The notes below the pieces were generated by a model. The model was not told the origin of the DNA. It made no database searches and worked only from the letters and a program-made list of their open reading frames with translations. Both the position numbers and the translations under genes were made by a program. From Flavobacteriaceae bacterium (GTDB lineage Bacteria > Bacteroidota > Bacteroidia > Flavobacteriales > Flavobacteriaceae): 64,000 bases of DNA. This document shows positions 1 to 64,000 of this stretch, piece after piece. Position 1 is the first letter of the stretch, and each line of letters starts with the position of its first letter. The stretch is from assembly GCA_016649715.1 (NCBI GenBank), contig JAENXC010000003.1, positions 1 through 64,000 on the forward strand, read 5' to 3'.

Positions 1-32
1 CATTAAGAAAAGGAGCTTTAAAGAACGAATAA
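1..32 (+). CDS. 3' end of an upstream gene (possibly istB)
   Basis: The first bases can be read as the end of a gene entering from the left: codons from position 3 give LRKGALKNE and then TAA at 30-32. IstB helper ATPases of IS21 elements often end in a serine-leucine/methionine-arginine-lysine stretch, and IS21-like terminal repeats follow 36 bases later, so an istB end is plausible. With nine residues visible this is only a guess. Confidence 0.2.
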   Translation, partial: LRKGALKNE

Positions 33-67
33 CATTAATTTTTTATATAATTGCAGTATCTTTCAAA

Positions 68-113
68 GTGGCACTGTTTGACCGAAACAGGTGGCACCAT
101 CACTCCGAAATAG
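68..113. repeat. Two 23-bp repeats resembling an IS21-family terminus
   Basis: Two adjacent 23-bp units (68-90 and 91-113) share GTGGCAC at the start and CCGAAA-AG at the end. IS21-family elements carry multiple short terminal repeats of this kind, and this GTGGCAC/CCGAAA pattern resembles Bacteroidota elements I know. If correct, the body of the element lies left of the window, and the second unit supplies the GTG start of the next gene. Family assignment is from memory of the pattern. Confidence 0.4.
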
Positions 114-1068
114 CCATAAGTCGAACAAAGAATATGAAGAAGCAAAGTTTAACGCAGAGAAAAATGATGCTGATGCTCAATACTTAATGGGACAACATTA
201 CTATAGCGCAATAGACTCAATCAATAATTATGAGAAAGCATATTATTGGTATTATAAGGCGATGCAAAATGGAAGTGTTTATGCCATGTTCAATCTTGTC
301 AATATGTATTATAAAGGAATAGGAACTGATAAAGATGAGAAGGCAGGTGCGTCCATTTTGAAGTTTTTGGCTAAAGAAGGCATTGGGGCAGCTCAATATA
401 CTTTGGCACAGAAATATGAAGATGGAAGTGGAGTTGAACAAGACGATGAGAAGGCTTTACATTGGTTTCAACAAAGTGCTGAAAATGGATTTAGCATAGG
501 GCAATTGGAAATGGGCCGTTATTATGTCGAAACACAGCCTACCAAAGCTTACGGTTGGTTTCTAAAATGTGCAGAGCAAAATGTCAGTGATTGTCAAAAT
601 TCAATAATAATTATGAATTTATTAGGTCAAGGAACAATTATAGATTTAAAGAAAGCATTTGAATGGGCATTGAAAAGTGCTGAAAATAAGGATCCTGAAG
701 GACAATATCTCTTATCTACACTTTATTTGAAAGGTAAAGGAACTTTAACGGATAAGAAAAAAGCATTCTATTATTGTAATTTAAGTGCGGAACAAAATTA
801 TGCAAAGGCCCAATATCTATTATCTCAAATGTACTTTGAGGGCACTGGAACTTTAAAACATGGAAGAAAAGGATTTGAATGGTGTGAAAAAAGCGCAATA
901 AACAATAATGTTGATGCACAACTTGTTTTAGGAAAATTCTATTTTTTTGGAGAGGGTGTTCAATCTAACAAAAAACTTTCGGCTAAATGGATTAGAGTTG
1001 CTTATGAAAATGGTAATGAAGATGCCAAAACATTTTGGGAAGAGAATGAACTTTGGAAATATGAATGA
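91..1068 (+). CDS. Sel1-like repeat (SLR) protein
   Basis: A 325-residue protein built almost wholly of Sel1-like helical repeats of about 36 residues, seen as A-x-LG-x-x-Y-x-x-G-x-GV...KA-x-x-W patterns (for example LMGQHYY, YLLSTLYLKGKGT, LVLGKFYFFGEGV). Such solenoids serve as protein-binding scaffolds; no catalytic domain or signal peptide is visible. The start is GTG inside an IS21-like repeat and the preceding in-frame codon set is closed by TGA at 79, so the first ten or so residues (MAPSLRNSHKS) may be donated by the mobile element and the native N-terminus lost. The next in-frame Met is residue 33. It stands alone, with a 128-bp spacer before the next gene. Confidence 0.8.
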   Translation: MAPSLRNSHKSNKEYEEAKFNAEKNDADAQYLMGQHYYSAIDSINNYEKAYYWYYKAMQNGSVYAMFNLVNMYYKGIGTDKDEKAGASILKFLAKEGIGAAQYTLAQKYEDGSGVEQDDEKALHWFQQSAENGFSIGQLEMGRYYVETQPTKAYGWFLKCAEQNVSDCQNSIIIMNLLGQGTIIDLKKAFEWALKSAENKDPEGQYLLSTLYLKGKGTLTDKKKAFYYCNLSAEQNYAKAQYLLSQMYFEGTGTLKHGRKGFEWCEKSAINNNVDAQLVLGKFYFFGEGVQSNKKLSAKWIRVAYENGNEDAKTFWEENELWKYE

Positions 1069-1196
1069 AAAGTATAATAAAATTGCATAGACGTGATGAT
1101 AGAATATGCACCTAACCGAAGCAATCTTATAGATTTAGGGTATTTTTATAACTTGAAAATTTTGTTCGTAAATTACGTTACTGCGTTATAATATTA

Positions 1197-2024
1197 TTGC
1201 TTGTGCTTAAAAAGGAAAAATCAAATAAAATTAAAGCCATAGATTACGACAAGGTATTCAAGCTGATATCAGATTATTTTGATGAAAGAAAGGAAGAAAA
1301 TATCAAATCTCATCAAGAAGAATTTCAAGGAGAAATTCAAATGTTAGAAAGATTCAAAGTTCAATTTTTTTTATATCAAGATGTAATAACTGAGAGAAAC
1401 GAACATAAGGATTTTAAAGGAAGATGTTTTTTTGCCAAACGCTACTTAAACGTTGTTGCCAATAACTTTCAAGTTGCTCAAACATTATTTGAACAAGGCT
1501 TTCATATACAATTACAATTGATATTCAGAAGTCAATTCGAATTTATTAATACATTGATTGCATTTTTAGGAGATGATGATTTTTTTTTAAAGTACGGCAA
1601 AGAATGTAGTGACTCCAGAAAGGTGATAACACCTAAACGGAGTAATACAGAGAAATCTATTCGGAAGATTATGAAAGAATATGACCCGCAAAACTTCAAT
1701 AGATTTTGGAAAGAGTATAAACATATTACTGAAGCTATATATTCAGAATTATCCATGAATGCCCATGGAAATATTCTTTCTGTATCACTTCAATCAATGG
1801 AAGGAATCAAAAATGAAAAATGGAAATATAACATAACAACTTGTGGAGTAAATTATCCATTGGCAAGAACAAAAATGATTGTAATGCAAATGCTATACTA
1901 CTTTCAATTAATGAATAGCTTTTTATTTATATTCTTGGAAAGAAAGAACTTAATGGATAAACGTTCAGAATTTTACGACTTTCTTGAATATTATTCTAAA
2001 AATTTTGAAGTTATCAAGCAATAA
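1197..2024 (+). CDS. Hypothetical protein, helical, unknown function
   Basis: A 275-residue protein I do not recognise securely. It is rich in charged helices at the N-terminus; a central stretch (QLIFRSQFEFINTLIAFL, then SELSMNAHGN) recalls DUF5677-type proteins, but this is a weak resemblance. No signal peptide is seen. The start given is TTG at 1197, with a GTG two codons later; the first ATG would remove 48 residues. It is transcribed in the same direction as its neighbours but has its own long A+T-rich spacers on both sides, as in a loosely assembled accessory region. Confidence 0.6.
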   Translation: MLVLKKEKSNKIKAIDYDKVFKLISDYFDERKEENIKSHQEEFQGEIQMLERFKVQFFLYQDVITERNEHKDFKGRCFFAKRYLNVVANNFQVAQTLFEQGFHIQLQLIFRSQFEFINTLIAFLGDDDFFLKYGKECSDSRKVITPKRSNTEKSIRKIMKEYDPQNFNRFWKEYKHITEAIYSELSMNAHGNILSVSLQSMEGIKNEKWKYNITTCGVNYPLARTKMIVMQMLYYFQLMNSFLFIFLERKNLMDKRSEFYDFLEYYSKNFEVIKQ

Positions 2025-2176
2025 AGATTTTGCGCAAAATAAAATATAAAAAATGAGGGTTAGATGACGAACCCATAATCTTGAAGTATAAACGGACGAA
2101 TGGTAAAAACGAAAAGTAAGCGTTTTATGCTACTTTTTTGAATACTTAAACGTTATAATTAATAATAAAAGACATT

Positions 2177-2737
2177 ATGAAAATATCGATTATTATCTCA
2201 TTTATATTTTTGTTTACCGGAATCAGCTTTGGACAAAGTAGTGATGAAATAGAACAAGCAATCAGAATTATTGAAGATATTTCACAAACTGAAACCCGAA
2301 TAGGACCAATGCACACAAAGATAACTACGAAAATCATCTATTCGAAGCAGGTCGGAAAAGTTCAGCAAGAAATATTGCTAGATTTTGTAGGAAAAAAAGA
2401 TTATTCAAAAATTTCAACAACCTTCTATCTCGAAGACATAATTCCAGATTCAATGATTTATGACTTCTATCCGATGGAAGGAAACACTTATTGGATTGAT
2501 ATTAGAATAGGAACAAAAAGTAATTCTGTAGAAATTACAAAAGAAAGTTCTTCGGCACCCTCCTACTTTCCAATAACAGAAACAGAATATACAGATATTA
2601 TTAAACTTTATGGCGCGTCTCGAACAATGCCAGAATTCTTAATGAAAAAATATTTAGAAGCTGTCCGGGTTTTAATTGGTGCAGATAGTTATACCAAAAA
2701 AGATTTAAAAAAAGCCGATTTAGAAAAAAACAAATAA
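2177..2737 (+). CDS. Secreted hypothetical protein
   Basis: A 186-residue protein with a clear Sec signal peptide (MKISIIISFIFLFTGISFGQ, cleavage near residue 20), so it is exported to the periplasm or outer membrane. The mature part has no lipobox, no membrane segment and no T9SS tail, and its C-terminus is strongly lysine-rich (KKDLKKADLEKNK). I do not recognise the family. The spacer before it (2025-2176) holds nothing I can identify apart from A+T-rich sequence. Confidence 0.65.
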   Translation: MKISIIISFIFLFTGISFGQSSDEIEQAIRIIEDISQTETRIGPMHTKITTKIIYSKQVGKVQQEILLDFVGKKDYSKISTTFYLEDIIPDSMIYDFYPMEGNTYWIDIRIGTKSNSVEITKESSSAPSYFPITETEYTDIIKLYGASRTMPEFLMKKYLEAVRVLIGADSYTKKDLKKADLEKNK

Positions 2738-2887
2738 TTTCCCGCTTGCGCACGTTTGCAACCTACACCCACAGTGAAGTTCTTTAGTACTGGCACAGCC
2801 ACCCCGCCCGTGTCCCCATGCCTCCAAACACAAAAATGCTCCTTCCCCTAATACCAAAAAAATAAAAAACTCAAACAACCCCCACAG

Positions 2888-3076
2888 TTCCACTTCCTCC
2901 ATCATCTTTTCCACTTACTACACACTTTTTTCCATTTACTACATAAATAGTTCCACTTCCTCCATAAATAGTTCCACTTACTTCATAGATAGTTTCACTT
3001 ACTCCATAAATAGTTCCACTTGCTTTATAAATAGTTCTACTTTATTCATAAAAAGTTCCACTTTATCCACTATCTT
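2888..3076. repeat. 21-bp tandem repeat, nine units
   Basis: Nine consecutive units of exactly 21 bp, consensus TTCCACTTACTNCATAAATAG, run from 2888 to 3076; the flanking units are the most diverged. The 21-bp period would preserve a heptad in translation, and some reverse-strand units spell LFMEEVE, but most units carry stop codons in that frame, so it is a noncoding minisatellite. It fills most of the 403-bp gap between the secreted protein and the XRE regulator; 2738-2887 shows no other feature. Confidence 0.9.
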
Positions 3077-3094
3077 AGCAAAACAAACAACCCA

Positions 3095-3124
3095 CCTTCG
3101 TCCACCGAAGCATCAGCGAAGGAG
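3095..3124. repeat. REP-like palindrome (CCTTCG...CGAAGG family)
   Basis: A short imperfect palindrome, CCTTCG at the left and GCGAAGG at the right, lies just before the XRE gene. The same family (GCGAAGGAGGA arm) sits inside the hairpin at 23544-23610. Confidence 0.55.
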
Positions 3125-3140
3125 AAAAGAGCCCAACAAC

Positions 3141-3557
3141 ATGATAACACTAAACATAACCGAAGTATTCAACGCCCGCGGCATAGACAAAGGCTACAAT
3201 TTTATGATAAAACACGGCATCAGCCCGGGTTCTGCAAAAACATTACTCCATAAAGCCCCCCGCACCATCCGTTTAGACCACATAGAGATCCTTTGCAAAA
3301 ACTTAGTTTGCGAACCCAGCGACCTCTTCACCTACACCCCAGACAAAAACAACAACCTCCCAGGCACCCACCCCCTAAATAAACTGATCCGCAACAAAGA
3401 AGAAGCCTCCCTAAAGCAAACCATCAGCCACCTAAGCTACCGGGAACTCTTAGAAATCAAAAATTTCATTAACACCCAAAAATCTACACCCTCCGTAGCT
3501 TCAACGGAGGAGGAACAACCAGAAACCCAAAACAAGAATCAACCGACAAAAACTTGA
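3141..3557 (+). CDS. XRE-family helix-turn-helix regulator
   Basis: A 138-residue protein whose first 75 residues form a Cro/CI-type helix-turn-helix: NITEVFNARGIDKGY, then the recognition-helix region SPGSAKTLLHKAPRTIRLDHIEILC and the typical closing C-x-PSDLFTY. This is the HTH form common in Bacteroidota next to accessory genes. The C-terminal 60 residues are a polar tail; part of it (TPSVASTEEEQ) is encoded by a palindromic repeat at 3490-3510, so the tail may be a later addition. The coding strand is unusually C-rich compared with the A+T-rich genes to its left. Confidence 0.75.
   Translation: MITLNITEVFNARGIDKGYNFMIKHGISPGSAKTLLHKAPRTIRLDHIEILCKNLVCEPSDLFTYTPDKNNNLPGTHPLNKLIRNKEEASLKQTISHLSYRELLEIKNFINTQKSTPSVASTEEEQPETQNKNQPTKT
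3490..3510. repeat. Palindrome inside the XRE regulator CDS
   Basis: CCTCCGT and ACGGAGG arms enclose a 7-base loop within the codons for the regulator's C-terminal tail, without breaking the frame. Confidence 0.6.
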
Positions 3558-3640
3558 AATCAGAAACCAAAACCCCTAAATTTACCTCCGCTATAAAAAG
3601 AAAGTAACCCCCATTCAATGAAGTCCTTCGTTCCCTGCTA

Positions 3641-3924
3641 ATGGCCGTTTGCTGTATCGCCCCCGCCCCCCGCCAAAACATTCAGGTTAACGCTTCCACC
3701 TACACCCCCCAACAGCTCGTGGAAGATATACTTATAGACAGCGGCTGCATCAGCAACGTCAGGTAACCTCCACGGCAAGCGGCAACTTCCCCGACGCCGA
3801 AAAGAGTTCCGGCTATTTCAGCGCCAGCGGAAGCAAATTTCCTTTCAGCAAAGGCCACCACCAGATTATTGGTTCAGGGCAATCTTCAAAAATGGCAGGA
3901 TTTATCGCGGTCTCTTTGCCTTAA
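3641..3924 (+). pseudogene. Frameshifted fragment of a choice-of-anchor-L surface protein
   Basis: From ATG 3641 one frame gives MAVCCIAPAPRQNIQVNAST and then YTPQQLVEDILIDSGCISNV up to about 3760; after a 2-base shift at 3761-3762 a second frame continues VTSTASGNFPDAEKSSGYFS and ASGSKFPFSKG before ending at TAA 3922. The order (signal-like start, TYTPQQLVEDILI, CISNV, GYF, FPF) is the hallmark N-terminus of choice-of-anchor-L domain proteins, usually large T9SS-exported surface proteins. Only about 90 codons remain, and the last ones no longer match. It is a truncated, frameshifted relic just before the fusion gene. Confidence 0.65.
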
Positions 3925-4024
3925 AACGATGGCTTTCACAATCTTTTCCATTTATACTGTATACACAAGCCGATGGAACCTCAAATTTTCAGTAATTTTG
4001 TTGCCGAAACGTCTCCCAAAAACT

Positions 4025-7000
4025 ATGTCCAATACCACTCCCAAACAAGCTTCACAAATCGCCAGCGAATATTATAATCTAAGTGCCAAAACCTCAAAAC
4101 TTGACGGCTATGATGACGAAAATTTTCTTTTGAAAACCACTTCAGATGAAAAATTTCTCCTGAAAATTTCTTCCGACCTGTCCGCCATTTCGGCGGAAGA
4201 AAATAGGGAAAAACTGGATTTCCAAATTCAAATCCTGAATCATCTTTCAACAAAAAAACTTGCTATTTCACTTTCCGAAATTGTGCCAAACAAAGAAGGA
4301 AAACCGCTTACTAAACTTCAAAATAATAAAACCGCAAGAGTATTAACGTGGCTTCCTGGCCGCCTTTGGGCAACTGTGAACCCAAAAACAGAAAGTTTAC
4401 GAAACAGTTTGGGCGAAGCCGCCAGAAGTTTGACAATGGCTCTCCAAGATTTTGATCATCCCGCTGCGCACAGAAATATCGATTGGGATATAGCAAATTC
4501 CCCTTGGACTTCAAAACATATAAATCGATTCTCAGGAAAGCAAAAGGAGATTGTGCAACATTTTCAAAACCGTTTTGAAGAAATTCAATCTACTTATAAA
4601 ATCCTTCCGAAGAGCATCGTCCACAATGATTTGAACGATTACAATATTTTAGTTTCCGAAGATTTAAACAATCCAAAAGTTTCAGGTTTTATAGACTTTG
4701 GAGATTCGGTCTTCACCCAAACCATCAACGACCTCGCCATTGTTTTGGCATATGCAATTATGGACCTTCCCGATCCGCTTTCAGCAGCTTTGGAAGTTAT
4801 AAAGGGTTATAACAAACACTACAAACTTTCAGAAAAGGAACTGGAATGTCTGTACATTTTAACAGGAATGCGCCTCGTTACAACCGTTGCGAACGCTTCG
4901 CTTAAAAAAGAGGAATTTCCAAATGACGACTATTTCGTAATCAGCGAAAAACCCGCGTGGGATCTGCTCGAGAAATGGTTTAATGTGAATGAAAATTTCG
5001 CCTATTACTCCTTCCGAAATGCTTGCGGTTATTCAGCACATCCATTGGAAAAGAAATTTGTAAACTGGACAAAAAACAATCAAGTCTCCATAAAAACAAT
5101 GTTTCCAATGGTCGCTTTTGAAAAAATAGTGAATCTCGATATGAGCGTTGGAGGCACCTTGCTTGGCAATCAATCAGAATACAACGATCCCGAAGTTTCA
5201 GAATTTAAATTGAAACAATTCCGAAAACACCATCCCAAAACCATTTTGCTGAATGGCTATTTGGAAGCCCGCCCTTTTTATACCACCGAAGCTTTTAAAA
5301 GCGAAGGCAACAATGGCCCGCAATACCGAACTGTACATTTGGGAACCGATTTTTGGGTGCCAGCAAAAACACCCGTGCAAGCACCATTTGATGGCATTGT
5401 AAAAATTATCCATCACAACAATTACGATAAGGATTACGGCCCGATGCTCATCTTGGAACACACTTTTAAAGGCGGAAAATTCTACTCACTTTACGGCCAT
5501 TTGTCGCTAATGTCATTGAAAATTTTAAAAGTTGGGCAGAAGGTAAAACAAGGCGACCGGATCGCTTACATCGGCAAGCCAAATGAAAATGGCAATTGGG
5601 CACCGCATCTTCATTTTCAATTAATTTTGGATTTGTTGGGCAATAACGAAAACTTCAACGGCGTAGCTTTCCCTTCAAAAGTTGAAATCTGGAAAAGCCT
5701 TTGTCCAAACCCAAATCTTATTTTTAAAGAGGAATTGATTACTTCTAAAGAAAGAATTTCCGACCTATCCGCCAATTCGGTGGAAGAAAAAATTATCAAT
5801 TTCAGAAAAGATCATCTCGGAAAAGGTTTGAGTCTTTCCTATGACAAACCATTGCACATCGTCCGTGGTGAAGATGTTTATTTGATTGATATTGAAGGAA
5901 GAAAATATCTGGACACCGTAAACAACGTTAACCACGTGGGCCATCAGCACCCTAAAGTGGTTGCGGCCGGACAAAAGCAAATGGCGGTTTTGAATACCAA
6001 CACCCGTTATCTGCACGAAGAAATTATCGCCTACGCCGAAGCTTTACTAAAAAAACTCCCGCCACATTTATCTGTTATTCATATTGTGAATTCCGGTAGC
6101 GAAGCCAACGAGCTCGCGCTGCGAATGGTAAAAACCGTCACAGGCAACAAAGATATTTTGGCAATTGAAGTAGGTTATCACGGCAACACAAATGCCGTGA
6201 TGGACGTGAGTTCCTATAAATTTGAAGGCGAAGGCGGTTTTCCAAAGCCCGAAACAACGCATATTCTTCCGCTTCCAGATTCTTTTAGAGGAAAATATTC
6301 AGGAGCAGATTGTGGAATTGATTACGCCAACCACGCCAAGGAAATTATTCAAAATTTAAAAGTTGAAGGCAAGAAAATAGCAGGTTTTATCGGTGAAACC
6401 ATGATTAGTTGCGGCGGACAGATTGTTCCACCCAAAAATTATTTCAAAGAAGTTTATAAACACGTTCACGAAGCAGGCGGAATCTGTATTGCTGACGAAG
6501 TGCAAACAGGTTTCGGACGGATGGGCAAAACCTTTTGGGCGTTTGAACTTTACGACGTTCAGCCAGATATTGTAACTATGGGCAAGCCTGCCGGAAACGG
6601 ACATCCTCTCGCTGTGGTTGCTTGCACAAAAGAAGTTGCCGAAAAATTCAATACGGGAATGGAGTATTTCAACACCTTTGGTGGGAATCCCGTTTCCTGT
6701 GCTATTGGCCGCGCGGTTTTGGAGGTTATTGAAACGGAAAATTTGCAGCAAAACGCTTTGGAAGTGGGTGGTTATTTAAATAAGGAATTAAAAAATCTAC
6801 AAAAAATATTTCCAATAATTGGAGACGTTCGTGGCGAAGGTTTATTTTTAGGGTTTGAACTAAATGATTCAGAAAAGAACCCATTGCCGGAATACGCTTC
6901 CTATTTAGCCAACAGAATGAAACAACTCGGAATTTTAATGAGCATTGACGGCCCAGACCACAACGTTTTAAAAATTAAACCGCCAATGGTTTTCAGCAAA

Positions 7001-7069
7001 GTGAACGCAGAAGAGCTTATCTTTAGGTTGAAAACCGTTTTTGCGGAGGATTTTCTGTTTTTAAATTAA
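4025..7069 (+). CDS. Kinase / M23 peptidase / class-III aminotransferase fusion
   Basis: A 1014-residue three-domain protein. Residues 1-350: APH/choline-kinase fold with catalytic HNDLNDYN (from H200) and the metal motif IDFGD (D224). Residues about 400-570: M23 metallopeptidase with all expected zinc and catalytic groups (HLGTD, H438 and D442; YGH, H492; HLH, H528/H530). Residues 590-1014: class-III aminotransferase fold with ADEVQ (D824) and PLP lysine K854 in [10 protein letters not shown]. That last motif matches the eukaryotic ethanolamine-phosphate and phosphohydroxylysine phospho-lyases; hydroxylysine kinase is an APH-family enzyme, so kinase plus phospholyase acting on hydroxylysine or a similar amino alcohol is the inferred chemistry. 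The role of the peptidase domain is unclear. I chose ATG 4025 because the upstream in-frame part encodes pseudogene debris. Two palindromes lie in frame at 4169 and 5757. Confidence 0.88.
4169..4203. repeat. In-frame palindromic element, copy A ([10 protein letters not shown])
   Basis: TTTCTTCCG and CGGAAGAAA arms enclose an inner TCCGCC/GGCGGA pair. It lies in the kinase domain of the fusion gene and is read as [10 protein letters not shown]. Closely related copies are at 5757-5790 and, on the other strand, 33795-33833. Confidence 0.7.
5757..5790. repeat. In-frame palindromic element, copy B ([10 protein letters not shown])
   Basis: Second copy of the element in the same gene, read in the same codon phase as [10 protein letters not shown]. 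It sits in the linker between the peptidase and aminotransferase domains. Confidence 0.7.
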
Positions 7070-7076
7070 TATTAAA

Positions 7077-7098
7077 CTCTCTGTGTTCTCTGTGCCTC
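7077..7098. repeat. Left half of a palindrome split by IS110
   Basis: CTCTGTGTTCTCTGTGCCTC ends abruptly here. Joined to the sequence after the IS element (from 8464) it restores a perfect 17-bp hairpin arm, which marks the left insertion boundary. Confidence 0.8.
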
Positions 7099-7103
7099 CT
7101 ATG

Positions 7104-7357
7104 TTTACATTTTGATTAAATTGTCATTACAAATGTAGACATAAAGTGAAAAGGATGAGAGCAGATTTGTGCCTAAATAGCTCGATGAAGTATATTCTCG
7201 CAGAGAAATTGCCTCATTCTTTTTTTATCTTTTAGAGTTTGAACAGAATGTAAGGAATGGCGCTCAGCTCCATATCCAGAATATCCGACCAGGAGAAAAA
7301 ACGAGGGGATATCTATCACTTTATGTTATTAAATAACCATAGGATGGAGAAGATATT
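7104..7357 (+). ncRNA. Putative IS110 bridge RNA
   Basis: Three structured parts are visible in the order known for IS621. A 5' stem-loop (TACATTT 7105-7111 with AAATGTA 7131-7137). A target loop closed by GATGAG-GCA-ATTT (from 7154) with AAATTGCCTCATTC (to 7219), holding UUUGUGCCU (7166-7174), which matches the left target plus core, and UCGCAGAG (7198-7205), which pairs with the right target CTCTGTGG over eight positions with two wobbles. A donor loop closed by TATCTTTT with AGAAGATA, holding ACAGAAT (7243-7249), which matches the right end, and CATAGGA (7338-7344), complementary to the left end. The 3' limit overlaps the transposase start. No transcription evidence is available. Confidence 0.65.
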
Positions 7358-8423
7358 AAAACAAGTATTGGGAGTTGATGTGGACCAAAAGAATCTGGTT
7401 GTCACATTGGGAAGATTAACAGAAGACCTAACCGTTGAGCTATATGCCCACAAGGTATTTGCCAACAATAAAAAAGGGTTCCTTTCTCTTTTGAAGTGGG
7501 TAAATTCTTTAACGGATCGTTCAATTTCATTCCAAATTGTAATGGAGGCCACAGGAGTCTATCATGAAAGTTTCGCATACTTTCTTGACGAAAAAGGATA
7601 TGCCCTTAGCGTAGTGCTGCCAAACAAGATAAGCAACTATATGCGAACCTTGGACATAAGGACCGTCACGGACAAGAGCTGCTCACAGGCCATTGCCCGT
7701 TTTGGACTGGAGCGCAAACTAGATTGCTGGAAACGCCCCAAGAAGATTTACAAGAGGTTGCAGCAGCTAACCCGCGAGCGTGCCCAGATAATAGATGAGC
7801 GCACCATGGTCAAAAACCAGTTGCACGCAGAAAAGGCAGAGGCCGGCCCAAATAAGAATAGCTTAAAGCGCTTGGAGTCCAGGATTAAGTTCCTCAAAAA
7901 ACAGGATGCCGAGATAATGAAGGAGCTGAACGGATACCTAAAGGAGGATGGCACCTTGGCCCAACAAGTAAAAAGGATAACAACAATACCCGGTGTGGGC
8001 GAATTAACGGCGATGACAGTTCTGGCGGAGACCAATGGTTTTGAGCTTATACGGAACAAAAGACAGTTGACCAGTTATGCTGGACTGGACGTAAAGGAAA
8101 AATTGTCGGGCACATCAGTCCATAAAAAACCAAAAATATCCAAACAGGGTAATAGAAATCTTAGAAAAGCTATGTATTTTCCTGCGATCACGGCTATTAA
8201 ACACAATACGAACCAAAAGGACCTCTATGAACGGGTTACCAATAAAAATGGGATTAAAATGAAGGGTCTGGTAGCAGTACAACGAAAACTATTGGAACTG
8301 ATTTACACCATCTATAAAAACGAAACAGTCTTTGATCCCGAATACGAAAATAGCGTGACCACCAAAAAAGCAGTACACGCTATACAAACTGGCTCAAAGG
8401 CCGTTTTAGAAATACAAATATAA
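7344..8423 (+). CDS. IS110-family transposase (DEDD recombinase)
   Basis: A 359-residue transposase. The N-terminal RuvC-like DEDD domain shows GVDVDQKN near residue 10 and MEATGVYHE near residue 70; the C-terminal Transposase_20 domain shows IPGVGELTAMTVLAET, LTSYAGLDVKE and SKQGNRNLRKAMY, with a coiled coil between them. Intact length suggests it is functional. I start at ATG 7344 because the product then begins directly before the first catalytic motif; the in-frame ATG at 7257 would add 29 residues translated from the structured noncoding region. Confidence 0.9.
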   Translation: MEKILKQVLGVDVDQKNLVVTLGRLTEDLTVELYAHKVFANNKKGFLSLLKWVNSLTDRSISFQIVMEATGVYHESFAYFLDEKGYALSVVLPNKISNYMRTLDIRTVTDKSCSQAIARFGLERKLDCWKRPKKIYKRLQQLTRERAQIIDERTMVKNQLHAEKAEAGPNKNSLKRLESRIKFLKKQDAEIMKELNGYLKEDGTLAQQVKRITTIPGVGELTAMTVLAETNGFELIRNKRQLTSYAGLDVKEKLSGTSVHKKPKISKQGNRNLRKAMYFPAITAIKHNTNQKDLYERVTNKNGIKMKGLVAVQRKLLELIYTIYKNETVFDPEYENSVTTKKAVHAIQTGSKAVLEIQI

Positions 8424-8463
8424 AAAATAATTAAATTTTTCCTTTTATATTAACACAGAATCT

Positions 8464-8510
8464 CTGTGGTTATTATTTTTTTACCACAGAGGCACAGAGA
8501 GCACAAAGCT
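8464..8510. repeat. Right half of the IS-split palindromic hairpin
   Basis: After the IS, CTGTGGT, a T-rich loop and ACCACAGAGGCACAGAG (8483-8499) follow. With 7088-7097 these restore a hairpin of 17 perfect pairs. It was probably the bidirectional terminator or REP-like repeat between the fusion gene and the next gene. Confidence 0.75.
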
Positions 8511-8524
8511 TAAACAATGTACTT

Positions 8525-8953
8525 ATGAAAAAACTACTGCTACTTTTCTGTCTAATTACAACACTGAATGCTGTTTCCCAAACCGAAACCGCCGATAAAA
8601 AAGCAATCCTTTCCGTATTAAAAACACAGGAAAACGCGTGGAACCAAAACGATCTCGAAAGTTTTATGCAAGGCTATTGGAAAAGTGATTCCTTGAAATT
8701 CTACGGTAGCAAAGGAGTTACAACCGGTTGGCAAAAAACGTTGGACAACTACAAAAAAGGATATCCTTCAAAAGAATACACTGGAACTTTAAGTTTCACA
8801 ATTGAAGCAATTACTAAAATTGAGGAAAATTCATATTATGTAATGGGTCAATTCCACTTGGTTCGGGATGCGGGAAATGCAAACGGAGTTTTCCTTATTA
8901 TCTTCAGAAAAATTGAAGGAGAGTGGAAAATTATTGCAGATTTAAGCTGCTGA
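8525..8953 (+). CDS. Secreted SnoaL/DUF4440-like (NTF2-fold) protein
   Basis: A 142-residue protein with a signal peptide (MKKLLLLFCLITTLNAVSQ) followed by an NTF2/SnoaL-like fold: KKAILSVLKTQENAWNQNDL, then GYWKSDSLKFYG, YSKEYTGTLSF-type strands and a closing IFRKIEGEWKIIADLS. The family binds small ligands or acts as a steroid-isomerase-like cup; no substrate can be inferred. Cleaved after SQ, it would be periplasmic. It stands alone, followed by a strong hairpin terminator shared with the convergent gene. Confidence 0.75.
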   Translation: MKKLLLLFCLITTLNAVSQTETADKKAILSVLKTQENAWNQNDLESFMQGYWKSDSLKFYGSKGVTTGWQKTLDNYKKGYPSKEYTGTLSFTIEAITKIEENSYYVMGQFHLVRDAGNANGVFLIIFRKIEGEWKIIADLSC

Positions 8954-9041
8954 TGGAATGTAGAAAAACAGACTCAATATTTTTTCCCTATTTACCTAAC
9001 TAGGAAAAGACTGCTGGAATTTCCACTATTTTCCATAAACT

Positions 9042-9073
9042 AAAAAAAGGATGCTTTCAAAGCATCCTTTTCT
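9042..9073. terminator. Bidirectional terminator
   Basis: AAAGGATGCT and AGCATCCTTT arms around a TTCA loop with A- and T-runs on both sides, between two convergent genes. Confidence 0.85.
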
Positions 9074-9095
9074 AAAATATAAGTTTCCCAAAAAT

Positions 9096-9920
9096 TTATT
9101 TTGACAGTTCCGCCACTAAGGTATATGCAGCATCGCCATGGATGCCTGTAAAATATTTGCCCCATTTTTTAGATCTTTCTTTACCAGCCTCCCCAGTCCA
9201 GGCTTGGTCAATCAATTCACCATTTCTGTCAAACATCTTTTCCATATCACACAAAGAATTTACAAAAAACGCCTCCACAAATTCGGTTTTGTCGCTTCCC
9301 CAAGCGTGAACATTTGGATAATAGCCATTAATATACTCGTTCTTAGAAACAACCTTTGCGAAATTTTCAGCACGCATTTCGTTGAATTCTTTTTGGGTGC
9401 CATCCTCGGGAAAAGTAAAATGCGTTTTTCTAACGTATAGCACTAAATCCTCGGTATTGTTTTCAGGTAATAATTTCGCACCATCAATAGGCGCATAAAT
9501 CTCGTCGGAATGTTTTACGGAAAAATAATCATCCAGCTTTTTAAAAAAAGCGTCTCTGGATTTTTCGTCAGGCCATGCCTGTTTTTCAAGTTCCTCAGCT
9601 CTTTCGGCCGACTTTTCTATAGCTTCCCAAGACGGATAGGCCTGTACGTAAAGCACCTCGGAATTATCCGGTGTAAAAAGGTGTGTGTAGTAGGATGCAG
9701 ATAAAACGTATTGATTTTGGCTGACTACCTTTTGCAGATATTCCTTTTCCAATGCTTTCCAGGCATCCATGCTGAAATCTTCTTTATCCATATTCCAGTG
9801 CATTGTAGTGACTGAAAGGTACTTTGGTCGTTCCGCTTCATTCTGAGCGAACACACTAAAATTCAACAGCAACATAATAGTTGCTATTGCAATAAACTTA
9901 AGGTTGGTGATTGTTTTCAT
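9096..9920 (-). CDS. Secreted protein with two dimeric alpha/beta-barrel-like repeats
   Basis: A 274-residue exported protein: signal peptide MKTITNLKFIAIATIMLLLN-FSVFAQ, then two halves that look homologous (YLSVTTMHWNMDKEDFSMDA...VVSQNQYVLSASYYTH, and LYVRKTHFTFPEDGTQKEF...VVSKNEYINGYYPNVH). Such duplicated ferredoxin-like modules are typical of dimeric alpha/beta-barrel proteins. Each half is rich in aromatic residues. Function is unknown. It is a single gene with a terminator directly behind it and about 170 bp of leader before the next gene. Confidence 0.7.
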   Translation of the reverse strand: MKTITNLKFIAIATIMLLLNFSVFAQNEAERPKYLSVTTMHWNMDKEDFSMDAWKALEKEYLQKVVSQNQYVLSASYYTHLFTPDNSEVLYVQAYPSWEAIEKSAERAEELEKQAWPDEKSRDAFFKKLDDYFSVKHSDEIYAPIDGAKLLPENNTEDLVLYVRKTHFTFPEDGTQKEFNEMRAENFAKVVSKNEYINGYYPNVHAWGSDKTEFVEAFFVNSLCDMEKMFDRNGELIDQAWTGEAGKERSKKWGKYFTGIHGDAAYTLVAELSK

Positions 9921-10090
9921 AATTCCATAAAATTAAATTAGTATAAATATTAAAATTGATTACTATTTTAAATTTTTGGGGCAATTTGAGGACTGCAAAA
10001 AGCTATTACGAAGGAGTAATGAGGAATTAGCTTGATTTAAAAGTAATAAAAATAAATTATAAATTACTGTATTCGTGACAATTATAAAAG

Positions 10091-11863
10091 TTAATCCACG
10101 ATCTCCATTTTTTTCAATAGAAAAGATGCGTTCATATTTTGGCAAATTCCGGGTTTGAAGGTGTAGTCGAAGAAGAGTTCGTCATTTTCAATTCGGGCGT
10201 CGAAGAAATAGTTTTTTACTTCGGGCAATTCCTCTGCGGCAGCGCACAGACTCAAATCGTGTGTGGCAATGATTCCGGTGGAATTGCTGGCCACGAGTTT
10301 TTCTACAAATTTTCTGGAGCCGATGGCTTTGTCGGTGCTGTTGGTTCCTTTCAAAATTTCATCGAGAATGATGAAATAGCGGTCGGTTTTTATTTTTTCA
10401 ACAATAAATTTTAAACGTTTCAATTCGCTGAAAAAATACGACTCATCATCCGTCAAGCTATCGGTAGTCCGCATACTCGTGATGAGTTTTATCGGGTTGT
10501 ATTCCGCTTTTTCGGCACAAATAGGCAAGCCCATATTTCCCATCACAATTTGAAGGGAAACAGTTCTCAAAAAAGTACTTTTCCCCGCCATATTCGCACC
10601 GGTAACAATAAAAAACTCTTCTGAATTTATTTGAAAATCGTTTCGCACCATCGTTGATTCCTTTAACAACGGATGCCCCGCTCCTTTCACTTTTAAAACT
10701 GGAACGTCAACAGTTATTTTTGGATAAACATAGTTTGGATGATTGAAAGCAAAATTGCCCAAACTGTTGTAAGCATCAAAAAAAGTAATCACTTCAAACC
10801 ATACTGGAACGCTTTCTTTATGTGTTTCAATCCACTTTTCTATATTATAACATTGGCGCAAATTGCGAAGCGTAAATCCATTAATAATTGTTCCGAAAAT
10901 CATAATATCTCCTTGGCCCAAAACATCCAAATATCTGGTAAATTCTTTCAAGATTGCAGAAGCTTTTGTTGTTGACTCGATTACCGAATTTCGTTTTTCG
11001 GAAAGTATTGGAGAAGAAAAGTTCCCGTTTTCAATTTCTAAAATAAGTTTGTGAAATTGCTCAAAAGTGCTCTGTATTTTTGAAGTATGGGAAGAAAGAT
11101 TATTTACTTTTTTTAAATAGATGCCTGAAATTGTAAGCCCTAAAATGAACCACCCAGCAACTGTGTAACCCGAAACCAAATCAAGGTAGTTCAACACAAT
11201 CAATCCAACGGAAATAATTGTAAACACTAATGAAACTGGTTTGATCCATTTTGGAACAAAAGTCTTATAGTTTTTCAGCCACTCATTTACATCGGTTGCG
11301 GAAACCTCGGTTTTTACCAAAGAAGCGATTGCTGAAAAGTGTTGGCGCCAATTGGGCATTTCGGACAATTCGGTTATTGCCTGTTGTTTTATGGGAATGG
11401 AATCGAATTCATTTTCGGTGAAAAGATTTGCCAAAAAATCGGAGCCGCTTTCCAGGGCAGTTCTATTTAAATATTGAAAAATGGAGCCACGCCCAAAAAG
11501 ATCGATATCCTGACTGTAAAAATGAAGCGGATTTTTATATTTTTCGCCCGAAGGCAGATGATGGAAAGCACGATTGAGAACTTCCAGTTCAATTTCATTT
11601 TGGGCAATCAGCGCCATTTTTAAGTCGCGTTCATTCTGCAGGCCGCTATGCTTTGAAACTAAGTAGATAAAGGCTGCAATAGTGCCAATAATAATGGCGA
11701 TTACAATTTTCGCGTTTCCGAAGAAAAAGTACAATCCAAAACAAGCCAACAAAAACACAACAAGCCGAATGGTGCTGGAAACGGCAAGTTTTCGCTTTAT
11801 TCTTTCCAATTCCGCGGAATGGATTTCAATTTGTAATTTGTAAAATTCGAAGGGTTTATTCAT
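10091..11863 (-). CDS. MutS-family ATPase with membrane segments
   Basis: A 590-residue MutS-related protein. The C-terminal third is the MutS ABC-type ATPase: Walker A GANMAGKST (near residue 420), then TDSLTDDESYFFSELKR, Walker B FIILDEILKGTNSTD and the H-loop GIIATHD. It lacks the mismatch-recognition domain; instead the N-terminal half has two membrane hairpins (around residues 35-75 and 220-255). This resembles the membrane-associated MutS-like proteins of Bacteroidota rather than repair MutS, so a role in mismatch repair should not be assumed. ATG 11863 (MNKPFEFYKL) is preferred; a start ten codons upstream would overlap the preceding gene's end. Confidence 0.85.
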   Translation of the reverse strand: MNKPFEFYKLQIEIHSAELERIKRKLAVSSTIRLVVFLLACFGLYFFFGNAKIVIAIIIGTIAAFIYLVSKHSGLQNERDLKMALIAQNEIELEVLNRAFHHLPSGEKYKNPLHFYSQDIDLFGRGSIFQYLNRTALESGSDFLANLFTENEFDSIPIKQQAITELSEMPNWRQHFSAIASLVKTEVSATDVNEWLKNYKTFVPKWIKPVSLVFTIISVGLIVLNYLDLVSGYTVAGWFILGLTISGIYLKKVNNLSSHTSKIQSTFEQFHKLILEIENGNFSSPILSEKRNSVIESTTKASAILKEFTRYLDVLGQGDIMIFGTIINGFTLRNLRQCYNIEKWIETHKESVPVWFEVITFFDAYNSLGNFAFNHPNYVYPKITVDVPVLKVKGAGHPLLKESTMVRNDFQINSEEFFIVTGANMAGKSTFLRTVSLQIVMGNMGLPICAEKAEYNPIKLITSMRTTDSLTDDESYFFSELKRLKFIVEKIKTDRYFIILDEILKGTNSTDKAIGSRKFVEKLVASNSTGIIATHDLSLCAAAEELPEVKNYFFDARIENDELFFDYTFKPGICQNMNASFLLKKMEIVD

Positions 11864-11879
11864 TTCGTTTTTTGAAATT

Positions 11880-12239
11880 TTAAAGCGTAGCAAGTTCAGC
11901 TTGAAGTTTTTTTGTGAGGCTTTTCACCACCAAATCATAGGAATGGTCTATCAATTCCAGAATTAATTCATGAGGTATATTTTTTTCCAATTCCACAGTA
12001 TTCCAGTGAATTTTACTTATATGATAGCCTGGTTTGATAAGTCCGTCATATTCTTCGCGAAGCTCGATGGCGCGTTCGGGATTGCATTTAAGATTAGCTT
12101 GTGCGGGATTGTATTCCAAACCCGTGAGCGCAAACATTTTGCCCATCACCTTAAAAACAAGCGTCTGTTCATCAAAAGGGAAGGACTCGGCAACACCTTT
12201 TTTTGAAAGACAATAATCACGGAATTGTTCAATGTTCAT
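11880..12239 (-). CDS. MmcQ/YjbR-family DNA-binding protein
   Basis: A 119-residue protein of the MmcQ/YjbR (CyaY-like fold) family: MNIEQFRDYCLSKKGVAESF, FKVMGKMFALTGLEYNP, and the C-terminal KIHWNTVELEKNIPHELILE and DHSYDLVVKSL. Members are small DNA-binding proteins of unclear role. The protein is full length. It lies 16 bp upstream of the MutS-like gene and 6 bp downstream of the transglutaminase gene, so the group is probably co-transcribed. Confidence 0.88.
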   Translation of the reverse strand: MNIEQFRDYCLSKKGVAESFPFDEQTLVFKVMGKMFALTGLEYNPAQANLKCNPERAIELREEYDGLIKPGYHISKIHWNTVELEKNIPHELILELIDHSYDLVVKSLTKKLQAELATL

Positions 12240-12245
12240 GACGTT

Positions 12246-13244
12246 TCAATTAATTTTATAGCCCAAGGCAGGTTTTCCGTCAAAATAAATGAGCAAGGTT
12301 TTTGCTCCAATGGTTAAAGGCACATTAAACTTTATTCGGTTTGCTTCGTGTTCAATAATTCCCAAGGAAATTACATCGGTTCCGTATGAATACGAAATTT
12401 TTTTAGGGTTTATGTTTTCAATGGAGAACAAGATTTCGCCAAAATATTCGTCCTCAAAAAGTAAGCCTTTTGTTGGTGATTCAATATCCTTTGGCATCAG
12501 ATTTTTTTCAATGATCAAAGGTCGTTGCGAAAATTGTTCCCTGCTGGGTATTTCCGCTAAAAAAGCATCTTCAGCCATATCGGGGTAGTGCGTTTTTATA
12601 AAAAGTTCCGGCGGTGTTTTATAGTAAAAATAGGTAGGTTCCGCAATAAATTTTCCGTTGTATTTCCCAGCGCCCCAAGTAGGATCAAAGAGATAGGACT
12701 TTCCATCAATAGTAGCCACATTCCACATATGTATGCGTTTAAAAGGTCGTCCAATATCTTGGAAATTAGATTTTATATCCCCGCGCACCAAGTAGTTTTT
12801 AATTCCCTGTAACTCGCATAATTTTTCAAAAAGCATAGCATATCCTTCGCAAACCGCAGTTCCTTTTTGAAGGGTTCGCTCTATTATTTTAGCGCGAAGC
12901 TTTTCATCCTTTTCGTTGCGTTCGCGATAGTTGGTGAAGGTGTAATCAAACTTTTTGTATTCATCGGGATCGTAGGCAATATTTTGGATTATCCAAGTGT
13001 ATATTGCCCTAACTTTATCTTCTTCGGAATCAAAATCGCGAGCTATAAATTTCGAAAGTTTTTCTGCATTGTCAAAAGTGTTTGGATACATTGTAAGAAT
13101 AGCATCCACCCGCTCATAATCCTGTGAGAAGATTTTCGGACTTATCAATAAAAAAAATAAAAGCACGAAAGTAAATACCTCTCTACGCCTTTGAAGAAGA
13201 GAATTTTTAAACCATTCTAAAAATTCAAAGGTGTGAAAATTCAT
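12246..13244 (-). CDS. Transglutaminase-domain secreted protein
   Basis: A 332-residue protein with an N-terminal hydrophobic signal (VFTFVLLFFLLISPKIFSQ) and a transglutaminase-like core: KVRAIYTWIIQNIAYD, then the Cys motif GTAVCEGYAMLFEKLC, the His motif IHMWNVATIDGKSYLFDPTW. The triad Cys/His/Asp is intact, so a papain-like peptidase or transglutaminase activity in the periplasm is possible. The signal is preceded by about 20 cytoplasmic residues; a later start at the internal hydrophobic region has no ATG. Its ATG overlaps the stop of the DUF4230 gene (ATGA), indicating translational coupling. Confidence 0.85.
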   Translation of the reverse strand: MNFHTFEFLEWFKNSLLQRRREVFTFVLLFFLLISPKIFSQDYERVDAILTMYPNTFDNAEKLSKFIARDFDSEEDKVRAIYTWIIQNIAYDPDEYKKFDYTFTNYRERNEKDEKLRAKIIERTLQKGTAVCEGYAMLFEKLCELQGIKNYLVRGDIKSNFQDIGRPFKRIHMWNVATIDGKSYLFDPTWGAGKYNGKFIAEPTYFYYKTPPELFIKTHYPDMAEDAFLAEIPSREQFSQRPLIIEKNLMPKDIESPTKGLLFEDEYFGEILFSIENINPKKISYSYGTDVISLGIIEHEANRIKFNVPLTIGAKTLLIYFDGKPALGYKIN

Positions 13245-13858
13245 TTTTTTGAATCAATTTCTTTTAAGTTGTCTCGAACTTGCAGCGCGGAGTAATCGAG
13301 TTTCCAATTAATGGTTTCCACCAGTTTTTCCATAAGTTGAATGGTTTCCAAGGCTTGTTTTGAAGCTTCGTTAAGCAGACCGCTTTCGGGAATTTTATCA
13401 ACGATATGTTTTTTGGCCTCTTGGTTTATTTCGGTCAAATCTGTTGCTGTGAAGGGGTTTGCCCAGCCTTCGCGTTTGTCGTAATACTTAAAATCGGTTT
13501 CAATAGTGAGCAGTTCGGGCTGGGGAAAATTCGTTAAAACAATCGTTTTGTTTTTAGTGTCGGCGTGCATTTTCACTTTTGTGAGATCAAAACCGATGTG
13601 CGCTTTTGCTTCAATCAGAATCAAGGCTTTCTTTTTTCCCAAAATCAAGTTCAGCCATTTGTCTTTTACATTTTCGTAATAGAAAATTTCAGAAAAATCG
13701 CCTTCCACGGTTATGAATTTACACACACTGCGGATTTTTTCCATCAAAATAACAGACTGCGTGTTCACTCTTTCGCGTTTTCGGCCACCGCTGAAACGTG
13801 CAAAAAGGAAGTAGGCCAAAATGGCGCCTACAGCTAAACCTATAAATAGATATTCCAT
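13241..13858 (-). CDS. DUF4230 membrane-anchored protein
   Basis: A 205-residue DUF4230 protein: a single N-terminal membrane anchor (MEYLFIGLAVGAILAYFLF) and an extracytoplasmic domain with SVCKFITVEGDFSEIFYY, KALILIEAKAHIGFDL and FPQPELLTIETDFKYYDK. Function of the family is unknown. It is the first gene of the apparent operon with the transglutaminase, YjbR-like and MutS-like genes. Confidence 0.85.
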   Translation of the reverse strand: MEYLFIGLAVGAILAYFLFARFSGGRKRERVNTQSVILMEKIRSVCKFITVEGDFSEIFYYENVKDKWLNLILGKKKALILIEAKAHIGFDLTKVKMHADTKNKTIVLTNFPQPELLTIETDFKYYDKREGWANPFTATDLTEINQEAKKHIVDKIPESGLLNEASKQALETIQLMEKLVETINWKLDYSALQVRDNLKEIDSKK

Positions 13859-13957
13859 AGAAGTAAAGGTAATAAAATGACTTGTGACTTTTTGAAGTAG
13901 GTCGTAAGTCTATTGCTTTCTTATTAATTGTATGTTTTATGCCCTTAAGTCTTTGGT

Positions 13958-14710
13958 TTAAATAATTTTATAAAGTACCGGTTTGCTCGGCGAGGCATCA
14001 TTGTAAAACGAAGCGATCTGCAAGTTCAGCAAATAAGCTCCATCTTTTACCAAATCAGGAATGTAAATTAATTCCGTAATGGTGCAGTCGTGGCACGGGT
14101 TTTCAGGATAATTCCAAAACGCTTTATGTGCCAAGAGTTTGCCTTCGTCCTTTTCTTTGTCAACTGAAGGGAGGTCAATCAACAAATGTTTTACACCAAT
14201 TTCTCTTAAATATAGAGCTGCTTTTTCGTGAAGAAACGGCCAATTTGTGTCTGACCAATGCTTCGATTTTTTTTCTAAAGTATTTGGAAGTGTTCTGATT
14301 ATAATAGCTTCGGGCGTTTTTCCATTTAAAGCTCTTGCAAAGCTCTCTTCTGAAATGATTTCGTCATCATCGAGTTTTTCGGGTTTTACGGAAATCACTT
14401 CGGCTAAAAAAAAGAAAGTTTTTAATGCTTCGTTTACGGAATAAAATCCCTCTGAAATATGTCCAAAACACTCGGTATGCGTGCCGTGGGCGTGTGGATT
14501 GAAAAACACATTGTTGAAATTAACGGAAGCGCCTTCGGAAACTTTTCCAGTCCAATCGCCCATTTTTACTGGCTCAATTGTGGGCTCGTTTTGATACCAC
14601 GCCAATGGATTTTCTTCCGTAGCCTGCAATGGGATTGAGATATCCAACGGCTTGGAGAAGTCAACGCTAAAGGATTTTCCGTTATGTTCAATTGTAGTTT
14701 TCATTTGCAA
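13958..14710 (-). CDS. Cyclase family protein (kynurenine-formamidase-like hydrolase)
   Basis: A 250-residue metal-dependent hydrolase of the cyclase family. The signature HAHGTHTECFGH is present (HxGTHxE metal site), and LLIDLPSVD plus the C-terminal CTITELIYIPDLVKDGAYLL loop are typical. Members hydrolyse N-formylkynurenine or related amides; the substrate here is unknown. A second ATG two codons in (MKTTIEH) is equally possible as start. A perfect 16-bp inverted repeat separates it from hemW. Confidence 0.85.
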   Translation of the reverse strand: MQMKTTIEHNGKSFSVDFSKPLDISIPLQATEENPLAWYQNEPTIEPVKMGDWTGKVSEGASVNFNNVFFNPHAHGTHTECFGHISEGFYSVNEALKTFFFLAEVISVKPEKLDDDEIISEESFARALNGKTPEAIIIRTLPNTLEKKSKHWSDTNWPFLHEKAALYLREIGVKHLLIDLPSVDKEKDEGKLLAHKAFWNYPENPCHDCTITELIYIPDLVKDGAYLLNLQIASFYNDASPSKPVLYKII

Positions 14711-14740
14711 ATTTTGAAAAAATAAAGATACAACAATCTC

Positions 14741-14773
14741 AGACCTAACAGGTCTTTAAGACCTGTTAGGTCT
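14741..14773. terminator. Perfect 16-bp inverted repeat overlapping the hemW stop
   Basis: AGACCTAACAGGTCTT and its exact complement are separated by one base. The right end reaches into the hemW stop codon. The family of ACCTnACAGGTCT hairpins recurs at 35114-35140 and 44061-44098, so it is a dispersed repeat that may act as terminator. Confidence 0.7.
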
Positions 14774-15981
14774 CAAATCCAAAATAAATCTGCTGCAATT
14801 CCATCACTCAAAAACTTTCCTTTTTTTGAAATTTTCAGCGTTTTGTTTTCGAGGATTAAAAGTTCATTTTTTATAGGATTCGCAGCTTGTTTCAGTAAAT
14901 ATTCTGAATAATTTCTTCCAAATTCACTTTCAACTATTTCTATGGAAACACCTTTTTTGGTTCGCAATCCAGTCATCACGTATTCGTTGTATTTATCAGT
15001 TTTTGAAAGGATCTCCATTTCCGAAGGGAGCTTTCCTTCTTCAATGCTTTTAATATACTTTGTGTTGTTGGCCACGTTCCAACTGCGCGATTTTCCGTCA
15101 TAACTATGTGCGGACGGACCGATGCCCAAGTACGGTTTACCCTCCCAGTATGCGGTATTATTTCGAGAATGGAATCCTAGTTTTCCAAAGTTTGAAAATT
15201 CATAATTTTCCAAACCTGCTTTTTCTGTCTCGCGTACCAAAATTTCATAATGTTGTTTTGCCACTTCTTCATCCACTGGCGGCACAATACCTTTTTCGAT
15301 GAATTTTTTTAAAGCGGTTTTTGGTTCGACCGTTAAAGCGTAACACGAAAGGTGCGGCACATCCAGTTTTAGAGCGATTTCAAGATTTTTTTTCCATCGT
15401 TTATTTGTCATTCCGGGAATTCCGTAGATCAAATCGATGCTGATATTTTCGAAATATTGCTTTGCTCCTTTTATACATTCCAAGGCTTCGGAAGCATTGT
15501 GGGCGCGGTTCATCAATTTTAGATCCTCCTCAAAAAAGGATTGGATTCCGATGCTGAGGCGGTTAATTCCATTTTTTTTTAATGACTTTAATTTGGTCTG
15601 CGAAAGGTCTTCGACTGCGCCCAGACTGACATCCAATAGATCATCTGGATTGGCTTCGAGGGTGATTTCAGGGTTTTCGGAAACTTTATAGTTTTTATAA
15701 ATTGTTTGAAGAATTTGTTGCAATTCTTCCAAAGAAAGCAAGCTGGGCGTACCGCCACCGAAATAGATAGTTTCTATTTCACCCTTTATTTCCGCTTTCC
15801 GAAGGACTAATTCCTTGCAAAGCGCATTGACCAATTCGCCCTTTTTCTTCAAAGAAGTTGAAAAATGGAAATCGCAATAATGGCAGGCCTGTTTGCAAAA
15901 AGGGATGTGGATGTATAAGCCCCCTCCGCCCCCCAAGGGGGAACTATTGACTTCTATATTATGATACTTGTTTTCTTCCAA
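14773..15981 (-). CDS. hemW: HemW-like radical SAM heme chaperone
   Basis: A 402-residue radical SAM protein. The cluster motif CKQACHYC follows LYIHIPF, and YFGGGTPSLLS, LEANPDDL, RLSIGIQSF and YEFSNF match HemW/coproporphyrinogen-III-oxidase-like proteins. HemW transfers heme to respiratory proteins and is not itself an oxidase. The HemW domain usually begins with a few residues before the IHIPF motif; here about 20 extra residues (NSSPLGGGGG) are encoded by a G/C-run repeat at 15921-15942, so the N-terminus is extended by a repeat or translation starts later. Confidence 0.9.
   Translation of the reverse strand: MEENKYHNIEVNSSPLGGGGGLYIHIPFCKQACHYCDFHFSTSLKKKGELVNALCKELVLRKAEIKGEIETIYFGGGTPSLLSLEELQQILQTIYKNYKVSENPEITLEANPDDLLDVSLGAVEDLSQTKLKSLKKNGINRLSIGIQSFFEEDLKLMNRAHNASEALECIKGAKQYFENISIDLIYGIPGMTNKRWKKNLEIALKLDVPHLSCYALTVEPKTALKKFIEKGIVPPVDEEVAKQHYEILVRETEKAGLENYEFSNFGKLGFHSRNNTAYWEGKPYLGIGPSAHSYDGKSRSWNVANNTKYIKSIEEGKLPSEMEILSKTDKYNEYVMTGLRTKKGVSIEIVESEFGRNYSEYLLKQAANPIKNELLILENKTLKISKKGKFLSDGIAADLFWI
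15921..15942. repeat. G/C-run repeat in the hemW 5' coding end
   Basis: CCCCTCCGCC-CCCCAAGGGGG reads on the coding strand as SPLGGGGG. It is a known style of dispersed repeat in flavobacterial genomes and here is in frame. Confidence 0.55.
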
Positions 15982-16121
15982 ATCCTTTCTTTAGTTTGGA
16001 ACATTTGGTTTTTAAAATTTCAAAAGCTTCCAATCCCTCAAAATTAGTTATTATTTTTACCAGAATTAGGGGTTCCTTCATTAAAAAGCGGAACCGAAAA
16101 TAATTCAAAAAACATAAAATC

Positions 16122-17063
16122 ATGCTTCGTTTTTTATCCTTCATCTTTCTTTTGTGTTCCGCTCTTTCTACTGGGCAGAGTGATACTGAAAAAATACGCG
16201 TAGGCTACGCGGGTTCGGCACCGTTTGTAATTCACAACGAAAAGGAAGAAGGGATTGTTTTTGACATTTGGCAAGAAATAGCTTTCGACCTCGGCCTAAA
16301 ATATACGTTGCAGGAATATCCTTCGGTAGAAGCTGGCATTGCCGCAGCCAAGGACGATAAAATAGATATCTTAATTGGCCCAACAACGATAAATGCAGAG
16401 CGTGCAGCAGAGATTTCATTCTCACAGCCTTATTATGATACCGAAATGGCCATCTTGGCGCCCGTTCAGGAGCTCACTGTTTGGGAAAAAGTAAGCCCCA
16501 TTTTTTCAAAAACATTTCTCTATGCCGTGCTTGGACTACTGTTGATACTTACTATTGTTGGCTTTTTGTTTTGGCTGGTGGAAGGGCGAAAATTTAAGGA
16601 CGAATACGGCAAACACATGCACCAAGGTATCGGCTCCGGAATATGGTTAGCCATTGTGACCATGACAACTGTAGGTTATGGCGATTATGCTCCGCGAACT
16701 CCTGCCGGAAGGGTTGTGATGGGTTCGTGGATGATAATTTCGCTGATTTTGGCGACTTCATTTGTAGCCGGAATTGCCACAACTTTTTCCAAAACAACGC
16801 AGGAAGACAAAACCATAACTAGCATGCAACAATTGGAAGGCAAAAGAGTAGCCGTTCCCGATTATAAAAAAATTATGGATCGGGTGCGTAATGTGGATGG
16901 CACGCCAATAGCGGTAAAAACCGTTTCAGAAGGCTATAAAATGCTTTTGGACAAAAAAGTGGATGCCTTGATTTATGATGAAATACCGTTGGAATATATT
17001 TTTAGCGAAAACGATAAAGTCGATTTTGTTTTAAGCAAGAAAAAAATCGAACCGCAGTATTAA
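16122..17063 (+). CDS. GluR0-like ligand-gated K+ channel, C-terminally truncated by a stop
   Basis: 313 residues to the first stop. Signal peptide (MLRFLSFIFLLCSALSTGQ), periplasmic solute-binding lobe (IRVGYAGSAPFVIHNE, GVEAGIAAAKDDKIDILIGP-like), first membrane helix (residues 129-153), pore loop with the K+ selectivity filter TVGYGD (residues 183-188), second helix, then the second binding lobe (VAVPDYKKI, VDALIYDEIPLEY). This is the layout of prokaryotic glutamate-receptor channels. TAA at 17061 interrupts the last strand-helix unit, which continues in frame to 17180. The truncated lobe may not fold; readthrough or sequencing error are alternatives. Confidence 0.85.
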   Translation: MLRFLSFIFLLCSALSTGQSDTEKIRVGYAGSAPFVIHNEKEEGIVFDIWQEIAFDLGLKYTLQEYPSVEAGIAAAKDDKIDILIGPTTINAERAAEISFSQPYYDTEMAILAPVQELTVWEKVSPIFSKTFLYAVLGLLLILTIVGFLFWLVEGRKFKDEYGKHMHQGIGSGIWLAIVTMTTVGYGDYAPRTPAGRVVMGSWMIISLILATSFVAGIATTFSKTTQEDKTITSMQQLEGKRVAVPDYKKIMDRVRNVDGTPIAVKTVSEGYKMLLDKKVDALIYDEIPLEYIFSENDKVDFVLSKKKIEPQY

Positions 17064-17180
17064 GGATTCGTCTTTCCCATAGGAAGTAAATTAAAACGGA
17101 AAGTAGATTTGGAGATAATCCATCTGCAGGATAATAAAGAAATCTCTCATATTGTGGATGATTGGGTAAATAGAAACTGA
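17064..17180 (+). pseudogene. Detached 3' end of the GluR0-like gene
   Basis: Directly after TAA 17061-17063, the same frame continues for 38 codons: GFVFPIGSKLKRKVDLEIIH and LQDNKEISHIVDDWVNRN, ending at TGA 17178. The F-P-x-GS...L...V...I...I...W pattern is the standard C-terminal end of family 3 solute-binding domains, so the TAA is very probably a nonsense change of one codon (for example TAT to TAA). Confidence 0.8.
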
Positions 17181-17277
17181 ATTTATTTCGCAATATATAG
17201 CACTGAGGCATGAAGAAATGAGAGAGATGTATGGAAAAAACAGATGCTTATTGACAACTGTTTCTGAACATTGCTAC

Positions 17278-17835
17278 CTACTTAACCCTATCTTCATTCT
17301 GTTTCACAAAAGCCGTCCAACCCGTATAGTTTTTCCCAACCTCAATTTTTCCCGAATTGTAAAAATGGCAAACTGCCGCTGCCAATCCATCCGTACTGTC
17401 CAAATTTTTGGGGAGTTCCTTCAAACTTAAAAGGCTTTGCAACATTTTTGCAACCTGTTCCTTGCTTGCGTTCCCATTACCGGTAATGGCCATTTTTATC
17501 TTTTTTGGGGAGTATTCGGTTATGGGGATTTGTCGCGAAAGTCCCGCCGCCATTGCCACGCCCTGGGCTCGGCCAAGTTTTAGCATAGACTGCACGTTTT
17601 TACCGAAAAAGGGTGCTTCAATAGCAATTTCGTCTGGGTTGTGTGTGTCTATGAGTTCAATGGTGCGTTCAAATATTAACTTGAGTTTTAGGTAGTGGTC
17701 GTCATATTTTTTCAGTTGCAGTTCGTTCAGTTGCATAAACTGCATCTGTTTGCCCACAACTTTAATAAGGCCAAAACCCATGATTGTGGTTCCGGGGTCA
17801 ATTCCTAAAATTATTTTTTCTGTTTTGGTTTCCAT
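17278..17835 (-). CDS. ruvC: Crossover junction endodeoxyribonuclease RuvC
   Basis: A 185-residue Holliday-junction resolvase. The RNase H-like fold shows IILGIDPGTTIMGFGLI (first Asp), IAIEAPFFG (Glu), GRAQGVAMAAG, and DSTDGLAAAVCHFYN (final Asp pair). It cuts junctions moved by RuvAB during recombination. Length is normal. It is a lone minus-strand gene; its start faces the membrane-protein gene that begins 93 bp away. Confidence 0.95.
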   Translation of the reverse strand: METKTEKIILGIDPGTTIMGFGLIKVVGKQMQFMQLNELQLKKYDDHYLKLKLIFERTIELIDTHNPDEIAIEAPFFGKNVQSMLKLGRAQGVAMAAGLSRQIPITEYSPKKIKMAITGNGNASKEQVAKMLQSLLSLKELPKNLDSTDGLAAAVCHFYNSGKIEVGKNYTGWTAFVKQNEDRVK

Positions 17836-17928
17836 TCCAATAGGGATTCCCGCTGAAGTTTATCCTGAGCATTTCGACTTTGCGCAATATGAACTTGGTA
17901 GAAAGACAGGAATTAGTATTTTAGCAAA

Positions 17929-18885
17929 ATGATTACTGCGCCACACAAAACTAAACAATATCTGCTTGCCGTTGCGAAAGTTTTGGTGCTCGCTATAACT
18001 TTTGGGTATATTTTTTATAAACTGAAACACAATTCTTCTTTGGATTTTGGGGAATTTATGGCGGCTATTTCTTCAAAAGGAATTGTTTCCCTTTATATTT
18101 TTCTTCTGTTTTTTATTTTCGCAGCGGCCAATTGGTTTTTTGAAATTTTGAAATGGCAAACCTTGGTTTCCGTTTTTAAGAAAATAGATTTCAAAACTTC
18201 GCTAAAACAAAGCTTGGCATCATTGACTGTTTCATTGGCAACGCCCAACCGCATTGGCGAATACGGTGCGAAAGCACTTTTTTTTGAATCCAAAAACCGA
18301 AAGAAAGTTTTATTGTTGAATTTCTATTCCAGCGGAATTCAAATGTTTATTACTACTGTTTTTGGGCTTCTCGGTTTGCTTTATTTGCTGCGAAATTTCA
18401 ATATAAAATATTCAATAGTGACTTTGAGTTATTTCGGAATTGGAATTATTTTGCTGTTCGCGATTGGTTATTATTTCAGGGGAAAAGAACTATTATTGAA
18501 AGGTTTTTCGATAGCAAAGACAATTCGTTTTTTTAAAGATATTTCACTTTCCATAAAGCTTAAAACGGTTCTTTTTTCCATAGTCCGTTATGTGATTTTC
18601 AGTTCGCTTTTTTATGGAATGTTGCTTTTTTTTGGGGCGAATATTGATGTTGCCGTAGCCTTCCCATTGATTTTTGCAATGTATTTATTGGTTTCTATTC
18701 TGCCCACATTATTTATTTTTGATGTTGTAATCCGCGGCGGCGTGGCAGTTTGGCTGTTTTCTTTTGCGGAAATTCCCGAGCTAACAGTTTTGAGCACGGT
18801 GCTCGCTATGTGGCTTTTTAATTTTGTCCTACCTTCACTTTTAGGCAGTTTTTTCGTAATCACCTACCAACCCACTACTCGATGA
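17929..18885 (+). CDS. Flippase-like integral membrane protein (UPF0104)
   Basis: A 318-residue protein with about eight membrane helices in the lysylphosphatidylglycerol-synthase transmembrane fold: SLASLTVSLATPNRIGEYGAK is the characteristic conserved loop, followed by KKVLLLNFYSSGIQM. Family members are thought to move lipid-linked substrates across the membrane. Its stop overlaps the next start (ATGA), so it is coupled to the glycosyltransferase, supporting a shared role in glycolipid or glycan assembly. Confidence 0.85.
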   Translation: MITAPHKTKQYLLAVAKVLVLAITFGYIFYKLKHNSSLDFGEFMAAISSKGIVSLYIFLLFFIFAAANWFFEILKWQTLVSVFKKIDFKTSLKQSLASLTVSLATPNRIGEYGAKALFFESKNRKKVLLLNFYSSGIQMFITTVFGLLGLLYLLRNFNIKYSIVTLSYFGIGIILLFAIGYYFRGKELLLKGFSIAKTIRFFKDISLSIKLKTVLFSIVRYVIFSSLFYGMLLFFGANIDVAVAFPLIFAMYLLVSILPTLFIFDVVIRGGVAVWLFSFAEIPELTVLSTVLAMWLFNFVLPSLLGSFFVITYQPTTR

Positions 18886-20006
18886 TTTTAGGATTTTTTA
18901 TTCTTTTTGCTACATACTTTTATTGCATGATCTTCGTGGTTTTCGGTTTTAAAAAAGTTCGATTTTTTTCTTCGGAAGAAATAAAACCAAAAACTCGATT
19001 TAGTATTGTAATTCCTTTCAGAAACGAGGTGGAAAATCTTCCGAATCTTTTGAAAACTATTGAGGAATTGAAATATCCTTCAGAAATGTTCGAAATCATT
19101 TTTGTAAACGACGCTTCCAAAGATACTTCCGAAGAAATCATTTTAACTGCAATCGAGAAAAGCAGGTTTTCAATAAAACTCTTTCAAAACAAACGCGTCT
19201 CCAATTCGCCAAAAAAAGATGCCATTTCCGAAGCAATCAAAACCTCAAATTTTGAATGGATTGTAACTACCGATGCCGATTGTGAACTCCCGCAACTTTG
19301 GTTAAAAACTCTCGACTTGTTTATTCAAAACAAAAATCCCGTGATGGTTTGCGGGCCTGTTATTTATAAATCTAATGGCAGTTTTATTGAAAATTTCCAG
19401 CAATTGGATGGTTTCAGTTTGCAAGCGGTAACCGTTGGAAGCTTTGGTTTTGGAAATCCGATTTTGTGCAATGGGGCAAATTTGGCTTATAGCAAGGAGG
19501 CTTTTTTGAAAGTGAAGGGTTTTTCGGGAAATAATCATATTGCAAGCGGCGACGACATTTTTTTATTGGAAAAGATGAAGGAAGTCTTTCCAAAACAAGT
19601 TCGGTTTCTAAAATCGAAAGAAGCAATTGTTTTCACAAAACCACAACCAACTTGGAAAAATGTTATAGCCCAAAGAATTCGGTGGGCTTCAAAAACATCA
19701 AAACAAAAAAATGTTGTTTCTATAATGTTAGGAATACTTGTTTTTTTGATGAGCATTTCAATTTTGGCACTTCCGTTTTTTATGGTTTTCAATTCTGAAA
19801 ATCTTGGCTTTTATATGCTACTAGCAGCTTTTAAAATAATCATAGATTATAATGTTGTGTATCGAACTGCTTTATTTTTTAGTAAAAAAATCTCGTTTTG
19901 GAAATTTCTGTGGCAACCGTTTGTGTATGCCGCAATAATTTTAGTTGTAGTTTTTGGAAGTTTGCGCGGAAACTATTTGTGGAAAGGCCGCAGCTATAAA
20001 AACTAG
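18882..20006 (+). CDS. Membrane glycosyltransferase family 2
   Basis: A 374-residue processive-type GT2. An N-terminal helix precedes the GT-A domain (FSIVIPFRNEVENLP, IIFVNDASKDTS, TTDADCE as DxD, ASGDDIFLLEKM) and the QRIRWASK motif (QxxRW), followed by three C-terminal membrane helices. The acceptor is unknown; a lipid acceptor is likely given the helices and the coupled flippase-like gene. The four-base overlap with the previous gene fixes the start at 18882. Confidence 0.88.
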   Translation: MILGFFILFATYFYCMIFVVFGFKKVRFFSSEEIKPKTRFSIVIPFRNEVENLPNLLKTIEELKYPSEMFEIIFVNDASKDTSEEIILTAIEKSRFSIKLFQNKRVSNSPKKDAISEAIKTSNFEWIVTTDADCELPQLWLKTLDLFIQNKNPVMVCGPVIYKSNGSFIENFQQLDGFSLQAVTVGSFGFGNPILCNGANLAYSKEAFLKVKGFSGNNHIASGDDIFLLEKMKEVFPKQVRFLKSKEAIVFTKPQPTWKNVIAQRIRWASKTSKQKNVVSIMLGILVFLMSISILALPFFMVFNSENLGFYMLLAAFKIIIDYNVVYRTALFFSKKISFWKFLWQPFVYAAIILVVVFGSLRGNYLWKGRSYKN

Positions 20007-20057
20007 AGATGAATTGATTTAATTTTTTACCTTAGCCATACTTTAAAACACGCCCTT

Positions 20058-20924
20058 ATGAAATCGCTCCTTTCAATTTTCGTTTTGTTTTTTTTACTTT
20101 CCGCAGGAACGCTGCAAGCGCAACAACAATACACTGTTAACGGCCAAACATATACTTTGATTACTGAGGTTGATGGGCCTTTGACGTTGCTTTGGAACAC
20201 CGTTGACGGAGAGTACCGTTATTTTTCAAAGAAGGGAAACGACATTGAAGAACTTAAAAACACCAAACAAAATGGCGATTACCAAGAGGAATATAAAGAA
20301 ACGTTGAAGCAGCAAACCAGCGATATGGCTATTTCAACCGAAAAAGTTAAGCTTACCCTTTCAGGCCTCCATGCTTTTTTTGTGGAATACAACAAAAAGA
20401 AAGACCCAAATTTTGGTGAAGAAACAAAATCCATTGACCTACAGTTTCGGCTTGGGGCTTTTGCAGGGATAAGCAACAGCATTTTTACCGAAAATCCTAC
20501 CAATGTGCTGCAACCGGTAGCTGGCGTGGATTTAGAAATATTTGATGGCGTAAAATTGAATAGACACGCACTTGTGTTCCGATTTAAACAAACTTTTGAA
20601 AGCAGTGATTATAAATATTCGGCTTCACAATTATCTTTGAATTATCGTTTCAAATTTGTGAAAACACCCAAATTTGATGCTTTTATAAATTGCAAATTTG
20701 CGGCGCTTACATTTTTCAAAACGGAGCAAACAAAAGAAAATGAGTTAACGTCTTCTAAAACAAAAACAAATTTCAATGCTCCCGTAACTTTTGGGATTGG
20801 TGCAGATTATAAAGTTGGCAATGGCTACATTACCTTCAACTACAATGACATAGTGGGTTTGAGCGTGGAAAGCAATAATGAATTTCCGGTTGATTTTACG
20901 CTCGGTTACAAATTCAATCTGTAA
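20058..20924 (+). CDS. Exported protein, probable outer-membrane beta-barrel
   Basis: A 288-residue protein with a signal peptide (MKSLLSIFVLFFLLSAGTLQ-AQ). The second half shows alternating hydrophobic strands (LQFRLGAFAGISNS, ASQLSLNYRFKFV, APVTFGIGADYKVG) and ends in an aromatic/hydrophobic strand (DFTLGYKFNL), as in small Bacteroidota porin-family proteins. No enzymatic motif. It follows the glycosyltransferase by 51 bp and abuts the convergent gene with no gap. Confidence 0.7.
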   Translation: MKSLLSIFVLFFLLSAGTLQAQQQYTVNGQTYTLITEVDGPLTLLWNTVDGEYRYFSKKGNDIEELKNTKQNGDYQEEYKETLKQQTSDMAISTEKVKLTLSGLHAFFVEYNKKKDPNFGEETKSIDLQFRLGAFAGISNSIFTENPTNVLQPVAGVDLEIFDGVKLNRHALVFRFKQTFESSDYKYSASQLSLNYRFKFVKTPKFDAFINCKFAALTFFKTEQTKENELTSSKTKTNFNAPVTFGIGADYKVGNGYITFNYNDIVGLSVESNNEFPVDFTLGYKFNL

Positions 20925-21404
20925 TCAATTTGTTTTAATAATAACCGGCAAAGTGAACTGAGTTTTCACGGGAATTCCGCGTTTATAGGCGGGTGCCACG
21001 GGTTGTAGCGAATCAATGCTCTGCAAAATCCAGGTTTCCAAATTTGGAAATTCTTTCCGCAACAGTGTGTCCATTTTAATTCCGAGAATGGAGAGTTGTC
21101 CGTTGCTGCCCACTTCAAAATTTACTTTTACGGTATCGTAAACTTCGCGGGTCGCAACCATATTTTCGTGATTGATGGATTGATAAAGATGGGTGCTTAT
21201 TGTATTGATAAAACAGTCTTTTTGTTGTGGTTTTTCCAAAGCGTTTTCACAGTTTGAAAAGGATGGGTAACGGTCCACGTCCTTCCAATCGATGGTTTTC
21301 ATCTCTTCGTTATAAATTGCTTCCGAAGAGATTTTTTCGGTCTCAAAATACTGGCAGGAAGTTGCCAATAGCAGTAGAAAAACAAAAAGGAAACCGTGTT
21401 TCAT
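20925..21404 (-). CDS. Lipoprotein with TonB-C-like domain
   Basis: A 159-residue lipoprotein: LLLLATSC is the lipobox (Cys17). The mature part has RYPSFSNCENALEKPQQKDC and a C-terminal KVNFEVGSNGQLSILGIK...PVKTQFTLPVIIK, the pattern of TonB-C-like domains in flavobacteria, with the two conserved cysteines. No TonB membrane helix is present, so it is a periplasm-facing lipoprotein rather than an energy transducer. It is convergent with the barrel gene with zero spacing. Confidence 0.75.
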   Translation of the reverse strand: MKHGFLFVFLLLLATSCQYFETEKISSEAIYNEEMKTIDWKDVDRYPSFSNCENALEKPQQKDCFINTISTHLYQSINHENMVATREVYDTVKVNFEVGSNGQLSILGIKMDTLLRKEFPNLETWILQSIDSLQPVAPAYKRGIPVKTQFTLPVIIKTN

Positions 21405-21574
21405 TTGTCTTTATTATTTGTTTTTTAAAGGACAAATGGAACATCCTAATAGACATATTGCTATTTGTTTATAAATAAAGGATGTTACATTTCAGGATAA
21501 ATTCAACTTGAAAAGTACAAATTTACTGAAAGTTATGGTCTTGGAAGTGGAAGTTCTTTTTTAGTGATTTAATT

Positions 21575-21626
21575 AGACCCCAAAGGTTTTCCTCCTACGG
21601 CGGACAAGTTAAAACCTTTGGGGTCT
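21575..21626. terminator. Hairpin with a REP element in its loop
   Basis: AGACCCCAAAGGTTTT and AAAACCTTTGGGGTCT are perfect 16-bp arms; the loop holds CCTCCTACGGCGGACAA, itself a REP-family sequence. It lies downstream of the M56 gene. Confidence 0.75.
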
Positions 21627-21654
21627 GAAGTCACTTCAAGAATGAATAATAATT

Positions 21655-23073
21655 CTATTCCACCACCTCAAAAATAATGGGCAAAGAATACAACACACCC
21701 ACTTTTTCGCCTTTCTGCTCGCCGGGCTGCATTTGTGGGAGTAATTTTACTACGCGGATGGCTTCCGTCTCAAGTTCTGGTTTTGCAGCGCGCGCACGGA
21801 CATTAACGATTTTTCCTGTTTTGTCTATTTTAAATTGGACGGAGATACGCTGTTTGCCGGAAAGCTCCAATTGTTTGCCGAGATTAGTGTTGAAATTATC
21901 ATTTACAAACATGGCAATACTCTGGGACATACACTTTTTCATAGCTTCGTTATCGCCCGAACAACCCGGATACGTTGGCACTTTTTCAATGACTGCAAAA
22001 GGAACGTCCGCTTCATTTTGGTCTTTGGTTTCATCCAAATATTCCTGAACGGAAGTGTAAACTTTATCATCCGGTTGTGCTTCTGTTGTTAACAGTTTTA
22101 GGGCCTTTTCTTCCTCTGGGGTCATTGTCCCTTTTTTCATGATTGCTTCGGCGAGCTCGTTAATTTTAGTCATCACTTCAGAATCTGATTGTGATGTGGC
22201 TTGTGTTGCCTCAACTTTGGGGTCGTTGCTGCAGGCGGTGTAAATTAACATACAGCAAATTGCGGGCAAAAGCAATATATACTTAAGTTGGGCAGTTTTT
22301 CTGGATTTTGATTTTTGTAACATAACGATTCGTTTTTTGATTAATGATTGATTGAAAAATGTATTGATGAATGAAATTTTTTCGGTTTGGAACACTTCTG
22401 AAAGTAGGTTTTGGTAGTATTGTTTTTTATCTTTTTGAAGGACCGCTTTTGCATCGGCAATAAATTCGTGAAGTGTGGCAATTCTATTTTGAAACAAATA
22501 GACCATTGGGTTGAACCAAAAAACGATGCGGACCATTTCAAAGAAAAGTAGGTCTAACGAATGTCTTTGCTCTATGTGAATTTTTTCGTGGGCGATGATG
22601 CTGCTCTTATATTCTTCGGAAATGTTTTCGCCCAAAAATATGGTGTTAAAAAAGGAAAAAGCGGTGTTTGTTTTGGGAAGTAGTACCAATTTAAAATTTT
22701 GAAAGATTTCCACGGTTCCGGAAGATTTTAGTTTTGCTATTTTGAAAAATTTCCAACTGAAAAGCAGTGCACTAATACAGATTCCAAAAAGCCAAATATC
22801 AATCAAGCTCGGTAGCCAGAAGGTGTTTCCGCTCGCAACTTCTTCCGCAGTTCCAGCCCCTATAACAACGGCGGGCAACTGAAATATGTATTCCTGCGGA
22901 ATGTTTTGCTGAAGGAAACTGAGACTCACAAACGGCAAAACGAAACCCAGAACTGGGGCAATCAAGAGGTAAGTTCTGTTTAAATTGAAAAACGTTTCCT
23001 TTTTCAAAAAGAAGTCATAAACTGCCAAAAACAGTATTTGAAAAGCGAGTATCTGTAAAATGGAATGTATCAT
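21655..23073 (-). CDS. BlaR1-like M56 metallopeptidase with TonB-C domain
   Basis: A 472-residue membrane protein. Residues 1-270 hold three to four helices and the zinc peptidase motif IIAHEKIHIEQRH (HExxH). Then a helix (LKYILLLPAICCMLIYTAC) and a periplasmic part ending in a TonB-C-like domain with VPTYPGCSGD...CMSQSI and ISVQFKIDKTGKIVNVRARA. In BlaR1 systems the protease inactivates the BlaI repressor on sensing a signal; here the sensor domain is TonB-C-like rather than a beta-lactam binder. Its start overlaps the stop of the blaI-like gene (ATGA). Confidence 0.88.
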   Translation of the reverse strand: MIHSILQILAFQILFLAVYDFFLKKETFFNLNRTYLLIAPVLGFVLPFVSLSFLQQNIPQEYIFQLPAVVIGAGTAEEVASGNTFWLPSLIDIWLFGICISALLFSWKFFKIAKLKSSGTVEIFQNFKLVLLPKTNTAFSFFNTIFLGENISEEYKSSIIAHEKIHIEQRHSLDLLFFEMVRIVFWFNPMVYLFQNRIATLHEFIADAKAVLQKDKKQYYQNLLSEVFQTEKISFINTFFNQSLIKKRIVMLQKSKSRKTAQLKYILLLPAICCMLIYTACSNDPKVEATQATSQSDSEVMTKINELAEAIMKKGTMTPEEEKALKLLTTEAQPDDKVYTSVQEYLDETKDQNEADVPFAVIEKVPTYPGCSGDNEAMKKCMSQSIAMFVNDNFNTNLGKQLELSGKQRISVQFKIDKTGKIVNVRARAAKPELETEAIRVVKLLPQMQPGEQKGEKVGVLYSLPIIFEVVE

Positions 23074-23438
23074 TTTTCTATTTTTTCAGAATTTATTTCT
23101 TTCATAATTACTTCCATTTCCTGAATACTGATGTCGTTTTTCTTCATAAAAAAGGAAACCATACTTTTAAAAGAACCTTGAAAATAGCCCTCCATCAATT
23201 TATTCAACGATTGGTTGCTGTATTCCGCTTTTTTCACTTTTGGAAAGTAGACATGGCCGCGACCTTCCTTTCTGTAATCCACAAAATCCTTACTTTCAAG
23301 AATTCGGACTATAGTGGAAACGGTGTTATATGCTGGTTTCGGTTCGGGCAACATTTCAATGATTGAAGCTACGTTAGCTTCTTCCAAATCCCAAAGGACT
23401 TGCATGATGTCTTCTTCGGCTTTTGTGAGTTGTTTCAT
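23070..23438 (-). CDS. BlaI/MecI/CopY-family repressor
   Basis: A 122-residue winged-helix repressor: MKQLTKAEEDIMQVLWDLEE, the recognition helix PAYNTVSTIVRILESKDFV and the wing YRKEGRGHVYFPKV are classical BlaI features, followed by a C-terminal dimerisation helix. It pairs with the coupled M56 protease downstream. A 34-bp palindrome 50 bp upstream of the start is a likely operator for autoregulation. Confidence 0.92.
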   Translation of the reverse strand: MKQLTKAEEDIMQVLWDLEEANVASIIEMLPEPKPAYNTVSTIVRILESKDFVDYRKEGRGHVYFPKVKKAEYSNQSLNKLMEGYFQGSFKSMVSFFMKKNDISIQEMEVIMKEINSEKIEK

Positions 23439-23488
23439 TTTTTTTAGACGTTAGACTTTAGATGTGAGATGTTAGGTTTTTCAAATAT

Positions 23489-23522
23489 AACTAAAGAATT
23501 AGTTTAAACTAATCTTTTAGTT
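23489..23522. promoter_or_regulatory. Probable BlaI operator (dyad)
   Basis: A near-perfect 34-bp dyad with a perfect 16-bp core, ATTAGTTTAAACTAAT (23498-23513), extended by AACTAAAG and CTTTTAGTT arms. Position 51-84 bases before the blaI-like start and its size fit a BlaI-family operator. Binding is inferred from position and symmetry. Confidence 0.6.
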
Positions 23523-23543
23523 GTTAAATTTATATTTAAATAA

Positions 23544-23610
23544 AAAACCTCACAGATTTTCCTCCTTCGCAAAAAAGCTACGTCGGACAAGTGGAAATCT
23601 GTGAGGTTTT
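23544..23610. terminator. Hairpin with a REP element in its loop
   Basis: AAAACCTCACAGATTT and AAATCTGTGAGGTTTT arms (16 bp, perfect) enclose a REP-family insert with CCTCCTTCGC and TACGTCGGACAAG. It lies just after the nitroreductase gene. Confidence 0.75.
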
Positions 23611-23635
23611 GAGTATGAATTTTGGACTTTGGATC

Positions 23636-24193
23636 TTACATCCAAATCGTCTTTTCTTCAATGGAGTTTTTTCGTGTTCCCTCGGGAAGTTCTCCGTCGT
23701 ATTTTCCGAGATAGAAAAATCCGAGACAGCGTTCGCCTTCTTCCATTTGGACATGTTTGTCCATGTATTTGCTCACTCCGGGCGAGCCCCAGTAGGCACC
23801 AATGCCCATGCTGTGCGCGGTAAGCCACATGTTTTGGACGGCCATGGCTGTTGCGGCAATTTCTTCCCATTCCGGGAGGCTTTCTTTGGGTTCTCGCTGA
23901 AAGCAGATTGCTATTACACAGGCAGCCTTGGTAGGGTTTGCACGATATTTATTATAGGTAAGTTCCGAAAACTTTTCGGTGGTATCTTTATAGGTTTCCG
24001 AAAGGAATTTTCCCAATTCCACTTGAGATTCACCGTGAAAAACCTTAAAGCGCCACGGCTCGGTTCGTTTGTGGGTGGGTGCCCAATTGGCTGCTTCCAA
24101 AATGGTTGAAATTTCTTCTTTGGAAATGGGTTGGTTGTTATACTGTGCAGGGAAAACTGCACGGCGATTCTTTATTGTTTCTGAAATCATCAT
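23636..24193 (-). CDS. Nitroreductase family protein
   Basis: A 185-residue FMN-dependent nitroreductase: IKNRRAVFPAQYNNQPIS, the FMN-binding NWAPTHKRTEPWRF, EEIAATAMAVQNMWLTAH and GIGAYWGSPG are typical of the YdjA-like subgroup. Such enzymes reduce nitro groups, quinones or similar substrates with NAD(P)H; the physiological substrate is unknown. An alternative start one codon in (MISETIK) is possible. Confidence 0.9.
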   Translation of the reverse strand: MMISETIKNRRAVFPAQYNNQPISKEEISTILEAANWAPTHKRTEPWRFKVFHGESQVELGKFLSETYKDTTEKFSELTYNKYRANPTKAACVIAICFQREPKESLPEWEEIAATAMAVQNMWLTAHSMGIGAYWGSPGVSKYMDKHVQMEEGERCLGFFYLGKYDGELPEGTRKNSIEEKTIWM

Positions 24194-24284
24194 TTTTTAT
24201 TAGGGACGTGAAGATAGTAAAAGCCGTTTTGAAAAAAAACCATTTTAGCTGAATGTGGTAACTTTTTAAAAAACTTTAAACCAA

Positions 24285-25946
24285 TTATCTGCGTGGTGTC
24301 TTCTTTTTCTTGGCTTTTGAGCCTACCCGGGACATCGCACACCTGAAACCAATATAGTCCGTTGCCATATTTTGAGATAAATAGCGTCTTTGGGCTGGAT
24401 CCAGCCAATATTCCCTGTCGCGCCAAGAACCACCCTTATAGACGCGTACTTCATCATTGATGAGCGTAGTTTTGTTAGAGCTTTTATCAAATTCACGTTG
24501 AATTTTCCCAGTACTGTCCGCATACGTTTTTTGAACTGGCGCATTGTACATTGGATATTCAGTTGAGGTAGCGTTTCTGGTATTGTATAATTTAGAACCT
24601 TGATCGCCATCTTTGTAGTTTCTATTATCGCTTTTTGAAAAGTTTATGCGAAGGTAAGTTTCCCATTCATCTACGGGAATTTGAATTAGTTCTCCAGGGA
24701 GTTGCCTCGGGATCAGTTTCCCAGTTGGCAAAGTGTCATAAATAATGGAATTTACGGTTACCAGATTGAAAGTTCCGTCTGGATCTCGGGAATCTTTAGT
24801 GTAAACATTTCCGCGGAAATAATTGAAATCATTATAATCATCTTCCACAATTGGTCTATAAACATCTGCCACCCATTCCGCAACGTTCCCAGCCATATCA
24901 TATAGACCGTAGTCATTAGCAGGATAGCTTTTTACCTGTGCGGTTATATCTGCATTGTCATCGCTCCACCCCGCAATACCTCCATAATCTCCATAGGATT
25001 GTTTGAAGTTTGCCAACTGGTCGCCACGCAATTTGCGTTTTTCGGAACGTGTATATTGCCCGTTCCAGGGATATTTTTTTCGGCCTCTATGTGAATTGTA
25101 TTCCCGAATTCCGTCAAGACCCAATGCAGCGAATTCCCATTCAGATTCAGTAGGCAAGCGATATTCGGGAAGAAAAATACCATCCCGTCGCTGTACATAC
25201 AGATCGGTATGATTTGCACCCACTATGCTGCTGTCTTCTTTAATTTTCGTCAATTTACTGAAACGTTTACCACCATTCAAAATGGAATCGTTTCCTCCGT
25301 AAGTCAAAGTTGGAGCTTTAATATAGGTCTCAGTCGAAAAAAGCTCATTGTTTTTAACATTATAACGTGCATTTGGCGCTGTAAAACCAGCTTCTTCCAG
25401 TAATTTTTCATTTACCCTATCGGTCCGCCATTTGCAAAAATTGACCGCTTGCAACCAACTTACGCCAACCACTGGATATTCCGAAAACGCTGGGTGGCGC
25501 AAATAATTATTGACCATCGCCTCATTGAAACCCAAAGAATTGCGCCAAACCAAAGTATCTGGCACAGCACTGTTATATATGTTTCTAAAGTTTTCCTCCT
25601 CTGGCGGAAACACCCTCTTCAGCCAATCTAAATATTCGGAATACATAAGGTTGGTAACTTCTGTTTCGTCTATATAGAAAGACATTACATGCTGCTGGTT
25701 TGGCGTATTGTTCCAATCTCCCATTGGGTCGTCCTGCACGCGACCCATTGTGTAGGTACCCCCCTCAATAAAAACCAGTCCTGGACCCGTTTCCTGTTCT
25801 TTTGCTTTTTTGTTGTAATCACTTGCAAAGCCACCCATACGGCCAATCATCTTCCAACCCGTGGCACGGGAGCTGTTTTTATAGTCGCGTTTCTTGGAAC
25901 AGGAAACCGAAAGAATTAAAAAAAAAAAAAACAACAATCGCCGCAT
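24285..25946 (-). CDS. gldJ: Gliding motility lipoprotein GldJ
   Basis: A 553-residue lipoprotein with a formylglycine-generating-enzyme (SUMF1) fold. Signal MRRLLFFFFLILSVSC gives a lipobox; then ETGPGLVFIEGGTYTMGRVQ, TPNQQHVMSFYIDETEVTN, YPVVGVSWLQAVNFCKWR, YRLPTESEWEFAALG, YGLYDMAGNVAEWVADVY and VRVYKGGSWRDREYWLDPA, ending YIGFRCAMSR. GldJ is needed for gliding and for T9SS function in flavobacteria. I place the start at ATG 25946 because it begins the signal peptide; a longer frame to 26063 exists. The signal contains a run of 14 T (25918-25931), a possible slippage tract. Confidence 0.93.
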   Translation of the reverse strand: MRRLLFFFFLILSVSCSKKRDYKNSSRATGWKMIGRMGGFASDYNKKAKEQETGPGLVFIEGGTYTMGRVQDDPMGDWNNTPNQQHVMSFYIDETEVTNLMYSEYLDWLKRVFPPEEENFRNIYNSAVPDTLVWRNSLGFNEAMVNNYLRHPAFSEYPVVGVSWLQAVNFCKWRTDRVNEKLLEEAGFTAPNARYNVKNNELFSTETYIKAPTLTYGGNDSILNGGKRFSKLTKIKEDSSIVGANHTDLYVQRRDGIFLPEYRLPTESEWEFAALGLDGIREYNSHRGRKKYPWNGQYTRSEKRKLRGDQLANFKQSYGDYGGIAGWSDDNADITAQVKSYPANDYGLYDMAGNVAEWVADVYRPIVEDDYNDFNYFRGNVYTKDSRDPDGTFNLVTVNSIIYDTLPTGKLIPRQLPGELIQIPVDEWETYLRINFSKSDNRNYKDGDQGSKLYNTRNATSTEYPMYNAPVQKTYADSTGKIQREFDKSSNKTTLINDEVRVYKGGSWRDREYWLDPAQRRYLSQNMATDYIGFRCAMSRVGSKAKKKKTPRR

Positions 25947-26162
25947 TAACAGTTTGGTTTTTAGAGTTTCAAAAGTATAATTATCCCTTATCCAAGGGAA
26001 TTCATGGTCGCTGGATTTTGAGGAATATATGTTATTGTGGGGATATCTTATCTTTTGGCACATTATTGAAGTTGCAATAAAATACTTTTAAAAGGTAGGT
26101 CGAAAAATACAATTTTTTGAGACAATTTTAGGGAAAAGCAGGAAATAAACCCAAAAAATGAG

Positions 26163-26199
26163 AAAAGCTTGTTCTCGGTCTATTTCTAGACTACTTCCA
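26163..26199. repeat. att-like direct repeat, left copy
   Basis: GAAAAGCTTGTTC followed by TCGGTCTATTTCTA and GACTACTTCC. The right copy near 31912-31948 has the same length and shares both blocks; a partial copy lies at 28385-28402. Position at both ends of the recombinase island suggests attachment-site remnants. Confidence 0.5.
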
Positions 26200-26720
26200 G
26201 AATACAATTGGGAATTACCCAAATTCCTGTTGTGATTGGGGCGAGATAATTCCGTATTGGTTTTAGGGGAGGATTTTGGCTTTTATTGCGAAAGGGAAGC
26301 TCGTTTTTTTTTCTGTTATACAAATTCATTAGTGGGTATTAATAAAGGTATTTTTGGCGTATCTATATATCTAATTTGTTATTCATATACTATAAACATA
26401 CTTTAGATATCCTATACATATACTATATACAATCTATAAACATTATGTATAAATGATTAATAAGGACCATATCTGCAATCGGTTCCCACCGTTTTTTAAT
26501 GATTGAGCTTATTTTTTAAATAGCTTTCCAACATAACCCAATTTTTTTCTTCTATCTGCAAAAGACTTTAGTAGAGTTTAATGACTTTTCTCTGGGCGTT
26601 AAGGGAGGATTGGAGGTGAGAATTATCTGCTGATCTATTTAAAAGATTTTGACAGCAGTTTAGAAAAGAAATTATCACTTTTTTGCATTTATATTCTTAA
26701 ATTTGAATATTCATTACGAA

Positions 26721-26764
26721 CCTCTTATAGGGGTAGCAACCTGCCAAAACAGGCGAAGGTGCTA
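26721..26764 (+). ncRNA. Structured element resembling part of an S-box (SAM-I) fold
   Basis: TAGCAACCTGCC and GGCGAAGGTGCTA form a stem with a CCAAAACA loop, preceded by CGAACCTCTTATAGGGG. The GCAACC...AGGTGC arrangement matches the P3 arm of SAM-I riboswitches, but the kink-turn and P1 parts are not recognisable. It may be a relic or an unrelated hairpin. Confidence 0.25.
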
Positions 26765-26851
26765 AAACAATGAGCCTAACCAAGGAAAAATATGTTATCA
26801 CCTACTAAAGAGTTTTTTATTGTAAAGCGATTATTTAATTGAAACCTAATT

Positions 26852-27187
26852 ATGGATTATATTTATATATCTCAAAATGGGGATAGAGAATCAATTTTAG
26901 AGAGAAGGAATCAATTAATGGTTCTCTCCGACAAAGAAATAGTCTCACAATATAATAGGGAAGCTAAAATGGGAATTGTAGGAGTTCGGGCGCAAATTCT
27001 TCACATTATCGCTTTGCATCAAGTTTTTTTAAAAAGATTTAAGAAAAGTCCTATAAAGATTGTAAAAACAAAACACAAACATATCTTTTATTTTTTCAAT
27101 TCTAGGAAAGTCAAAGTGATGATTTTCAAGTTTGGAAAGCTCTTCAGAACTCAAAAATATTACTTCCTTTTTCACAGTTTTATATGA
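26852..27187 (+). CDS. Hypothetical protein, 3' end lost in a deletion
   Basis: The first 68 codons (MDYIYISQNGDRESILERRN, QLMVLSDKEIVSQYNREAKM, GIVGVRAQILHIIALHQVF) look like a genuine small soluble protein. From about 27055 the frame runs antisense into the decayed recombinase gene and the remaining 43 residues are probably not native. I infer that one deletion removed the end of this gene and the 3' half of the recombinase. Function is unknown. Confidence 0.45.
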   Translation: MDYIYISQNGDRESILERRNQLMVLSDKEIVSQYNREAKMGIVGVRAQILHIIALHQVFLKRFKKSPIKIVKTKHKHIFYFFNSRKVKVMIFKFGKLFRTQKYYFLFHSFI

Positions 27188-27826
27188 GAAAAGCAGGAAT
27201 GGGTCTTTATCCAGAAAGTCTTGTGCAATAGCATACTTAATAACTCTTCTAAAACGCTGTATGGCTTTATTTAAGGTGCTCTGCTGGAAGTTCTTCTTGG
27301 TCTTGAGGTAATACTCATATTCTTCTAAAAAGTTGCTCTTGACCTCTATTAATGGGTTGTCATTTTTTTTAAATTTAAATTTTATAAAATTCTTTAAATG
27401 CTTACCAGACTCCAAGTATTTATCATAAGTAACTTGCTTAATATCTTTACCTACCAGGACCTTTAATCTCTTAGTAAATAATCCATAAACCTCAACCACG
27501 CCAAACTCTTTTTTAGGTTTTTCACCCTTATACTTAGTATAAATATCATCTACATTAAATGTGTCATTGTTAACTTGTAGAAATAAAAAAGCCTGATTAA
27601 GTTTTTGTCTTATCAGGCTCAGTTGAGTGTTAAAGTATTTACTATCTGGTTCAGGTGGCTCTACGAGTTGTTGTTTGCTGTTCAAGTTGGAGCAATTTAT
27701 GAATAATCCTGTAGAGAATTGTTTTCTGGTTTTTAAAAATGTTACTCTGCAAATTAACACAGATTTCTTTATTTTATTTTTTGGTCTTTTACTTATATAA
27801 AAAAGTATAGTTAGCTTTGAGTTCAT
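27029..27826 (-). pseudogene. Truncated tyrosine recombinase (module 1)
   Basis: The product (265 codons) is closely similar to residues 1-250 of the complete recombinase at 30129-31331: same start (MNSKLTILFYISKRPKNK), same arm-binding and core-binding domains. It stops matching after FVFCFY, where the catalytic domain should begin, and reads nine unrelated residues. All catalytic residues (Lys, HxxR, His, Tyr) are missing, so it cannot recombine DNA. Confidence 0.85.
27812..27819 (+). promoter_or_regulatory. -7 box TAGCTTTG for the GIY-YIG-like gene
   Basis: A TAnnTTTG box lies 21 bp before ATG 27841, inside the first codons of the opposing recombinase gene. Module 2 has TAACTTTG at the same place (31317-31324). 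The two starts are only 14 bp apart, so the promoters must overlap the coding sequences. Confidence 0.5.
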
Positions 27827-27840
27827 AATAATTGAGTTTT

Positions 27841-28257
27841 ATGGTTAATGTTATTGACTTAAAAAAAGCCACATCAGAATTTTTTTCAAAATTTTGTAAA
27901 AAGGAGGCATTCGGAGAGTTTCCAGAATGGTCCTCTAGATGGGAATTTAAAGGTTCACTACCTAATAATGAACGAAAAGGTTGCTATGCTATTCTCTGTG
28001 GGGATGAAGTAATATATGTGGGATTGGGTATAAGTAATTCCAATAAAGGGAGTGGAATTGGCTCTAGAGTAAGTAAGTATTGGATGAGTACGAATGAAGT
28101 TATAAATGGTGAAAGAAAATATATATCTACTTCCAATGATATAACTTCTATAATAACCTTACCATTTGAAAATGGAACCTATTATTTAGCCGCAGCTTTA
28201 GAAGTTTATCTAATTTATAATTTAAAGTTGAAAAACAATAAATCATATTCTAATTGA
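27841..28257 (+). CDS. GIY-YIG-like nuclease-fold protein (module 1)
   Basis: A 138-residue protein. KGCYAILCGDEVIYVGLGIS resembles the paired strands of the GIY-YIG motif, followed by GSGIGSRVSKYW (candidate catalytic Arg) and ALEVYLIYNL (candidate metal-binding Glu). These positions fit a GIY-YIG nuclease, though the domain is divergent. It lies 14 bp from, and divergent to, the recombinase start; the same pair recurs in module 2. A role in excision or DNA cleavage during mobility is possible but unproven. ATG 27841 is preferred over TTG 27832. Confidence 0.6.
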   Translation: MVNVIDLKKATSEFFSKFCKKEAFGEFPEWSSRWEFKGSLPNNERKGCYAILCGDEVIYVGLGISNSNKGSGIGSRVSKYWMSTNEVINGERKYISTSNDITSIITLPFENGTYYLAAALEVYLIYNLKLKNNKSYSN

Positions 28258-28750
28258 AGTAAGGTTGTACCTTTTAATTTTGGTGGTTGTACCTATACCT
28301 GTACCTTTTTTTGATATAAACCAGTCAAATTTTACTTTTAAAAGGGATCATTGCAGGATACAAAAAAAGCCTCTCCAAGTAGGAAAAGCTTCTCATCGGC
28401 TTACTACATAAACCTTTCCTCAAATGAAGGATTGAGGTTGAAGATATATTGGTAAAACTACTCTAGTTTCACAGTAAAATCATTTTTGATTTGTTGTTTT
28501 TTAGCTCAGTTCTCTGTTGGCTTTAGTTTTTTTGCATTCATTTTTTTTAATTTCATACTTTTCTTTATCTAATTTAGAATTTTCAATTAAATTATGAATA
28601 TGCCACAAGGAAATATTTTTTTTAAATATTTCCTCAACGCACTACAATATGACGTTATTGTTAATTAACATTTCCTAAGAAAAATCTTAAAAAATAAAAA
28701 AGCCACCTGCTTGATGCGGATGGCTTCTTTCAATTATTATAAAAATTACT
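28258..28750. other. Gap with recombinase arm-like repeats
   Basis: A 493-bp gap without genes. TTGTACCT occurs at 28265 and 28287, with TATACCT at 28294 and TGTACCT at 28300, followed by AAAAAAAGCCTCTCC and the partial att-like GAAAAGCTTCTCATCGG (28385-28402). The same order follows the second GIY-YIG-like gene. The repeats could be arm-type recombinase sites. The rest is A+T-rich. Confidence 0.5.
28695..28737 (-). terminator. Terminator of the glycine-rich T9SS gene
   Basis: Read on the minus strand, AAGCCATCCGC and GCAGGTGGCTT pair and are followed by a T-run, directly after the stop codon at 28751. Confidence 0.7.
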
Positions 28751-30007
28751 TTACTTTTTAATCAATCTGTAGATTCCGGTTTGTCCCCCTGAAACTACTT
28801 TCATCAAGTAAGCTCCGGTGGATAAATTAGAAACATTTAACTGCGTAGTGGTTGTCCCTATGTTTTGATCGATCACTTTTTGACCTGATATAGTGTAAAT
28901 AACCACACTTTCTATGGTGCTATTTGCACGGAGATGCAACACTTCATTCATTGGGTTTGTATAATAGGTAAACCCATCTATCGCATTGTCTGCTGTTCCT
29001 AATACATCTGTTTCAAAAGTAACAGGACCAGACCAAGTACTAGTTCCAGTTCCACCACAATCAGCTTGTACGTAATAGTCATAAGAAGTATTAGGCATTA
29101 AACCTTCTAATAAGTAAGGTTTTGCTAACACCACTTGAGGGTTTCCTGTTCCTAAAGTAAAACCAGAAAAGCCCCATTCAATGTTCCAAGTAGTTGCTGT
29201 TCCATTTTCAGTCCAATCTAAAACAGCAGAAGTTAATTGAATATCAGATGCGGTTAAGTTTGAAGGATTTGAACAAGGATCGTTTCCCCAAGAAATCAAA
29301 GCGTAACCGCTATAGCCCATGCCTGGACCACCCCCATTTCCGTTTCCACCACCACCACCACCACCGTAGGGCATTCCACTGGCTGCAGGGTCGGTTATGT
29401 TACAGTTGGCATCTGTAAATCCAGCACCTTTACCTCCACTTCCGCTAGGAATTCCACCTCCAGCACCTCCACTTCCACCAGGTGTTTGACAAATTCCTGT
29501 CCAAGGGATGGTATCTCCACCATTAGATCCATTTCCTAGTGACCCAGCGGCACCACCTCCACCTCCACCGAAATAAGTATAATATCCACCTCCACCTTCT
29601 CCGCCAGTATAATTTAAAGTACCTCCAGAACCAATACCTCCAGCTCCACCGCCACCAACTTCTGGATTAGGAACCCAAATTCCTGGTCCACCACCAGTTG
29701 CCTGATTAAATGCTCCAACGATAGTTGTTCCTCCAGCGGTACCCGTTCCTCCAGCGGCACCAATTGTTACTGGAATTGTGGCTAAAGGGGTTACCGAATA
29801 AGTTCCTAATGAATAACCTCCACCGCCTCCACCGCCAGTACCATTAATTCCACCACCACCGCCTCCACCAACAACCTCAATGGTAATGGATGTGACGCCA
29901 GCAGGAACAGTAAAGTCTCCAGAAGTAATAAATTGCTGCGAACCTGATTGAGCGTAAATGAAGTTAGCGAATAAGACAATTGAAAGAAAAGAAAGTGTTT
30001 TTTTCAT
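28751..30007 (-). CDS. Glycine-rich surface protein with FN3 and T9SS sorting domain
   Basis: A 418-residue secreted protein: signal MKKTLSFLSIVLFANFIYAQ; residues 20-240 are a glycine-rich domain with runs of 4-7 Gly (opening FTVPAGVTSITIEVVGGGGG), of the kind used in adhesive or structural surface proteins; residues 245-330 form a fibronectin type III-like domain (PSNLTASDIQLTSAVLDWTE); the last 75 residues are a type-A T9SS sorting domain (YYTNPMNEVLHLRA, VVIYTISGQKVID, LSTGAYLMKV, final RLIKK). It lies between the two recombinase modules and is probably their cargo. The Gly codons leave open frames on the other strand, which I regard as shadows. Confidence 0.88.
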   Translation of the reverse strand: MKKTLSFLSIVLFANFIYAQSGSQQFITSGDFTVPAGVTSITIEVVGGGGGGGINGTGGGGGGGYSLGTYSVTPLATIPVTIGAAGGTGTAGGTTIVGAFNQATGGGPGIWVPNPEVGGGGAGGIGSGGTLNYTGGEGGGGYYTYFGGGGGGAAGSLGNGSNGGDTIPWTGICQTPGGSGGAGGGIPSGSGGKGAGFTDANCNITDPAASGMPYGGGGGGGNGNGGGPGMGYSGYALISWGNDPCSNPSNLTASDIQLTSAVLDWTENGTATTWNIEWGFSGFTLGTGNPQVVLAKPYLLEGLMPNTSYDYYVQADCGGTGTSTWSGPVTFETDVLGTADNAIDGFTYYTNPMNEVLHLRANSTIESVVIYTISGQKVIDQNIGTTTTQLNVSNLSTGAYLMKVVSGGQTGIYRLIKK

Positions 30008-30128
30008 GATTTGTCAGAGTTAGTTATGTGTTAAAAATCAATTTTTTTATTTTTAATTTATTCAACTTTCGCAAGCTTCATTTACCCAGCCTGCAAATGC
30101 AGGACGGGGAGTATACAAATATACAACA

Positions 30129-31331
30129 TTAAAATTTATCAGACAATTTTTTCATTTCCTCACTAACCCTTCTCTCTACAATCTCTCCATAATGATCCTG
30201 TGTGGTCTGCATCTTGGAATGTCCTAAAAGCTTGCTAACAATCTCCATTGGCACATCATTATAAAGAAGCACAGTTGTAGCAAAGGTCTTCCTATCTATA
30301 TGATGGGTTAGATTCTTATCCAATCCAACAATGGTTGCTATTTCCTTTAAATATCCATTAAACCTCTGATTAGATATATTTTTAAAAGCAAACACAGAAT
30401 CTTCATCCTTGTATTTATCTAATATTGCTAATGCTGTGGGTAGTAAAGGAACTTTATATGCTTTATTAGTCTTACTGCGTTTGATTTGCAACCATAGTTC
30501 ATTATCAAATTCCTTTACTATATCATCTTTCTTTATGGATGCCATTTCTTTATAGGCTAATCCAGTATAGCAACAGAACACAAATAGATCTTTTACTCTT
30601 TCTATTCTGGCAATTTCAAAAGTATGTTTCTCTAGTTTTTGGAGTTCATCAACAGTAAGAAATACCACCTCTTTTCTAGTTGTTCTATACTTATAGAGAA
30701 GAAAAGGGTCCTTATTCAAATAATCTTCAGAAATAGCATACATTATCACCTTTCTAAACCTCTGAATAGCCTTATTTAAGGTGCTTTGAGCAAGGTTTTT
30801 CTCTGTTTTAAGGAAGTATTCATATTGCCCTAAAAAACTGTTTTTAAGAGCCTTTAAATGGATGTCTTTTGTTCCAAATTCATGCTTGATAAAATCCTGT
30901 AAATGCTTTCCAGATTCTAGATATTTCTGATAGGTGACTAACTTAATATCAATTCCGATTAGCTTTTTAATTCTATCACTGTGTAAATGATAAGCTTGCA
31001 TTACTCCAACCTCATCCTTTGGGGTTTCTCCTTTGTATTGTTTATAGATGTCTAGTACAGTAAAAGGAGTTCCCTTAACCTGTAGAAATAAAAAAGCCTG
31101 ATTAAGTTGTTGTCTTATCAGGCTCAGTTGAGTGTTAATGTATTTGCTATCTGGTTCGGGAGGTTCTACTCGCTGTTGTTTGCTTTTCCAGTTGCATGAA
31201 TTAATGAATAATCCCGTAGAGAATTGTTTTCTACTTTTCATAAAGGTTAGTCTACAAATTAATACAGACTTCTCTTTTTTATTTTTTGGTCTTTTACTTA
31301 TGTAAAAAAGTATCGTTAACTTTGAGTTCAT
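30129..31331 (-). CDS. Tyrosine recombinase/integrase (module 2, complete)
   Basis: A 400-residue phage-type integrase. N-terminal arm-binding domain (FYISKRPKNKKEKSVLICRL), SAM-like core-binding domain, and a catalytic domain with RSKTNKAYKVPLL (Lys), LTHHIDRKTFATT (HxxR), LLGHSKMQTTQDHYGEI (His and nucleophile Tyr). The first catalytic Arg position reads TGLAYKEM, as in many Bacteroidota integrases. The gene is complete and may be active. It diverges from a GIY-YIG-like gene with a 14-bp gap and lies about 650 bp from a tRNA-Asp, a frequent integration target. Confidence 0.92.
   Translation of the reverse strand: MNSKLTILFYISKRPKNKKEKSVLICRLTFMKSRKQFSTGLFINSCNWKSKQQRVEPPEPDSKYINTQLSLIRQQLNQAFLFLQVKGTPFTVLDIYKQYKGETPKDEVGVMQAYHLHSDRIKKLIGIDIKLVTYQKYLESGKHLQDFIKHEFGTKDIHLKALKNSFLGQYEYFLKTEKNLAQSTLNKAIQRFRKVIMYAISEDYLNKDPFLLYKYRTTRKEVVFLTVDELQKLEKHTFEIARIERVKDLFVFCCYTGLAYKEMASIKKDDIVKEFDNELWLQIKRSKTNKAYKVPLLPTALAILDKYKDEDSVFAFKNISNQRFNGYLKEIATIVGLDKNLTHHIDRKTFATTVLLYNDVPMEIVSKLLGHSKMQTTQDHYGEIVERRVSEEMKKLSDKF
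31317..31324 (+). promoter_or_regulatory. -7 box TAACTTTG for module 2 GIY-YIG-like gene
   Basis: TAnnTTTG box 21 bp before ATG 31346, overlapping the recombinase start codon region, conserved in module 1. Confidence 0.5.
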
Positions 31332-31345
31332 TCTAATATAATTTT

Positions 31346-31771
31346 ATGTTTATTATTAAAGATTTAGAAGTAGCTACTTCAGAGTTTTTTTCTGAATATT
31401 GTAGAAAAGAAAAATTTGGAGAATTTCCTGAATGGTCTAATAAATGGACATTTAAAGGCACATTACCTTACAATAATGAGAAAGGATGCTATGCTCATTT
31501 AAATAAGAAAGATGAAGTAATATATGTTGGTCTTGGGATTAGTAATTCAAATCAAGGTAGTGGTATTGGGTCAAGAGTAAGTAAATATTGGACATCTACA
31601 AATGAATATGTTGATTCTGAAAAGTTATATAAATCAGCTGATGATAATGTAACTTCAATAGTAACTATACCATTTAAGGATGACACATTTTATCTAGCGC
31701 CTGCATTGGAGACATACCTAATTCAGAAATTAACACCAACCAAGAACAGAATCCACTCATCTGGAAATTAG
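31346..31771 (+). CDS. GIY-YIG-like nuclease-fold protein (module 2)
   Basis: A 141-residue homologue of the module 1 protein with the same landmarks: FFSEYCRKEKFGEFPEWSNK, KGCYAHLNKKDEVIYVGLGI, GSGIGSRVSKYW and ALETYLIQKL. Conservation of both the protein and its tight divergent pairing with the recombinase argues that the two work together. What the protein cuts, if anything, is not known. Confidence 0.62.
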   Translation: MFIIKDLEVATSEFFSEYCRKEKFGEFPEWSNKWTFKGTLPYNNEKGCYAHLNKKDEVIYVGLGISNSNQGSGIGSRVSKYWTSTNEYVDSEKLYKSADDNVTSIVTIPFKDDTFYLAPALETYLIQKLTPTKNRIHSSGN

Positions 31772-31772
31772 G

Positions 31773-31812
31773 TTGTACCTCCATTAAATTCATTATACCT
31801 AAAGTTGTACCT
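31773..31812. repeat. Arm-like repeats TTGTACCT after module 2
   Basis: TTGTACCT at 31773 and 31805 with TATACCT at 31794, in the same place as the module 1 repeats. Possible recombinase arm sites. Confidence 0.45.
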
Positions 31813-31911
31813 TTTTTAGCATGAAAAGGTGTCCTTTTAGATACAAACGACTAGAAACAAAAAAAGCCTCTCCACTTCGGCTCCGCTCAGTGCAGGCTTC
31901 AGGAAAAGCTT

Positions 31912-31948
31912 CTCATCGGTCTATTTCTAAACCACATCCTCTGTCGCT
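31912..31948. repeat. att-like direct repeat, right copy
   Basis: GAAAAGCTTCTCA followed by TCGGTCTATTTCTA and AACCACATCC, the counterpart of the left copy at 26163. Just before it, AAAAAAAGCCTCTCC is interrupted by a REP-like CTTCGGCTCCGCTCAGTG insert. It marks the probable right edge of the island, 33 bp from tRNA-Asp. Confidence 0.5.
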
Positions 31949-31980
31949 AAAGCTTTAGAGGACAACACAACATCTTGTTG

Positions 31981-32054
31981 CGGTCTGGACGAGACTCGAA
32001 CTCGCGACCCCCTGCGTGACAGGCAGGTATTCTAACCAACTGAACTACCAGACC
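31981..32054 (-). tRNA. tRNA-Asp (GTC)
   Basis: On the minus strand a full cloverleaf reads from GGTCTGG at 32054 to CCAGACC plus discriminator G at 31981. The anticodon loop is CCTGTCACG (anticodon GTC), and the T arm is GCGAGTTCGAGTCTCGT. CCA is not encoded. The island with the complete recombinase ends just beyond its 3' end. Confidence 0.95.
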
Positions 32055-32299
32055 AAATTTTCAATCCACCTTTCGGCAAACCCCAACAACAGTTGGGCTT
32101 AGTGAAAAATTGTTACCATACTTTTTGGGACACGTCCCTTGCCGTATTAAGCGGTGGCAAATATACCACTCCATTTCATTTTCGCAAACTATTTTATTGA
32201 AAAAAATAAATTAATTGTTACGAGTCATTTTTCTGAAATTTTACTAAAAAATAATAGGTGTAAAAACTACAAACTGCCTCTGAACACAGAACATTGAAA

Positions 32300-33229
32300 T
32301 TATCCAAACTTCTGACGTTCTACTAAATATGTAGTCAAAATCTTATTGAAACTTTCGTTTATGTCAGTTGCTACATACTTTATCCTGTATTGTGCACAGC
32401 GAAGTTGAAGCTCCTTAAAATAATCCTGCACCGCTTTTTCATAATCCTCCTTAATGTTCTCTGCGTAAAGATTAACGTGTTCTCCAGTTTCAACATCCAC
32501 AAATCGTTTGGGGCGGTTATTGAAATCAAAATTCACTTCCCGTTTTTTATCGAAAGTGTGAAAAAGAATTACTTCGTGTTTGTTGTATTTTAAATGTTGC
32601 ATCGCCTCAAATAGCTTTTCCGCTTCGGCATCGCTTTGGAACATATCCGTAAAAAGAAAAACCAACGAACGGCGTTTCAGCTTTTCGGCAATCAAATGAA
32701 GATGTTCGTATGTTTTAGTCTCTGTTTTTACTTTTGAAAAAAGCAAGGCTTCGTTCAACTTTTGGAGCAACATTTGGTGGTGGCGCTCACTGCCCTTTTC
32801 CGAAGTGTAGAATTCATATTTATCACTATAAATACTGAGTCCCACGGCATCGCGCTGTCGTTTCATCAAATTCATAATGGCAGCTGAGGCCAACACGGAA
32901 AAACCGATTTTGTTAAGTGAATTTATATTGAATTGTTTCAGTTTTGGATAATGCATCGAACTGCTGTTGTCTACAATCAAATGACACCGCAGGTTGGTTT
33001 CCTCTTCGTATCGTTTTGTGTAAAGTTTATCGGTTTTGGCGAAAAGTTTCCAATCTATATGTTTAGTGCTTTCGCCATTGTTGTAGATTTTATGCTCCGC
33101 AAATTCTGCCGAAAAACCATGAAACGGACTTTTGTGAAGCCCAGAAATAAAGCCTTCCACCACTTGTTTTGCAAGCAGCTCCAAGTTCTTAAAACCCGTA
33201 ATTTCGTTTATTTCTTTTTCTATATTCAC
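32300..33229 (-). CDS. DUF58 domain protein
   Basis: A 309-residue DUF58 protein with a von Willebrand A-like core: HIDWKLFAKTDKLYTKRYEE is the DUF58 signature, LIVDNSSSMHYPKL a MIDAS-like motif, and RRSLVFLFTDMFQSDAEAE the second acidic site. DUF58 proteins usually act with MoxR AAA ATPases; none is next to it here. The start is GTG 33229, and it sits at the end of a 53-bp tandem repeat that copies this start region three times. The GTG overlaps the TGA of the last upstream ORF (GTGA), suggesting coupled translation. Confidence 0.88.
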   Translation of the reverse strand: MNIEKEINEITGFKNLELLAKQVVEGFISGLHKSPFHGFSAEFAEHKIYNNGESTKHIDWKLFAKTDKLYTKRYEEETNLRCHLIVDNSSSMHYPKLKQFNINSLNKIGFSVLASAAIMNLMKRQRDAVGLSIYSDKYEFYTSEKGSERHHQMLLQKLNEALLFSKVKTETKTYEHLHLIAEKLKRRSLVFLFTDMFQSDAEAEKLFEAMQHLKYNKHEVILFHTFDKKREVNFDFNNRPKRFVDVETGEHVNLYAENIKEDYEKAVQDYFKELQLRCAQYRIKYVATDINESFNKILTTYLVERQKFG

Positions 33230-33388
33230 CTTGTCACCCTGAGCGCAGCCGAAGGGTCGTTTATTTCTTTTTCTATATTCACCTTGTCACCCTGAGCGCA
33301 GCCGAAGGGTCGTTTATTTCTTTTTCTATATTCACCTTGTCACCCTGAGCGCAGCCGAAGGGTTATTGATTTCTTTCTCTATATTCAC
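33205..33388 (-). repeat. 53-bp tandem repeats producing coupled upstream ORFs
   Basis: A 53-bp unit (ACCCTTCGGCTGCGCTCAGG repeat plus GTGAATATAGAAAAAGAAAT) occurs in tandem. It creates GTG starts at 33388, 33335 and 33282 before the gene's own GTG 33229. Each opens an 18-codon ORF (VNIEKEIN-PSAALRVTR) whose TGA overlaps the next GTG by GTGA. CCCTTCGGCTGCGCTCAGGG is a dispersed palindromic repeat. Confidence 0.85.
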
Positions 33389-33422
33389 ATTGTGCAAAGG
33401 ATTGGTTTCCCGTCTAAGTGGT

Positions 33423-33908
33423 TTAGAGGACTTTTTTCTTTAGAATATAAAAATCCGCCAATTCGCCAGTAATCAGATTGCCGGACATATCCAACATACT
33501 CAATTGGTTCTCGCCCGCTTTAAACTGAATAGTTCCATCCTTCGTTTTTAAAATAATTTTTGAGCCAGTGTCGTCCCAAGAAAAACTACCTTCTTCTCCT
33601 ATCTCTTTTTGTTTTTCTTCATATCCACTGAGATAGGTCAGCGACAGTATAAAGGTTTTGTCGCTTTTCAGTTCCAAAACGGTTTTAATACCCTCGCAAT
33701 CCGCGCAGGGCGTGGTGCCTTCATAAACTCCCGCCCAGTCGAGTGAGGTTTCAGAATTGTGGGAATCCACCATAGTTGAATCCACGGTTTCTATTGTTTC
33801 TTCTACCGGATTGGCAGACAGGTCCGAAGAAATTTCTTTCTTTTCGCCATTCTTGCAACCAACAAATGTAATTGCAGCAATTCCAAATACTAAGGTAACT
33901 TTTTTCAT
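33423..33908 (-). CDS. NlpE-like copper-resistance lipoprotein
   Basis: A 161-residue lipoprotein: lipobox ITFVGC, then an acidic linker and the NlpE N-terminal domain (DWAGVYEGTTPCADCEGIKT with the CxxC pair, LELKSDKTFILSLTYLS, GSFSWDDTGSKIILKTKDG). NlpE-type lipoproteins take part in envelope stress sensing and copper tolerance. The linker contains the palindromic element read as SDLSANPVEE, also found twice in the fusion gene at 4.0-7.1 kb. It begins 5 bp after the clpP stop, so the two may be co-transcribed. Confidence 0.85.
   Translation of the reverse strand: MKKVTLVFGIAAITFVGCKNGEKKEISSDLSANPVEETIETVDSTMVDSHNSETSLDWAGVYEGTTPCADCEGIKTVLELKSDKTFILSLTYLSGYEEKQKEIGEEGSFSWDDTGSKIILKTKDGTIQFKAGENQLSMLDMSGNLITGELADFYILKKKVL
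33795..33833. repeat. In-frame palindromic element, copy C (SDLSANPVEE)
   Basis: Reverse-strand copy of the element at 4169 and 5757: TTCTTCGGACCTGTCTGCCA then ATCCGGTAGAAGAA. It lies in the linker of the NlpE-like lipoprotein in the same translated phase as the other two. Confidence 0.65.
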
Positions 33909-33913
33909 AATTA

Positions 33914-34459
33914 CTATTTTAAAATTTTATCTACAATTCCGTATGCAACAGATTCTTCGGCACCCATCCAATGGTCGCGGTTGAAATCCTTCATTACTTT
34001 TTCGAATTTCTGTCCACAGTTTTCGGCCAAAATCCGGGCGCTGATCTCCTTTGTTTTCAAAATTTCTTGCGCTGTGATTTCTATATCGCTTGCAACTCCA
34101 CGTGTACCACCGCTTGGTTGGTGAATCATTACACGCGCATACGGCTGGATGAAACGTTTCCCCTTTTCGCCTGCCGAAAGCAAAATACTGCCCATAGAAG
34201 CCGCCAAACCAGTGCAGATGGTTGAAACTGGACTTTTTATTTCACGAATAGTATCGTAAATAGAAAACCCTGAAGTAACATAGCCGCCCGGACTGTTTAT
34301 GTAAAATTTTATTTCGTCGTGGTTAAGTGCGTCTAGGTACATCAGCCTGTCCACCACGTGGCGTGCGCTTTCGTCGTCCACCATTCCCCAGAGGAAAACT
34401 TTGCGTTCCTCTAATAATTTACTGTCAATTTTATCCTGTACTTTATTTGTTTTTCCCAT
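33914..34459 (-). CDS. clpP: ClpP-family serine protease
   Basis: A 181-residue ClpP: FYINSPGGYVTSGFSIYDTI, the nucleophile motif GLAASMGSILLSAG, the His motif ARVMIHQPSGG and the closing DHWMGAEESVAYGIVDKIL. It is the proteolytic chamber subunit working with Clp ATPases. It is somewhat short and no clpX or tig gene is nearby, so it may be a second ClpP paralogue of this genome. A G/C-rich hairpin lies directly upstream (34463-34481). Confidence 0.9.
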   Translation of the reverse strand: MGKTNKVQDKIDSKLLEERKVFLWGMVDDESARHVVDRLMYLDALNHDEIKFYINSPGGYVTSGFSIYDTIREIKSPVSTICTGLAASMGSILLSAGEKGKRFIQPYARVMIHQPSGGTRGVASDIEITAQEILKTKEISARILAENCGQKFEKVMKDFNRDHWMGAEESVAYGIVDKILK

Positions 34460-34517
34460 AGTCTTGCCCCCGCCGCAGCGGGGGTATCTTGTTAAGATTA
34501 ATCCAAATTTTCAATGT

Positions 34518-34557
34518 CCTCTCGAGCGCTCCCGATAACTATCGGGAGAGAGGTTTT
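34518..34557 (+). terminator. Hairpin with T-run (CCCGATA family repeat)
   Basis: CTCCCGAT and ATCGGGAG around AACT, extended by CCTCTC/GAGAGG and followed by TTTTTT. It is a dispersed-repeat type hairpin between trxA and clpP. Confidence 0.6.
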
Positions 34558-34625
34558 TTATTAGCTTGTTATTTCAAAAATAGGTCTCGTCTGCGCTCGA
34601 CCGGACATTTCGACTAATATAGAAA

Positions 34626-34658
34626 AAGGCCCAGCAATACGCCAAGCCTTTTTGTCTT
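34626..34658 (-). terminator. Terminator after trxA
   Basis: On the minus strand GGCTTGGC and GCTGGGCC pair (with G-U pairs) around GTATT and are followed by a T-run, 24 bases after the trxA stop. Confidence 0.65.
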
Positions 34659-34681
34659 TAATTTTTATTGCTCAAAATATT

Positions 34682-34999
34682 TTACAAAAGCGAATCTATC
34701 GCCTCAGCGTAAACATTCTTCGGGGCTACGCCCACTTGACGGCCTACAACTTCTCCATTTTGGAAAACCAAAACGGTTGGAATGTTACGCACGCCATATT
34801 TTGCGGCAAACTCTTGGTTTGCATCTACATCTACTTTTCCTACCACAGCTTTGCCTTCATATTCCTTACCTATTTCTTCAATGATGGGACCCACCATTCT
34901 GCAAGGCCCACACCAAGCTGCCCAAAAGTCAACTAATACCGGTTTGTCACTTTTTAAAACCGTTTCTTCAAATGTTGCGTCTGTTATTTCTATTGCCAT
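34682..34999 (-). CDS. trxA: Thioredoxin
   Basis: A 105-residue thioredoxin with the active site FWAAWCGPCRMVGP and the cis-proline strand VRNIPTVLVFQNGE. It is cytoplasmic and reduces protein disulfides, for example in ribonucleotide reductase. Full length. It lies downstream of dnaE in the same direction, with a 162-bp gap. Confidence 0.96.
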   Translation of the reverse strand: MAIEITDATFEETVLKSDKPVLVDFWAAWCGPCRMVGPIIEEIGKEYEGKAVVGKVDVDANQEFAAKYGVRNIPTVLVFQNGEVVGRQVGVAPKNVYAEAIDSLL

Positions 35000-35161
35000 A
35001 ATCTTTGTTTTTTAATGATTTCACAAAAGTAGTCCTTTTTTTTGCGAAAACTTACTGGGTTAATAATGTTTAGGAAATGGATGTATTGTTTATTTCTATT
35101 GTTATTTTTTAATCAGACCTCACAGATCACAGAGACCTGTAAGTTGTTTATTTAAAGGACT

Positions 35162-38100
35162 TTAATTCAACTTATACCGAATCTGTTCCAACTCAAGTTC
35201 ATCCAGCAGTTCCTTTGAAATATTTACTTTATGCTTTCTGCTGGGCATTGTGAGTTGTATTTTTTCTTCGTTTTCATAAACCACAAAAAACAGTTGTTTT
35301 TCACCCTTATGTGATTTTACAAGTTTTTTTAGCGAATCAATCCTGCCCTCCTTCAATTCGTTCAAAGGAATGGTAAGCGTCAGTTTTTTGCTGTGGGTTT
35401 CCATCACATCGTGAAGCAGTTGGATGCTGTTATACTGAAGCCGCGGCTCACCTTTTTTACCTGTTTCTCGATTGGTCCAACCTTCTTTCACTAAAACACG
35501 CCCAAAAATAAAGGAATTCGGGACCAAGAAATGACGCCATTTTAAATACTCCTCCCCGAAAATTTTAAAATCATAACTGTCTTCGTAATCTTCTACCGTA
35601 AAAATAGCCCAACCTTTTCCGGCTTTTGTTTCTCTATGCTGCACATCGCTCACAACGCCCCCAAAACACAATTCTTTATTTAGAAAATCCTCCAAATGGT
35701 TAAAATCTGAAACATTACAATTCGTAAAACTGTCCATTTCCATTCTAAAATCGTCCAACGGATGGCCCGAAATATATACACCAACCACTTCGCGCTCCTG
35801 TTTCAGCTTTTTCATCGTTCCCCATTCCTCGCAAGGCGGAACTTCGGGCTCGGGAATTTGTACTTCGCTGGCATCGCCAAAAAGACTTACCTGCGCCGAG
35901 TTCTGTGTTTCCTGATATTTTGCGGCATAGCGAAGCACTTTTTCAATAAACATTACCCCGTCTCCATCGTCGTGCAAGTATTGCGCACGGTGCGTGTCGA
36001 AACTGTCAAAACCGCCCGCCAGCGCTAAGTTTTCAAAAGCCTTTTTATTGGCTGAACGCAAATCTATCCGCTTCGCCAAATCAAAAACCGATTTGTACTT
36101 TCCGTCTTTCCTGTGTTCCACAATGGTCGCCACGGCACTGCTGCCAACGCCCTTTACGGCACCCATCCCGAAACGGATGGCGCCTTGGTCGTTTACGGTA
36201 AATTTGTGGAAGGATTCGTTCACGTCCGGACCCAAAACGGTAAGTCCCATCCGTTTACATTCGTCCATAAAAAAGGTGACTTGTTTTATGTCGCTCATAT
36301 TGTTGCTCAGCACCGCCGCCATATATTCCGCGGGGTAATGTGCTTTTAAATAGGCAGTTTGATAGGCAATCCAAGCGTAGCAAGTGGAGTGCGATTTATT
36401 GAAAGCGTAGCTCGCAAAAGCTTCCCAATCTTTCCAGATTTTTTCGAGTGTTTCGGGGTCGTGGCCTTTTGCGGAGGCTTGGGCAACGAACTGCGGCTTC
36501 ATTTTGTCGAGCACCGATTTTTGTTTTTTCCCCATCGCTTTTCGCAACTGGTCCGCTTCGCCTTTGGTAAAATCGGCCAATTTCTGCGAAAGGAGCATCA
36601 CCTGCTCTTGATAGACCGTTACGCCGTAGGTTTCCTTCAAATATCCCTCCATCGCTGGCAGGTCGTATTCTATTTCTTCCTCGCCGTGCTTTCTTCGGAT
36701 AAAACTGGGAATATAATCCATCGGCCCCGGACGGTAAAGCGCGTTCATCGCTATTAAATCGGCAAAAACGGTGGGCTTCAATTCCTTCATATATTTCTGC
36801 ATCCCGGCAGATTCGTACTGAAAAATACCAACGGTTTCACCCTTTTGAAAAAGTTCATAAGTCTTTTCATCATCCAGCGGAAAATAGTCTGGATCCAAGT
36901 CTATATCGTGTTTGTGTTTTACGAGTTTTACGGTATCCTTTATTAAGGTGAGCGTTTTCAGACCGAGAAAATCCATTTTCAACAGCCCCGCACTTTCCAC
37001 CACGGAGTTGTCAAACTGTGTGACATATAAATCACTATCCTTAGCCGTTGCCACGGGAACAAAATCGGTAATATCGCTGGGCGTAATGATTACGCCACAA
37101 GCGTGGATTCCGGTATTCCGAACGGAACCTTCCAAAATCTTTGCTTGGTTGATGGTCTGTGCTTCCAGATTATTTCCCTCGGAAAGCGTCAACAGCTCAA
37201 TTACCTTCGGAAGCTCATCGCTTCGGAAACGGCTTCGCAATTCCGCATCGCTCAAACCGAAGATTTTGTTCAGTTTGGTCATATTCGGGATTAGTTTCGC
37301 AATCCTATCGGCTTCGTTCAACGGCAAATCCAAAACTCGTGCAGTATCGCGGATGGAAGATTTGGCTGCCATTGTTCCGTAAGTAATTATCTGCGCCACT
37401 TGGTTGCTGCCGTATTTATTGATTACGTAATCCATAACCTTGCTGCGGCCCTCGTCGTCAAAATCGATATCGATATCGGGCATACTCACACGATCCGGAT
37501 TTAGGAAACGCTCAAAAAGCAAATCGTACTTTATGGGGCAGATATTGGTGATTCCCAAACAGTAGGCCACCGCACTTCCCGCCGCCGAACCACGGCCTGG
37601 ACCTACGGAAACGTCCATTTTTCGGGCTTCAGCAATGAAATCCTGCACAATCAAGAAGTAGCCTGGATAACCCGTATTTGCAATTACTTTCAATTCAAAA
37701 TCGAGGCGTTGTTTTATTTCCTTAACCCGAGCGGAAGCACCATCGGGAATTTCGGAATCCGTTAAGGCTTCATAGGAAACCTCAATCAATTCCGGGTAGC
37801 GTTTTTTGGCGCCTTCGTAAGTTAAATGGCGCAAATAAGCATTCTCCCCACGCTTGCCGCCGTCAACATCTTCGGGAATTAAAAACGCTTCTGGAATTCC
37901 GAAATTGGGAAGCAAGACATCACGGTGCAAAGTGAAGGGTTCTATTTTTGAAACCACTTCCTTAATATTTAAAATAGCTTCGGGAAGGTCTTTGAACAGG
38001 GCTTTCATTTCGGCCTCCCCTTTGAAATAATACTCTTGGTTGGGCAAACCGTAGCGATAGCCACGGCCACGGCCAATGGGGGTTGCCTGCTTTTCGCCGT

Positions 38101-39589
38101 CTTTTACGCAGAGTAAAATATCGTGGGCGTTCGCGTCTTCCTTCTTAATATAATAGGTGTTGTTACAAGCAACTATTTTTACGTTGTTCCGCTTCGCCAT
38201 TTCCACCAAAACGTCGTTTACGCGTTTTTCATCTTCTTGGTCGTGGCGCATTATTTCAACATAAAGGTCTTTCCCAAATTGACCTTTCCACCAAAGTAAC
38301 GCTTCCTCTGCTTGGTTTTCGCCAATGTTTAGAATTTTTCCCGGCACTTCGCCATTAAGACCTCCGGTTAAAACAATGATGTCTTCTTTGTATTTTTCAA
38401 CTATATTTTTATCAATCCGCGGCAAGTAATAAAACCCTTCTGTGTAAGCAATGGAAGCCATTTTCGCTAAATTGTGGTAGCCATTTTTGTTTTTGGCGAG
38501 CATTACAATTTGATAGCCATTGTCCTTGTGGTTTTTGTTGAGATGGTCTTCACAAACAAAAAATTCGCATCCCACTATTGCTTTTAGTGGTTCTGCCGAA
38601 GTTTCTTCTTCATTTTTGGGCAATTCCGCAAGGGTTTTGTTGTAATTATTGACCGCCTGCACAAAGTGGAACGCGCCCATCATATTGCCCGAATCTGTAA
38701 TGGCCACCGCAGGCATTTTATTCTCAACGGCCGCGTTTACCAAATCCAAAGTGCTGGATGTGGATTGCAAAATAGAAAACTGCGAATGGTTGTGAAGGTG
38801 CACGAACGGCGCGTCTTCAAGCGTGGCGATGTTATCCTTTATCTCTTCGGATGAAATTTCTTCCGATTCCGAAACAGCCTGCATCTGTTTTCGAATTTTC
38901 CCTGAAGCTTTTTGAAGGTTGATGTGTTCCAGCCCAATTAATTGAATCGTTTCCGGATTTTCTTCGGAAAAGCTCTCGAAATAATCTGGCTGTACGTCAA
39001 GTTCTTCTTTTGTGAAAATCCTACGACGGACCAATTCCAAAAAGCAACGGGTTGTGGCTTCCACGTCGGCCGTGGCGTTGTGTGCTTCTGCAAAAGGTTC
39101 ATTGAAAAGGAATTCGTGAAGTTCCGTTAAGTTTGGAAGTTTGAACCTACCACCGCGACCGCCGAAAAGTTGACAGAGCTGGGCAGTAGTTTCGGTACAA
39201 GTGTCCAAAACCTTCATTTTCGGCAACGGGTTTTCAATTCCCAATCTATAAAATTCCGCACCTATAATTTTAAGGTCAAAATCCACATTTTGGCCCACGA
39301 CAAATTTTGTTTTTGAAAGTGCGATTTTAAATTTCTCAATAACTTCTTCCAAAGAAATTCCTTCCGCGGTTGTCAATTCGGTGGAAATTCCGTGAATTTT
39401 TTCGGCATCAAAGGGAATGTTAAAACCTTCGGGACGCACCAAATAATCTTGATGTTCCAACAAATTTCCCATAGAATCGTGCAACTGCCAAGCAATCTGG
39501 ACACAGCGCGGCCAGTTGTCGCTATCGCTAACAGGAGCGTTGAAGCGTTTAGGAAGGCCTGTGGTTTCTGTGTCGAAGATTAAAAACAT
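35162..39589 (-). CDS. dnaE: DNA polymerase III alpha subunit with fused exonuclease
   Basis: A 1475-residue replicative polymerase. Residues 1-190 are a DEDDh proofreading exonuclease (FDTETTGLPK, NVDFDLKIIG, HNATADVEAT). From about residue 262 follows the PHP domain (FVHLHNHSQFSILQ), then the polymerase core with GPGRGSAAGSAVAYCLGI and the catalytic PDIDIDFDDEGR near residue 700, and a C-terminal OB-fold region (FGGVVSDVQHRETKAGKGWA). DnaE proteins without the exonuclease are about 1160 residues; the fused form is typical of Bacteroidota, which makes a separate DnaQ partly redundant. Confidence 0.96.
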   Translation of the reverse strand: MFLIFDTETTGLPKRFNAPVSDSDNWPRCVQIAWQLHDSMGNLLEHQDYLVRPEGFNIPFDAEKIHGISTELTTAEGISLEEVIEKFKIALSKTKFVVGQNVDFDLKIIGAEFYRLGIENPLPKMKVLDTCTETTAQLCQLFGGRGGRFKLPNLTELHEFLFNEPFAEAHNATADVEATTRCFLELVRRRIFTKEELDVQPDYFESFSEENPETIQLIGLEHINLQKASGKIRKQMQAVSESEEISSEEIKDNIATLEDAPFVHLHNHSQFSILQSTSSTLDLVNAAVENKMPAVAITDSGNMMGAFHFVQAVNNYNKTLAELPKNEEETSAEPLKAIVGCEFFVCEDHLNKNHKDNGYQIVMLAKNKNGYHNLAKMASIAYTEGFYYLPRIDKNIVEKYKEDIIVLTGGLNGEVPGKILNIGENQAEEALLWWKGQFGKDLYVEIMRHDQEDEKRVNDVLVEMAKRNNVKIVACNNTYYIKKEDANAHDILLCVKDGEKQATPIGRGRGYRYGLPNQEYYFKGEAEMKALFKDLPEAILNIKEVVSKIEPFTLHRDVLLPNFGIPEAFLIPEDVDGGKRGENAYLRHLTYEGAKKRYPELIEVSYEALTDSEIPDGASARVKEIKQRLDFELKVIANTGYPGYFLIVQDFIAEARKMDVSVGPGRGSAAGSAVAYCLGITNICPIKYDLLFERFLNPDRVSMPDIDIDFDDEGRSKVMDYVINKYGSNQVAQIITYGTMAAKSSIRDTARVLDLPLNEADRIAKLIPNMTKLNKIFGLSDAELRSRFRSDELPKVIELLTLSEGNNLEAQTINQAKILEGSVRNTGIHACGVIITPSDITDFVPVATAKDSDLYVTQFDNSVVESAGLLKMDFLGLKTLTLIKDTVKLVKHKHDIDLDPDYFPLDDEKTYELFQKGETVGIFQYESAGMQKYMKELKPTVFADLIAMNALYRPGPMDYIPSFIRRKHGEEEIEYDLPAMEGYLKETYGVTVYQEQVMLLSQKLADFTKGEADQLRKAMGKKQKSVLDKMKPQFVAQASAKGHDPETLEKIWKDWEAFASYAFNKSHSTCYAWIAYQTAYLKAHYPAEYMAAVLSNNMSDIKQVTFFMDECKRMGLTVLGPDVNESFHKFTVNDQGAIRFGMGAVKGVGSSAVATIVEHRKDGKYKSVFDLAKRIDLRSANKKAFENLALAGGFDSFDTHRAQYLHDDGDGVMFIEKVLRYAAKYQETQNSAQVSLFGDASEVQIPEPEVPPCEEWGTMKKLKQEREVVGVYISGHPLDDFRMEMDSFTNCNVSDFNHLEDFLNKELCFGGVVSDVQHRETKAGKGWAIFTVEDYEDSYDFKIFGEEYLKWRHFLVPNSFIFGRVLVKEGWTNRETGKKGEPRLQYNSIQLLHDVMETHSKKLTLTIPLNELKEGRIDSLKKLVKSHKGEKQLFFVVYENEEKIQLTMPSRKHKVNISKELLDELELEQIRYKLN

Positions 39590-39791
39590 TGGATGTTAAG
39601 GGATTAGGGATTTGGAATTAGGGATTAGATTTATGTACGTCTGGGTTTATTAATGCTTCTCCAAAAACAAATTCTTCTCTCAAATTTTTTTACTTTCAAA
39701 ATATATCGAAGAAATGAATTTTGAACCGAGGAAGTAAAAATAGAAAAACCTGCTGCTTTTGGGAAGTAAAATTATCACGAGTTGTTCACAA

Positions 39792-39832
39792 AAAAAGCCG
39801 TTCCTTTTTTGGGAACGGCTTTAAGTTTTTTT
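39792..39832. terminator. Terminator after the DUF6252-like gene
   Basis: AAAGCCGTTCC and GGGAACGGCTTT around a T-rich loop, with A- and T-runs on the two sides; it can work in both directions. Confidence 0.85.
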
Positions 39833-39855
39833 TTGTTTCTATATCGTTGTGCCCA

Positions 39856-40650
39856 CTAATATGCCACGTCAAACTTGCCCTCAGTAATTTCTGAACGGTT
39901 TGTGAGAAAAGAAAAAGTTCCCTTTATGGTTTTTGCGGTTACGTTATGTTCGAGTATTGTTATTAGCCCCACTGCGGTAGCCTCTGGCCCTGTTATGCCT
40001 TGGTATTTTGCCGCAAATCCTCCTCTCGGCAAAGTATAGTCTCCCGGTTCCACACTTGCAGTAACTGAGATTGCTATTGTGGCATTGGCCGTGCTTCCCG
40101 ATGTTATAATAGTGTTACCCGTATTTCGGGCCATAACAATAATGGGTACGAAGGTATTTCCGTTCACATTGGCACTAAACGTTCCCGCATTGCTTGGGTC
40201 TGCAATCTCCCCGCTGGAATAGGGAACATTGTGAAGCGTACCGCGAGAAACATAAATGGTGTCAATGCCCGGAAGAAAGGCATTAAAGTTAAAAGTTCCC
40301 GAAATTGTTTTATTGTTCTCGTTCAAATCTGAAATGGTCACCACTCCTTCCCCGTTAGGCTTGGTGGTGTATATATTTCCTTCGAAATTTTCAAAAATCG
40401 CATAATTGGGACGGCCTTCGGCAATCTCAAAATTGCCCTTTTTTAAGCTCGAAAGTTGAATTGTCAACGATTCGTCATCCGTAAACCCCTGTATTGTAAG
40501 GCTTCCATTATCATTTATCACAGCACGAGTATCCGCAGATATGTATAGCCTATCGTCCACTTTTGCCTGTAGTGCAACTTCATTATTTTGTATATCTTCG
40601 CAGGAAATTAGCGAGAAAACGGCCAAAAAAACAAATAGTAATTTTTTCAT
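39856..40650 (-). CDS. Lipoprotein, DUF6252-like
   Basis: A 264-residue lipoprotein: MKKLLFVFLAVFSLISC gives the lipobox. The mature part has two similar halves, each with a strand-rich VALQAKVDDRLYISADTRAV or TFSANVNGNTFVPIIVMAR opening and a SGTFNFNA or KGTFSFLT closing, as in DUF6252 proteins of flavobacteria. Function is unknown. I use ATG 40650 at the signal peptide; an upstream in-frame ATG at 40680 would add ten residues before the signal. Confidence 0.78.
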   Translation of the reverse strand: MKKLLFVFLAVFSLISCEDIQNNEVALQAKVDDRLYISADTRAVINDNGSLTIQGFTDDESLTIQLSSLKKGNFEIAEGRPNYAIFENFEGNIYTTKPNGEGVVTISDLNENNKTISGTFNFNAFLPGIDTIYVSRGTLHNVPYSSGEIADPSNAGTFSANVNGNTFVPIIVMARNTGNTIITSGSTANATIAISVTASVEPGDYTLPRGGFAAKYQGITGPEATAVGLITILEHNVTAKTIKGTFSFLTNRSEITEGKFDVAY

Positions 40651-40704
40651 AGGTTCAGGGGTCTTTAGGGATTTTGACAAATGTAAAATAAAAACTTTAA
40701 TTGG

Positions 40705-40736
40705 TTGAATTTCAAAAAGAAAATATATTATCTTTG
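40705..40736 (+). promoter_or_regulatory. Flavobacterial-type promoter of rpsP
   Basis: TTG at 40705-40707 and the -7 box TATCTTTG at 40729-40736 are separated by 21 bp, matching the Bacteroidota TTG/TAnnTTTG consensus. The start codon of rpsP follows 48 bp later. Confidence 0.75.
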
Positions 40737-40784
40737 CCGTCCTTAATAACCGGGGTCGGGAACCCCAAAAATTAATTCTAAAAT

Positions 40785-41444
40785 ATGCCTGTAAAAATCA
40801 GACTACAAAGACACGGGAAGAAAGGTAAGCCTTATTTCTGGATTATCGCGGCAGATGGCCGTAGCAAAAGAGATGGAAAATTTCTTGAAAAATTAGGATT
40901 CTACAATCCAACAACCAATCCTGCACAGATTGACCTGAATGTGGACAGCACTGTAAAGTGGCTTCAAAATGGGGCACAACCTACAGATACTGCACGTGCT
41001 ATTCTTTCTTACAAAGGTGCTTTGATGAAAAACCACCTTGCTGGTGGCGTTCGCAAAGGTGCTTTGACCGAAGAACAAGCTGAGGCAAAGTTCAACGAGT
41101 GGTTGGAAAGCAAAAAAGGTTCAATTGACCACAAAAAATCAACACTTTCTGACGCTAAGGAAAAAGTAAAAGCTGAAAGACTTGTTGCTGAAAAAGCCGT
41201 AAACGAAAAACGTGCTGCTGATGCTGCCGCTGCCGCTGTTCCAGCAGAAGAAGCTGTTGAAGAAGCCAGCGCAACTACTGAAGCCCCTGTGGAAGAAACT
41301 GCCAAAACCATTGATGAAGTGGCAGAAGAAGCGAAAGCAGATACAAAAAAAGCTGAAGAAACTACCGAAGCTGCTGCTGAAGAAGTGAAAGAAGAGGAAA
41401 CTCCTGCTGCTGAAGCTACGGAAGACGAAGGGGAAAAAGCATAA
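40785..41444 (+). CDS. rpsP: 30S ribosomal protein S16 with acidic C-terminal extension
   Basis: A 219-residue S16. Residues 1-85 are the canonical domain (MPVKIRLQRHGKKGKPYFWI, FLEKLGFYNP, WLQNGAQPTDTARAIL). Residues 110-150 form a lysine-rich helix, and 150-219 an Ala/Glu/Thr-rich low-complexity tail (AAAAAVPAEEAVEEASATTE). Most bacteria stop near residue 80-90; Bacteroidota S16 proteins are longer, so the tail is clade-typical but its role is unknown. It heads an operon with rimM, from which a small G/C hairpin (41450-41472) separates it. Confidence 0.95.
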   Translation: MPVKIRLQRHGKKGKPYFWIIAADGRSKRDGKFLEKLGFYNPTTNPAQIDLNVDSTVKWLQNGAQPTDTARAILSYKGALMKNHLAGGVRKGALTEEQAEAKFNEWLESKKGSIDHKKSTLSDAKEKVKAERLVAEKAVNEKRAADAAAAAVPAEEAVEEASATTEAPVEETAKTIDEVAEEAKADTKKAEETTEAAAEEVKEEETPAAEATEDEGEKA

Positions 41445-41476
41445 ATTCTAGATACCCGCCTGCGCGGGCACAAGCT

Positions 41477-42001
41477 ATGCAAAAGGAGAACTGCTTCTAC
41501 TTGGGCAAAATCGTTAAAAAATATAGCTTTAAAGGGGAGCTGCTTGTAAAATTAGATACAGACGAACCCGAACTTTTTACTGAAATGGAATCGGTTTTTG
41601 TGGAACAACGCAAAAACTTGATTCCATTTTTTATTGCAGAAAGCTCGTTGCACAAAAGTGAACTGCTGCGCGTGCGTTTTGAAGATGTTAAAAATGAAGA
41701 GGAAGCAAATGCTCTAATTGGCGCACACCTATACCTTCCTTTGGAATTCCTCCCAAAACTTTCTGGCAACAAATTCTACTATCACGAAATAATTGGGTTT
41801 ACTGCGGAAGATCAATCTTTCGGGAAAATTGGCAAAATTACAGGTGTTAACGACACCACTTCACAAGCCTTGTTTGAAATAGACCGAGACGGAAAACAAA
41901 TCTTAATACCGATGATTGACCATTTTATTAAAAAAGTGGATCGGGAAAACAAAACCATACTTTTAGATGTGCCGGAGGGGTTGATTGAAATGTACCTTTA
42001 A
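41477..42001 (+). CDS. rimM: Ribosome maturation factor RimM
   Basis: A 174-residue RimM: N-terminal barrel CFYLGKIVKKYSFKGELLVK and C-terminal PRC domain (FYYHEIIGF, GKIGKITGVNDTTSQALFEI, ILIPMIDHFI). It helps mature the 30S head and binds S19. The order rpsP-rimM is the usual one, but trmD and rplS do not follow here. Confidence 0.95.
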   Translation: MQKENCFYLGKIVKKYSFKGELLVKLDTDEPELFTEMESVFVEQRKNLIPFFIAESSLHKSELLRVRFEDVKNEEEANALIGAHLYLPLEFLPKLSGNKFYYHEIIGFTAEDQSFGKIGKITGVNDTTSQALFEIDRDGKQILIPMIDHFIKKVDRENKTILLDVPEGLIEMYL

Positions 42002-42096
42002 AAGGAAATTCCAAATTTCAAGCACCAAATTCCAAATAAATTCCAAATTCCAAAATACAAAAAATCGTCAATCATCAATCGTTAATCTAAAATCCA

Positions 42097-42807
42097 TTGA
42101 AGCCTTTTAAATTTAAACAATTCACCGTTGAACAGGACCGCTGTGCAATGAAGATTGGCACGGACGGGGTTTTGCTCGGAGCTTGGGTTTCGGTGGAAAA
42201 CAATCCGTTTTCAATTTTAGATATTGGTGCAGGAACTGGGATTATTGCACTTCAACTTGCCCAGCGTTCCAACGCTGAAATGGTGGACGCTATTGAAATT
42301 GACGAAAAAGCATTCGAACAATGTGTTGACAATTTTGAAAACTCACCGTGGGGCGATAGGCTATTTTGCTATCACGCCTCTTTGGAAGAATTTGTTGAGG
42401 AGATTGACGATAAATACGATCTCGTCATTTCCAATCCACCATTCTATTCCGAAGATTACAAAACTTCAAATGAATCAAGAGATGTGGCACGTTTTAACGA
42501 TGCACTTCCATTTGATGAATTGATCGAAAGTGCTTCGCAATTGCTTTCCGATGAAGGAATTTTTGCGGTTATCATTCCTTGGAAAGAAGAAGAAAATTTT
42601 ATTAAAATGGCTTCGGAAGTAAATCTGTTTCCAAATAGAATATGCAGAGTTCGAGGCAATGAAACTTCAGAAGAAAAAAGAAGTATGTTGGAGTTTTCCT
42701 TTGAAAAAATTCCTTCCAAAATAGAAAATATTACGATTGAAACTTCACGGCATAATTACACCGAAGAATACAAAAATCTAGTGCAGGATTTTTACCTGAA
42801 AATGTAG
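42097..42807 (+). CDS. tRNA1(Val) A37 N6-methyltransferase-like (TrmN6/YfiC family)
   Basis: A 236-residue SAM-dependent methyltransferase: FKFKQFTVEQDRCAMKIGTD is the family N-terminus, ILDIGAGTGIIALQLAQ binds SAM, and VISNPPFY is the N6-adenine catalytic motif. The likely start is TTG at 42097, since the upstream region has no in-frame ATG and the conserved N-terminus begins there. Confidence 0.88.
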   Translation: MKPFKFKQFTVEQDRCAMKIGTDGVLLGAWVSVENNPFSILDIGAGTGIIALQLAQRSNAEMVDAIEIDEKAFEQCVDNFENSPWGDRLFCYHASLEEFVEEIDDKYDLVISNPPFYSEDYKTSNESRDVARFNDALPFDELIESASQLLSDEGIFAVIIPWKEEENFIKMASEVNLFPNRICRVRGNETSEEKRSMLEFSFEKIPSKIENITIETSRHNYTEEYKNLVQDFYLKM

Positions 42808-42856
42808 GTGTATATAGTTGTGATTTCTACATTTGTACTGCTTTAAATTATAGCAT

Positions 42857-44035
42857 ATGAAACCAGATTTATTCGAAGCTCCAGATTATTACAACCTTGA
42901 CGAATTACTTTCCGATGAACACAAATTGGTACGCCAAGCCGCCCGCGATTGGGTGAAGCGAGACGTATCTCCCATTATAGAGGAATACGCCCAAAAGGCA
43001 GAATTTCCAAAACAGATAATCAGCGGCCTTGCCGAGATTGGTGCCTTTGGCCCCTATATTCCCGAAGAATACGGTGGTGCTGGGCTGGACCAGATTTCCT
43101 ACGGATTGATTATGCAGGAAATAGAACGCGGAGATAGCGGAGTTCGCAGTACTGCTTCCGTTCAGTCTTCATTGGTTATGTACCCGATTTGGAAATACGG
43201 CAACGAAGAACAACGCAAAAAATATTTACCAAAACTAGCTTCGGGTGAATGGATGGGCTGTTTCGGACTTACCGAGCCAGACCACGGAAGCAATCCCGGC
43301 GGAATGACTACCAACTTCAAAGATAAAGGAGACCATTATCTTTTGAACGGCGCCAAAATGTGGATCAGCAATGCTCCTTTTGCTCAAGTTGCGGTGGTTT
43401 GGGCAAAAAACGAAGAAGGAAGAATTCACGGCTTGATTGTGGAACGCGGAATGGAAGGGTTTTCAACGCCCGAAACACACAACAAATGGTCGCTTCGCGC
43501 TTCGGCAACAGGCGAGCTTATTTTTGACAATGTAAAAGTTCCGAAGGAGAATCTGCTTCCCAATAAATCAGGGTTGGGTGCGCCGCTTGGGTGCTTGGAT
43601 TCTGCACGTTATGGAATCGCTTGGGGTGCAATTGGTGCTGCGATGGATTGTTATGACACTGCGCTTCGCTATTCTAAAGAAAGAATGCAATTTGGAAAAC
43701 CGATTGGCCAATTCCAACTTCAGCAGAAAAAACTTGCCGAAATGATTACCGAAATCACCAAAGCACAATTATTGGCTTGGCGTGTGGGTGTAATGCGAAA
43801 TGCCGGAACTGCGACCAGCGCGCAGATTTCGATGGCAAAACGCAACAATGTGGATATGGCAATTACCATTGCCCGAGAAGCAAGACAAATGCTAGGGGGA
43901 ATGGGTATCACCGGTGAATACAGCATTATGCGCCACTCGATGAATCTCGAAAGTGTTATAACTTATGAAGGAACGCACGACATTCATTTATTGATTACAG
44001 GGTTGGATATTACTGGGCTGAATGCTTTTTTATAA
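42857..44035 (+). CDS. gcdH: Glutaryl-CoA dehydrogenase-like acyl-CoA dehydrogenase
   Basis: A 392-residue acyl-CoA dehydrogenase: QEIERGDSGVRSTASVQSSL contains the Arg typical of glutaryl-CoA dehydrogenases, CFGLTEPDHGSNPG and KMWISNAPFAQVAVVWAK bind FAD, and SVITYEGTHDIHLL holds the catalytic Glu. It oxidises and decarboxylates glutaryl-CoA to crotonyl-CoA, late in lysine and tryptophan breakdown. The gene stands alone between the methyltransferase and a terminator hairpin. Confidence 0.9.
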   Translation: MKPDLFEAPDYYNLDELLSDEHKLVRQAARDWVKRDVSPIIEEYAQKAEFPKQIISGLAEIGAFGPYIPEEYGGAGLDQISYGLIMQEIERGDSGVRSTASVQSSLVMYPIWKYGNEEQRKKYLPKLASGEWMGCFGLTEPDHGSNPGGMTTNFKDKGDHYLLNGAKMWISNAPFAQVAVVWAKNEEGRIHGLIVERGMEGFSTPETHNKWSLRASATGELIFDNVKVPKENLLPNKSGLGAPLGCLDSARYGIAWGAIGAAMDCYDTALRYSKERMQFGKPIGQFQLQQKKLAEMITEITKAQLLAWRVGVMRNAGTATSAQISMAKRNNVDMAITIAREARQMLGGMGITGEYSIMRHSMNLESVITYEGTHDIHLLITGLDITGLNAFL

Positions 44036-44060
44036 ATTATTTACGAATATATTTCTAACT

Positions 44061-44098
44061 CAAACCTCGCAGGCCTTCGAGACCTGTGAGGTTTTTTC
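44061..44098. terminator. Terminator between gcdH and ferredoxin genes
   Basis: AAACCTCGCAGG and CCTGTGAGGTTTTTT pair around a short loop; member of the ACCTnACAGG repeat family. Confidence 0.8.
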
Positions 44099-44119
44099 AA
44101 CTTGTGTACATATAATCTC

Positions 44120-44449
44120 TTAAACTTCTGGTGCAAGCTCAATTTCCAAACCGTCGAGTTCTTCCTTTATAAAAATCTGGCAACTAAGACGGCTATTACC
44201 CTTCACATTAAAGGCTTCGGAAAGCATCAAATCTTCATCGTAGCTCATCTCGGGAAGTTCGTGATTGCTAAAAACATAGCATTGGCAAGAGGCGCACATC
44301 GCCATTCCGCCGCAGATGCCTATTGTTCCTTCGGGAGCCAATTCATAGGAACGAACAAGCTCCATTACATTCATGTTCATATCCGTAGGCGCATCAACTT
44401 GATGTTTAACACCTTGACGATCCGTGATTGTAATTTTGATGTCTATCAT
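44120..44449 (-). CDS. 2Fe-2S ferredoxin (adrenodoxin type)
   Basis: A 109-residue ferredoxin with cluster ligands in CGGMAMCASCQC and the distal Cys in RLSCQI. It is preceded by its probable reductase 34 bp upstream and belongs to a run of iron-sulfur genes. It would pass electrons from NADPH via the reductase to an unknown acceptor. Confidence 0.92.
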   Translation of the reverse strand: MIDIKITITDRQGVKHQVDAPTDMNMNVMELVRSYELAPEGTIGICGGMAMCASCQCYVFSNHELPEMSYDEDLMLSEAFNVKGNSRLSCQIFIKEELDGLEIELAPEV

Positions 44450-44483
44450 TTGAAGTTTAAAAATTTAGCAGGCCAGCAGGATA

Positions 44484-45536
44484 CTAATCAATAGATTTTA
44501 CAACAGCTTTTGGGGCTTCCTTTTTGCTTCCATCAAAACCTTCCACACCGCCAACGGTTGTATATTTCATAACATAGCGCTTATCTGGGAAAATACGCTG
44601 GTAGGCACTTTGGCACATTAATGTCGCCTCGTGGAAACCGCAGAGAATCAATTTAAGTTTTCCGGGATATGTATTTACATCGCCAATGGCATAAATTCCG
44701 GGAATGTTGGTTTGATAGTCCAACGCATTATCTACTTTAATTGCGTTCTTTTCAATTTCAAGTCCCCAATCAGCAATTGGACCGAGCTTTGGGGCCAATC
44801 CGAATAGTGGAATAAAATGATCGCACTCACGGTTGAAAACCTCAGCACCTTGTTTTATAACCACTTCTTCCAATTTATTGTTCCCAACCAGACCAATAAC
44901 TTCGGCAGGAGTTATCAATTCAATCTTTCCAAGATTTTTCAGTTCCTGTACTTTTTCAACACTATCTAAAGCGCCTCGGAATTCATTTCTTCTGTGGACC
45001 AACATCACACTTTTTGCAATATCTGTCAAAAAAATGCTCCAATCCAAAGCAGAATCGCCACCACCGGAAATGACCACATTTTTATCGCGGTACAATTCAG
45101 GATCGCGGATAATGTATTCCACGCCTTTATCTTCAAAATCTGAAAGATGGCTGATAGGTGGTTTTCGCGGTTCAAAACTTCCAAGACCACCGGCAATGGC
45201 AACTATTTCGGCGTGGTGTTTCGTACCTTTTTCGGTAGTAACGATGAAAGTACCATCATCTAATTTCTCAATAGTATCTGTGCGTTCACCAAGAGTGAAT
45301 CCAGGCTGAAAGGGTTCAATTTGTTTCATTAAATTTTTCACCAAATCGCCTGCAAGAATCTCTGGGAAACCGGGAATATCGTAGATTGGTTTTTTTGGAT
45401 ATATTTCAGAACACTGTCCACCAGGTTGTGGAAGCGCGTCAATTAAATGACATTTCAATTTAAGTAATCCTGCTTCAAAAACGGCAAAAAGTCCTGTGGG
45501 ACCAGCGCCAATTATGAGAATATCTGTTTTTATCAT
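44484..45536 (-). CDS. Ferredoxin-NADP reductase, thioredoxin-reductase type
   Basis: A 350-residue flavoprotein: DILIIGAGPTGLFAVFEAGL (FAD), YDIPGFPEILAGDLV, VVISGGGDSALDWSIFL (NADPH) and the C-terminal GIYAIGDVNTYPGKLKLI. The lack of a CxxC active site and the extended C-terminus match the thioredoxin-reductase-like ferredoxin-NADP reductases. The adjacent ferredoxin gene supports this. Confidence 0.92.
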   Translation of the reverse strand: MIKTDILIIGAGPTGLFAVFEAGLLKLKCHLIDALPQPGGQCSEIYPKKPIYDIPGFPEILAGDLVKNLMKQIEPFQPGFTLGERTDTIEKLDDGTFIVTTEKGTKHHAEIVAIAGGLGSFEPRKPPISHLSDFEDKGVEYIIRDPELYRDKNVVISGGGDSALDWSIFLTDIAKSVMLVHRRNEFRGALDSVEKVQELKNLGKIELITPAEVIGLVGNNKLEEVVIKQGAEVFNRECDHFIPLFGLAPKLGPIADWGLEIEKNAIKVDNALDYQTNIPGIYAIGDVNTYPGKLKLILCGFHEATLMCQSAYQRIFPDKRYVMKYTTVGGVEGFDGSKKEAPKAVVKSID

Positions 45537-45604
45537 GAGAGAGGCTCTCTTAATTTTGATTCAAAAATAGTTGTGAAATTGGTCAGGATAAATATCGATT
45601 GTCA

Positions 45605-45847
45605 TTAGTGCGAAATACTTACAACTTTTTCAATTTGTGGCGCATACTTTTTAATAGTCATTTCCACACCGCTCTTCAGCGTCATTTGGTTTACGGAACA
45701 ACCCACGCAAGCGCCTTGCAACTGAATGTTCACTATTTTTCCTTCTTCAATGGAAACAAGTGAAATATCTCCTCCATCATTCTGCAAAAATGGACGGATC
45801 TCGTCCAATGCTTCCTCTACTTTTGTTGTTAGTTCCTGCGTTGTCAT
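45605..45847 (-). CDS. NifU-like C-terminal domain protein
   Basis: An 80-residue Nfu domain: VEEALDEIRPFLQNDGGDIS and the cluster-binding GACVGCSVNQMTLKSGVE (CxxC). It carries or delivers 4Fe-4S clusters. It begins 1 bp after the stop of the Mrp gene, so the two are co-transcribed. Confidence 0.93.
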   Translation of the reverse strand: MTTQELTTKVEEALDEIRPFLQNDGGDISLVSIEEGKIVNIQLQGACVGCSVNQMTLKSGVEMTIKKYAPQIEKVVSISH

Positions 45848-45848
45848 A

Positions 45849-46988
45849 TTATTTTTTTACGGCACTGCAACCTGCCATTGTTGTAATTTTTATAGCCTCT
45901 GTAGGGGGAAGATTTTCGTTTCTGCGAACGGTTTCTTCTACCACATTTCTTGTAATTGCTTCAAAAGCTTCCTCGGTTTGAGTAGCTGTTTGAAGTGCCG
46001 CTGGCCTTCCCACATCTCCCGCTTCGCGAATACTTTGAATCAATGGTATTTCACCTAAAAATGGCACGCCCAAATCTTCAGCCAAATGCTTGGCACCCTC
46101 TTTTCCGAAGATATAGTATTTATTTTCTGGAAGTTCTGCGGGAACGAAATAAGACATATTTTCAATAATTCCCAAAACGGGAACGTCAATATTTTCTTGT
46201 CTAAACATCGCCACCCCTTTCCGGGCATCGGCCAAAGCCACATTTTGTGGGGTACTTACCACAACCGCTCCAGTAATTGGCAAGGACTGCATAATGCTTA
46301 AATGAATATCGCCAGTTCCGGGAGGTAGGTCTATCAGCATAAAGTCCAATTCGCCCCAAGCGGCGTCAAAAATAAGTTGGTTCAACGCCTTCGCAGCCAT
46401 TGGCCCACGCCAAATAACGGCTTGGTCTGGTTGGGTGAAAAAGCCGATGGAAAGTATTTTTATTCCGTAGTTTTCAACTGGTTTCATTTTACTTTTGCCA
46501 CCAATGTTTACCGAAAGTGGTTTTTCCATTGCCACATCAAACATTATTGGAATTGACGGACCGTAAATATCGGCATCCAAAATACCTACTTTAAAACCCA
46601 TTTTGGAAAGTGTAACTGCCAAATTTGCTGCTACTGTTGATTTCCCAACGCCACCTTTTCCCGAAGCTACCGCAACTATATTCTGGATTCCAGGGATTGG
46701 TTTTCCTTTTATTAGGTTCGGATTTTTTGGTTTTGCTGGCGCTTCAACCTTTATGTTTACTTGCACTTTGGCATTGGCATCCACTTTTTCGTGAATTGTT
46801 TTGATAATATCAGCCTCAGCGCGTTTTTTTATGTGAAGTGCTGGTGTGGAAAGTTTTAGATCCACGATAATTTCGTCTGCAAAAGTCACTACATTCTGCA
46901 CAGCACCACTCTCAACCATATTTCTCCCTTCGCCCGGAGCCGTAATGGTTTCAAGGGCTTTTAGGATATCTTGTTTTGAAATGCTCAT
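45849..46988 (-). CDS. Mrp/NBP35-family iron-sulfur carrier ATPase
   Basis: A 379-residue protein: N-terminal DUF59/MIP18-like domain (LETITAPGEGRNMVESGAVQ), then a P-loop ATPase (VASGKGGVGKSTVAANLAVT, ILDADIYGPSIPIMF, FMLIDLPPGTGDIHLS). ApbC/Mrp proteins assemble or transfer Fe-S clusters. It leads the NifU-like gene with a 1-bp gap. Confidence 0.94.
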   Translation of the reverse strand: MSISKQDILKALETITAPGEGRNMVESGAVQNVVTFADEIIVDLKLSTPALHIKKRAEADIIKTIHEKVDANAKVQVNIKVEAPAKPKNPNLIKGKPIPGIQNIVAVASGKGGVGKSTVAANLAVTLSKMGFKVGILDADIYGPSIPIMFDVAMEKPLSVNIGGKSKMKPVENYGIKILSIGFFTQPDQAVIWRGPMAAKALNQLIFDAAWGELDFMLIDLPPGTGDIHLSIMQSLPITGAVVVSTPQNVALADARKGVAMFRQENIDVPVLGIIENMSYFVPAELPENKYYIFGKEGAKHLAEDLGVPFLGEIPLIQSIREAGDVGRPAALQTATQTEEAFEAITRNVVEETVRRNENLPPTEAIKITTMAGCSAVKK

Positions 46989-47135
46989 TTTTATATTGTA
47001 ATATTTAGATTCATTCTAAAGTGCAAATATACTAAAAAAGTATGCAGTTTTCAGTTGCAGTGTTCAGTAAATAAAAAGAGAGCGTATTTTCTATTATTTG
47101 TAAATTATGTGAAAATTAGGAAATCTTGAATCTTT

Positions 47136-47459
47136 TTACAGTTCCTTCATTGGATCCCAAAAATACTTTTCAAAATTTTGGATTTTGTTATCGACCACCT
47201 CAATTCCTTCGCTTTCCAAAAGTTGCTGCATCAAGTTTGTGCCTTGAAAATGGTGTTTTCCTGTCAGTAAACCGTTTCGATTTACAACCCGCTGAGCGGG
47301 AACGTCTGCTTTGTTGCTTCCGTTTAGGGCCCAGCCTACCATTCGGGCACTTCCGGCAGCACCTAAATACTTTGCAATTGCGCCATAGGAAGTAACCCTT
47401 CCATAAGGTATAAGTGCTACTACTTGAAAGACTTTTTCAAAAAAACCTTCGTTGGCCAT
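47136..47459 (-). CDS. Alkyltransferase-like (ATL) protein
   Basis: A 107-residue member of the MGMT DNA-binding-domain family: FFEKVFQVVALIPYGRVTSY and ARMVGWALNGSN. The methyl-acceptor motif PCHRVV is here PAQRVVNRNG: the reactive Cys is Ala, so it cannot accept alkyl groups and fits ATL proteins, which mark O6-alkylguanine for nucleotide excision repair. It starts 2 bp after the LysE-type gene. Confidence 0.9.
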   Translation of the reverse strand: MANEGFFEKVFQVVALIPYGRVTSYGAIAKYLGAAGSARMVGWALNGSNKADVPAQRVVNRNGLLTGKHHFQGTNLMQQLLESEGIEVVDNKIQNFEKYFWDPMKEL

Positions 47460-47461
47460 TT

Positions 47462-48088
47462 TTATAATTCCTTTAAAATTTTAAATAGTGTTATTACAGA
47501 AATGGCCGCGGTAACAATGCCTATAACATAATTCATATTTAGGCCAAGTTTATACGATTGCTCTTTAGGTCTAAAAAATTGAACGTACAAAGCTAAACTT
47601 GCAAAAGTGCCTATTCCTGAAGCAATTACAGCTATCCAAAGTTCGGGTTGCGAAAAAGAAAACACTCCAAAGGTCGAAAACGTAATACTGAGATATATCC
47701 AATATGGAATTGGTAGCAGATTTAAGATTGCAATAAAAATACCCAAATAGAAACGGTTTCTTTTGGAATTTTCATTGTGATCGCGCATTTCCCTGCGAGT
47801 GTCCTTCGCTATAAAAATGAAGTAAATTGTAAGACTTATAAAAATACCCAAAGCTACTTTTTGAAGCATGCTAACCACATCGGGATGCCTCCCAATATAA
47901 CGAGCAAGTAGGAGTGCAATGTATGTTTGAAGCATCACAGTAATACAAACGCCAACCGAAAAAAGTAGCGCCCTTTTCCTGCCTTCCTTCATACTTATTT
48001 TGGCGGCATACATATTTATTAAGCCCGGTGGAAGCACCCCAATAAATGACCCAAAAAAGCCTATAAGTAAGTTGTAAAATAATGCCAT
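47462..48088 (-). CDS. LysE-family membrane transporter
   Basis: A 208-residue protein with six predicted helices and the LysE/RhtB-like opening FFGSFIGVLPPGLINMYAAK. The family exports amino acids or similar small solutes; the substrate cannot be told. It lies 38 bp after trmB and 2 bp before the ATL gene. Confidence 0.82.
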   Translation of the reverse strand: MALFYNLLIGFFGSFIGVLPPGLINMYAAKISMKEGRKRALLFSVGVCITVMLQTYIALLLARYIGRHPDVVSMLQKVALGIFISLTIYFIFIAKDTRREMRDHNENSKRNRFYLGIFIAILNLLPIPYWIYLSITFSTFGVFSFSQPELWIAVIASGIGTFASLALYVQFFRPKEQSYKLGLNMNYVIGIVTAAISVITLFKILKEL

Positions 48089-48126
48089 TTAGGGCGGTTG
48101 TTTTTGTGAATATACTGAATTTATAG

Positions 48127-48801
48127 CTAACGGAATCTAAACCGAATGTAGGTTATCTTTTTCCCAATTTCAAGATATTGTTTTTCATAAAAAGTTTGAA
48201 TATTGGTAACAGCTTCCGGTGCGCCTTGGCTACCGTAAACATCGTGGTGGGCATATTCAATCATTTCGCCCCGACCGTGAAGCAGGCCAAGGGTATAGCC
48301 GTGCATGAATTCGCTGTCAGTTTTAAGGTGAACAACTCCATCTGGTTTTAGAATTTTTTTGTATTTCTGAAGAAAATCCTCGTTCGTTAAACGGTGCTTG
48401 GTGCGTTTGTATTTTATTTGTGGGTCTGGGAAAGTGATCCAAATTTCATCTACTTCATTCTCATCAAAAATATGGTCCACGAGTTCTATTTGTGTACGCA
48501 AAAAACCCACGTTTTGCAGGCTTTCTTCCAAAGCAATTTTTGCGCCACGCCAAAACCGGGCACCTTTGATGTCTATTCCCAAAAAATTCATTTCTGGGTA
48601 AGCTTTTGCAAGATTTACCGAGTATTCGCCTTTGCCGCAGCCAAGTTCCAAAACCAAGGGATTTTTATTTTTGAAGAAATCCTTTCGCCAGTTTCCTTTT
48701 AGTTTCATAGCATCGGTCAATACTTCCTCGCGCGAAGGTTGCACGACATTCGAAAAAGTTTCGTTTTCCCTAAAGCGTCTCAGTTTGTTTTTGCTTCCCA
48801 C
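48127..48801 (-). CDS. trmB: tRNA (guanine46-N7)-methyltransferase
   Basis: A 224-residue TrmB: LVLELGCGKGEYSVNLAKAY binds SAM, FLGIDIKGARFWRGAK, DEIWITFPDPQIKYKRTKHR is the family signature, and HLKTDSEFMHGYTL follows. It makes m7G46 in tRNA. First gene of a minus-strand run with LysE-type and ATL genes. Confidence 0.95.
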   Translation of the reverse strand: MGSKNKLRRFRENETFSNVVQPSREEVLTDAMKLKGNWRKDFFKNKNPLVLELGCGKGEYSVNLAKAYPEMNFLGIDIKGARFWRGAKIALEESLQNVGFLRTQIELVDHIFDENEVDEIWITFPDPQIKYKRTKHRLTNEDFLQKYKKILKPDGVVHLKTDSEFMHGYTLGLLHGRGEMIEYAHHDVYGSQGAPEAVTNIQTFYEKQYLEIGKKITYIRFRFR

Positions 48802-48911
48802 AGATTTGATTCAAGATTTAAAATTGAAAAGTTGGACATTACATTTCCTATTTCGCACTTCCCAATTCAGTTCGCAAAATTAAGGAAATATACCACCGTG
48901 GCAATTATTGC

Positions 48912-48919
48912 TACCTTTG
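48912..48919 (+). promoter_or_regulatory. -7 box TACCTTTG
   Basis: TAnnTTTG box five bases before ATG 48925, implying a very short leader for the glycosyltransferase; no clear TTG at -33. Confidence 0.4.
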
Positions 48920-48924
48920 TTTTT

Positions 48925-49992
48925 ATGCCAAAAAAGAAAACCGTATTAGTTGCTCCTTTGCATTGGGGTTTGGGCCATGCTGCGCGTTGCATACCTATAA
49001 TTCGCGCTTTGTTGGAACACAACTTCAATGTTTTATTAGCTTCAGACGGGAGTGCTCTATTGCTTCTTCAGAAAGAATTCCCAGAATTGGAATCTTTGGA
49101 ATTGCCCTCTTACAACATTACCTATCCCGAAAAGGGAAGCCATTTTAAATGGAAAATGTTGCTGAAATTGCCACAAATTCAAAGAACGATTTCGGCCGAA
49201 AAAAAAATCGTGAAACAACTTGTTGCTGAAGGAAAAATACACGGAATAATCAGCGACAACCGCTTTGGGGTGCGGAATGTCTCAATTCCTTCCGTATTTA
49301 TGACGCACCAATTGAATGTTTTAACAGGCAGCACTTCCTACTTCAGCAGTAAAATTCATCAAAAAATAATCAAGAAATTTGATTCTTGTTGGGTTCCAGA
49401 TAGTGATGATGTGGTGTTGAACCTCAGTGGAAAATTAGGGCATTTGAAGCAAAAAACTTTCCCTGTTGAATACATTGGCATTTTAAGCCGAATGAAAAAA
49501 AAAGAAGTACTAATAACCATAGATATTCTCATTTTAATTTCCGGACCCGAACCACAGCGCACTTTGTTTGAAGATAAGATGAAAGAAACTTTTAAAGAAA
49601 CCGAAAAGAACATTTTAATGGTTTGCGGAGTTGTTGAAAAGGAACAAAAATGGCAAGATTTCGAAAATATTAAAACGGTGAATTATATGGCCAGTGAGGA
49701 ACTGGAAAGCACCATAAACAAAAGCGAAATTGTGATTTCTCGCTCTGGCTACACCACAATTATGGATTTATCAATGCTCGAAAAAAAAGCATTTTTCATC
49801 CCCACGCCGGGGCAGTACGAGCAGGAATATTTGGCAAAGCGTTTAAAAAATCTGAAGATTGTGCCTTCCTGCACACAAGAAAAATTCAACCTGGAAAATC
49901 TCAATAAAGTTGCATTTTATAAAGGATTGAAAACCGTTTCTCAAAAACCTGTAAATTTTTCTGAATTATTTTCCCTTTTCCAGGGTGAATGA
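48925..49992 (+). CDS. Glycosyltransferase, GT28/MurG-like fold
   Basis: A 355-residue GT-B protein: VLVAPLHWGLGHAARCIPII at the N-terminus, HGIISDNRFGVRNVSIPSVF in the middle and EIVISRSGYTTIMDLSMLEK plus PTPGQYEQEYLAKRL at the nucleotide-sugar site. Acceptor unknown. I start at ATG 48925; the frame is open for 62 more codons but those overlap trmB antisense. Its last 27 bases overlap the convergent histidine kinase gene. Confidence 0.85.
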   Translation: MPKKKTVLVAPLHWGLGHAARCIPIIRALLEHNFNVLLASDGSALLLLQKEFPELESLELPSYNITYPEKGSHFKWKMLLKLPQIQRTISAEKKIVKQLVAEGKIHGIISDNRFGVRNVSIPSVFMTHQLNVLTGSTSYFSSKIHQKIIKKFDSCWVPDSDDVVLNLSGKLGHLKQKTFPVEYIGILSRMKKKEVLITIDILILISGPEPQRTLFEDKMKETFKETEKNILMVCGVVEKEQKWQDFENIKTVNYMASEELESTINKSEIVISRSGYTTIMDLSMLEKKAFFIPTPGQYEQEYLAKRLKNLKIVPSCTQEKFNLENLNKVAFYKGLKTVSQKPVNFSELFSLFQGE

Positions 49993-51003
49993 AAACTCAG
50001 AGCCAATGCCGAACTGGCTTTCAACATAGATTTTTTCGTTGTGGGCCTCCACAATATGTTTTACAATTGAAAGACCCAAACCGCTTCCACCTTCCTTTCG
50101 GGAACCACTTTTATCCACTCGATAAAACCGTTCAAAAATACGGGGCATGTTTTCTTTTATAATTCCTTCACCATTATCGGTAACGCGGACCAGCACTTTA
50201 TTTTTAACAATATTTTCAATGCTTACCTCGGTGGTTCCGTCCTGTTTTCCGTATTTCAAAGAGTTGACGATAAGGTTTGTAAGCACTTGCTCAATCCGCT
50301 CTCGGTCTGCTTTTACAATTATTTCCTCGGAATATTCTTTATCAAAAACGAGTGAAATATTTTTTTTGGCGGCTTTCATTTCAAGCAAATCAAAAATATT
50401 TTGTATCAATTCCAATATGTTGAAATTTTCTTTGTTCAGCACAAGGCCGCCCACTTCCAGTTTGGCAATCATGTCTAATTCCTTAACAATATAGATTAGT
50501 CTTTCCACTCCCTTGTTAGCCCGCCGAAGGTATTCTTTCCGAACTTTTTTATCTTTCATCGCTCCGTCCAGCAATGTTAAAATGTAACTTTGTACCGTAA
50601 ATAAAGGAGTTTTCAGCTCGTGCGAAATATTTCCCATAAATTCCTTTCGGTAGTTTTCGCGAACGTTTAAGGTTTCAATTTCAAGTTTTTTAACATTCAC
50701 ATAATTCTCAACTTCGCGGGTGAGCACTTCCATATCGGTAGTTACCGATGGTTGTGGAAAGTCTTTTTCGCTTAAAATGCGAACGTCTTTGTATATTTTT
50801 TTTATTCTAAAGTAAATTAATTTCTCCACCCGATATTGAAGGATGAAAAATGAAAGCAGAAACATAACCAAAAATAAAAGAAGCAACCACGCAGAAGTTG
50901 TTTCAAACATAAAATATAGAAAAATGCCCATAACAAGTGTTGAGCAAAACGCAATGAGAAGCGAAGTTATGGCGGCAAAATTATATTTTTTGAAAAATTT
51001 CAT
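49966..51003 (-). CDS. Sensor histidine kinase (PhoR-like)
   Basis: A 345-residue kinase with two N-terminal membrane helices and almost no periplasmic loop, then a HisKA domain (FMGNISHELKTPLFTVQS, phospho-His) and HATPase (VLTNLIVNSLKYGKQDG, VRVTDNGEGI, GSGLGLSIVKHIVEAHNE). It forms a pair with the response regulator 5 bp upstream. The short sensor part suggests it senses the membrane or a partner protein, as PhoR does. Confidence 0.92.
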   Translation of the reverse strand: MKFFKKYNFAAITSLLIAFCSTLVMGIFLYFMFETTSAWLLLLFLVMFLLSFFILQYRVEKLIYFRIKKIYKDVRILSEKDFPQPSVTTDMEVLTREVENYVNVKKLEIETLNVRENYRKEFMGNISHELKTPLFTVQSYILTLLDGAMKDKKVRKEYLRRANKGVERLIYIVKELDMIAKLEVGGLVLNKENFNILELIQNIFDLLEMKAAKKNISLVFDKEYSEEIIVKADRERIEQVLTNLIVNSLKYGKQDGTTEVSIENIVKNKVLVRVTDNGEGIIKENMPRIFERFYRVDKSGSRKEGGSGLGLSIVKHIVEAHNEKIYVESQFGIGSEFSFTLEKGK

Positions 51004-51008
51004 TCTTT

Positions 51009-51689
51009 CTATACTACAAACTTATAGCCAACACCTTTAACTGTTTTGAACTTGTCATCACCAATCTTTTCACGGAGTTTTCTGATGTGAACATCGATGG
51101 TTCTCTCGCCCACTATAACATCGTTGCCCCATATACTGTCTAAAATAGCTTCACGTTTAAATACTTTTCCAGGCTTTGAAGCAAGCAATGCCAAAAGTTC
51201 AAATTCCTTACGTGGCAGAATTATTTCTTCTTTGCCCAACAAAATTTTATATTCCTCGCGATTTATAGTTAGATTTCCGAGCTTTATTTTTTCATCTTCC
51301 GTTTCTTCCTTAAACCTCCGCAACAATGCTTTCACTTTGCTAACAAGCACTTTAGGTTTGATTGGTTTGGTTATATAATCATCTGCTCCCGCTTCAAAAC
51401 CGGCCATTTGTGAATAATCTTCACCACGGGCCGTTAAAAAAGTAATTACAGTTTCGGAAAGTTCTGGGATGTTCCTAATTTTTTCGCAGGCTTCAATGCC
51501 GTCCATTTTTGGCATCATTACATCCATAATGATGAGTTGTGGTTTTACCTTTTTGGCCAATGTTATTGCTTCAATACCATTTTCCGCAGTTTCAACATGA
51601 TAGCCTTCGGAAGTAAGATTATAACGAACTATTTCAAGAATGTCCAGTTCATCATCAACCAATAAAATTGTAATATCCTTTTTTTTCAT
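51009..51689 (-). CDS. OmpR/PhoB-family response regulator
   Basis: A 226-residue regulator: receiver domain (ILLVDDELDILEIVRYNL, phospho-Asp in LIIMDVMMPKMDG, Lys in DDYITKPIKP) and winged-helix DNA-binding domain (FELLALLASKPGKVFKREAI, VGERTIDVHIRKLREKIG, TVKGVGYKF). Upstream 220 bp is A+T-rich without a gene. Confidence 0.94.
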   Translation of the reverse strand: MKKKDITILLVDDELDILEIVRYNLTSEGYHVETAENGIEAITLAKKVKPQLIIMDVMMPKMDGIEACEKIRNIPELSETVITFLTARGEDYSQMAGFEAGADDYITKPIKPKVLVSKVKALLRRFKEETEDEKIKLGNLTINREEYKILLGKEEIILPRKEFELLALLASKPGKVFKREAILDSIWGNDVIVGERTIDVHIRKLREKIGDDKFKTVKGVGYKFVV

Positions 51690-51911
51690 ATTAAATTTTC
51701 ATCTTTTTTAACGCTTCAAAGATACCATTATTTAATCTGAGGGAATGTTTAGCATACTTATTGTTAATGTTATAGTAACAGTTTAATAATATTAAAACTC
51801 GCGACCAATTGCATCAATTTTAGACGTAAAACACATTTTAAAATAAATTATCATTTAGGCTTTTTAAAGTGAAAATTTTTTTATAGCTTTAATTAAATAT
51901 CTTAAAAACAG

Positions 51912-52739
51912 ATGGTTATGAAAACAATTATTTTTATTGCAAGCTTATTGTTCTGTACCGTTTCTTTTTCGCAATTACGCATTAATGAAGTGGATGTAGA
52001 TCAAACTGGAACGGACGTCAGTGAATTCGTTGAAATTCTGTCCGATTCCCCAAATTTCTCATTGGATGGTTACATTGTAGTATTTTACAATGGTTCAGAC
52101 GACGAAAGTTACAAGACCGTAGATTTAACTGGTTATAGTACAGATTCGGAAAAGTTTTTGATTCTCGGTGGTAGCGGAATACCGGATGTTGATATTGTTA
52201 TTGGCACGAGCAATGCAATTCAAAACGGGCCCGATGCTATTGCTATTTATCAAGACAGTGCCAGTAATTTCCCAAATGGAACGCCCGTTACAAGCGTAAA
52301 TTTGATTGATGCAATTGTTTACGGCACCAACGATGAAGATGACCCAGAGCTTTTGGCAGGGCTAAACCAAACCGTTCAATATGATGAAGACCTTAATGGA
52401 AACAAGGATACGGAATCTATTCAAAGTGATGGAGCGGGAAGTTTTTGTGTGAACCTACCAACATTGCGCGCTGAAAATGCGTGCGTTTTAGGAATTAACC
52501 AATCACTAATAGATAGGTTCAAGATATATCCTAACCCTGCTACAAATGGTTATTTATATATAAATTCAAAAATAAATGGCGTGAAAATTATTTCTGTATT
52601 TGATGTATTGGGAAAACAAGTTATAAAAACTACATTAAATGGCGAAAGATTAGACATTTCTGCCTTGAAAAGCGGAGTTTATATTTTGAAAATAGAACAA
52701 GGAAAAACTTCTGCAACCAAGAAATTGGTTGTTAAGTAA
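51912..52739 (+). CDS. Secreted protein with lamin-tail-like domain and T9SS sorting domain
   Basis: A 275-residue protein: signal MKTIIFIASLLFCTVSFSQ, a lamin-tail-like domain (LRINEVDVDQTGTDVSEFVE, LDGYIVVFYNGSDD, NGPDAIAIYQ) and an 80-residue type-A T9SS sorting domain (FKIYPNPATNGYLYINSK, ISVFDVLGKQVIKTTL, LKSGVYILKIEQG, final KKLVVK). It is probably exported through the T9SS and attached to the surface or released. The start could also be ATG 51918, which begins the signal peptide directly. Confidence 0.9.
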   Translation: MVMKTIIFIASLLFCTVSFSQLRINEVDVDQTGTDVSEFVEILSDSPNFSLDGYIVVFYNGSDDESYKTVDLTGYSTDSEKFLILGGSGIPDVDIVIGTSNAIQNGPDAIAIYQDSASNFPNGTPVTSVNLIDAIVYGTNDEDDPELLAGLNQTVQYDEDLNGNKDTESIQSDGAGSFCVNLPTLRAENACVLGINQSLIDRFKIYPNPATNGYLYINSKINGVKIISVFDVLGKQVIKTTLNGERLDISALKSGVYILKIEQGKTSATKKLVVK

Positions 52740-52759
52740 ACCACAGCAATATTTATTTT

Positions 52760-52791
52760 TAAAGCTCCTGTTTCGGCAGGGGCTTTTTTAT
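52760..52791 (+). terminator. Terminator after the T9SS protein
   Basis: AAAGCTCCTG and CAGGGGCTTTTTT pair around TTTCGG. Confidence 0.85.
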
Positions 52792-52814
52792 TTTCCTACT
52801 TTTGAAGTGAAATT

Positions 52815-53843
52815 TTGATGCTGAAAAAAATGCTGGAAACCGAACTTTTTAATATCAAATCTAACGAAGATTTTAAACGAATTGCGTTGGAAGTGTTCCG
52901 ATTTCAGTATGAAAATGTTCCCGTTTATCGTCAGTTCTGCAATCTTTTGAATACGAACATTTTCGAAGTAAAGAACCTTGAAAACATACCTTTTCTCCCA
53001 ATTCAGTTTTTCAAAAGCCATAGAGTAATCGCTGAAAACCTGCCTGCCCTCCTACGGCGGGTAAACCGGCAGGCAGGTTTATCCGAAGAATTAACCTTCG
53101 CAAGCAGTGGTACCACGGGCAGCAGTGCCAGCAAACATTATGTAGCCAAATTAAAATTATACGAAAAAAGTTTTCTGAAAAGTTTTCAAAACCAATACGG
53201 CAATCCTTCAAATTATACAATTCTTGCCCTTCTACCTTCCTATTTGGAACGCAAAGGTTCATCCCTAATTTATATGGTTGAAGCTTTAATTGAAAAGAGC
53301 AACAACTCCAACAGCGGCTTTTATTTATATGAAATGGACGCACTTATTGAAAAGCTTGAATTTGTGGAAGGCAGCGGTCAAAAAACAATTCTTATTGGCG
53401 TTTCCTATGCTTTGCTCGATTTAATTGAAAAGAAAAGATTTCAACTAAAAAGCACAATAGTGATGGAAACTGGCGGAATGAAAGGTCGCCGAAAGGAAAT
53501 GATAAAAGAAGAACTACACGAAATTCTAAAAAATGGTTTCGGCGTAAACAAAATACACAGTGAATACGGGATGACGGAATTGCTCTCCCAAGCCTATTCC
53601 ACTGGCGATGGAATTTTCACTTGTCCACAATGGATGAAAATTTTAACGCGCGACACGGAAGATGCACAGACTTATACTTTTGGAAAAACAGGCGGAATAA
53701 ACGTGATTGATTTGGCCAACCTCTATTCGTGCTCCTTTATTGCAACCCAAGATTTGGGAAAAACCTTCCCCGATGGCACATTTGAGGTTTTGGGCCGTTT
53801 CGATTTTAGCGATATTCGCGGTTGTAATTTGATGGTTTTATAG
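52815..53843 (+). CDS. LuxE/PaaK-type acyl-adenylate family protein
   Basis: A 342-residue protein of the acyl-protein synthetase (LuxE) family: VYRQFCNLL, FLPIQFFKSHRV, the P-loop-like TFASSGTTGSSASKHYV and SEYGMTELLSQAYS. It should activate a carboxylate as adenylate; the partner is unknown. An insert (NLPALLRRVNRQAGLSEEL) just before the nucleotide motif is encoded by a perfect 10-bp palindrome at 53039-53077, absent from the usual family sequence as I know it. Confidence 0.85.
   Translation: MMLKKMLETELFNIKSNEDFKRIALEVFRFQYENVPVYRQFCNLLNTNIFEVKNLENIPFLPIQFFKSHRVIAENLPALLRRVNRQAGLSEELTFASSGTTGSSASKHYVAKLKLYEKSFLKSFQNQYGNPSNYTILALLPSYLERKGSSLIYMVEALIEKSNNSNSGFYLYEMDALIEKLEFVEGSGQKTILIGVSYALLDLIEKKRFQLKSTIVMETGGMKGRRKEMIKEELHEILKNGFGVNKIHSEYGMTELLSQAYSTGDGIFTCPQWMKILTRDTEDAQTYTFGKTGGINVIDLANLYSCSFIATQDLGKTFPDGTFEVLGRFDFSDIRGCNLMVL
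53039..53077. repeat. Palindrome inside the LuxE-like CDS
   Basis: CCTGCCTGCC and GGCAGGCAGG arms enclose a 19-base loop with CTCCTACGGCGGG. It keeps the reading frame without a stop. Confidence 0.75.
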
Positions 53844-53956
53844 GGAAATGTTTAACATAATAAGTTGAAAGTCAACGTAAGTTATGAAGAAATCGTTCGA
53901 CCAACCTATCGTGAAGAAGTGATGATTTTTCATAATTTGGTTGGTTAGTTAATCGA

Positions 53957-53992
53957 AAAATCCCCGTGCAAGTTTTGCCGGGGATTTTTTTA
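53957..53992. terminator. Terminator between LuxE-like gene and toxin gene
   Basis: AAATCCCCG and CGGGGATTTTTTT pair around a TGCAAGTTTTGC loop; it directly follows the toxin gene's stop on the other strand. Confidence 0.85.
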
Positions 53993-54307
53993 TCATTTCT
54001 TTCTTAGTCTTTTAGGATGTTGATAGCTATCAAATATTTGAAGAATCCGAATCTCAGTGTCTGATTGAATTTTATAGATAATTTTAAAATGGCGAACTAC
54101 CATCCTCCGAAATGGTTCTCCAAGAAATTCATCAACTTGATATTGTTCTACAAAATTTATATTTTTTGACGTCTCAATAATATCCGTTCGAACATTGGTG
54201 GCACTTTCAATAGATTTTGTTTTTCCCTTTATGCGTTCAAAAATATTTTTTAAGTCGCCTTTTGCCTGACGCGACCAATTCACCTCTATTTTTTTATCCG
54301 GCAACAT
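53993..54307 (-). CDS. RelE/ParE-family toxin
   Basis: A 104-residue RelE/ParE-fold toxin: VNWSRQAKGDLKNIFERIKG at the N-terminus, then FLGEPFRRMVVRHFKIIYKI and ILQIFDSYQHPKRL. It starts 1 bp after its antitoxin. Whether it targets gyrase (ParE) or mRNA (RelE) cannot be decided from sequence alone. Confidence 0.85.
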   Translation of the reverse strand: MLPDKKIEVNWSRQAKGDLKNIFERIKGKTKSIESATNVRTDIIETSKNINFVEQYQVDEFLGEPFRRMVVRHFKIIYKIQSDTEIRILQIFDSYQHPKRLRKK

Positions 54308-54308
54308 A

Positions 54309-54554
54309 TTACCAGTTCCTGACTTCCTTTTCCAAATCAGCTACCGATGTAAAATCTCCAGCATCCATTGAAGTATCTGCCGCTTTAACGCTCTTAATAT
54401 ATTCTTCCTTTGACATAGGTTTTCCTTCAGCGGAATAAGCAACGATATTCTTGGCTATATAATTCTCAATTACTTCATTCACAATGCGCAAAGTATCATC
54501 ATCGGCTTCGTTTAAATAAGCAATCACTTTTTCTCTCAATAGTTTAGTTTTCAT
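54309..54554 (-). CDS. Antitoxin of the RelE/ParE pair
   Basis: An 81-residue helical protein (LLREKVIAYLNEADDDTLRI, VNEVIENYIAKNIVAYS, GKPMSKEEYIKSVKAAD, DLEKEVRNW) directly before the toxin, in the position and size of a type II antitoxin. No DNA-binding motif is obvious at the N-terminus. Confidence 0.75.
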   Translation of the reverse strand: MKTKLLREKVIAYLNEADDDTLRIVNEVIENYIAKNIVAYSAEGKPMSKEEYIKSVKAADTSMDAGDFTSVADLEKEVRNW

Positions 54555-54587
54555 AACAAATGATATTTACATCCTAAAGATAAGCAA

Positions 54588-55886
54588 TTATAGCACTTTA
54601 ATAATAAAATAATTCTTCTTCCCGCGCTGCAACAACACAAATTTTCCATTGATCAAATCACTTTCAGAAACGGTAAAACCCTCAGCAACTTTTTCTTTGT
54701 TCACTGAAATTGAATTCTCTTTTAATGCTCGTCGCGCTTCGCCGTTAGATTTTAAAAATCTAGTCTTTTCGGCCAATGCGGCTATAATATCAATTCCATT
54801 TTTTATTTCTTTTTTTGAAATTTCCGCTTGTGGCACCCCGTCAAAAACATCGAGAAAGGTTTTTTCGTCCAGTGTTTTCAAATCTTCGGAAGTGGAATTG
54901 CCAAACAAAATTTCAGAAGCTTTTATGGCTTTTTCATATTCTTCGGCACTGTGAACGGTTGTGGTAACTTCCTGCGCCAAACGTTTTTGAAGCAACCTTA
55001 AATGCGGTGCTTCTTTGTGCTCTGCAACCAAATTTTCAATAGTTTCTTTATTCAAAAAAGTGAAAATCCTAATGTATTTTTCGGCATCGGCATCGCTGGT
55101 GTTCAGCCAGTATTGATAAAATTTGTAGGGAGAAGTCCTGTTCGCATCAAGCCATACATTGCCACCTTCGCTTTTACCAAATTTGCTGCCGTCGCTTTTT
55201 GTAATCAGCGGACAGGTCAACGCATATCCTTTTCCGCCGGCAATTCTTCGTATTAGTTCGGTTCCCGTGGTAATGTTCCCCCATTGGTCGCTACCGCCCA
55301 TTTGCAACGTGCAATTAAAATTTCGGTATAAATGAAGAAAATCGTAGCCTTGGATCAATTGGTAGGTAAACTCGGTAAATGAAAGTCCGTCTGCACTTTC
55401 GCCGCTCAGCCGGGTTTTCACGGAATCCTTCGCCATCATATAATTTACAGTGATGTGCTTGCCCACGCTCCGTATAAAATCGAGGAATGAAAACTCCTTC
55501 ATCCAGTCGTAATTGTTGACCATTACCGCTTGGTTTTTCGCGCCCGAGGAAAAATCCAAAAACTGTGAAAGTTGGTTTTTCACACATTCCTGATTGTGGC
55601 GCAGCGCAACTTCGTCCAGCAAATTCCGTTCGGTACTTTTCCCCGAAGGGTCGCCAATCATTCCCGTTGCACCTCCCACCAAAGCAACCGGTTTATGTCC
55701 ACAGCGCTGATAGAAAGACAAAAGCATAATGGGTACCAAATTGCCAATGTGCAACGAATCTGCCGTGGGGTCAAAGCCCACATAAGCAGTGCGCATGGTT
55801 TCCATAAGATGTGCTTCGGTTTCGGGCATCACATCGTGAATCATGCCACGCCATTGTAGTTCTTCAACGAAATTATTGAGCTTCAT
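54588..55886 (-). CDS. tyrS: Tyrosyl-tRNA synthetase
   Basis: A 432-residue Tyr[21 protein letters not shown] (HIGH), [51 protein letters not shown] and the KMSKS equivalent [14 protein letters not shown], then an S4 domain ([15 protein letters not shown]). Full length. It has its own upstream region shared with the divergent epimerase gene. Confidence 0.96.
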
Positions 55887-56074
55887 TCTTTATAAAATTT
55901 TACTCCGCTGCGAAGGCTTTGGAGCTTGAGGATGCAAAGATAGGGTTCTCAATCAAAGATTCAAGGTTCAAAATTCAAAATTCAAAATCGCAGTAACAGA
56001 TTCAAAATAATGGATTTTTATTTCCATTTGGGTTTCGATTTTAATTTCGATTTCAAAAAGACTATTTTCGCATT

Positions 56075-57082
56075 GTGATATTAGTAACTGGCGGCACGGG
56101 TTTGGTGGGTTCCCACCTTTTGTTTTTTCTTCTGAAGAACAGCGAAAAGGTGCGAGCAATCCACAGAAAGAACAGCGACCTACATTCCGTGAAAAAAGTT
56201 TTTGCGCTTTACACTTCTGAAGTGGATTCCTTTTTCAACAAAATTGAATGGATGGAAGCCAACATCACGGATATTCCAGCATTGACCGTGGCTTTTGAAA
56301 ACATCAGCAAAGTTTATCATTGCGCTGCATTTATAACTTTTGTCCCTTCAAAATATAAGGTACTCAAAAAAGCCAATGAGGAAGGCACCGCCAATATTGT
56401 AAATCTTTGCCTATCAAAAAATGTTGAAAAGTTATGCTACGTAAGTTCCGTGGCAACTTTGGGAAAGAATCTAAATGACCAAATAACTGAGGAAACCCCG
56501 TGGAACCCGGACGAAAAAAACAGCGTGTACGCCATCACGAAATACGGTGCCGAAATGGAGATTTGGCGCGGCACGCAGGAAGGTTTGAACGCGGTAATCG
56601 TGAATCCCGGTGTAATCTTGGGCACTTCGCCCGACGGTGGCGGGAGCGGTGTGATTATTAACTTGGTTGCCAGCGGCATCCCTTTTTATCCTTCAGGGGT
56701 AATGGGAATCGTTGATGTTCAAGACGTAGTGAAAGCGATGATATTGCTGATGGATTCCGAAACAAAAAACGAACAATTTATTTTAGTTGGGGAAAACGTG
56801 ACTTACAAAGAGTTGCTTTCCATAATGGCTCCCCTGTTCGGAAAAAAACCACCTACCAAAAAGATTTCAAAAAGAATTATGCTTTTTTTAAGTGGAATGG
56901 ATTGGCTATCGAACAAGCTTTTCAACACTAAACGAAGACTGATAAAAGCTAACGTTCGGTCTATGTTTACAACATCGCTTTACGATGGGTCAAAAATAGA
57001 AAACGAGCTGGGATTTCATTATACACCAATACAAGAAACATTGCAAAGAGTGGCGAATGAAAGCGGGAAAGCATCAAATTAA
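56075..57082 (+). CDS. NAD-dependent epimerase/dehydratase (extended SDR)
   Basis: A 335-residue extended SDR: VTGGTGLVGSHLLFFLL (NAD binding), YHCAAFITF, CYVSSVATLG and the catalytic YAITKYGAE. The tail (ISKRIMLFLSGMDWLSNKLF) suggests a lipid or membrane-linked substrate such as dihydroflavonol-4-reductase-like or steroid-like compounds. The start is GTG 56075. Its end overlaps the convergent DUF4296 gene by 9 bp. Confidence 0.88.
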   Translation: MILVTGGTGLVGSHLLFFLLKNSEKVRAIHRKNSDLHSVKKVFALYTSEVDSFFNKIEWMEANITDIPALTVAFENISKVYHCAAFITFVPSKYKVLKKANEEGTANIVNLCLSKNVEKLCYVSSVATLGKNLNDQITEETPWNPDEKNSVYAITKYGAEMEIWRGTQEGLNAVIVNPGVILGTSPDGGGSGVIINLVASGIPFYPSGVMGIVDVQDVVKAMILLMDSETKNEQFILVGENVTYKELLSIMAPLFGKKPPTKKISKRIMLFLSGMDWLSNKLFNTKRRLIKANVRSMFTTSLYDGSKIENELGFHYTPIQETLQRVANESGKASN

Positions 57083-57505
57083 ACTATCCTTTTTTGGGGC
57101 TGGGTTTTCGGTTTTTCCCTTTAATTTTTGGAGGATACTATCTTTTCGTGCACGATCAATATCTTCAATACTGTCCATTTTTTGAGAAATTGAGTTAAGG
57201 CGTTCTTCCACTTTTTGAACAATTTCCATATAAACATTTACATCGGCAGCGTAAAAAGCGTTGCTCTTCGCAAACTGCAAACTGTCTATCCCAAAATTTT
57301 TATAAATCAACGAATCCAATTTTATCCCCTTGGTAATGATGGATTTGTTGTCCACACTTCGGGCGGCGTTGCCCAAATAAGTTTCCGTAAGAATCTCCAC
57401 CATTTTATCTTTGGCAATAAGGTTTTTGGGCTTTTCAGGATAATTTACATCCTGACAGCCAATGAAAATTAATACGAATATTATAAAAATTAATGAGTGC
57501 TTCAT
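57074..57505 (-). CDS. DUF4296 lipoprotein
   Basis: A 143-residue lipoprotein (lipobox LIFIGC) with the DUF4296 core: PKNLIAKDKMVEILTETYLG, KLDSLIYKNFGIDSLQFAKS and a coiled-coil tail. Function unknown. Its start is exactly adjacent to the stop of the dihydroorotase gene (one base shared), a conserved flavobacterial neighbourhood. Confidence 0.88.
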   Translation of the reverse strand: MKHSLIFIIFVLIFIGCQDVNYPEKPKNLIAKDKMVEILTETYLGNAARSVDNKSIITKGIKLDSLIYKNFGIDSLQFAKSNAFYAADVNVYMEIVQKVEERLNSISQKMDSIEDIDRARKDSILQKLKGKTENPAPKKDSLI

Positions 57506-58845
57506 TATCTATTAAAGGTAAGCCTTTCCGAGTTGCTCTTGGTGGAGAATTTTGCGTTTTCGTAAACCACTACACCATTGACCAAAGTATGCGTGACCCG
57601 CGATTTAAAAATGGTTCCCTCAAAAGGCGACCATCCACATTTGTAGAGCAGGTTTTCTTTTTTTATGTTCCACGGCGAATTCAAATCTACCAAAACCAAA
57701 TCTGCTTTGTAGCCTTTGCGAATGTATCCACGCTCTTTTATTTGAAACAAAATGGCAGGATTGTGCGCCGTTTTTTCCACAATTTTTTCCAAGGAAATTT
57801 TTCCTTTGTGATACATTTCCAAAAGTGCCACCAAAGCATGTTGCACTAACGGCCCGCCGGAAGGAGCGTTCAAATATTTATTGTTTTTCTCTTCCAAAGT
57901 ATGCGGTGCGTGGTCTGTGGCAATTACATCAATTCGGTCATCGAGTAAAGCTTTCCACAGGCCGTCTCTGTCTTTTTCAGTTTTTATGGCCGGGTTCCAT
58001 TTTATTTTAGTGCCTTTGGTTTTGTAATCGGCATCGGTAAACCACAAATGGTGAATACAAACCTCAGCGGTAATTTTCTTTTCTGAAAGTGATTTTTTAT
58101 TGCTGAAAAGATGCGTCTCCTTTTCCGTTGAAAGATGAAAAACGTGAAGTCGGGCACCTGTTTTTTCGGCAAGTTTTATGGCCTTTGAAGAAGAAATATA
58201 GCAAGCCTCCTCACTTCTTATTTTTGGGTGAAGCTCAATGGGAATGTCTTCGCCATATTCCGCTTTAAATTTTTCGAGATTTTGTTTTATGGTTGTTTCG
58301 TCTTCGCAATGCGCCGAAATAAGCAGCTTGGTTTTGCTGAAAATTTCCTCTAAAATTTTTGGGTCGTCCACCAACATATTTCCTGTTGATGAACCCAAGA
58401 ACAATTTTAAGCCAGCAACTTTCTGGGGATCCACTTTCAGTATTTCTTCCAAATTATCGTTGGTTCCGCCAAACATAAAGGAATAATTGGCCCACGAGGT
58501 TTTTGAAGCAATGTCAAATTTTTCTTCCAGCAGTTCAATGGTTGTAGCCTGTGGCACGGTGTTCGGCATTTCAATGAAGGAAGTGATGCCGCCCGCCACC
58601 GCAGCTTTCGATTCGGTTTCAATGGTGCCTTTGTAGGTCAGTCCCGGCTCGCGGAAATGAACTTGGTCATCAATCATTCCGGGCAAAAGATAGCTTCCGT
58701 CGGCGTCAATCACTTTCGTTTCAGCAGATTTCATGCTGATAGATTCAGCAATTTCCGCAATGCGGCCGTCCTGAACAAGAACATCGCCTTTCACGATTTC
58801 CCCTTCATTTACAATATACGCGTTCTTAATTAAAACTGACTTCAT
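57505..58845 (-). CDS. pyrC: Dihydroorotase
   Basis: A 446-residue amidohydrolase: SYLLPGMIDDQVHFREPGLT, GGITSFIEMPNTVPQ, LISAHCEDE, LHVFHLSTEKE and the catalytic Asp in VIATDHAPHTLEEK. It closes carbamoyl aspartate to dihydroorotate in pyrimidine synthesis. The first metal-binding HxH reads QVH here, which I believe is usual in Bacteroidota. I start at ATG 58845 (MKSVLIKNAYIV); a start at 58869 would overlap the mannosyltransferase further. Confidence 0.92.
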   Translation of the reverse strand: MKSVLIKNAYIVNEGEIVKGDVLVQDGRIAEIAESISMKSAETKVIDADGSYLLPGMIDDQVHFREPGLTYKGTIETESKAAVAGGITSFIEMPNTVPQATTIELLEEKFDIASKTSWANYSFMFGGTNDNLEEILKVDPQKVAGLKLFLGSSTGNMLVDDPKILEEIFSKTKLLISAHCEDETTIKQNLEKFKAEYGEDIPIELHPKIRSEEACYISSSKAIKLAEKTGARLHVFHLSTEKETHLFSNKKSLSEKKITAEVCIHHLWFTDADYKTKGTKIKWNPAIKTEKDRDGLWKALLDDRIDVIATDHAPHTLEEKNNKYLNAPSGGPLVQHALVALLEMYHKGKISLEKIVEKTAHNPAILFQIKERGYIRKGYKADLVLVDLNSPWNIKKENLLYKCGWSPFEGTIFKSRVTHTLVNGVVVYENAKFSTKSNSERLTFNR

Positions 58846-59575
58846 TGAATCTTTTTCTGTTAAATACACTTTTAAATTTCATTGCAATCACGCCAAAAAT
58901 AGCTTCGGAAATAATACCAGAACTCATCTTGGATTCCCCTTTGGTGCGGTCCGTAAAAATTACGGGCACTTCCTTTATCTTGAAGTTACTGCTATACGCC
59001 TTAAATTTCATTTCAATCTGAAAAGCGTAGCCCACAAAACGGATGTTGTCTAGGTTTATTTTCTGCAGTACTTTTCTTTTATAACAAATAAATCCGGCGG
59101 TGGTGTCATAAATATCCATCCCCATCACAAACCGAACATATTTTGAGGCCAGCCAAGACAGTAAAACACGACTCATTGGCCAGTTTACTACATTCACTCC
59201 TTTCACATAACGCGAACCAATGGCTACGTCGTTCCCCTCCTTATGGCAAGCATTGAATAACCGAATCAAATCGTTTGGGTTGTGCGAAAAATCGGCATCC
59301 ATTTCAAAAATATAGTCGTAGCCGTTTTCCAATGCCCATTTAAAACCCGCAATGTAAGCCGAACCCAAGCCCGTCTTTACAGGTCGTTTGAGCATAAATA
59401 ATTTATCGGGATAGATTTTGAAATTTGCCTCGACCTCTGCTGCGGTCCCATCGGGAGAATTGTCGTCCACCACCAAAATGTGAAAATCGCGCTGCAACGA
59501 AAAAACAGTGCGCAGCAGCCGCGTTATATTTTCAATTTCGTTATAAGTTGGCACCACCACTACCGCCTTGGACAT
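58826..59575 (-). CDS. Polyprenol monophosphomannose synthase-like GT2
   Basis: A 249-residue GT2: VVVVPTYNEIENITRLLRTV, LVVDDNSPDGTAAEVE, FEMDADFSHNPNDLIRLF, AIGSRYVKGVNVVNWPMSR and IFTDRTKGESKMSSG. These match dolichol/polyprenol-phosphate mannosyltransferases. It lacks C-terminal membrane helices, so it acts at the membrane surface. It overlaps the pyrC start by 20 bp. Confidence 0.92.
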   Translation of the reverse strand: MSKAVVVVPTYNEIENITRLLRTVFSLQRDFHILVVDDNSPDGTAAEVEANFKIYPDKLFMLKRPVKTGLGSAYIAGFKWALENGYDYIFEMDADFSHNPNDLIRLFNACHKEGNDVAIGSRYVKGVNVVNWPMSRVLLSWLASKYVRFVMGMDIYDTTAGFICYKRKVLQKINLDNIRFVGYAFQIEMKFKAYSSNFKIKEVPVIFTDRTKGESKMSSGIISEAIFGVIAMKFKSVFNRKRFNEVSFN

Positions 59576-59689
59576 ACTGCAATTTTAGCGCAAATGTACC
59601 TTTTTTTGAATAAACAAATGTGAAGTAAAATCTAATTAATGCCCCAAAGTGGAAATAAATTTTGCTGTACCTTTACCTAAAATTTAAAG

Positions 59690-60358
59690 GTGGATTTCAG
59701 CGAAAGAGTTATAGTTTCAACCGACTGGGTTACCTATTTGCTAGTGGCCTGTTTCGTGCTTTTTGCGCTTTCAAAATATTTTTACCCCAAAAGATTTCAC
59801 GAATTTTCAATGCTCCCACTTTCTAATCAGTACTTTTTTGTTCACGGCAAAGATGATGAACTGAACCATCCTTTCAACATAATGCTTTTTGTAGTGCAGA
59901 TAATATGTGTTTCCATTTTTGTCTTTTTGCTTTTCAAGGTTTTCAATCCTTCCGAAGTTCAAAAAAATGAATGGCTCTTTCTTCAAATTTGCACGGCTTA
60001 CAGTGTTTTTGTGCTCATAAAATTTTCTTTTGAAAAGATTGTCGGCAGTATTTTTTCCCTGGACGTACTCATCAACAATTATTTGTACCAAAAGCTGAGT
60101 TACAGAAACTTTTTGGGTATTCTCCTTTTTTTTGCCAATCTTTTCTTCCTTTATATCTTTCCGCCAAGCACTTCGGCATTGCTTATTTTTAGTAGTGTTG
60201 TTTTAAGCTTGAACGCTATTGCGCTGCTTTACAGTTATAGGAAAAACGGAAAGACAATATTGGGCAATTTCTTCTATTTTATTTTGTATCTTTGCGCACT
60301 TGAAATCGCACCTTATATTATCCTCTATAAAACGTTTTTTAAGGGGATATTATTCTAA
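59690..60358 (+). CDS. DUF4271 membrane protein
   Basis: A 222-residue protein with about six helices (VTYLLVACFVLFALSKYFYP, IMLFVVQIICVSIFVFLL and others), matching DUF4271. Start is GTG 59690. It is 16 bp upstream of the uroporphyrinogen-III synthase-like gene, an arrangement conserved in flavobacteria. Function unknown. Confidence 0.85.
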   Translation: MDFSERVIVSTDWVTYLLVACFVLFALSKYFYPKRFHEFSMLPLSNQYFFVHGKDDELNHPFNIMLFVVQIICVSIFVFLLFKVFNPSEVQKNEWLFLQICTAYSVFVLIKFSFEKIVGSIFSLDVLINNYLYQKLSYRNFLGILLFFANLFFLYIFPPSTSALLIFSSVVLSLNAIALLYSYRKNGKTILGNFFYFILYLCALEIAPYIILYKTFFKGILF

Positions 60359-60374
60359 AAAAATCAAGTAACCT

Positions 60375-61124
60375 ATGAAAGTGAAAACTATTTTGGTTTC
60401 TCAGCCCGAGCCTAAAATTGAAAATTCGCCCTATTTCGACTTGATCGAAAAACAAAAGGTAAAAATAGATTTCCGTCCTTTCATCCATGTTGAAGGCGTA
60501 TCAGGCAAAGATGTGCGTACCCAAAAGGTTGATCTTACAAAATTTACTGCCATTATCCTTACCAGCCGAAACTCAGTGGACCATTATTTCAGGATTGCCG
60601 AGGAACTTCGCTTTAAGGTGCCGGACACGATGAAATATTTTTGCTTGAGCGAAGCAGTTGCTTACTACCTTCAAAAATATGTGGTTTACAGGAAAAGAAA
60701 GATTTATGTGGGCAAAAGAACCTTTCCTGAACTTGCACCCCTTATAAAAAAATACAAAAACGAAAAATTCCTCCTCCCAACTTCAGATAAATTGAAACCG
60801 GACGTTCCCGCAGTTTTGAACGAGCTGAAAGTAGATTGGAAAGAAGCCACTTTTTACAAAACAGTAATCAGCGATCTTTCGGACCTTCGTGATGTTTATT
60901 ATGATATTTTGGTTTTTTTCAGCCCCAGCGGGATTGAGTCCTTATTTGAAAACTTTCCAGATTTCAAACAGAACGACACCCGAATCGCAGTATTTGGGAA
61001 TACCACTGTAAAGGCAGCGACTGAGCAAGGCTTACGGGTGGATATTCAGGCTCCAACCCCCGAAACTCCCTCTATGACGATGGCTTTGGAGAAATACATC
61101 AAAGAGGCAAACAACAAAAAATAA
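60375..61124 (+). CDS. Uroporphyrinogen-III synthase family protein
   Basis: A 249-residue HemD-fold protein: VKTILVSQPEPKIENSPYFD, FTAIILTSRNSVDHYFRIAE, KYFCLSEAVAYYLQKY, VFFSPSGIESLFENF and IAVFGNTTVKAATEQGLRVD. It would close hydroxymethylbilane to uroporphyrinogen III in heme synthesis, although the sequence is divergent. It forms a pair with the DUF4271 gene. Confidence 0.85.
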   Translation: MKVKTILVSQPEPKIENSPYFDLIEKQKVKIDFRPFIHVEGVSGKDVRTQKVDLTKFTAIILTSRNSVDHYFRIAEELRFKVPDTMKYFCLSEAVAYYLQKYVVYRKRKIYVGKRTFPELAPLIKKYKNEKFLLPTSDKLKPDVPAVLNELKVDWKEATFYKTVISDLSDLRDVYYDILVFFSPSGIESLFENFPDFKQNDTRIAVFGNTTVKAATEQGLRVDIQAPTPETPSMTMALEKYIKEANNKK

Positions 61125-61143
61125 GCTCGATTAATTGCAAATA

Positions 61144-61175
61144 AAAAAGGCTTGCCAACGTGGCAAGCCTTTTTG
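61144..61175. terminator. Bidirectional terminator
   Basis: AAAAAGGCTTGCCA and TGGCAAGCCTTTTT, perfect arms around ACG, between convergent hemD-like and pckA genes. Confidence 0.92.
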
Positions 61176-61194
61176 TTTATAACATATACTGAAA

Positions 61195-62796
61195 TTATTC
61201 TGAAGCGGGTGCTCCAGAAAGAATCTCTTCATTTGCGTAAGATTCAAATTTTGCAAAGTTCTCTTTAAACGAATTTGAAAGTTCCTTGGCCTGAATATCG
61301 TAGGCTTTTTTGTTCTTCCAGGTTTCCTTAGGGTTCAATATTTCTGAAGGAACGTTGGGACAGGAGGTTGGCATCATCAAATTGAAAATAGGGTGTCTTT
61401 CAAATTCCACATCTTTCAACTTTCCTTCCAGTGCTGCGGCAATCATTGCGCGGGTGTATTTCAACTTCATTCGGTTTCCCACTCCATAAGGGCCACCTGT
61501 CCATCCAGTATTTATCAACCAAACATTTACCTTGGCATCTTTCATCTTTTTGCTCAACATTTCAGCATATTTTGTGGGGTGGAGCGGCATAAATGGAGCT
61601 CCAAAGCAAGCTGAAAAATTCGGGGTTGGCTCGTTTATTCCTTCTTCGGTACCTGCGACTTTCGCTGTATAGCCACTGATGAAATGATATGCAGCCTGCC
61701 CCGGTGTCAATTTGGAAATAGGAGGCAAAACACCAAAAGCATCGGCAGTTAAAAAGAAAATATTTTTTGGATTGTTGCCAATTGATGGCACTTGAATATT
61801 TTTAATATGGTAAATTGGGTAACTTACACGCGTGTTTTGGGTTATGGAAGTATCTGCAAAATCTACTTCGCCATTATTGTCCATAACAACGTTTTCCAGA
61901 ATAGCCCCTGGTTTTATAGCGTTGAAAATATCCGGCTCATTTTCTGCGGAAAGGTTGATAACCTTTGCGTAGCAACCACCCTCAAAATTGAAAATATTAT
62001 TGTTCGGGGCCCAACCGTGTTCATCATCGCCTATCAAATTTCGTTCTGGGTCTGCTGAAAGTGTTGTTTTACCCGTTCCTGAAAGCCCAAAGAAAATCGC
62101 TGTTTCTCCATTATCGCCAACGTTTGCGGAGCAGTGCATTGGCAGGGTGTTTTTGTCTACTGGCATTATAAAATTAAGCGCAGAGAAAATCCCTTTTTTA
62201 ATTTCGCCCGTGTAGCCTGTACCGCCAATCAGCGCAATTCTTTTTGTGAAGTTAAGAATTGCGAAATTGTGCTGGCGCGTTCCGTCAACTTCTGGATTCG
62301 CCCTAAACTCAGGCACGCTTATAAGGAGCCAATCGGGTTCGAAATTTTTCAATTCACTCTCTGTGGGCCTCAAAAACATATTGAGGGCAAACAAATTGGA
62401 CCACGGGTTTTCGGTAATAACACGAATATTCAATTTATAAGTTTCATCGGCGCAGGCATAGCTGTCGCGCACATAAATTTCCTTTTCGGAAAGATACCCC
62501 GCAACTTTGTTGTAAAGTGCATCAAACATGTCTGGCGGAAAGGGAATATTTATATTTCCCCACCACACCGTATCGCGCGTAATATCGTCCTTTACTATAA
62601 ACCTATCTTTGGGCGATCTGCCTGTAAATTCTCCCGTATCAACAGCGAGGGCGCCACTTGCGGCTTCCTTACCCTGTCCTTTCTGAAGTGTTTCGTCGTG
62701 AAGTTCTTTAGAAGAAAGTTGATATTTAACTTTTGCATTTTTGATTCCGTATTTTTCAACAGAAATCGTTTTCGTAGCTTGGTTTTTATCGACCAT
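61195..62796 (-). CDS. pckA: Phosphoenolpyruvate carboxykinase (ATP)
   Basis: A 533-residue PEPCK: TGRSPKDRFIV, GLSGTGKTTLSADPERNLIG (kinase-1a P-loop), GDDEHGWAPNNNIFNFEGGC (metal site), ALIGGTGYTGEIKKG and NTGWTGGPYGVGNRM. The ATP form makes PEP from oxaloacetate in gluconeogenesis. Full length, single gene. Confidence 0.97.
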   Translation of the reverse strand: MVDKNQATKTISVEKYGIKNAKVKYQLSSKELHDETLQKGQGKEAASGALAVDTGEFTGRSPKDRFIVKDDITRDTVWWGNINIPFPPDMFDALYNKVAGYLSEKEIYVRDSYACADETYKLNIRVITENPWSNLFALNMFLRPTESELKNFEPDWLLISVPEFRANPEVDGTRQHNFAILNFTKRIALIGGTGYTGEIKKGIFSALNFIMPVDKNTLPMHCSANVGDNGETAIFFGLSGTGKTTLSADPERNLIGDDEHGWAPNNNIFNFEGGCYAKVINLSAENEPDIFNAIKPGAILENVVMDNNGEVDFADTSITQNTRVSYPIYHIKNIQVPSIGNNPKNIFFLTADAFGVLPPISKLTPGQAAYHFISGYTAKVAGTEEGINEPTPNFSACFGAPFMPLHPTKYAEMLSKKMKDAKVNVWLINTGWTGGPYGVGNRMKLKYTRAMIAAALEGKLKDVEFERHPIFNLMMPTSCPNVPSEILNPKETWKNKKAYDIQAKELSNSFKENFAKFESYANEEILSGAPASE

Positions 62797-62865
62797 ACCT
62801 TTTTAAATTTTGTAGAGTACAAAAGTAGCAAATCTTAGAGAGATTGAAGAAAATATAAAAAACAT

Positions 62866-63264
62866 TTATCGCTTCTTTAACGAAAGCATTTTATATGCAA
62901 ACCAAAACCAACCAATAATAAACAACAAACCGCCTATAGGAGTTATAAAACCAATCTTGGCGGAATTAAATGGCAAAATTTCGTTGAGCGAAAGCAGATA
63001 AATGGATCCCGAGAAAAAAAGTATTCCTATAATGAAAAGCCAAAAGACGGTTTTTTTAATTTTTATTGGAATGGAAGGTGCCAGTCCCAACACCAAAATA
63101 GCGAGGCAATGGTACATTTGGTAGCGAACGCCAGTTTCAAAAGTATTCAAAGCCGAAGCATCCACTATTTGCTTTAATCCGTGTGCCCCGAAGGCGCCGA
63201 TGGCTATTGTAATTGCCGCCAAAAAAGAAGCGGTTGCCACCATATTTTTATCAAAAACAGTCAT
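62866..63264 (-). CDS. DUF423 membrane protein
   Basis: A 132-residue protein with four helices and the DUF423 pattern AAITIAIGAFGAHGLKQIVD, FETGVRYQMYHCLAILVLG and ITPIGGLLFIIGWFWFAY. Function unknown (YgdD-like). It is 70 bp upstream of the pckA start, in the same direction. Confidence 0.9.
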   Translation of the reverse strand: MTVFDKNMVATASFLAAITIAIGAFGAHGLKQIVDASALNTFETGVRYQMYHCLAILVLGLAPSIPIKIKKTVFWLFIIGILFFSGSIYLLSLNEILPFNSAKIGFITPIGGLLFIIGWFWFAYKMLSLKKR

Positions 63265-63335
63265 TTTTAAAATTTGGAATTAGTAATTTCGTCCTTTACA
63301 AAATCTATCTCCAAAGTTAACAAAAAACTCCCGGA

Positions 63336-64000
63336 ATGAGAAACATATTAATTATAGGGGCAGGAAGATCTGCCACAAGTTTAATCCGCTATTTACTGGA
63401 TAAAAGCGAAAAAGAAAACCTGTTTATAACCATTGGGGATATTTCCATTCAGTCTGCGCAAAAATTTACTACGGGTAACCCGAATGCCCGCGGTATTATG
63501 CTCGACGTCTTTAACGATGTGCAACGAAAAGAGGCTGTTAAAAACAGCGATTTGGTGATTTCTATGCTACCAGCGCGTTATCATATTGAAGTAGCACGAG
63601 ACTGTATCGAATTTGGAAAACACATGGTTACGGCATCATACATCAGCAAAGAAATGCAAGCGCTGAACCACAAAGCCGAATCTAAGGGATTGATTTTTAT
63701 GAATGAAATAGGCCTCGATCCGGGAGTGGACCACATGAGCGCGATGCAAATTATAGACAGAATTCGCGCCAAAGGTGGAAAAATGCTTCTTTTTGAATCT
63801 TTCTGCGGAGGTTTGATTGCCCCAGAAAGCGATAATAATCTTTGGAATTATAAATTTACATGGAATCCAAGAAACGTAGTTTTGGCAGGACAAGGTGGCG
63901 CTGCGGAATTTATTCAGGAAGGAAAATTCAAGTACATTCCGTACCACCGTCTTTTCCGAAGAACAGAATTCATCAATATTGAAGGTTATGGGAAATTTGA
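63336..64000 (+). CDS. Saccharopine dehydrogenase family protein (5' part)
   Basis: The first 221 codons of a gene cut by the window end. ATG 63336 opens a Rossmann fold (MRNILIIGAGRSATSLIRYL), then DLVISMLPARYHIEVARDC, VTASYISKEMQALNHKAESK and FMNEIGLDPGVDHMSAMQII, the saccharopine-dehydrogenase signature, and FESFCGGLIAPESDNNLWNY. In the lysine pathway such enzymes convert saccharopine to aminoadipate semialdehyde and glutamate or the reverse; the direction cannot be told here. Confidence 0.88.
   Translation, partial: MRNILIIGAGRSATSLIRYLLDKSEKENLFITIGDISIQSAQKFTTGNPNARGIMLDVFNDVQRKEAVKNSDLVISMLPARYHIEVARDCIEFGKHMVTASYISKEMQALNHKAESKGLIFMNEIGLDPGVDHMSAMQIIDRIRAKGGKMLLFESFCGGLIAPESDNNLWNYKFTWNPRNVVLAGQGGAAEFIQEGKFKYIPYHRLFRRTEFINIEGYGKF

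Follow-up and report, generated by a model that had tools for sequence, protein, structure and literature searches.

Among the insertion sequences of the IS110 family, of which ISPpu9 is also a member, several have been described with which the locus reported here can be compared. In IS621, a recombinase with a RuvC-like domain and a serine-bearing Tnp domain is accompanied by a bridge RNA of 177 nt, encoded in the left end of the element upstream of the gene and composed of a 5' stem-loop, a target loop (nt 34-98) and a donor loop (nt 110-177) (PMC11208160, PMC11208158). As described in the same reports, the core dinucleotide is CT, the targets are palindromic repeats, the left guides read the bottom strand and the right guides the top strand (PMC11208160, PMC11208158). 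The seekRNA of ISEc21, an element of IS110 type, is an upstream noncoding RNA in which a bottom-strand match comes before a top-strand match; natural redirection between relatives has been described for it, and its target is a linear sequence inside genes of the IS3 family (PMC11187229). Insertion into dispersed palindromic repeats is known from IS110-type elements located in REP sequences (ISPpu9, PMC8450116; PMC1525189).

The locus examined here lies in the window, that is the whole stretch of 64,000 nucleotides that was analysed, from a bacterium of the family Flavobacteriaceae, and all its features are read on the forward (+) strand. It is an IS110-type insertion sequence (7098-8461) that begins with CCTATG, its left end, and finishes with ACAGAAT, its right end, flanked on either side by the core dinucleotide CT (7096-7097 and 8462-8463). 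By inspection, these ends show no long terminal inverted repeat, and the noncoding DNA amounts to 246 bases upstream of the gene (7098-7343) versus 38 bases between the stop codon and the right end. The CT core at both ends, with a single CT in the empty site of a congener, is the trait of the IS110 group; the layout of the IS1111 group, in which the noncoding region is downstream of the gene and the top-strand guide comes first, is not found, as the region here is upstream and the guides come in the order bottom-strand first. Apart from the 5' stem-loop, the features of IS621 named above, from the two protein domains and the place of the RNA to the order of the loops, the CT core, the palindromic target and the strand sense of the guides, recur in this element, and with ISEc21 it shares the upstream RNA, the order of the matches and the redirection between relatives. 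Unlike IS621, the element and its relatives, here called the clade, carry C, A or S at the fourth position of the DEDD motif, enclose both loops in an outer helix and have no conserved 5' stem-loop; in the structure matches the sequence identity to IS621 is 24-26%. The protein is homologous over nearly the whole length, and the kind is a known one, an IS110 bridge RNA element of IS621 type, of which the clade is a variant; since a strictly defined DEDD motif and a conserved 5' stem-loop are both lacking, it is filed as such and not as a typical member.

We consider it very probable (about 0.93) that the noncoding 5' part of this element specifies a bridge RNA made of a closing helix (P1), a target loop and a donor loop with the guides ACAGAAU and AGGAG. 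This reading is drawn from a covarying fold, the covariation of guides and targets, the joint change of donor guide and left end, a genome with five copies, an empty site, invariant bulged A nucleotides and the protein matches. In the proposed mechanism, P1 would tie both ends of the bridge RNA, the guides of the target loop would read the left and right halves of TCTGTGC-CT-CTGTGG within a palindromic repeat, and the guides of the donor loop, ACAGAAU and AGGAG, would read the right end and the left end of the element itself. The recombinase, with its RuvC-like domain and its serine-bearing Tnp domain, would bind both loops, the top strands would be cut after the CT core both in the RE-LE circle junction and in the target, and the strands would then be swapped and the junction resolved, as in IS621. 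Transcription, binding of the RNA by the protein and the recombination reaction are what we infer from the comparison. Because the element is present as a single copy in its own genome (one copy in a DNA search, one protein in a family search), there is no sign of this copy moving, and its activity is presumed.

Relatives were collected by a scan of genome contigs, which gave 32 loci encoding proteins with 54-69% identity, and further ones came from searches at the level of the family (299 genomes) and of the phylum (395 genomes); a search of plasmids returned only relatives below 60% identity. The ends of the element are conserved among them. The left end, CTCCTATGTT, with the CCTATG (7098-7103) that represents the right donor, is present in 30 of the 31 relatives of an unselected alignment, the one without a visible left end (L027) being a record that starts too late. 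The right end, AACACAGAAT, with the ACAGAAT (8455-8461) that represents the left donor, is found in 27 of the 35 rows used to compare guides with targets; of the remaining eight, five are records that stop before the end and three (L023, L026, L027) have no exact copy. Owing to these conserved ends, the insertion points are fixed independently of the target guides.

In the window, the left target guide UUUGUGC with the core CU, UUUGUGCCU, occupies 7166-7174 and the right target guide, UCGCAGAG, 7198-7205, both as the initial annotation had placed them and both confirmed by the sequence and by comparison. With wobble allowed, the former pairs with the left target TCTGTGC (7089-7095) at 7/7 positions and the latter with the first five positions of the right target CTGTGG (8464-8469) at 5/5. 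Altogether 17/17 positions pair in this way, a score reached by none of 5000 base shuffles of the leader; as the best shuffle attained 16, the sequence of the window by itself is only moderately persuasive, and the argument rests on the comparative test. For that test, alignment columns defined the guides and the conserved ends defined the flanks, with each set of identical pairs entering a single time. Of the 36 loci at the outset, L036 was lost because it did not fit the pattern for the donor guide, which left 35 rows, among them L027, whose record has no ends. The clade thereby offers a natural series of guide-target pairs, 21 distinct ones for the right side and 33 for the left. On the right side, pairing is seen at 102 of 105 non-core positions (99 of them exactly), against a mean of 54.7 (sd 5.0, maximum 76) with shuffled partners, and 0 of 50,000 shuffles reach 102. 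For the left guide at zero offset the figure is 152/231 (66%; shuffled 108.5, sd 6.8; 0/50,000), and with the best shift of 0-2 bases it rises to 196 (shuffled 140.8, sd 5.2, maximum 163; again 0/50,000). Twelve elements score 3/7 or less on the left guide at zero offset, eight of which come to 6 or 7 once a shift is permitted; a shift of 1-2 bases brings the left guides of L010, L026, L028 and L029 no further than 4 to 5. L036, scored separately, gives 4/7 on the left and 5/5 on the right. The right guide fits almost without exception, so that targets can be read from the sequence, and the left one fits less tightly, with an occasional displacement by a gained or lost base; this looseness was counted against the bridge-RNA reading. 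These shuffle tests ignore relatedness; relatives nonetheless carry different guides that match their own sites. Furthermore, the right target guide is followed by A in 34 of 35 rows, which is what a handshake guide facing the constant T of the donor would show, an agreement that is consistent with the model and, as the donor does not vary, no test of it.

If the leader were an ordinary structured 5' UTR or regulatory leader, the guide matches would be coincidence or leftovers of the target. Such a leader would be expected directly upstream of the transposase gene, where this one lies, and the 16/17 reached by shuffles would suit chance matches; guides that vary in step with their own targets far beyond the shuffles, in loops whose stems are conserved by compensation, make this explanation next to negligible. 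The proposal made from the window, a natural bridge RNA that is bispecific, has a readable target and follows the IS110 group in guide order and strand sense, is strongly supported by the comparison: related copies have guides that covary with their insertion sites on both sides, and 33 leaders share a fold.

The leader of the window folds better than expected from shuffling: z is -2.59, and one shuffle in 200 does as well. RNAalifold, run on 33 leaders without a given structure, returned 40 pairs, 30 of them with compensatory changes, which make up a target loop and a donor loop, both consisting of a stem and an inner hairpin. Four of these pairs, namely one weak hairpin pair and three invariant pairs between GGA of the right donor guide and UCC, were left out of the count that follows. 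Over the remaining 36 consensus pairs, 97.4% of the cells are paired (85.7% when shuffled, 44-55% when the strands are slid), and 29 of the 36 pairs have a change on both sides (15.0 in shuffles). The consensus structure was derived from the same alignment as the counts, which favours it, but the number of compensatory cells, 176, is far outside the controls (47.9). This alignment (A1) comprises 33 leaders including that of the window and leaves out L009, L016, L033, L027 and L115; its rows were picked by the left end and the left donor guide, so that the conservation of the corresponding columns follows from the selection.

The target-binding loop (7151-7221) has a lower stem of about 7151-7162 with 7211-7221, in which 8 of 12 consensus pairs show compensatory changes, its foot having been drawn by hand and being slightly unlike the consensus. 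Its inner hairpin (7176-7196; 7176-7182 with 7189-7196) has compensatory changes in 7/7 pairs and 100% of its cells paired. The donor-binding loop (7227-7312) is closed by a stem of 7227-7233 with 7306-7312, where 4 of 6 consensus pairs, and 2 pairs of a 3-pair helix further in, change in a compensatory way; the donor stem of the window itself has one C-U mismatch. All 8 pairs of the donor-loop inner hairpin (7254-7277; 7254-7260 with 7270-7277) show compensatory changes. Bulged A nucleotides at 7160 (lower target stem), 7192 (target hairpin) and 7274 (donor hairpin) are invariant in the 33 rows. They resemble flipped-out A nucleotides in the stems of IS621, an equivalence that would hold by position only and that does not extend to a fourth such A, in the lower donor stem. 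Both loops had been recognised in the initial annotation; the 5' stem-loop drawn beside them (7106-7137) proved to be a prediction for the window only. In fact, the consensus fold contains no pair in columns 1-88, the 5' region, where the alignment is gappy.

What is found in place of a 5' stem-loop is P1, which is present in the predicted fold of the window leader taken singly, where it joins GACAUAAAGUGA (7138-7149) to UCACUUUAUGUU (7316-7327). It is absent from the RNAalifold output, its strands being shifted in the alignment, and was evaluated by swapping strands between leaders: own strands have a mean of -10.82 kcal/mol versus -8.15 (sd 0.33) for swapped ones, with 0 of 20,000 swaps as good, and -4.97 for shuffled ones (33 sequences). 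The pairs change together, as in AGUGA/UCACU, AAUUGA/UCAAUU and AAGAUGA/UCAUCUU. The ends of the bridge RNA would seem to be clamped in the clade by a long-range helix, which would give the RNA a different global fold from that of IS621. Just upstream of P1 and 20-25 bases ahead of the target stem, the sequence TAnnTTTG occurs in 23 of 33 leaders and may be the -7 box known from promoters of Bacteroidota; shuffles would give 1.8 occurrences over the whole of the 45 bases searched, and three further matches, which are the left end itself, are excluded from the 23. If this is a promoter box, the RNA would start at P1 and both its ends would pair together. The copy of the window has no exact box, a point counted against the bridge-RNA reading, and its RNA may be weakly expressed for lack of it. 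Rfam gave no match around the element, either at the gathering score over the whole window or at E up to 5 over 6900-8700, and this, like the single copy of the element, was counted against the bridge-RNA reading. A match to the flavobacterial S16 leader was also found and, together with the relatives of the element, points to a host in the Bacteroidota, probably in the Flavobacteriaceae.

With regard to the donor guides, the left one, ACAGAAU (7243-7249), is identical to the right end at 8455-8461, as the initial annotation had stated. It is exact in 31 of 32 rows aligned without selection, L027 having one inserted A; later alignments were selected by a pattern that includes it. The right donor guide, on comparative grounds, is AGGAG (7291-7295), which pairs with the core CT and the CCT of the left end, shows one change of A to G and is otherwise invariant in 33 rows, and lies outside the pattern by which the rows were selected. 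It tracks the left end in sister clades, where a left end CTCGTAT goes with the guide AUACGAG (L118) or AUGCGAG (L038, L039, L040, L041) and CTCATAT with AUGAG (L121). In L120, UAUGAG occurs beside CTCATAT, taken as its left end, and L119 is the sister element in which no left end could be recognised. The pairing AGGAG:CTCCT is contiguous in the clade, in contrast to the discontiguous pairing described for IS621.

The initial annotation had identified the right donor guide as CATAGGA (7338-7344), in a drawing that also had the 5' stem-loop and a donor loop reaching into the start codon, with a possible coupling of RNA and protein expression. It is true that CATAGGA is the exact 7-base complement of the left end of the window and that a 5' hairpin (7106-7137) appears in its own minimum-energy fold. 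However, CATAGGA is private to the window (present in 0 of the 32 other aligned leaders, best match 5/7) and falls outside both the covarying donor stem and P1, the 5' region is devoid of consensus pairs, and AGGAG is the sequence that is nearly invariant and that changes with the left end between sister clades; the donor stem finishes at 7312, and the ATG at 7344 follows 32 bases later. This drawing is very improbable, and its guide and its overlap with the start codon are replaced by AGGAG within the donor loop, which also corrects how the right donor guide is to be found in such elements. Three points were counted against the bridge-RNA reading on the donor side: the left donor guide has GU at the position of the CT core, leaving the core C unmatched; contiguous pairing of the right donor guide covers only 5 positions in the clade; and the GGA of this guide is joined by RNAalifold to an invariant UCC of the same RNA.

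The target of the element is an interrupted palindromic repeat, whose left part, CTCTGTGTTCTCTGTGCCT..., lies at 7079-7097 and whose remainder, with the loop and the second arm, lies at 8464-8504; the joined flanks read TCTGTGC-CT-CTGTGG. When CTCTGTGCCTCTGTGG was searched with at most 2 mismatches and with hairpin arms counted apart, the genome of the element gave 31 matches versus 0 for the reversed control. Eight of the 31 are exact, including the second arm at the insertion itself, and, among the copies listed, many show both arms of a hairpin. All 28 genomes of the genus, the own one included, match part of the downstream flank, one of them (G320) the repeat only. Seven orthologous regions were examined. 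In a congener (L095), the palindrome is intact and unoccupied, with a single CT, before the same downstream gene; it is diverged in L096, where it lies between the same two genes, and in L111, and no palindrome is seen at the orthologous region in L097, L099 and L104. The seventh region, L101, adds no information. An empty site with a single core is consistent with a circular RE-LE intermediate of the kind supposed for this element.

The other genomes with clade elements broaden this picture. In one of them (G325), five copies of an element, identical over 1400 bp, are all inserted at GGCTGT-CT-AAAAAGG with both guides matching, and nine exact copies of the 19-base target are unoccupied. In eight further host genomes, the matches to a generic repeat of the CTTTGCG type and to its control numbered 143/11, 99/3, 27/3, 23/5, 49/11, 21/8, 7/2 and 6/2, which is an enrichment in the first six, the last two having few; one generic repeat was used throughout, and not the target of each element. 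The clade probably follows dispersed host repeats by changing its guides. The linear target of ISEc21 inside IS3-family genes differs in this respect from the dispersed palindrome of the window element (PMC11187229). The REP-targeting elements are found in other hosts (Pseudomonas and others) and other repeats (PMC8450116; PMC1525189), whereas the repeats here are those of Bacteroidota and would be read by changeable guides.

The recombinase (7344-8423) has 359 amino acids and matches PF01548 (DEDD_Tnp_IS110, RuvC-like) with 71.5 bits (cut-off 29) and PF02371 (Transposase_20) with 82.4 bits (cut-off 21.3), both obtained with a longer open reading frame of 388 amino acids; in the genome search PF01548 scored 73.4 bits. 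The longer frame, which starts at an in-frame ATG at 7257, was rejected in favour of the ATG at 7344, since 23 of 27 relatives have an in-frame stop within 29 codons upstream of the homologous start. A search of solved structures with the protein gave meaningful E-values only for ISCro4 and IS621, and the 11 best fold matches of an AlphaFold2 model (mean pLDDT 82.9) are chains of the same two. ISCro4 (PDB 9t56), the best match among solved structures by sequence and by fold, keeps D at the fourth catalytic position (TDAVDAR), unlike the protein of the window. Here, D12, E68, D110 and S255 are kept, and the complete D-E-D-D tetrad is absent, the position of IS621 D105 being occupied by C113. 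The first three acids are invariant in 32 aligned clade proteins, and S255 and G256, the SG serine motif, in 21/21 sequences. At the fourth position, all 37 readable loci of the clade have C (24), A (12) or S (1), L046 being unreadable, and the 28 readable loci outside it all have D, L045 being unreadable; in this survey the clade consists of loci of at least 53% identity and the outside of more distant ones, and loci and not species are counted, two pairs sharing one genome each and some frames being broken. When a compensating acid was sought, residues 17, 145, 152, 166 and 252 were found to be acidic mainly in the clade.

The loss of the fourth acid leaves room for the proposal that the bridge RNAs of the clade work and that the recombinases either have no activity or receive help in trans from a second IS110 recombinase of the same cell. 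In IS621, recombination was lost both in vitro and in bacteria when D105 was mutated (PMC11208158), the copy of the window is single, several genomes of the family carry more than one IS110 protein, and broken frames occur in L023, L024, L026, L028 and L030. On the other hand, D105 of IS621 is described as touching the metal only through water (PMC11208158), and the frame is still full-length in most clade loci, with 54-69% identity. The change affects 37/37 readable loci of a clade in which the other three acids and the SG serine are invariant, and the five identical 1400-bp copies in one genome suggest that clade elements move, possibly with help in trans. On balance, recombinases that are inactive or dependent on such help are unlikely. 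A recombinase variant of this type without the fourth acid was not found described in the literature covered, many journals, preprints, supplements and figures lying outside that coverage. The survey of ISEc21 seekRNAs is described as keeping sequences that contain the DEDD motif (PMC11187229), which, strictly applied, would exclude the clade, and the residue survey of PMC11208160 as selecting by Pfam domain instead. Any survey filtering strictly on the DEDD motif would miss the clade, whose recombinases offer a test of whether the fourth acid is needed at all. This missing acid, the dispersed palindromic repeat as target and the long-range closing helix are observations beyond the initial annotation.

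Duplicated target loops were observed in three elements and represent a lead, not a result. Two of them, L039 and L040 (= L136 and L135), belong to a sister clade in which the other readable leaders (L137 to L139, L142, L143, L145) have one loop. With guides picked by eye and not by alignment, the right flanks of L039 and L040 match the extra upstream loop at 5/5 positions each and the ordinary loop at 3/5 each, and the left flank of L039 matches the extra loop at 6/7 and the ordinary one at 4/7; in the single-loop relative L038, the ordinary loop gives 7/7 and 5/5. Folded as one RNA, the two-loop leader of L040 gives no stability signal (z 0.61). The third element, L115, belongs to the clade of the window and has a tandem duplication of the left end and target loop with a period of 107, of which 102 are identical; the counts given above do not include it. 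In IS621, one complex takes its two loops from two RNA molecules (PMC11208158) and, by analogy, a spare target loop could act in trans. Tentatively, and with somewhat less than even confidence, we suggest that the clade works without the fourth DEDD acid and with an RNA clamped by P1, and that its target loop, like that of the sister clade, can be duplicated, so that a spare loop may retarget the element, possibly as a separate RNA in trans. The duplicated loops would make the way in which such elements change their target directly testable.

In L039 (minus strand) and L040, two elements of the sister clade, the occupied site fits an extra target-binding loop of the leader better than the ordinary loop. 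Each of these leaders, the 5' noncoding regions encoding the predicted bridge RNA, possesses two target-binding loops, both within the stretch of about 260 bases that precedes the donor guide, with a palindrome between them that in L039 reads AAGCTAATGCTTTAAAGCATTAGCTT. The left flank of L040, AACACAGTAC-CT (CT being the core dinucleotide), resembles the right end of a similar element and, judging from the sequence, looks like either two elements or a junction of right and left ends abutting at this place.

Duplications at the left end have been found in other relatives. In the leader of L115 (minus strand), which belongs to the window's own clade, the left end and the target loop are duplicated in tandem with a period of 107 (102/107 identical), and in that of L005 the left end CTATGTTTGCAAAGTAATTAATT is duplicated in short tandem. 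The window's leader carries a predicted hairpin private to this copy (7106-7137); the exact TAnnTTTG box, present just upstream of the closing helix P1 in 23 of the 33 aligned leaders, is absent from it.

A palindromic repeat in which a loop separates CTCTGTGNNCTCTGTGCCTCTGTGGT from ACCACAGAGGCACAGAG is dispersed in the window's own genome; examples are the copy interrupted by the element (7079-7097 with 8464-8504) and loci L064-L093. Elsewhere in the window, a single open frame (3869-7069) combines phosphotransferase (APH), M23 peptidase and class-III aminotransferase domains, and Rfam matches identify a SAM-I/IV riboswitch (26706-26801) and a flavobacterial S16 leader (40743-40775).
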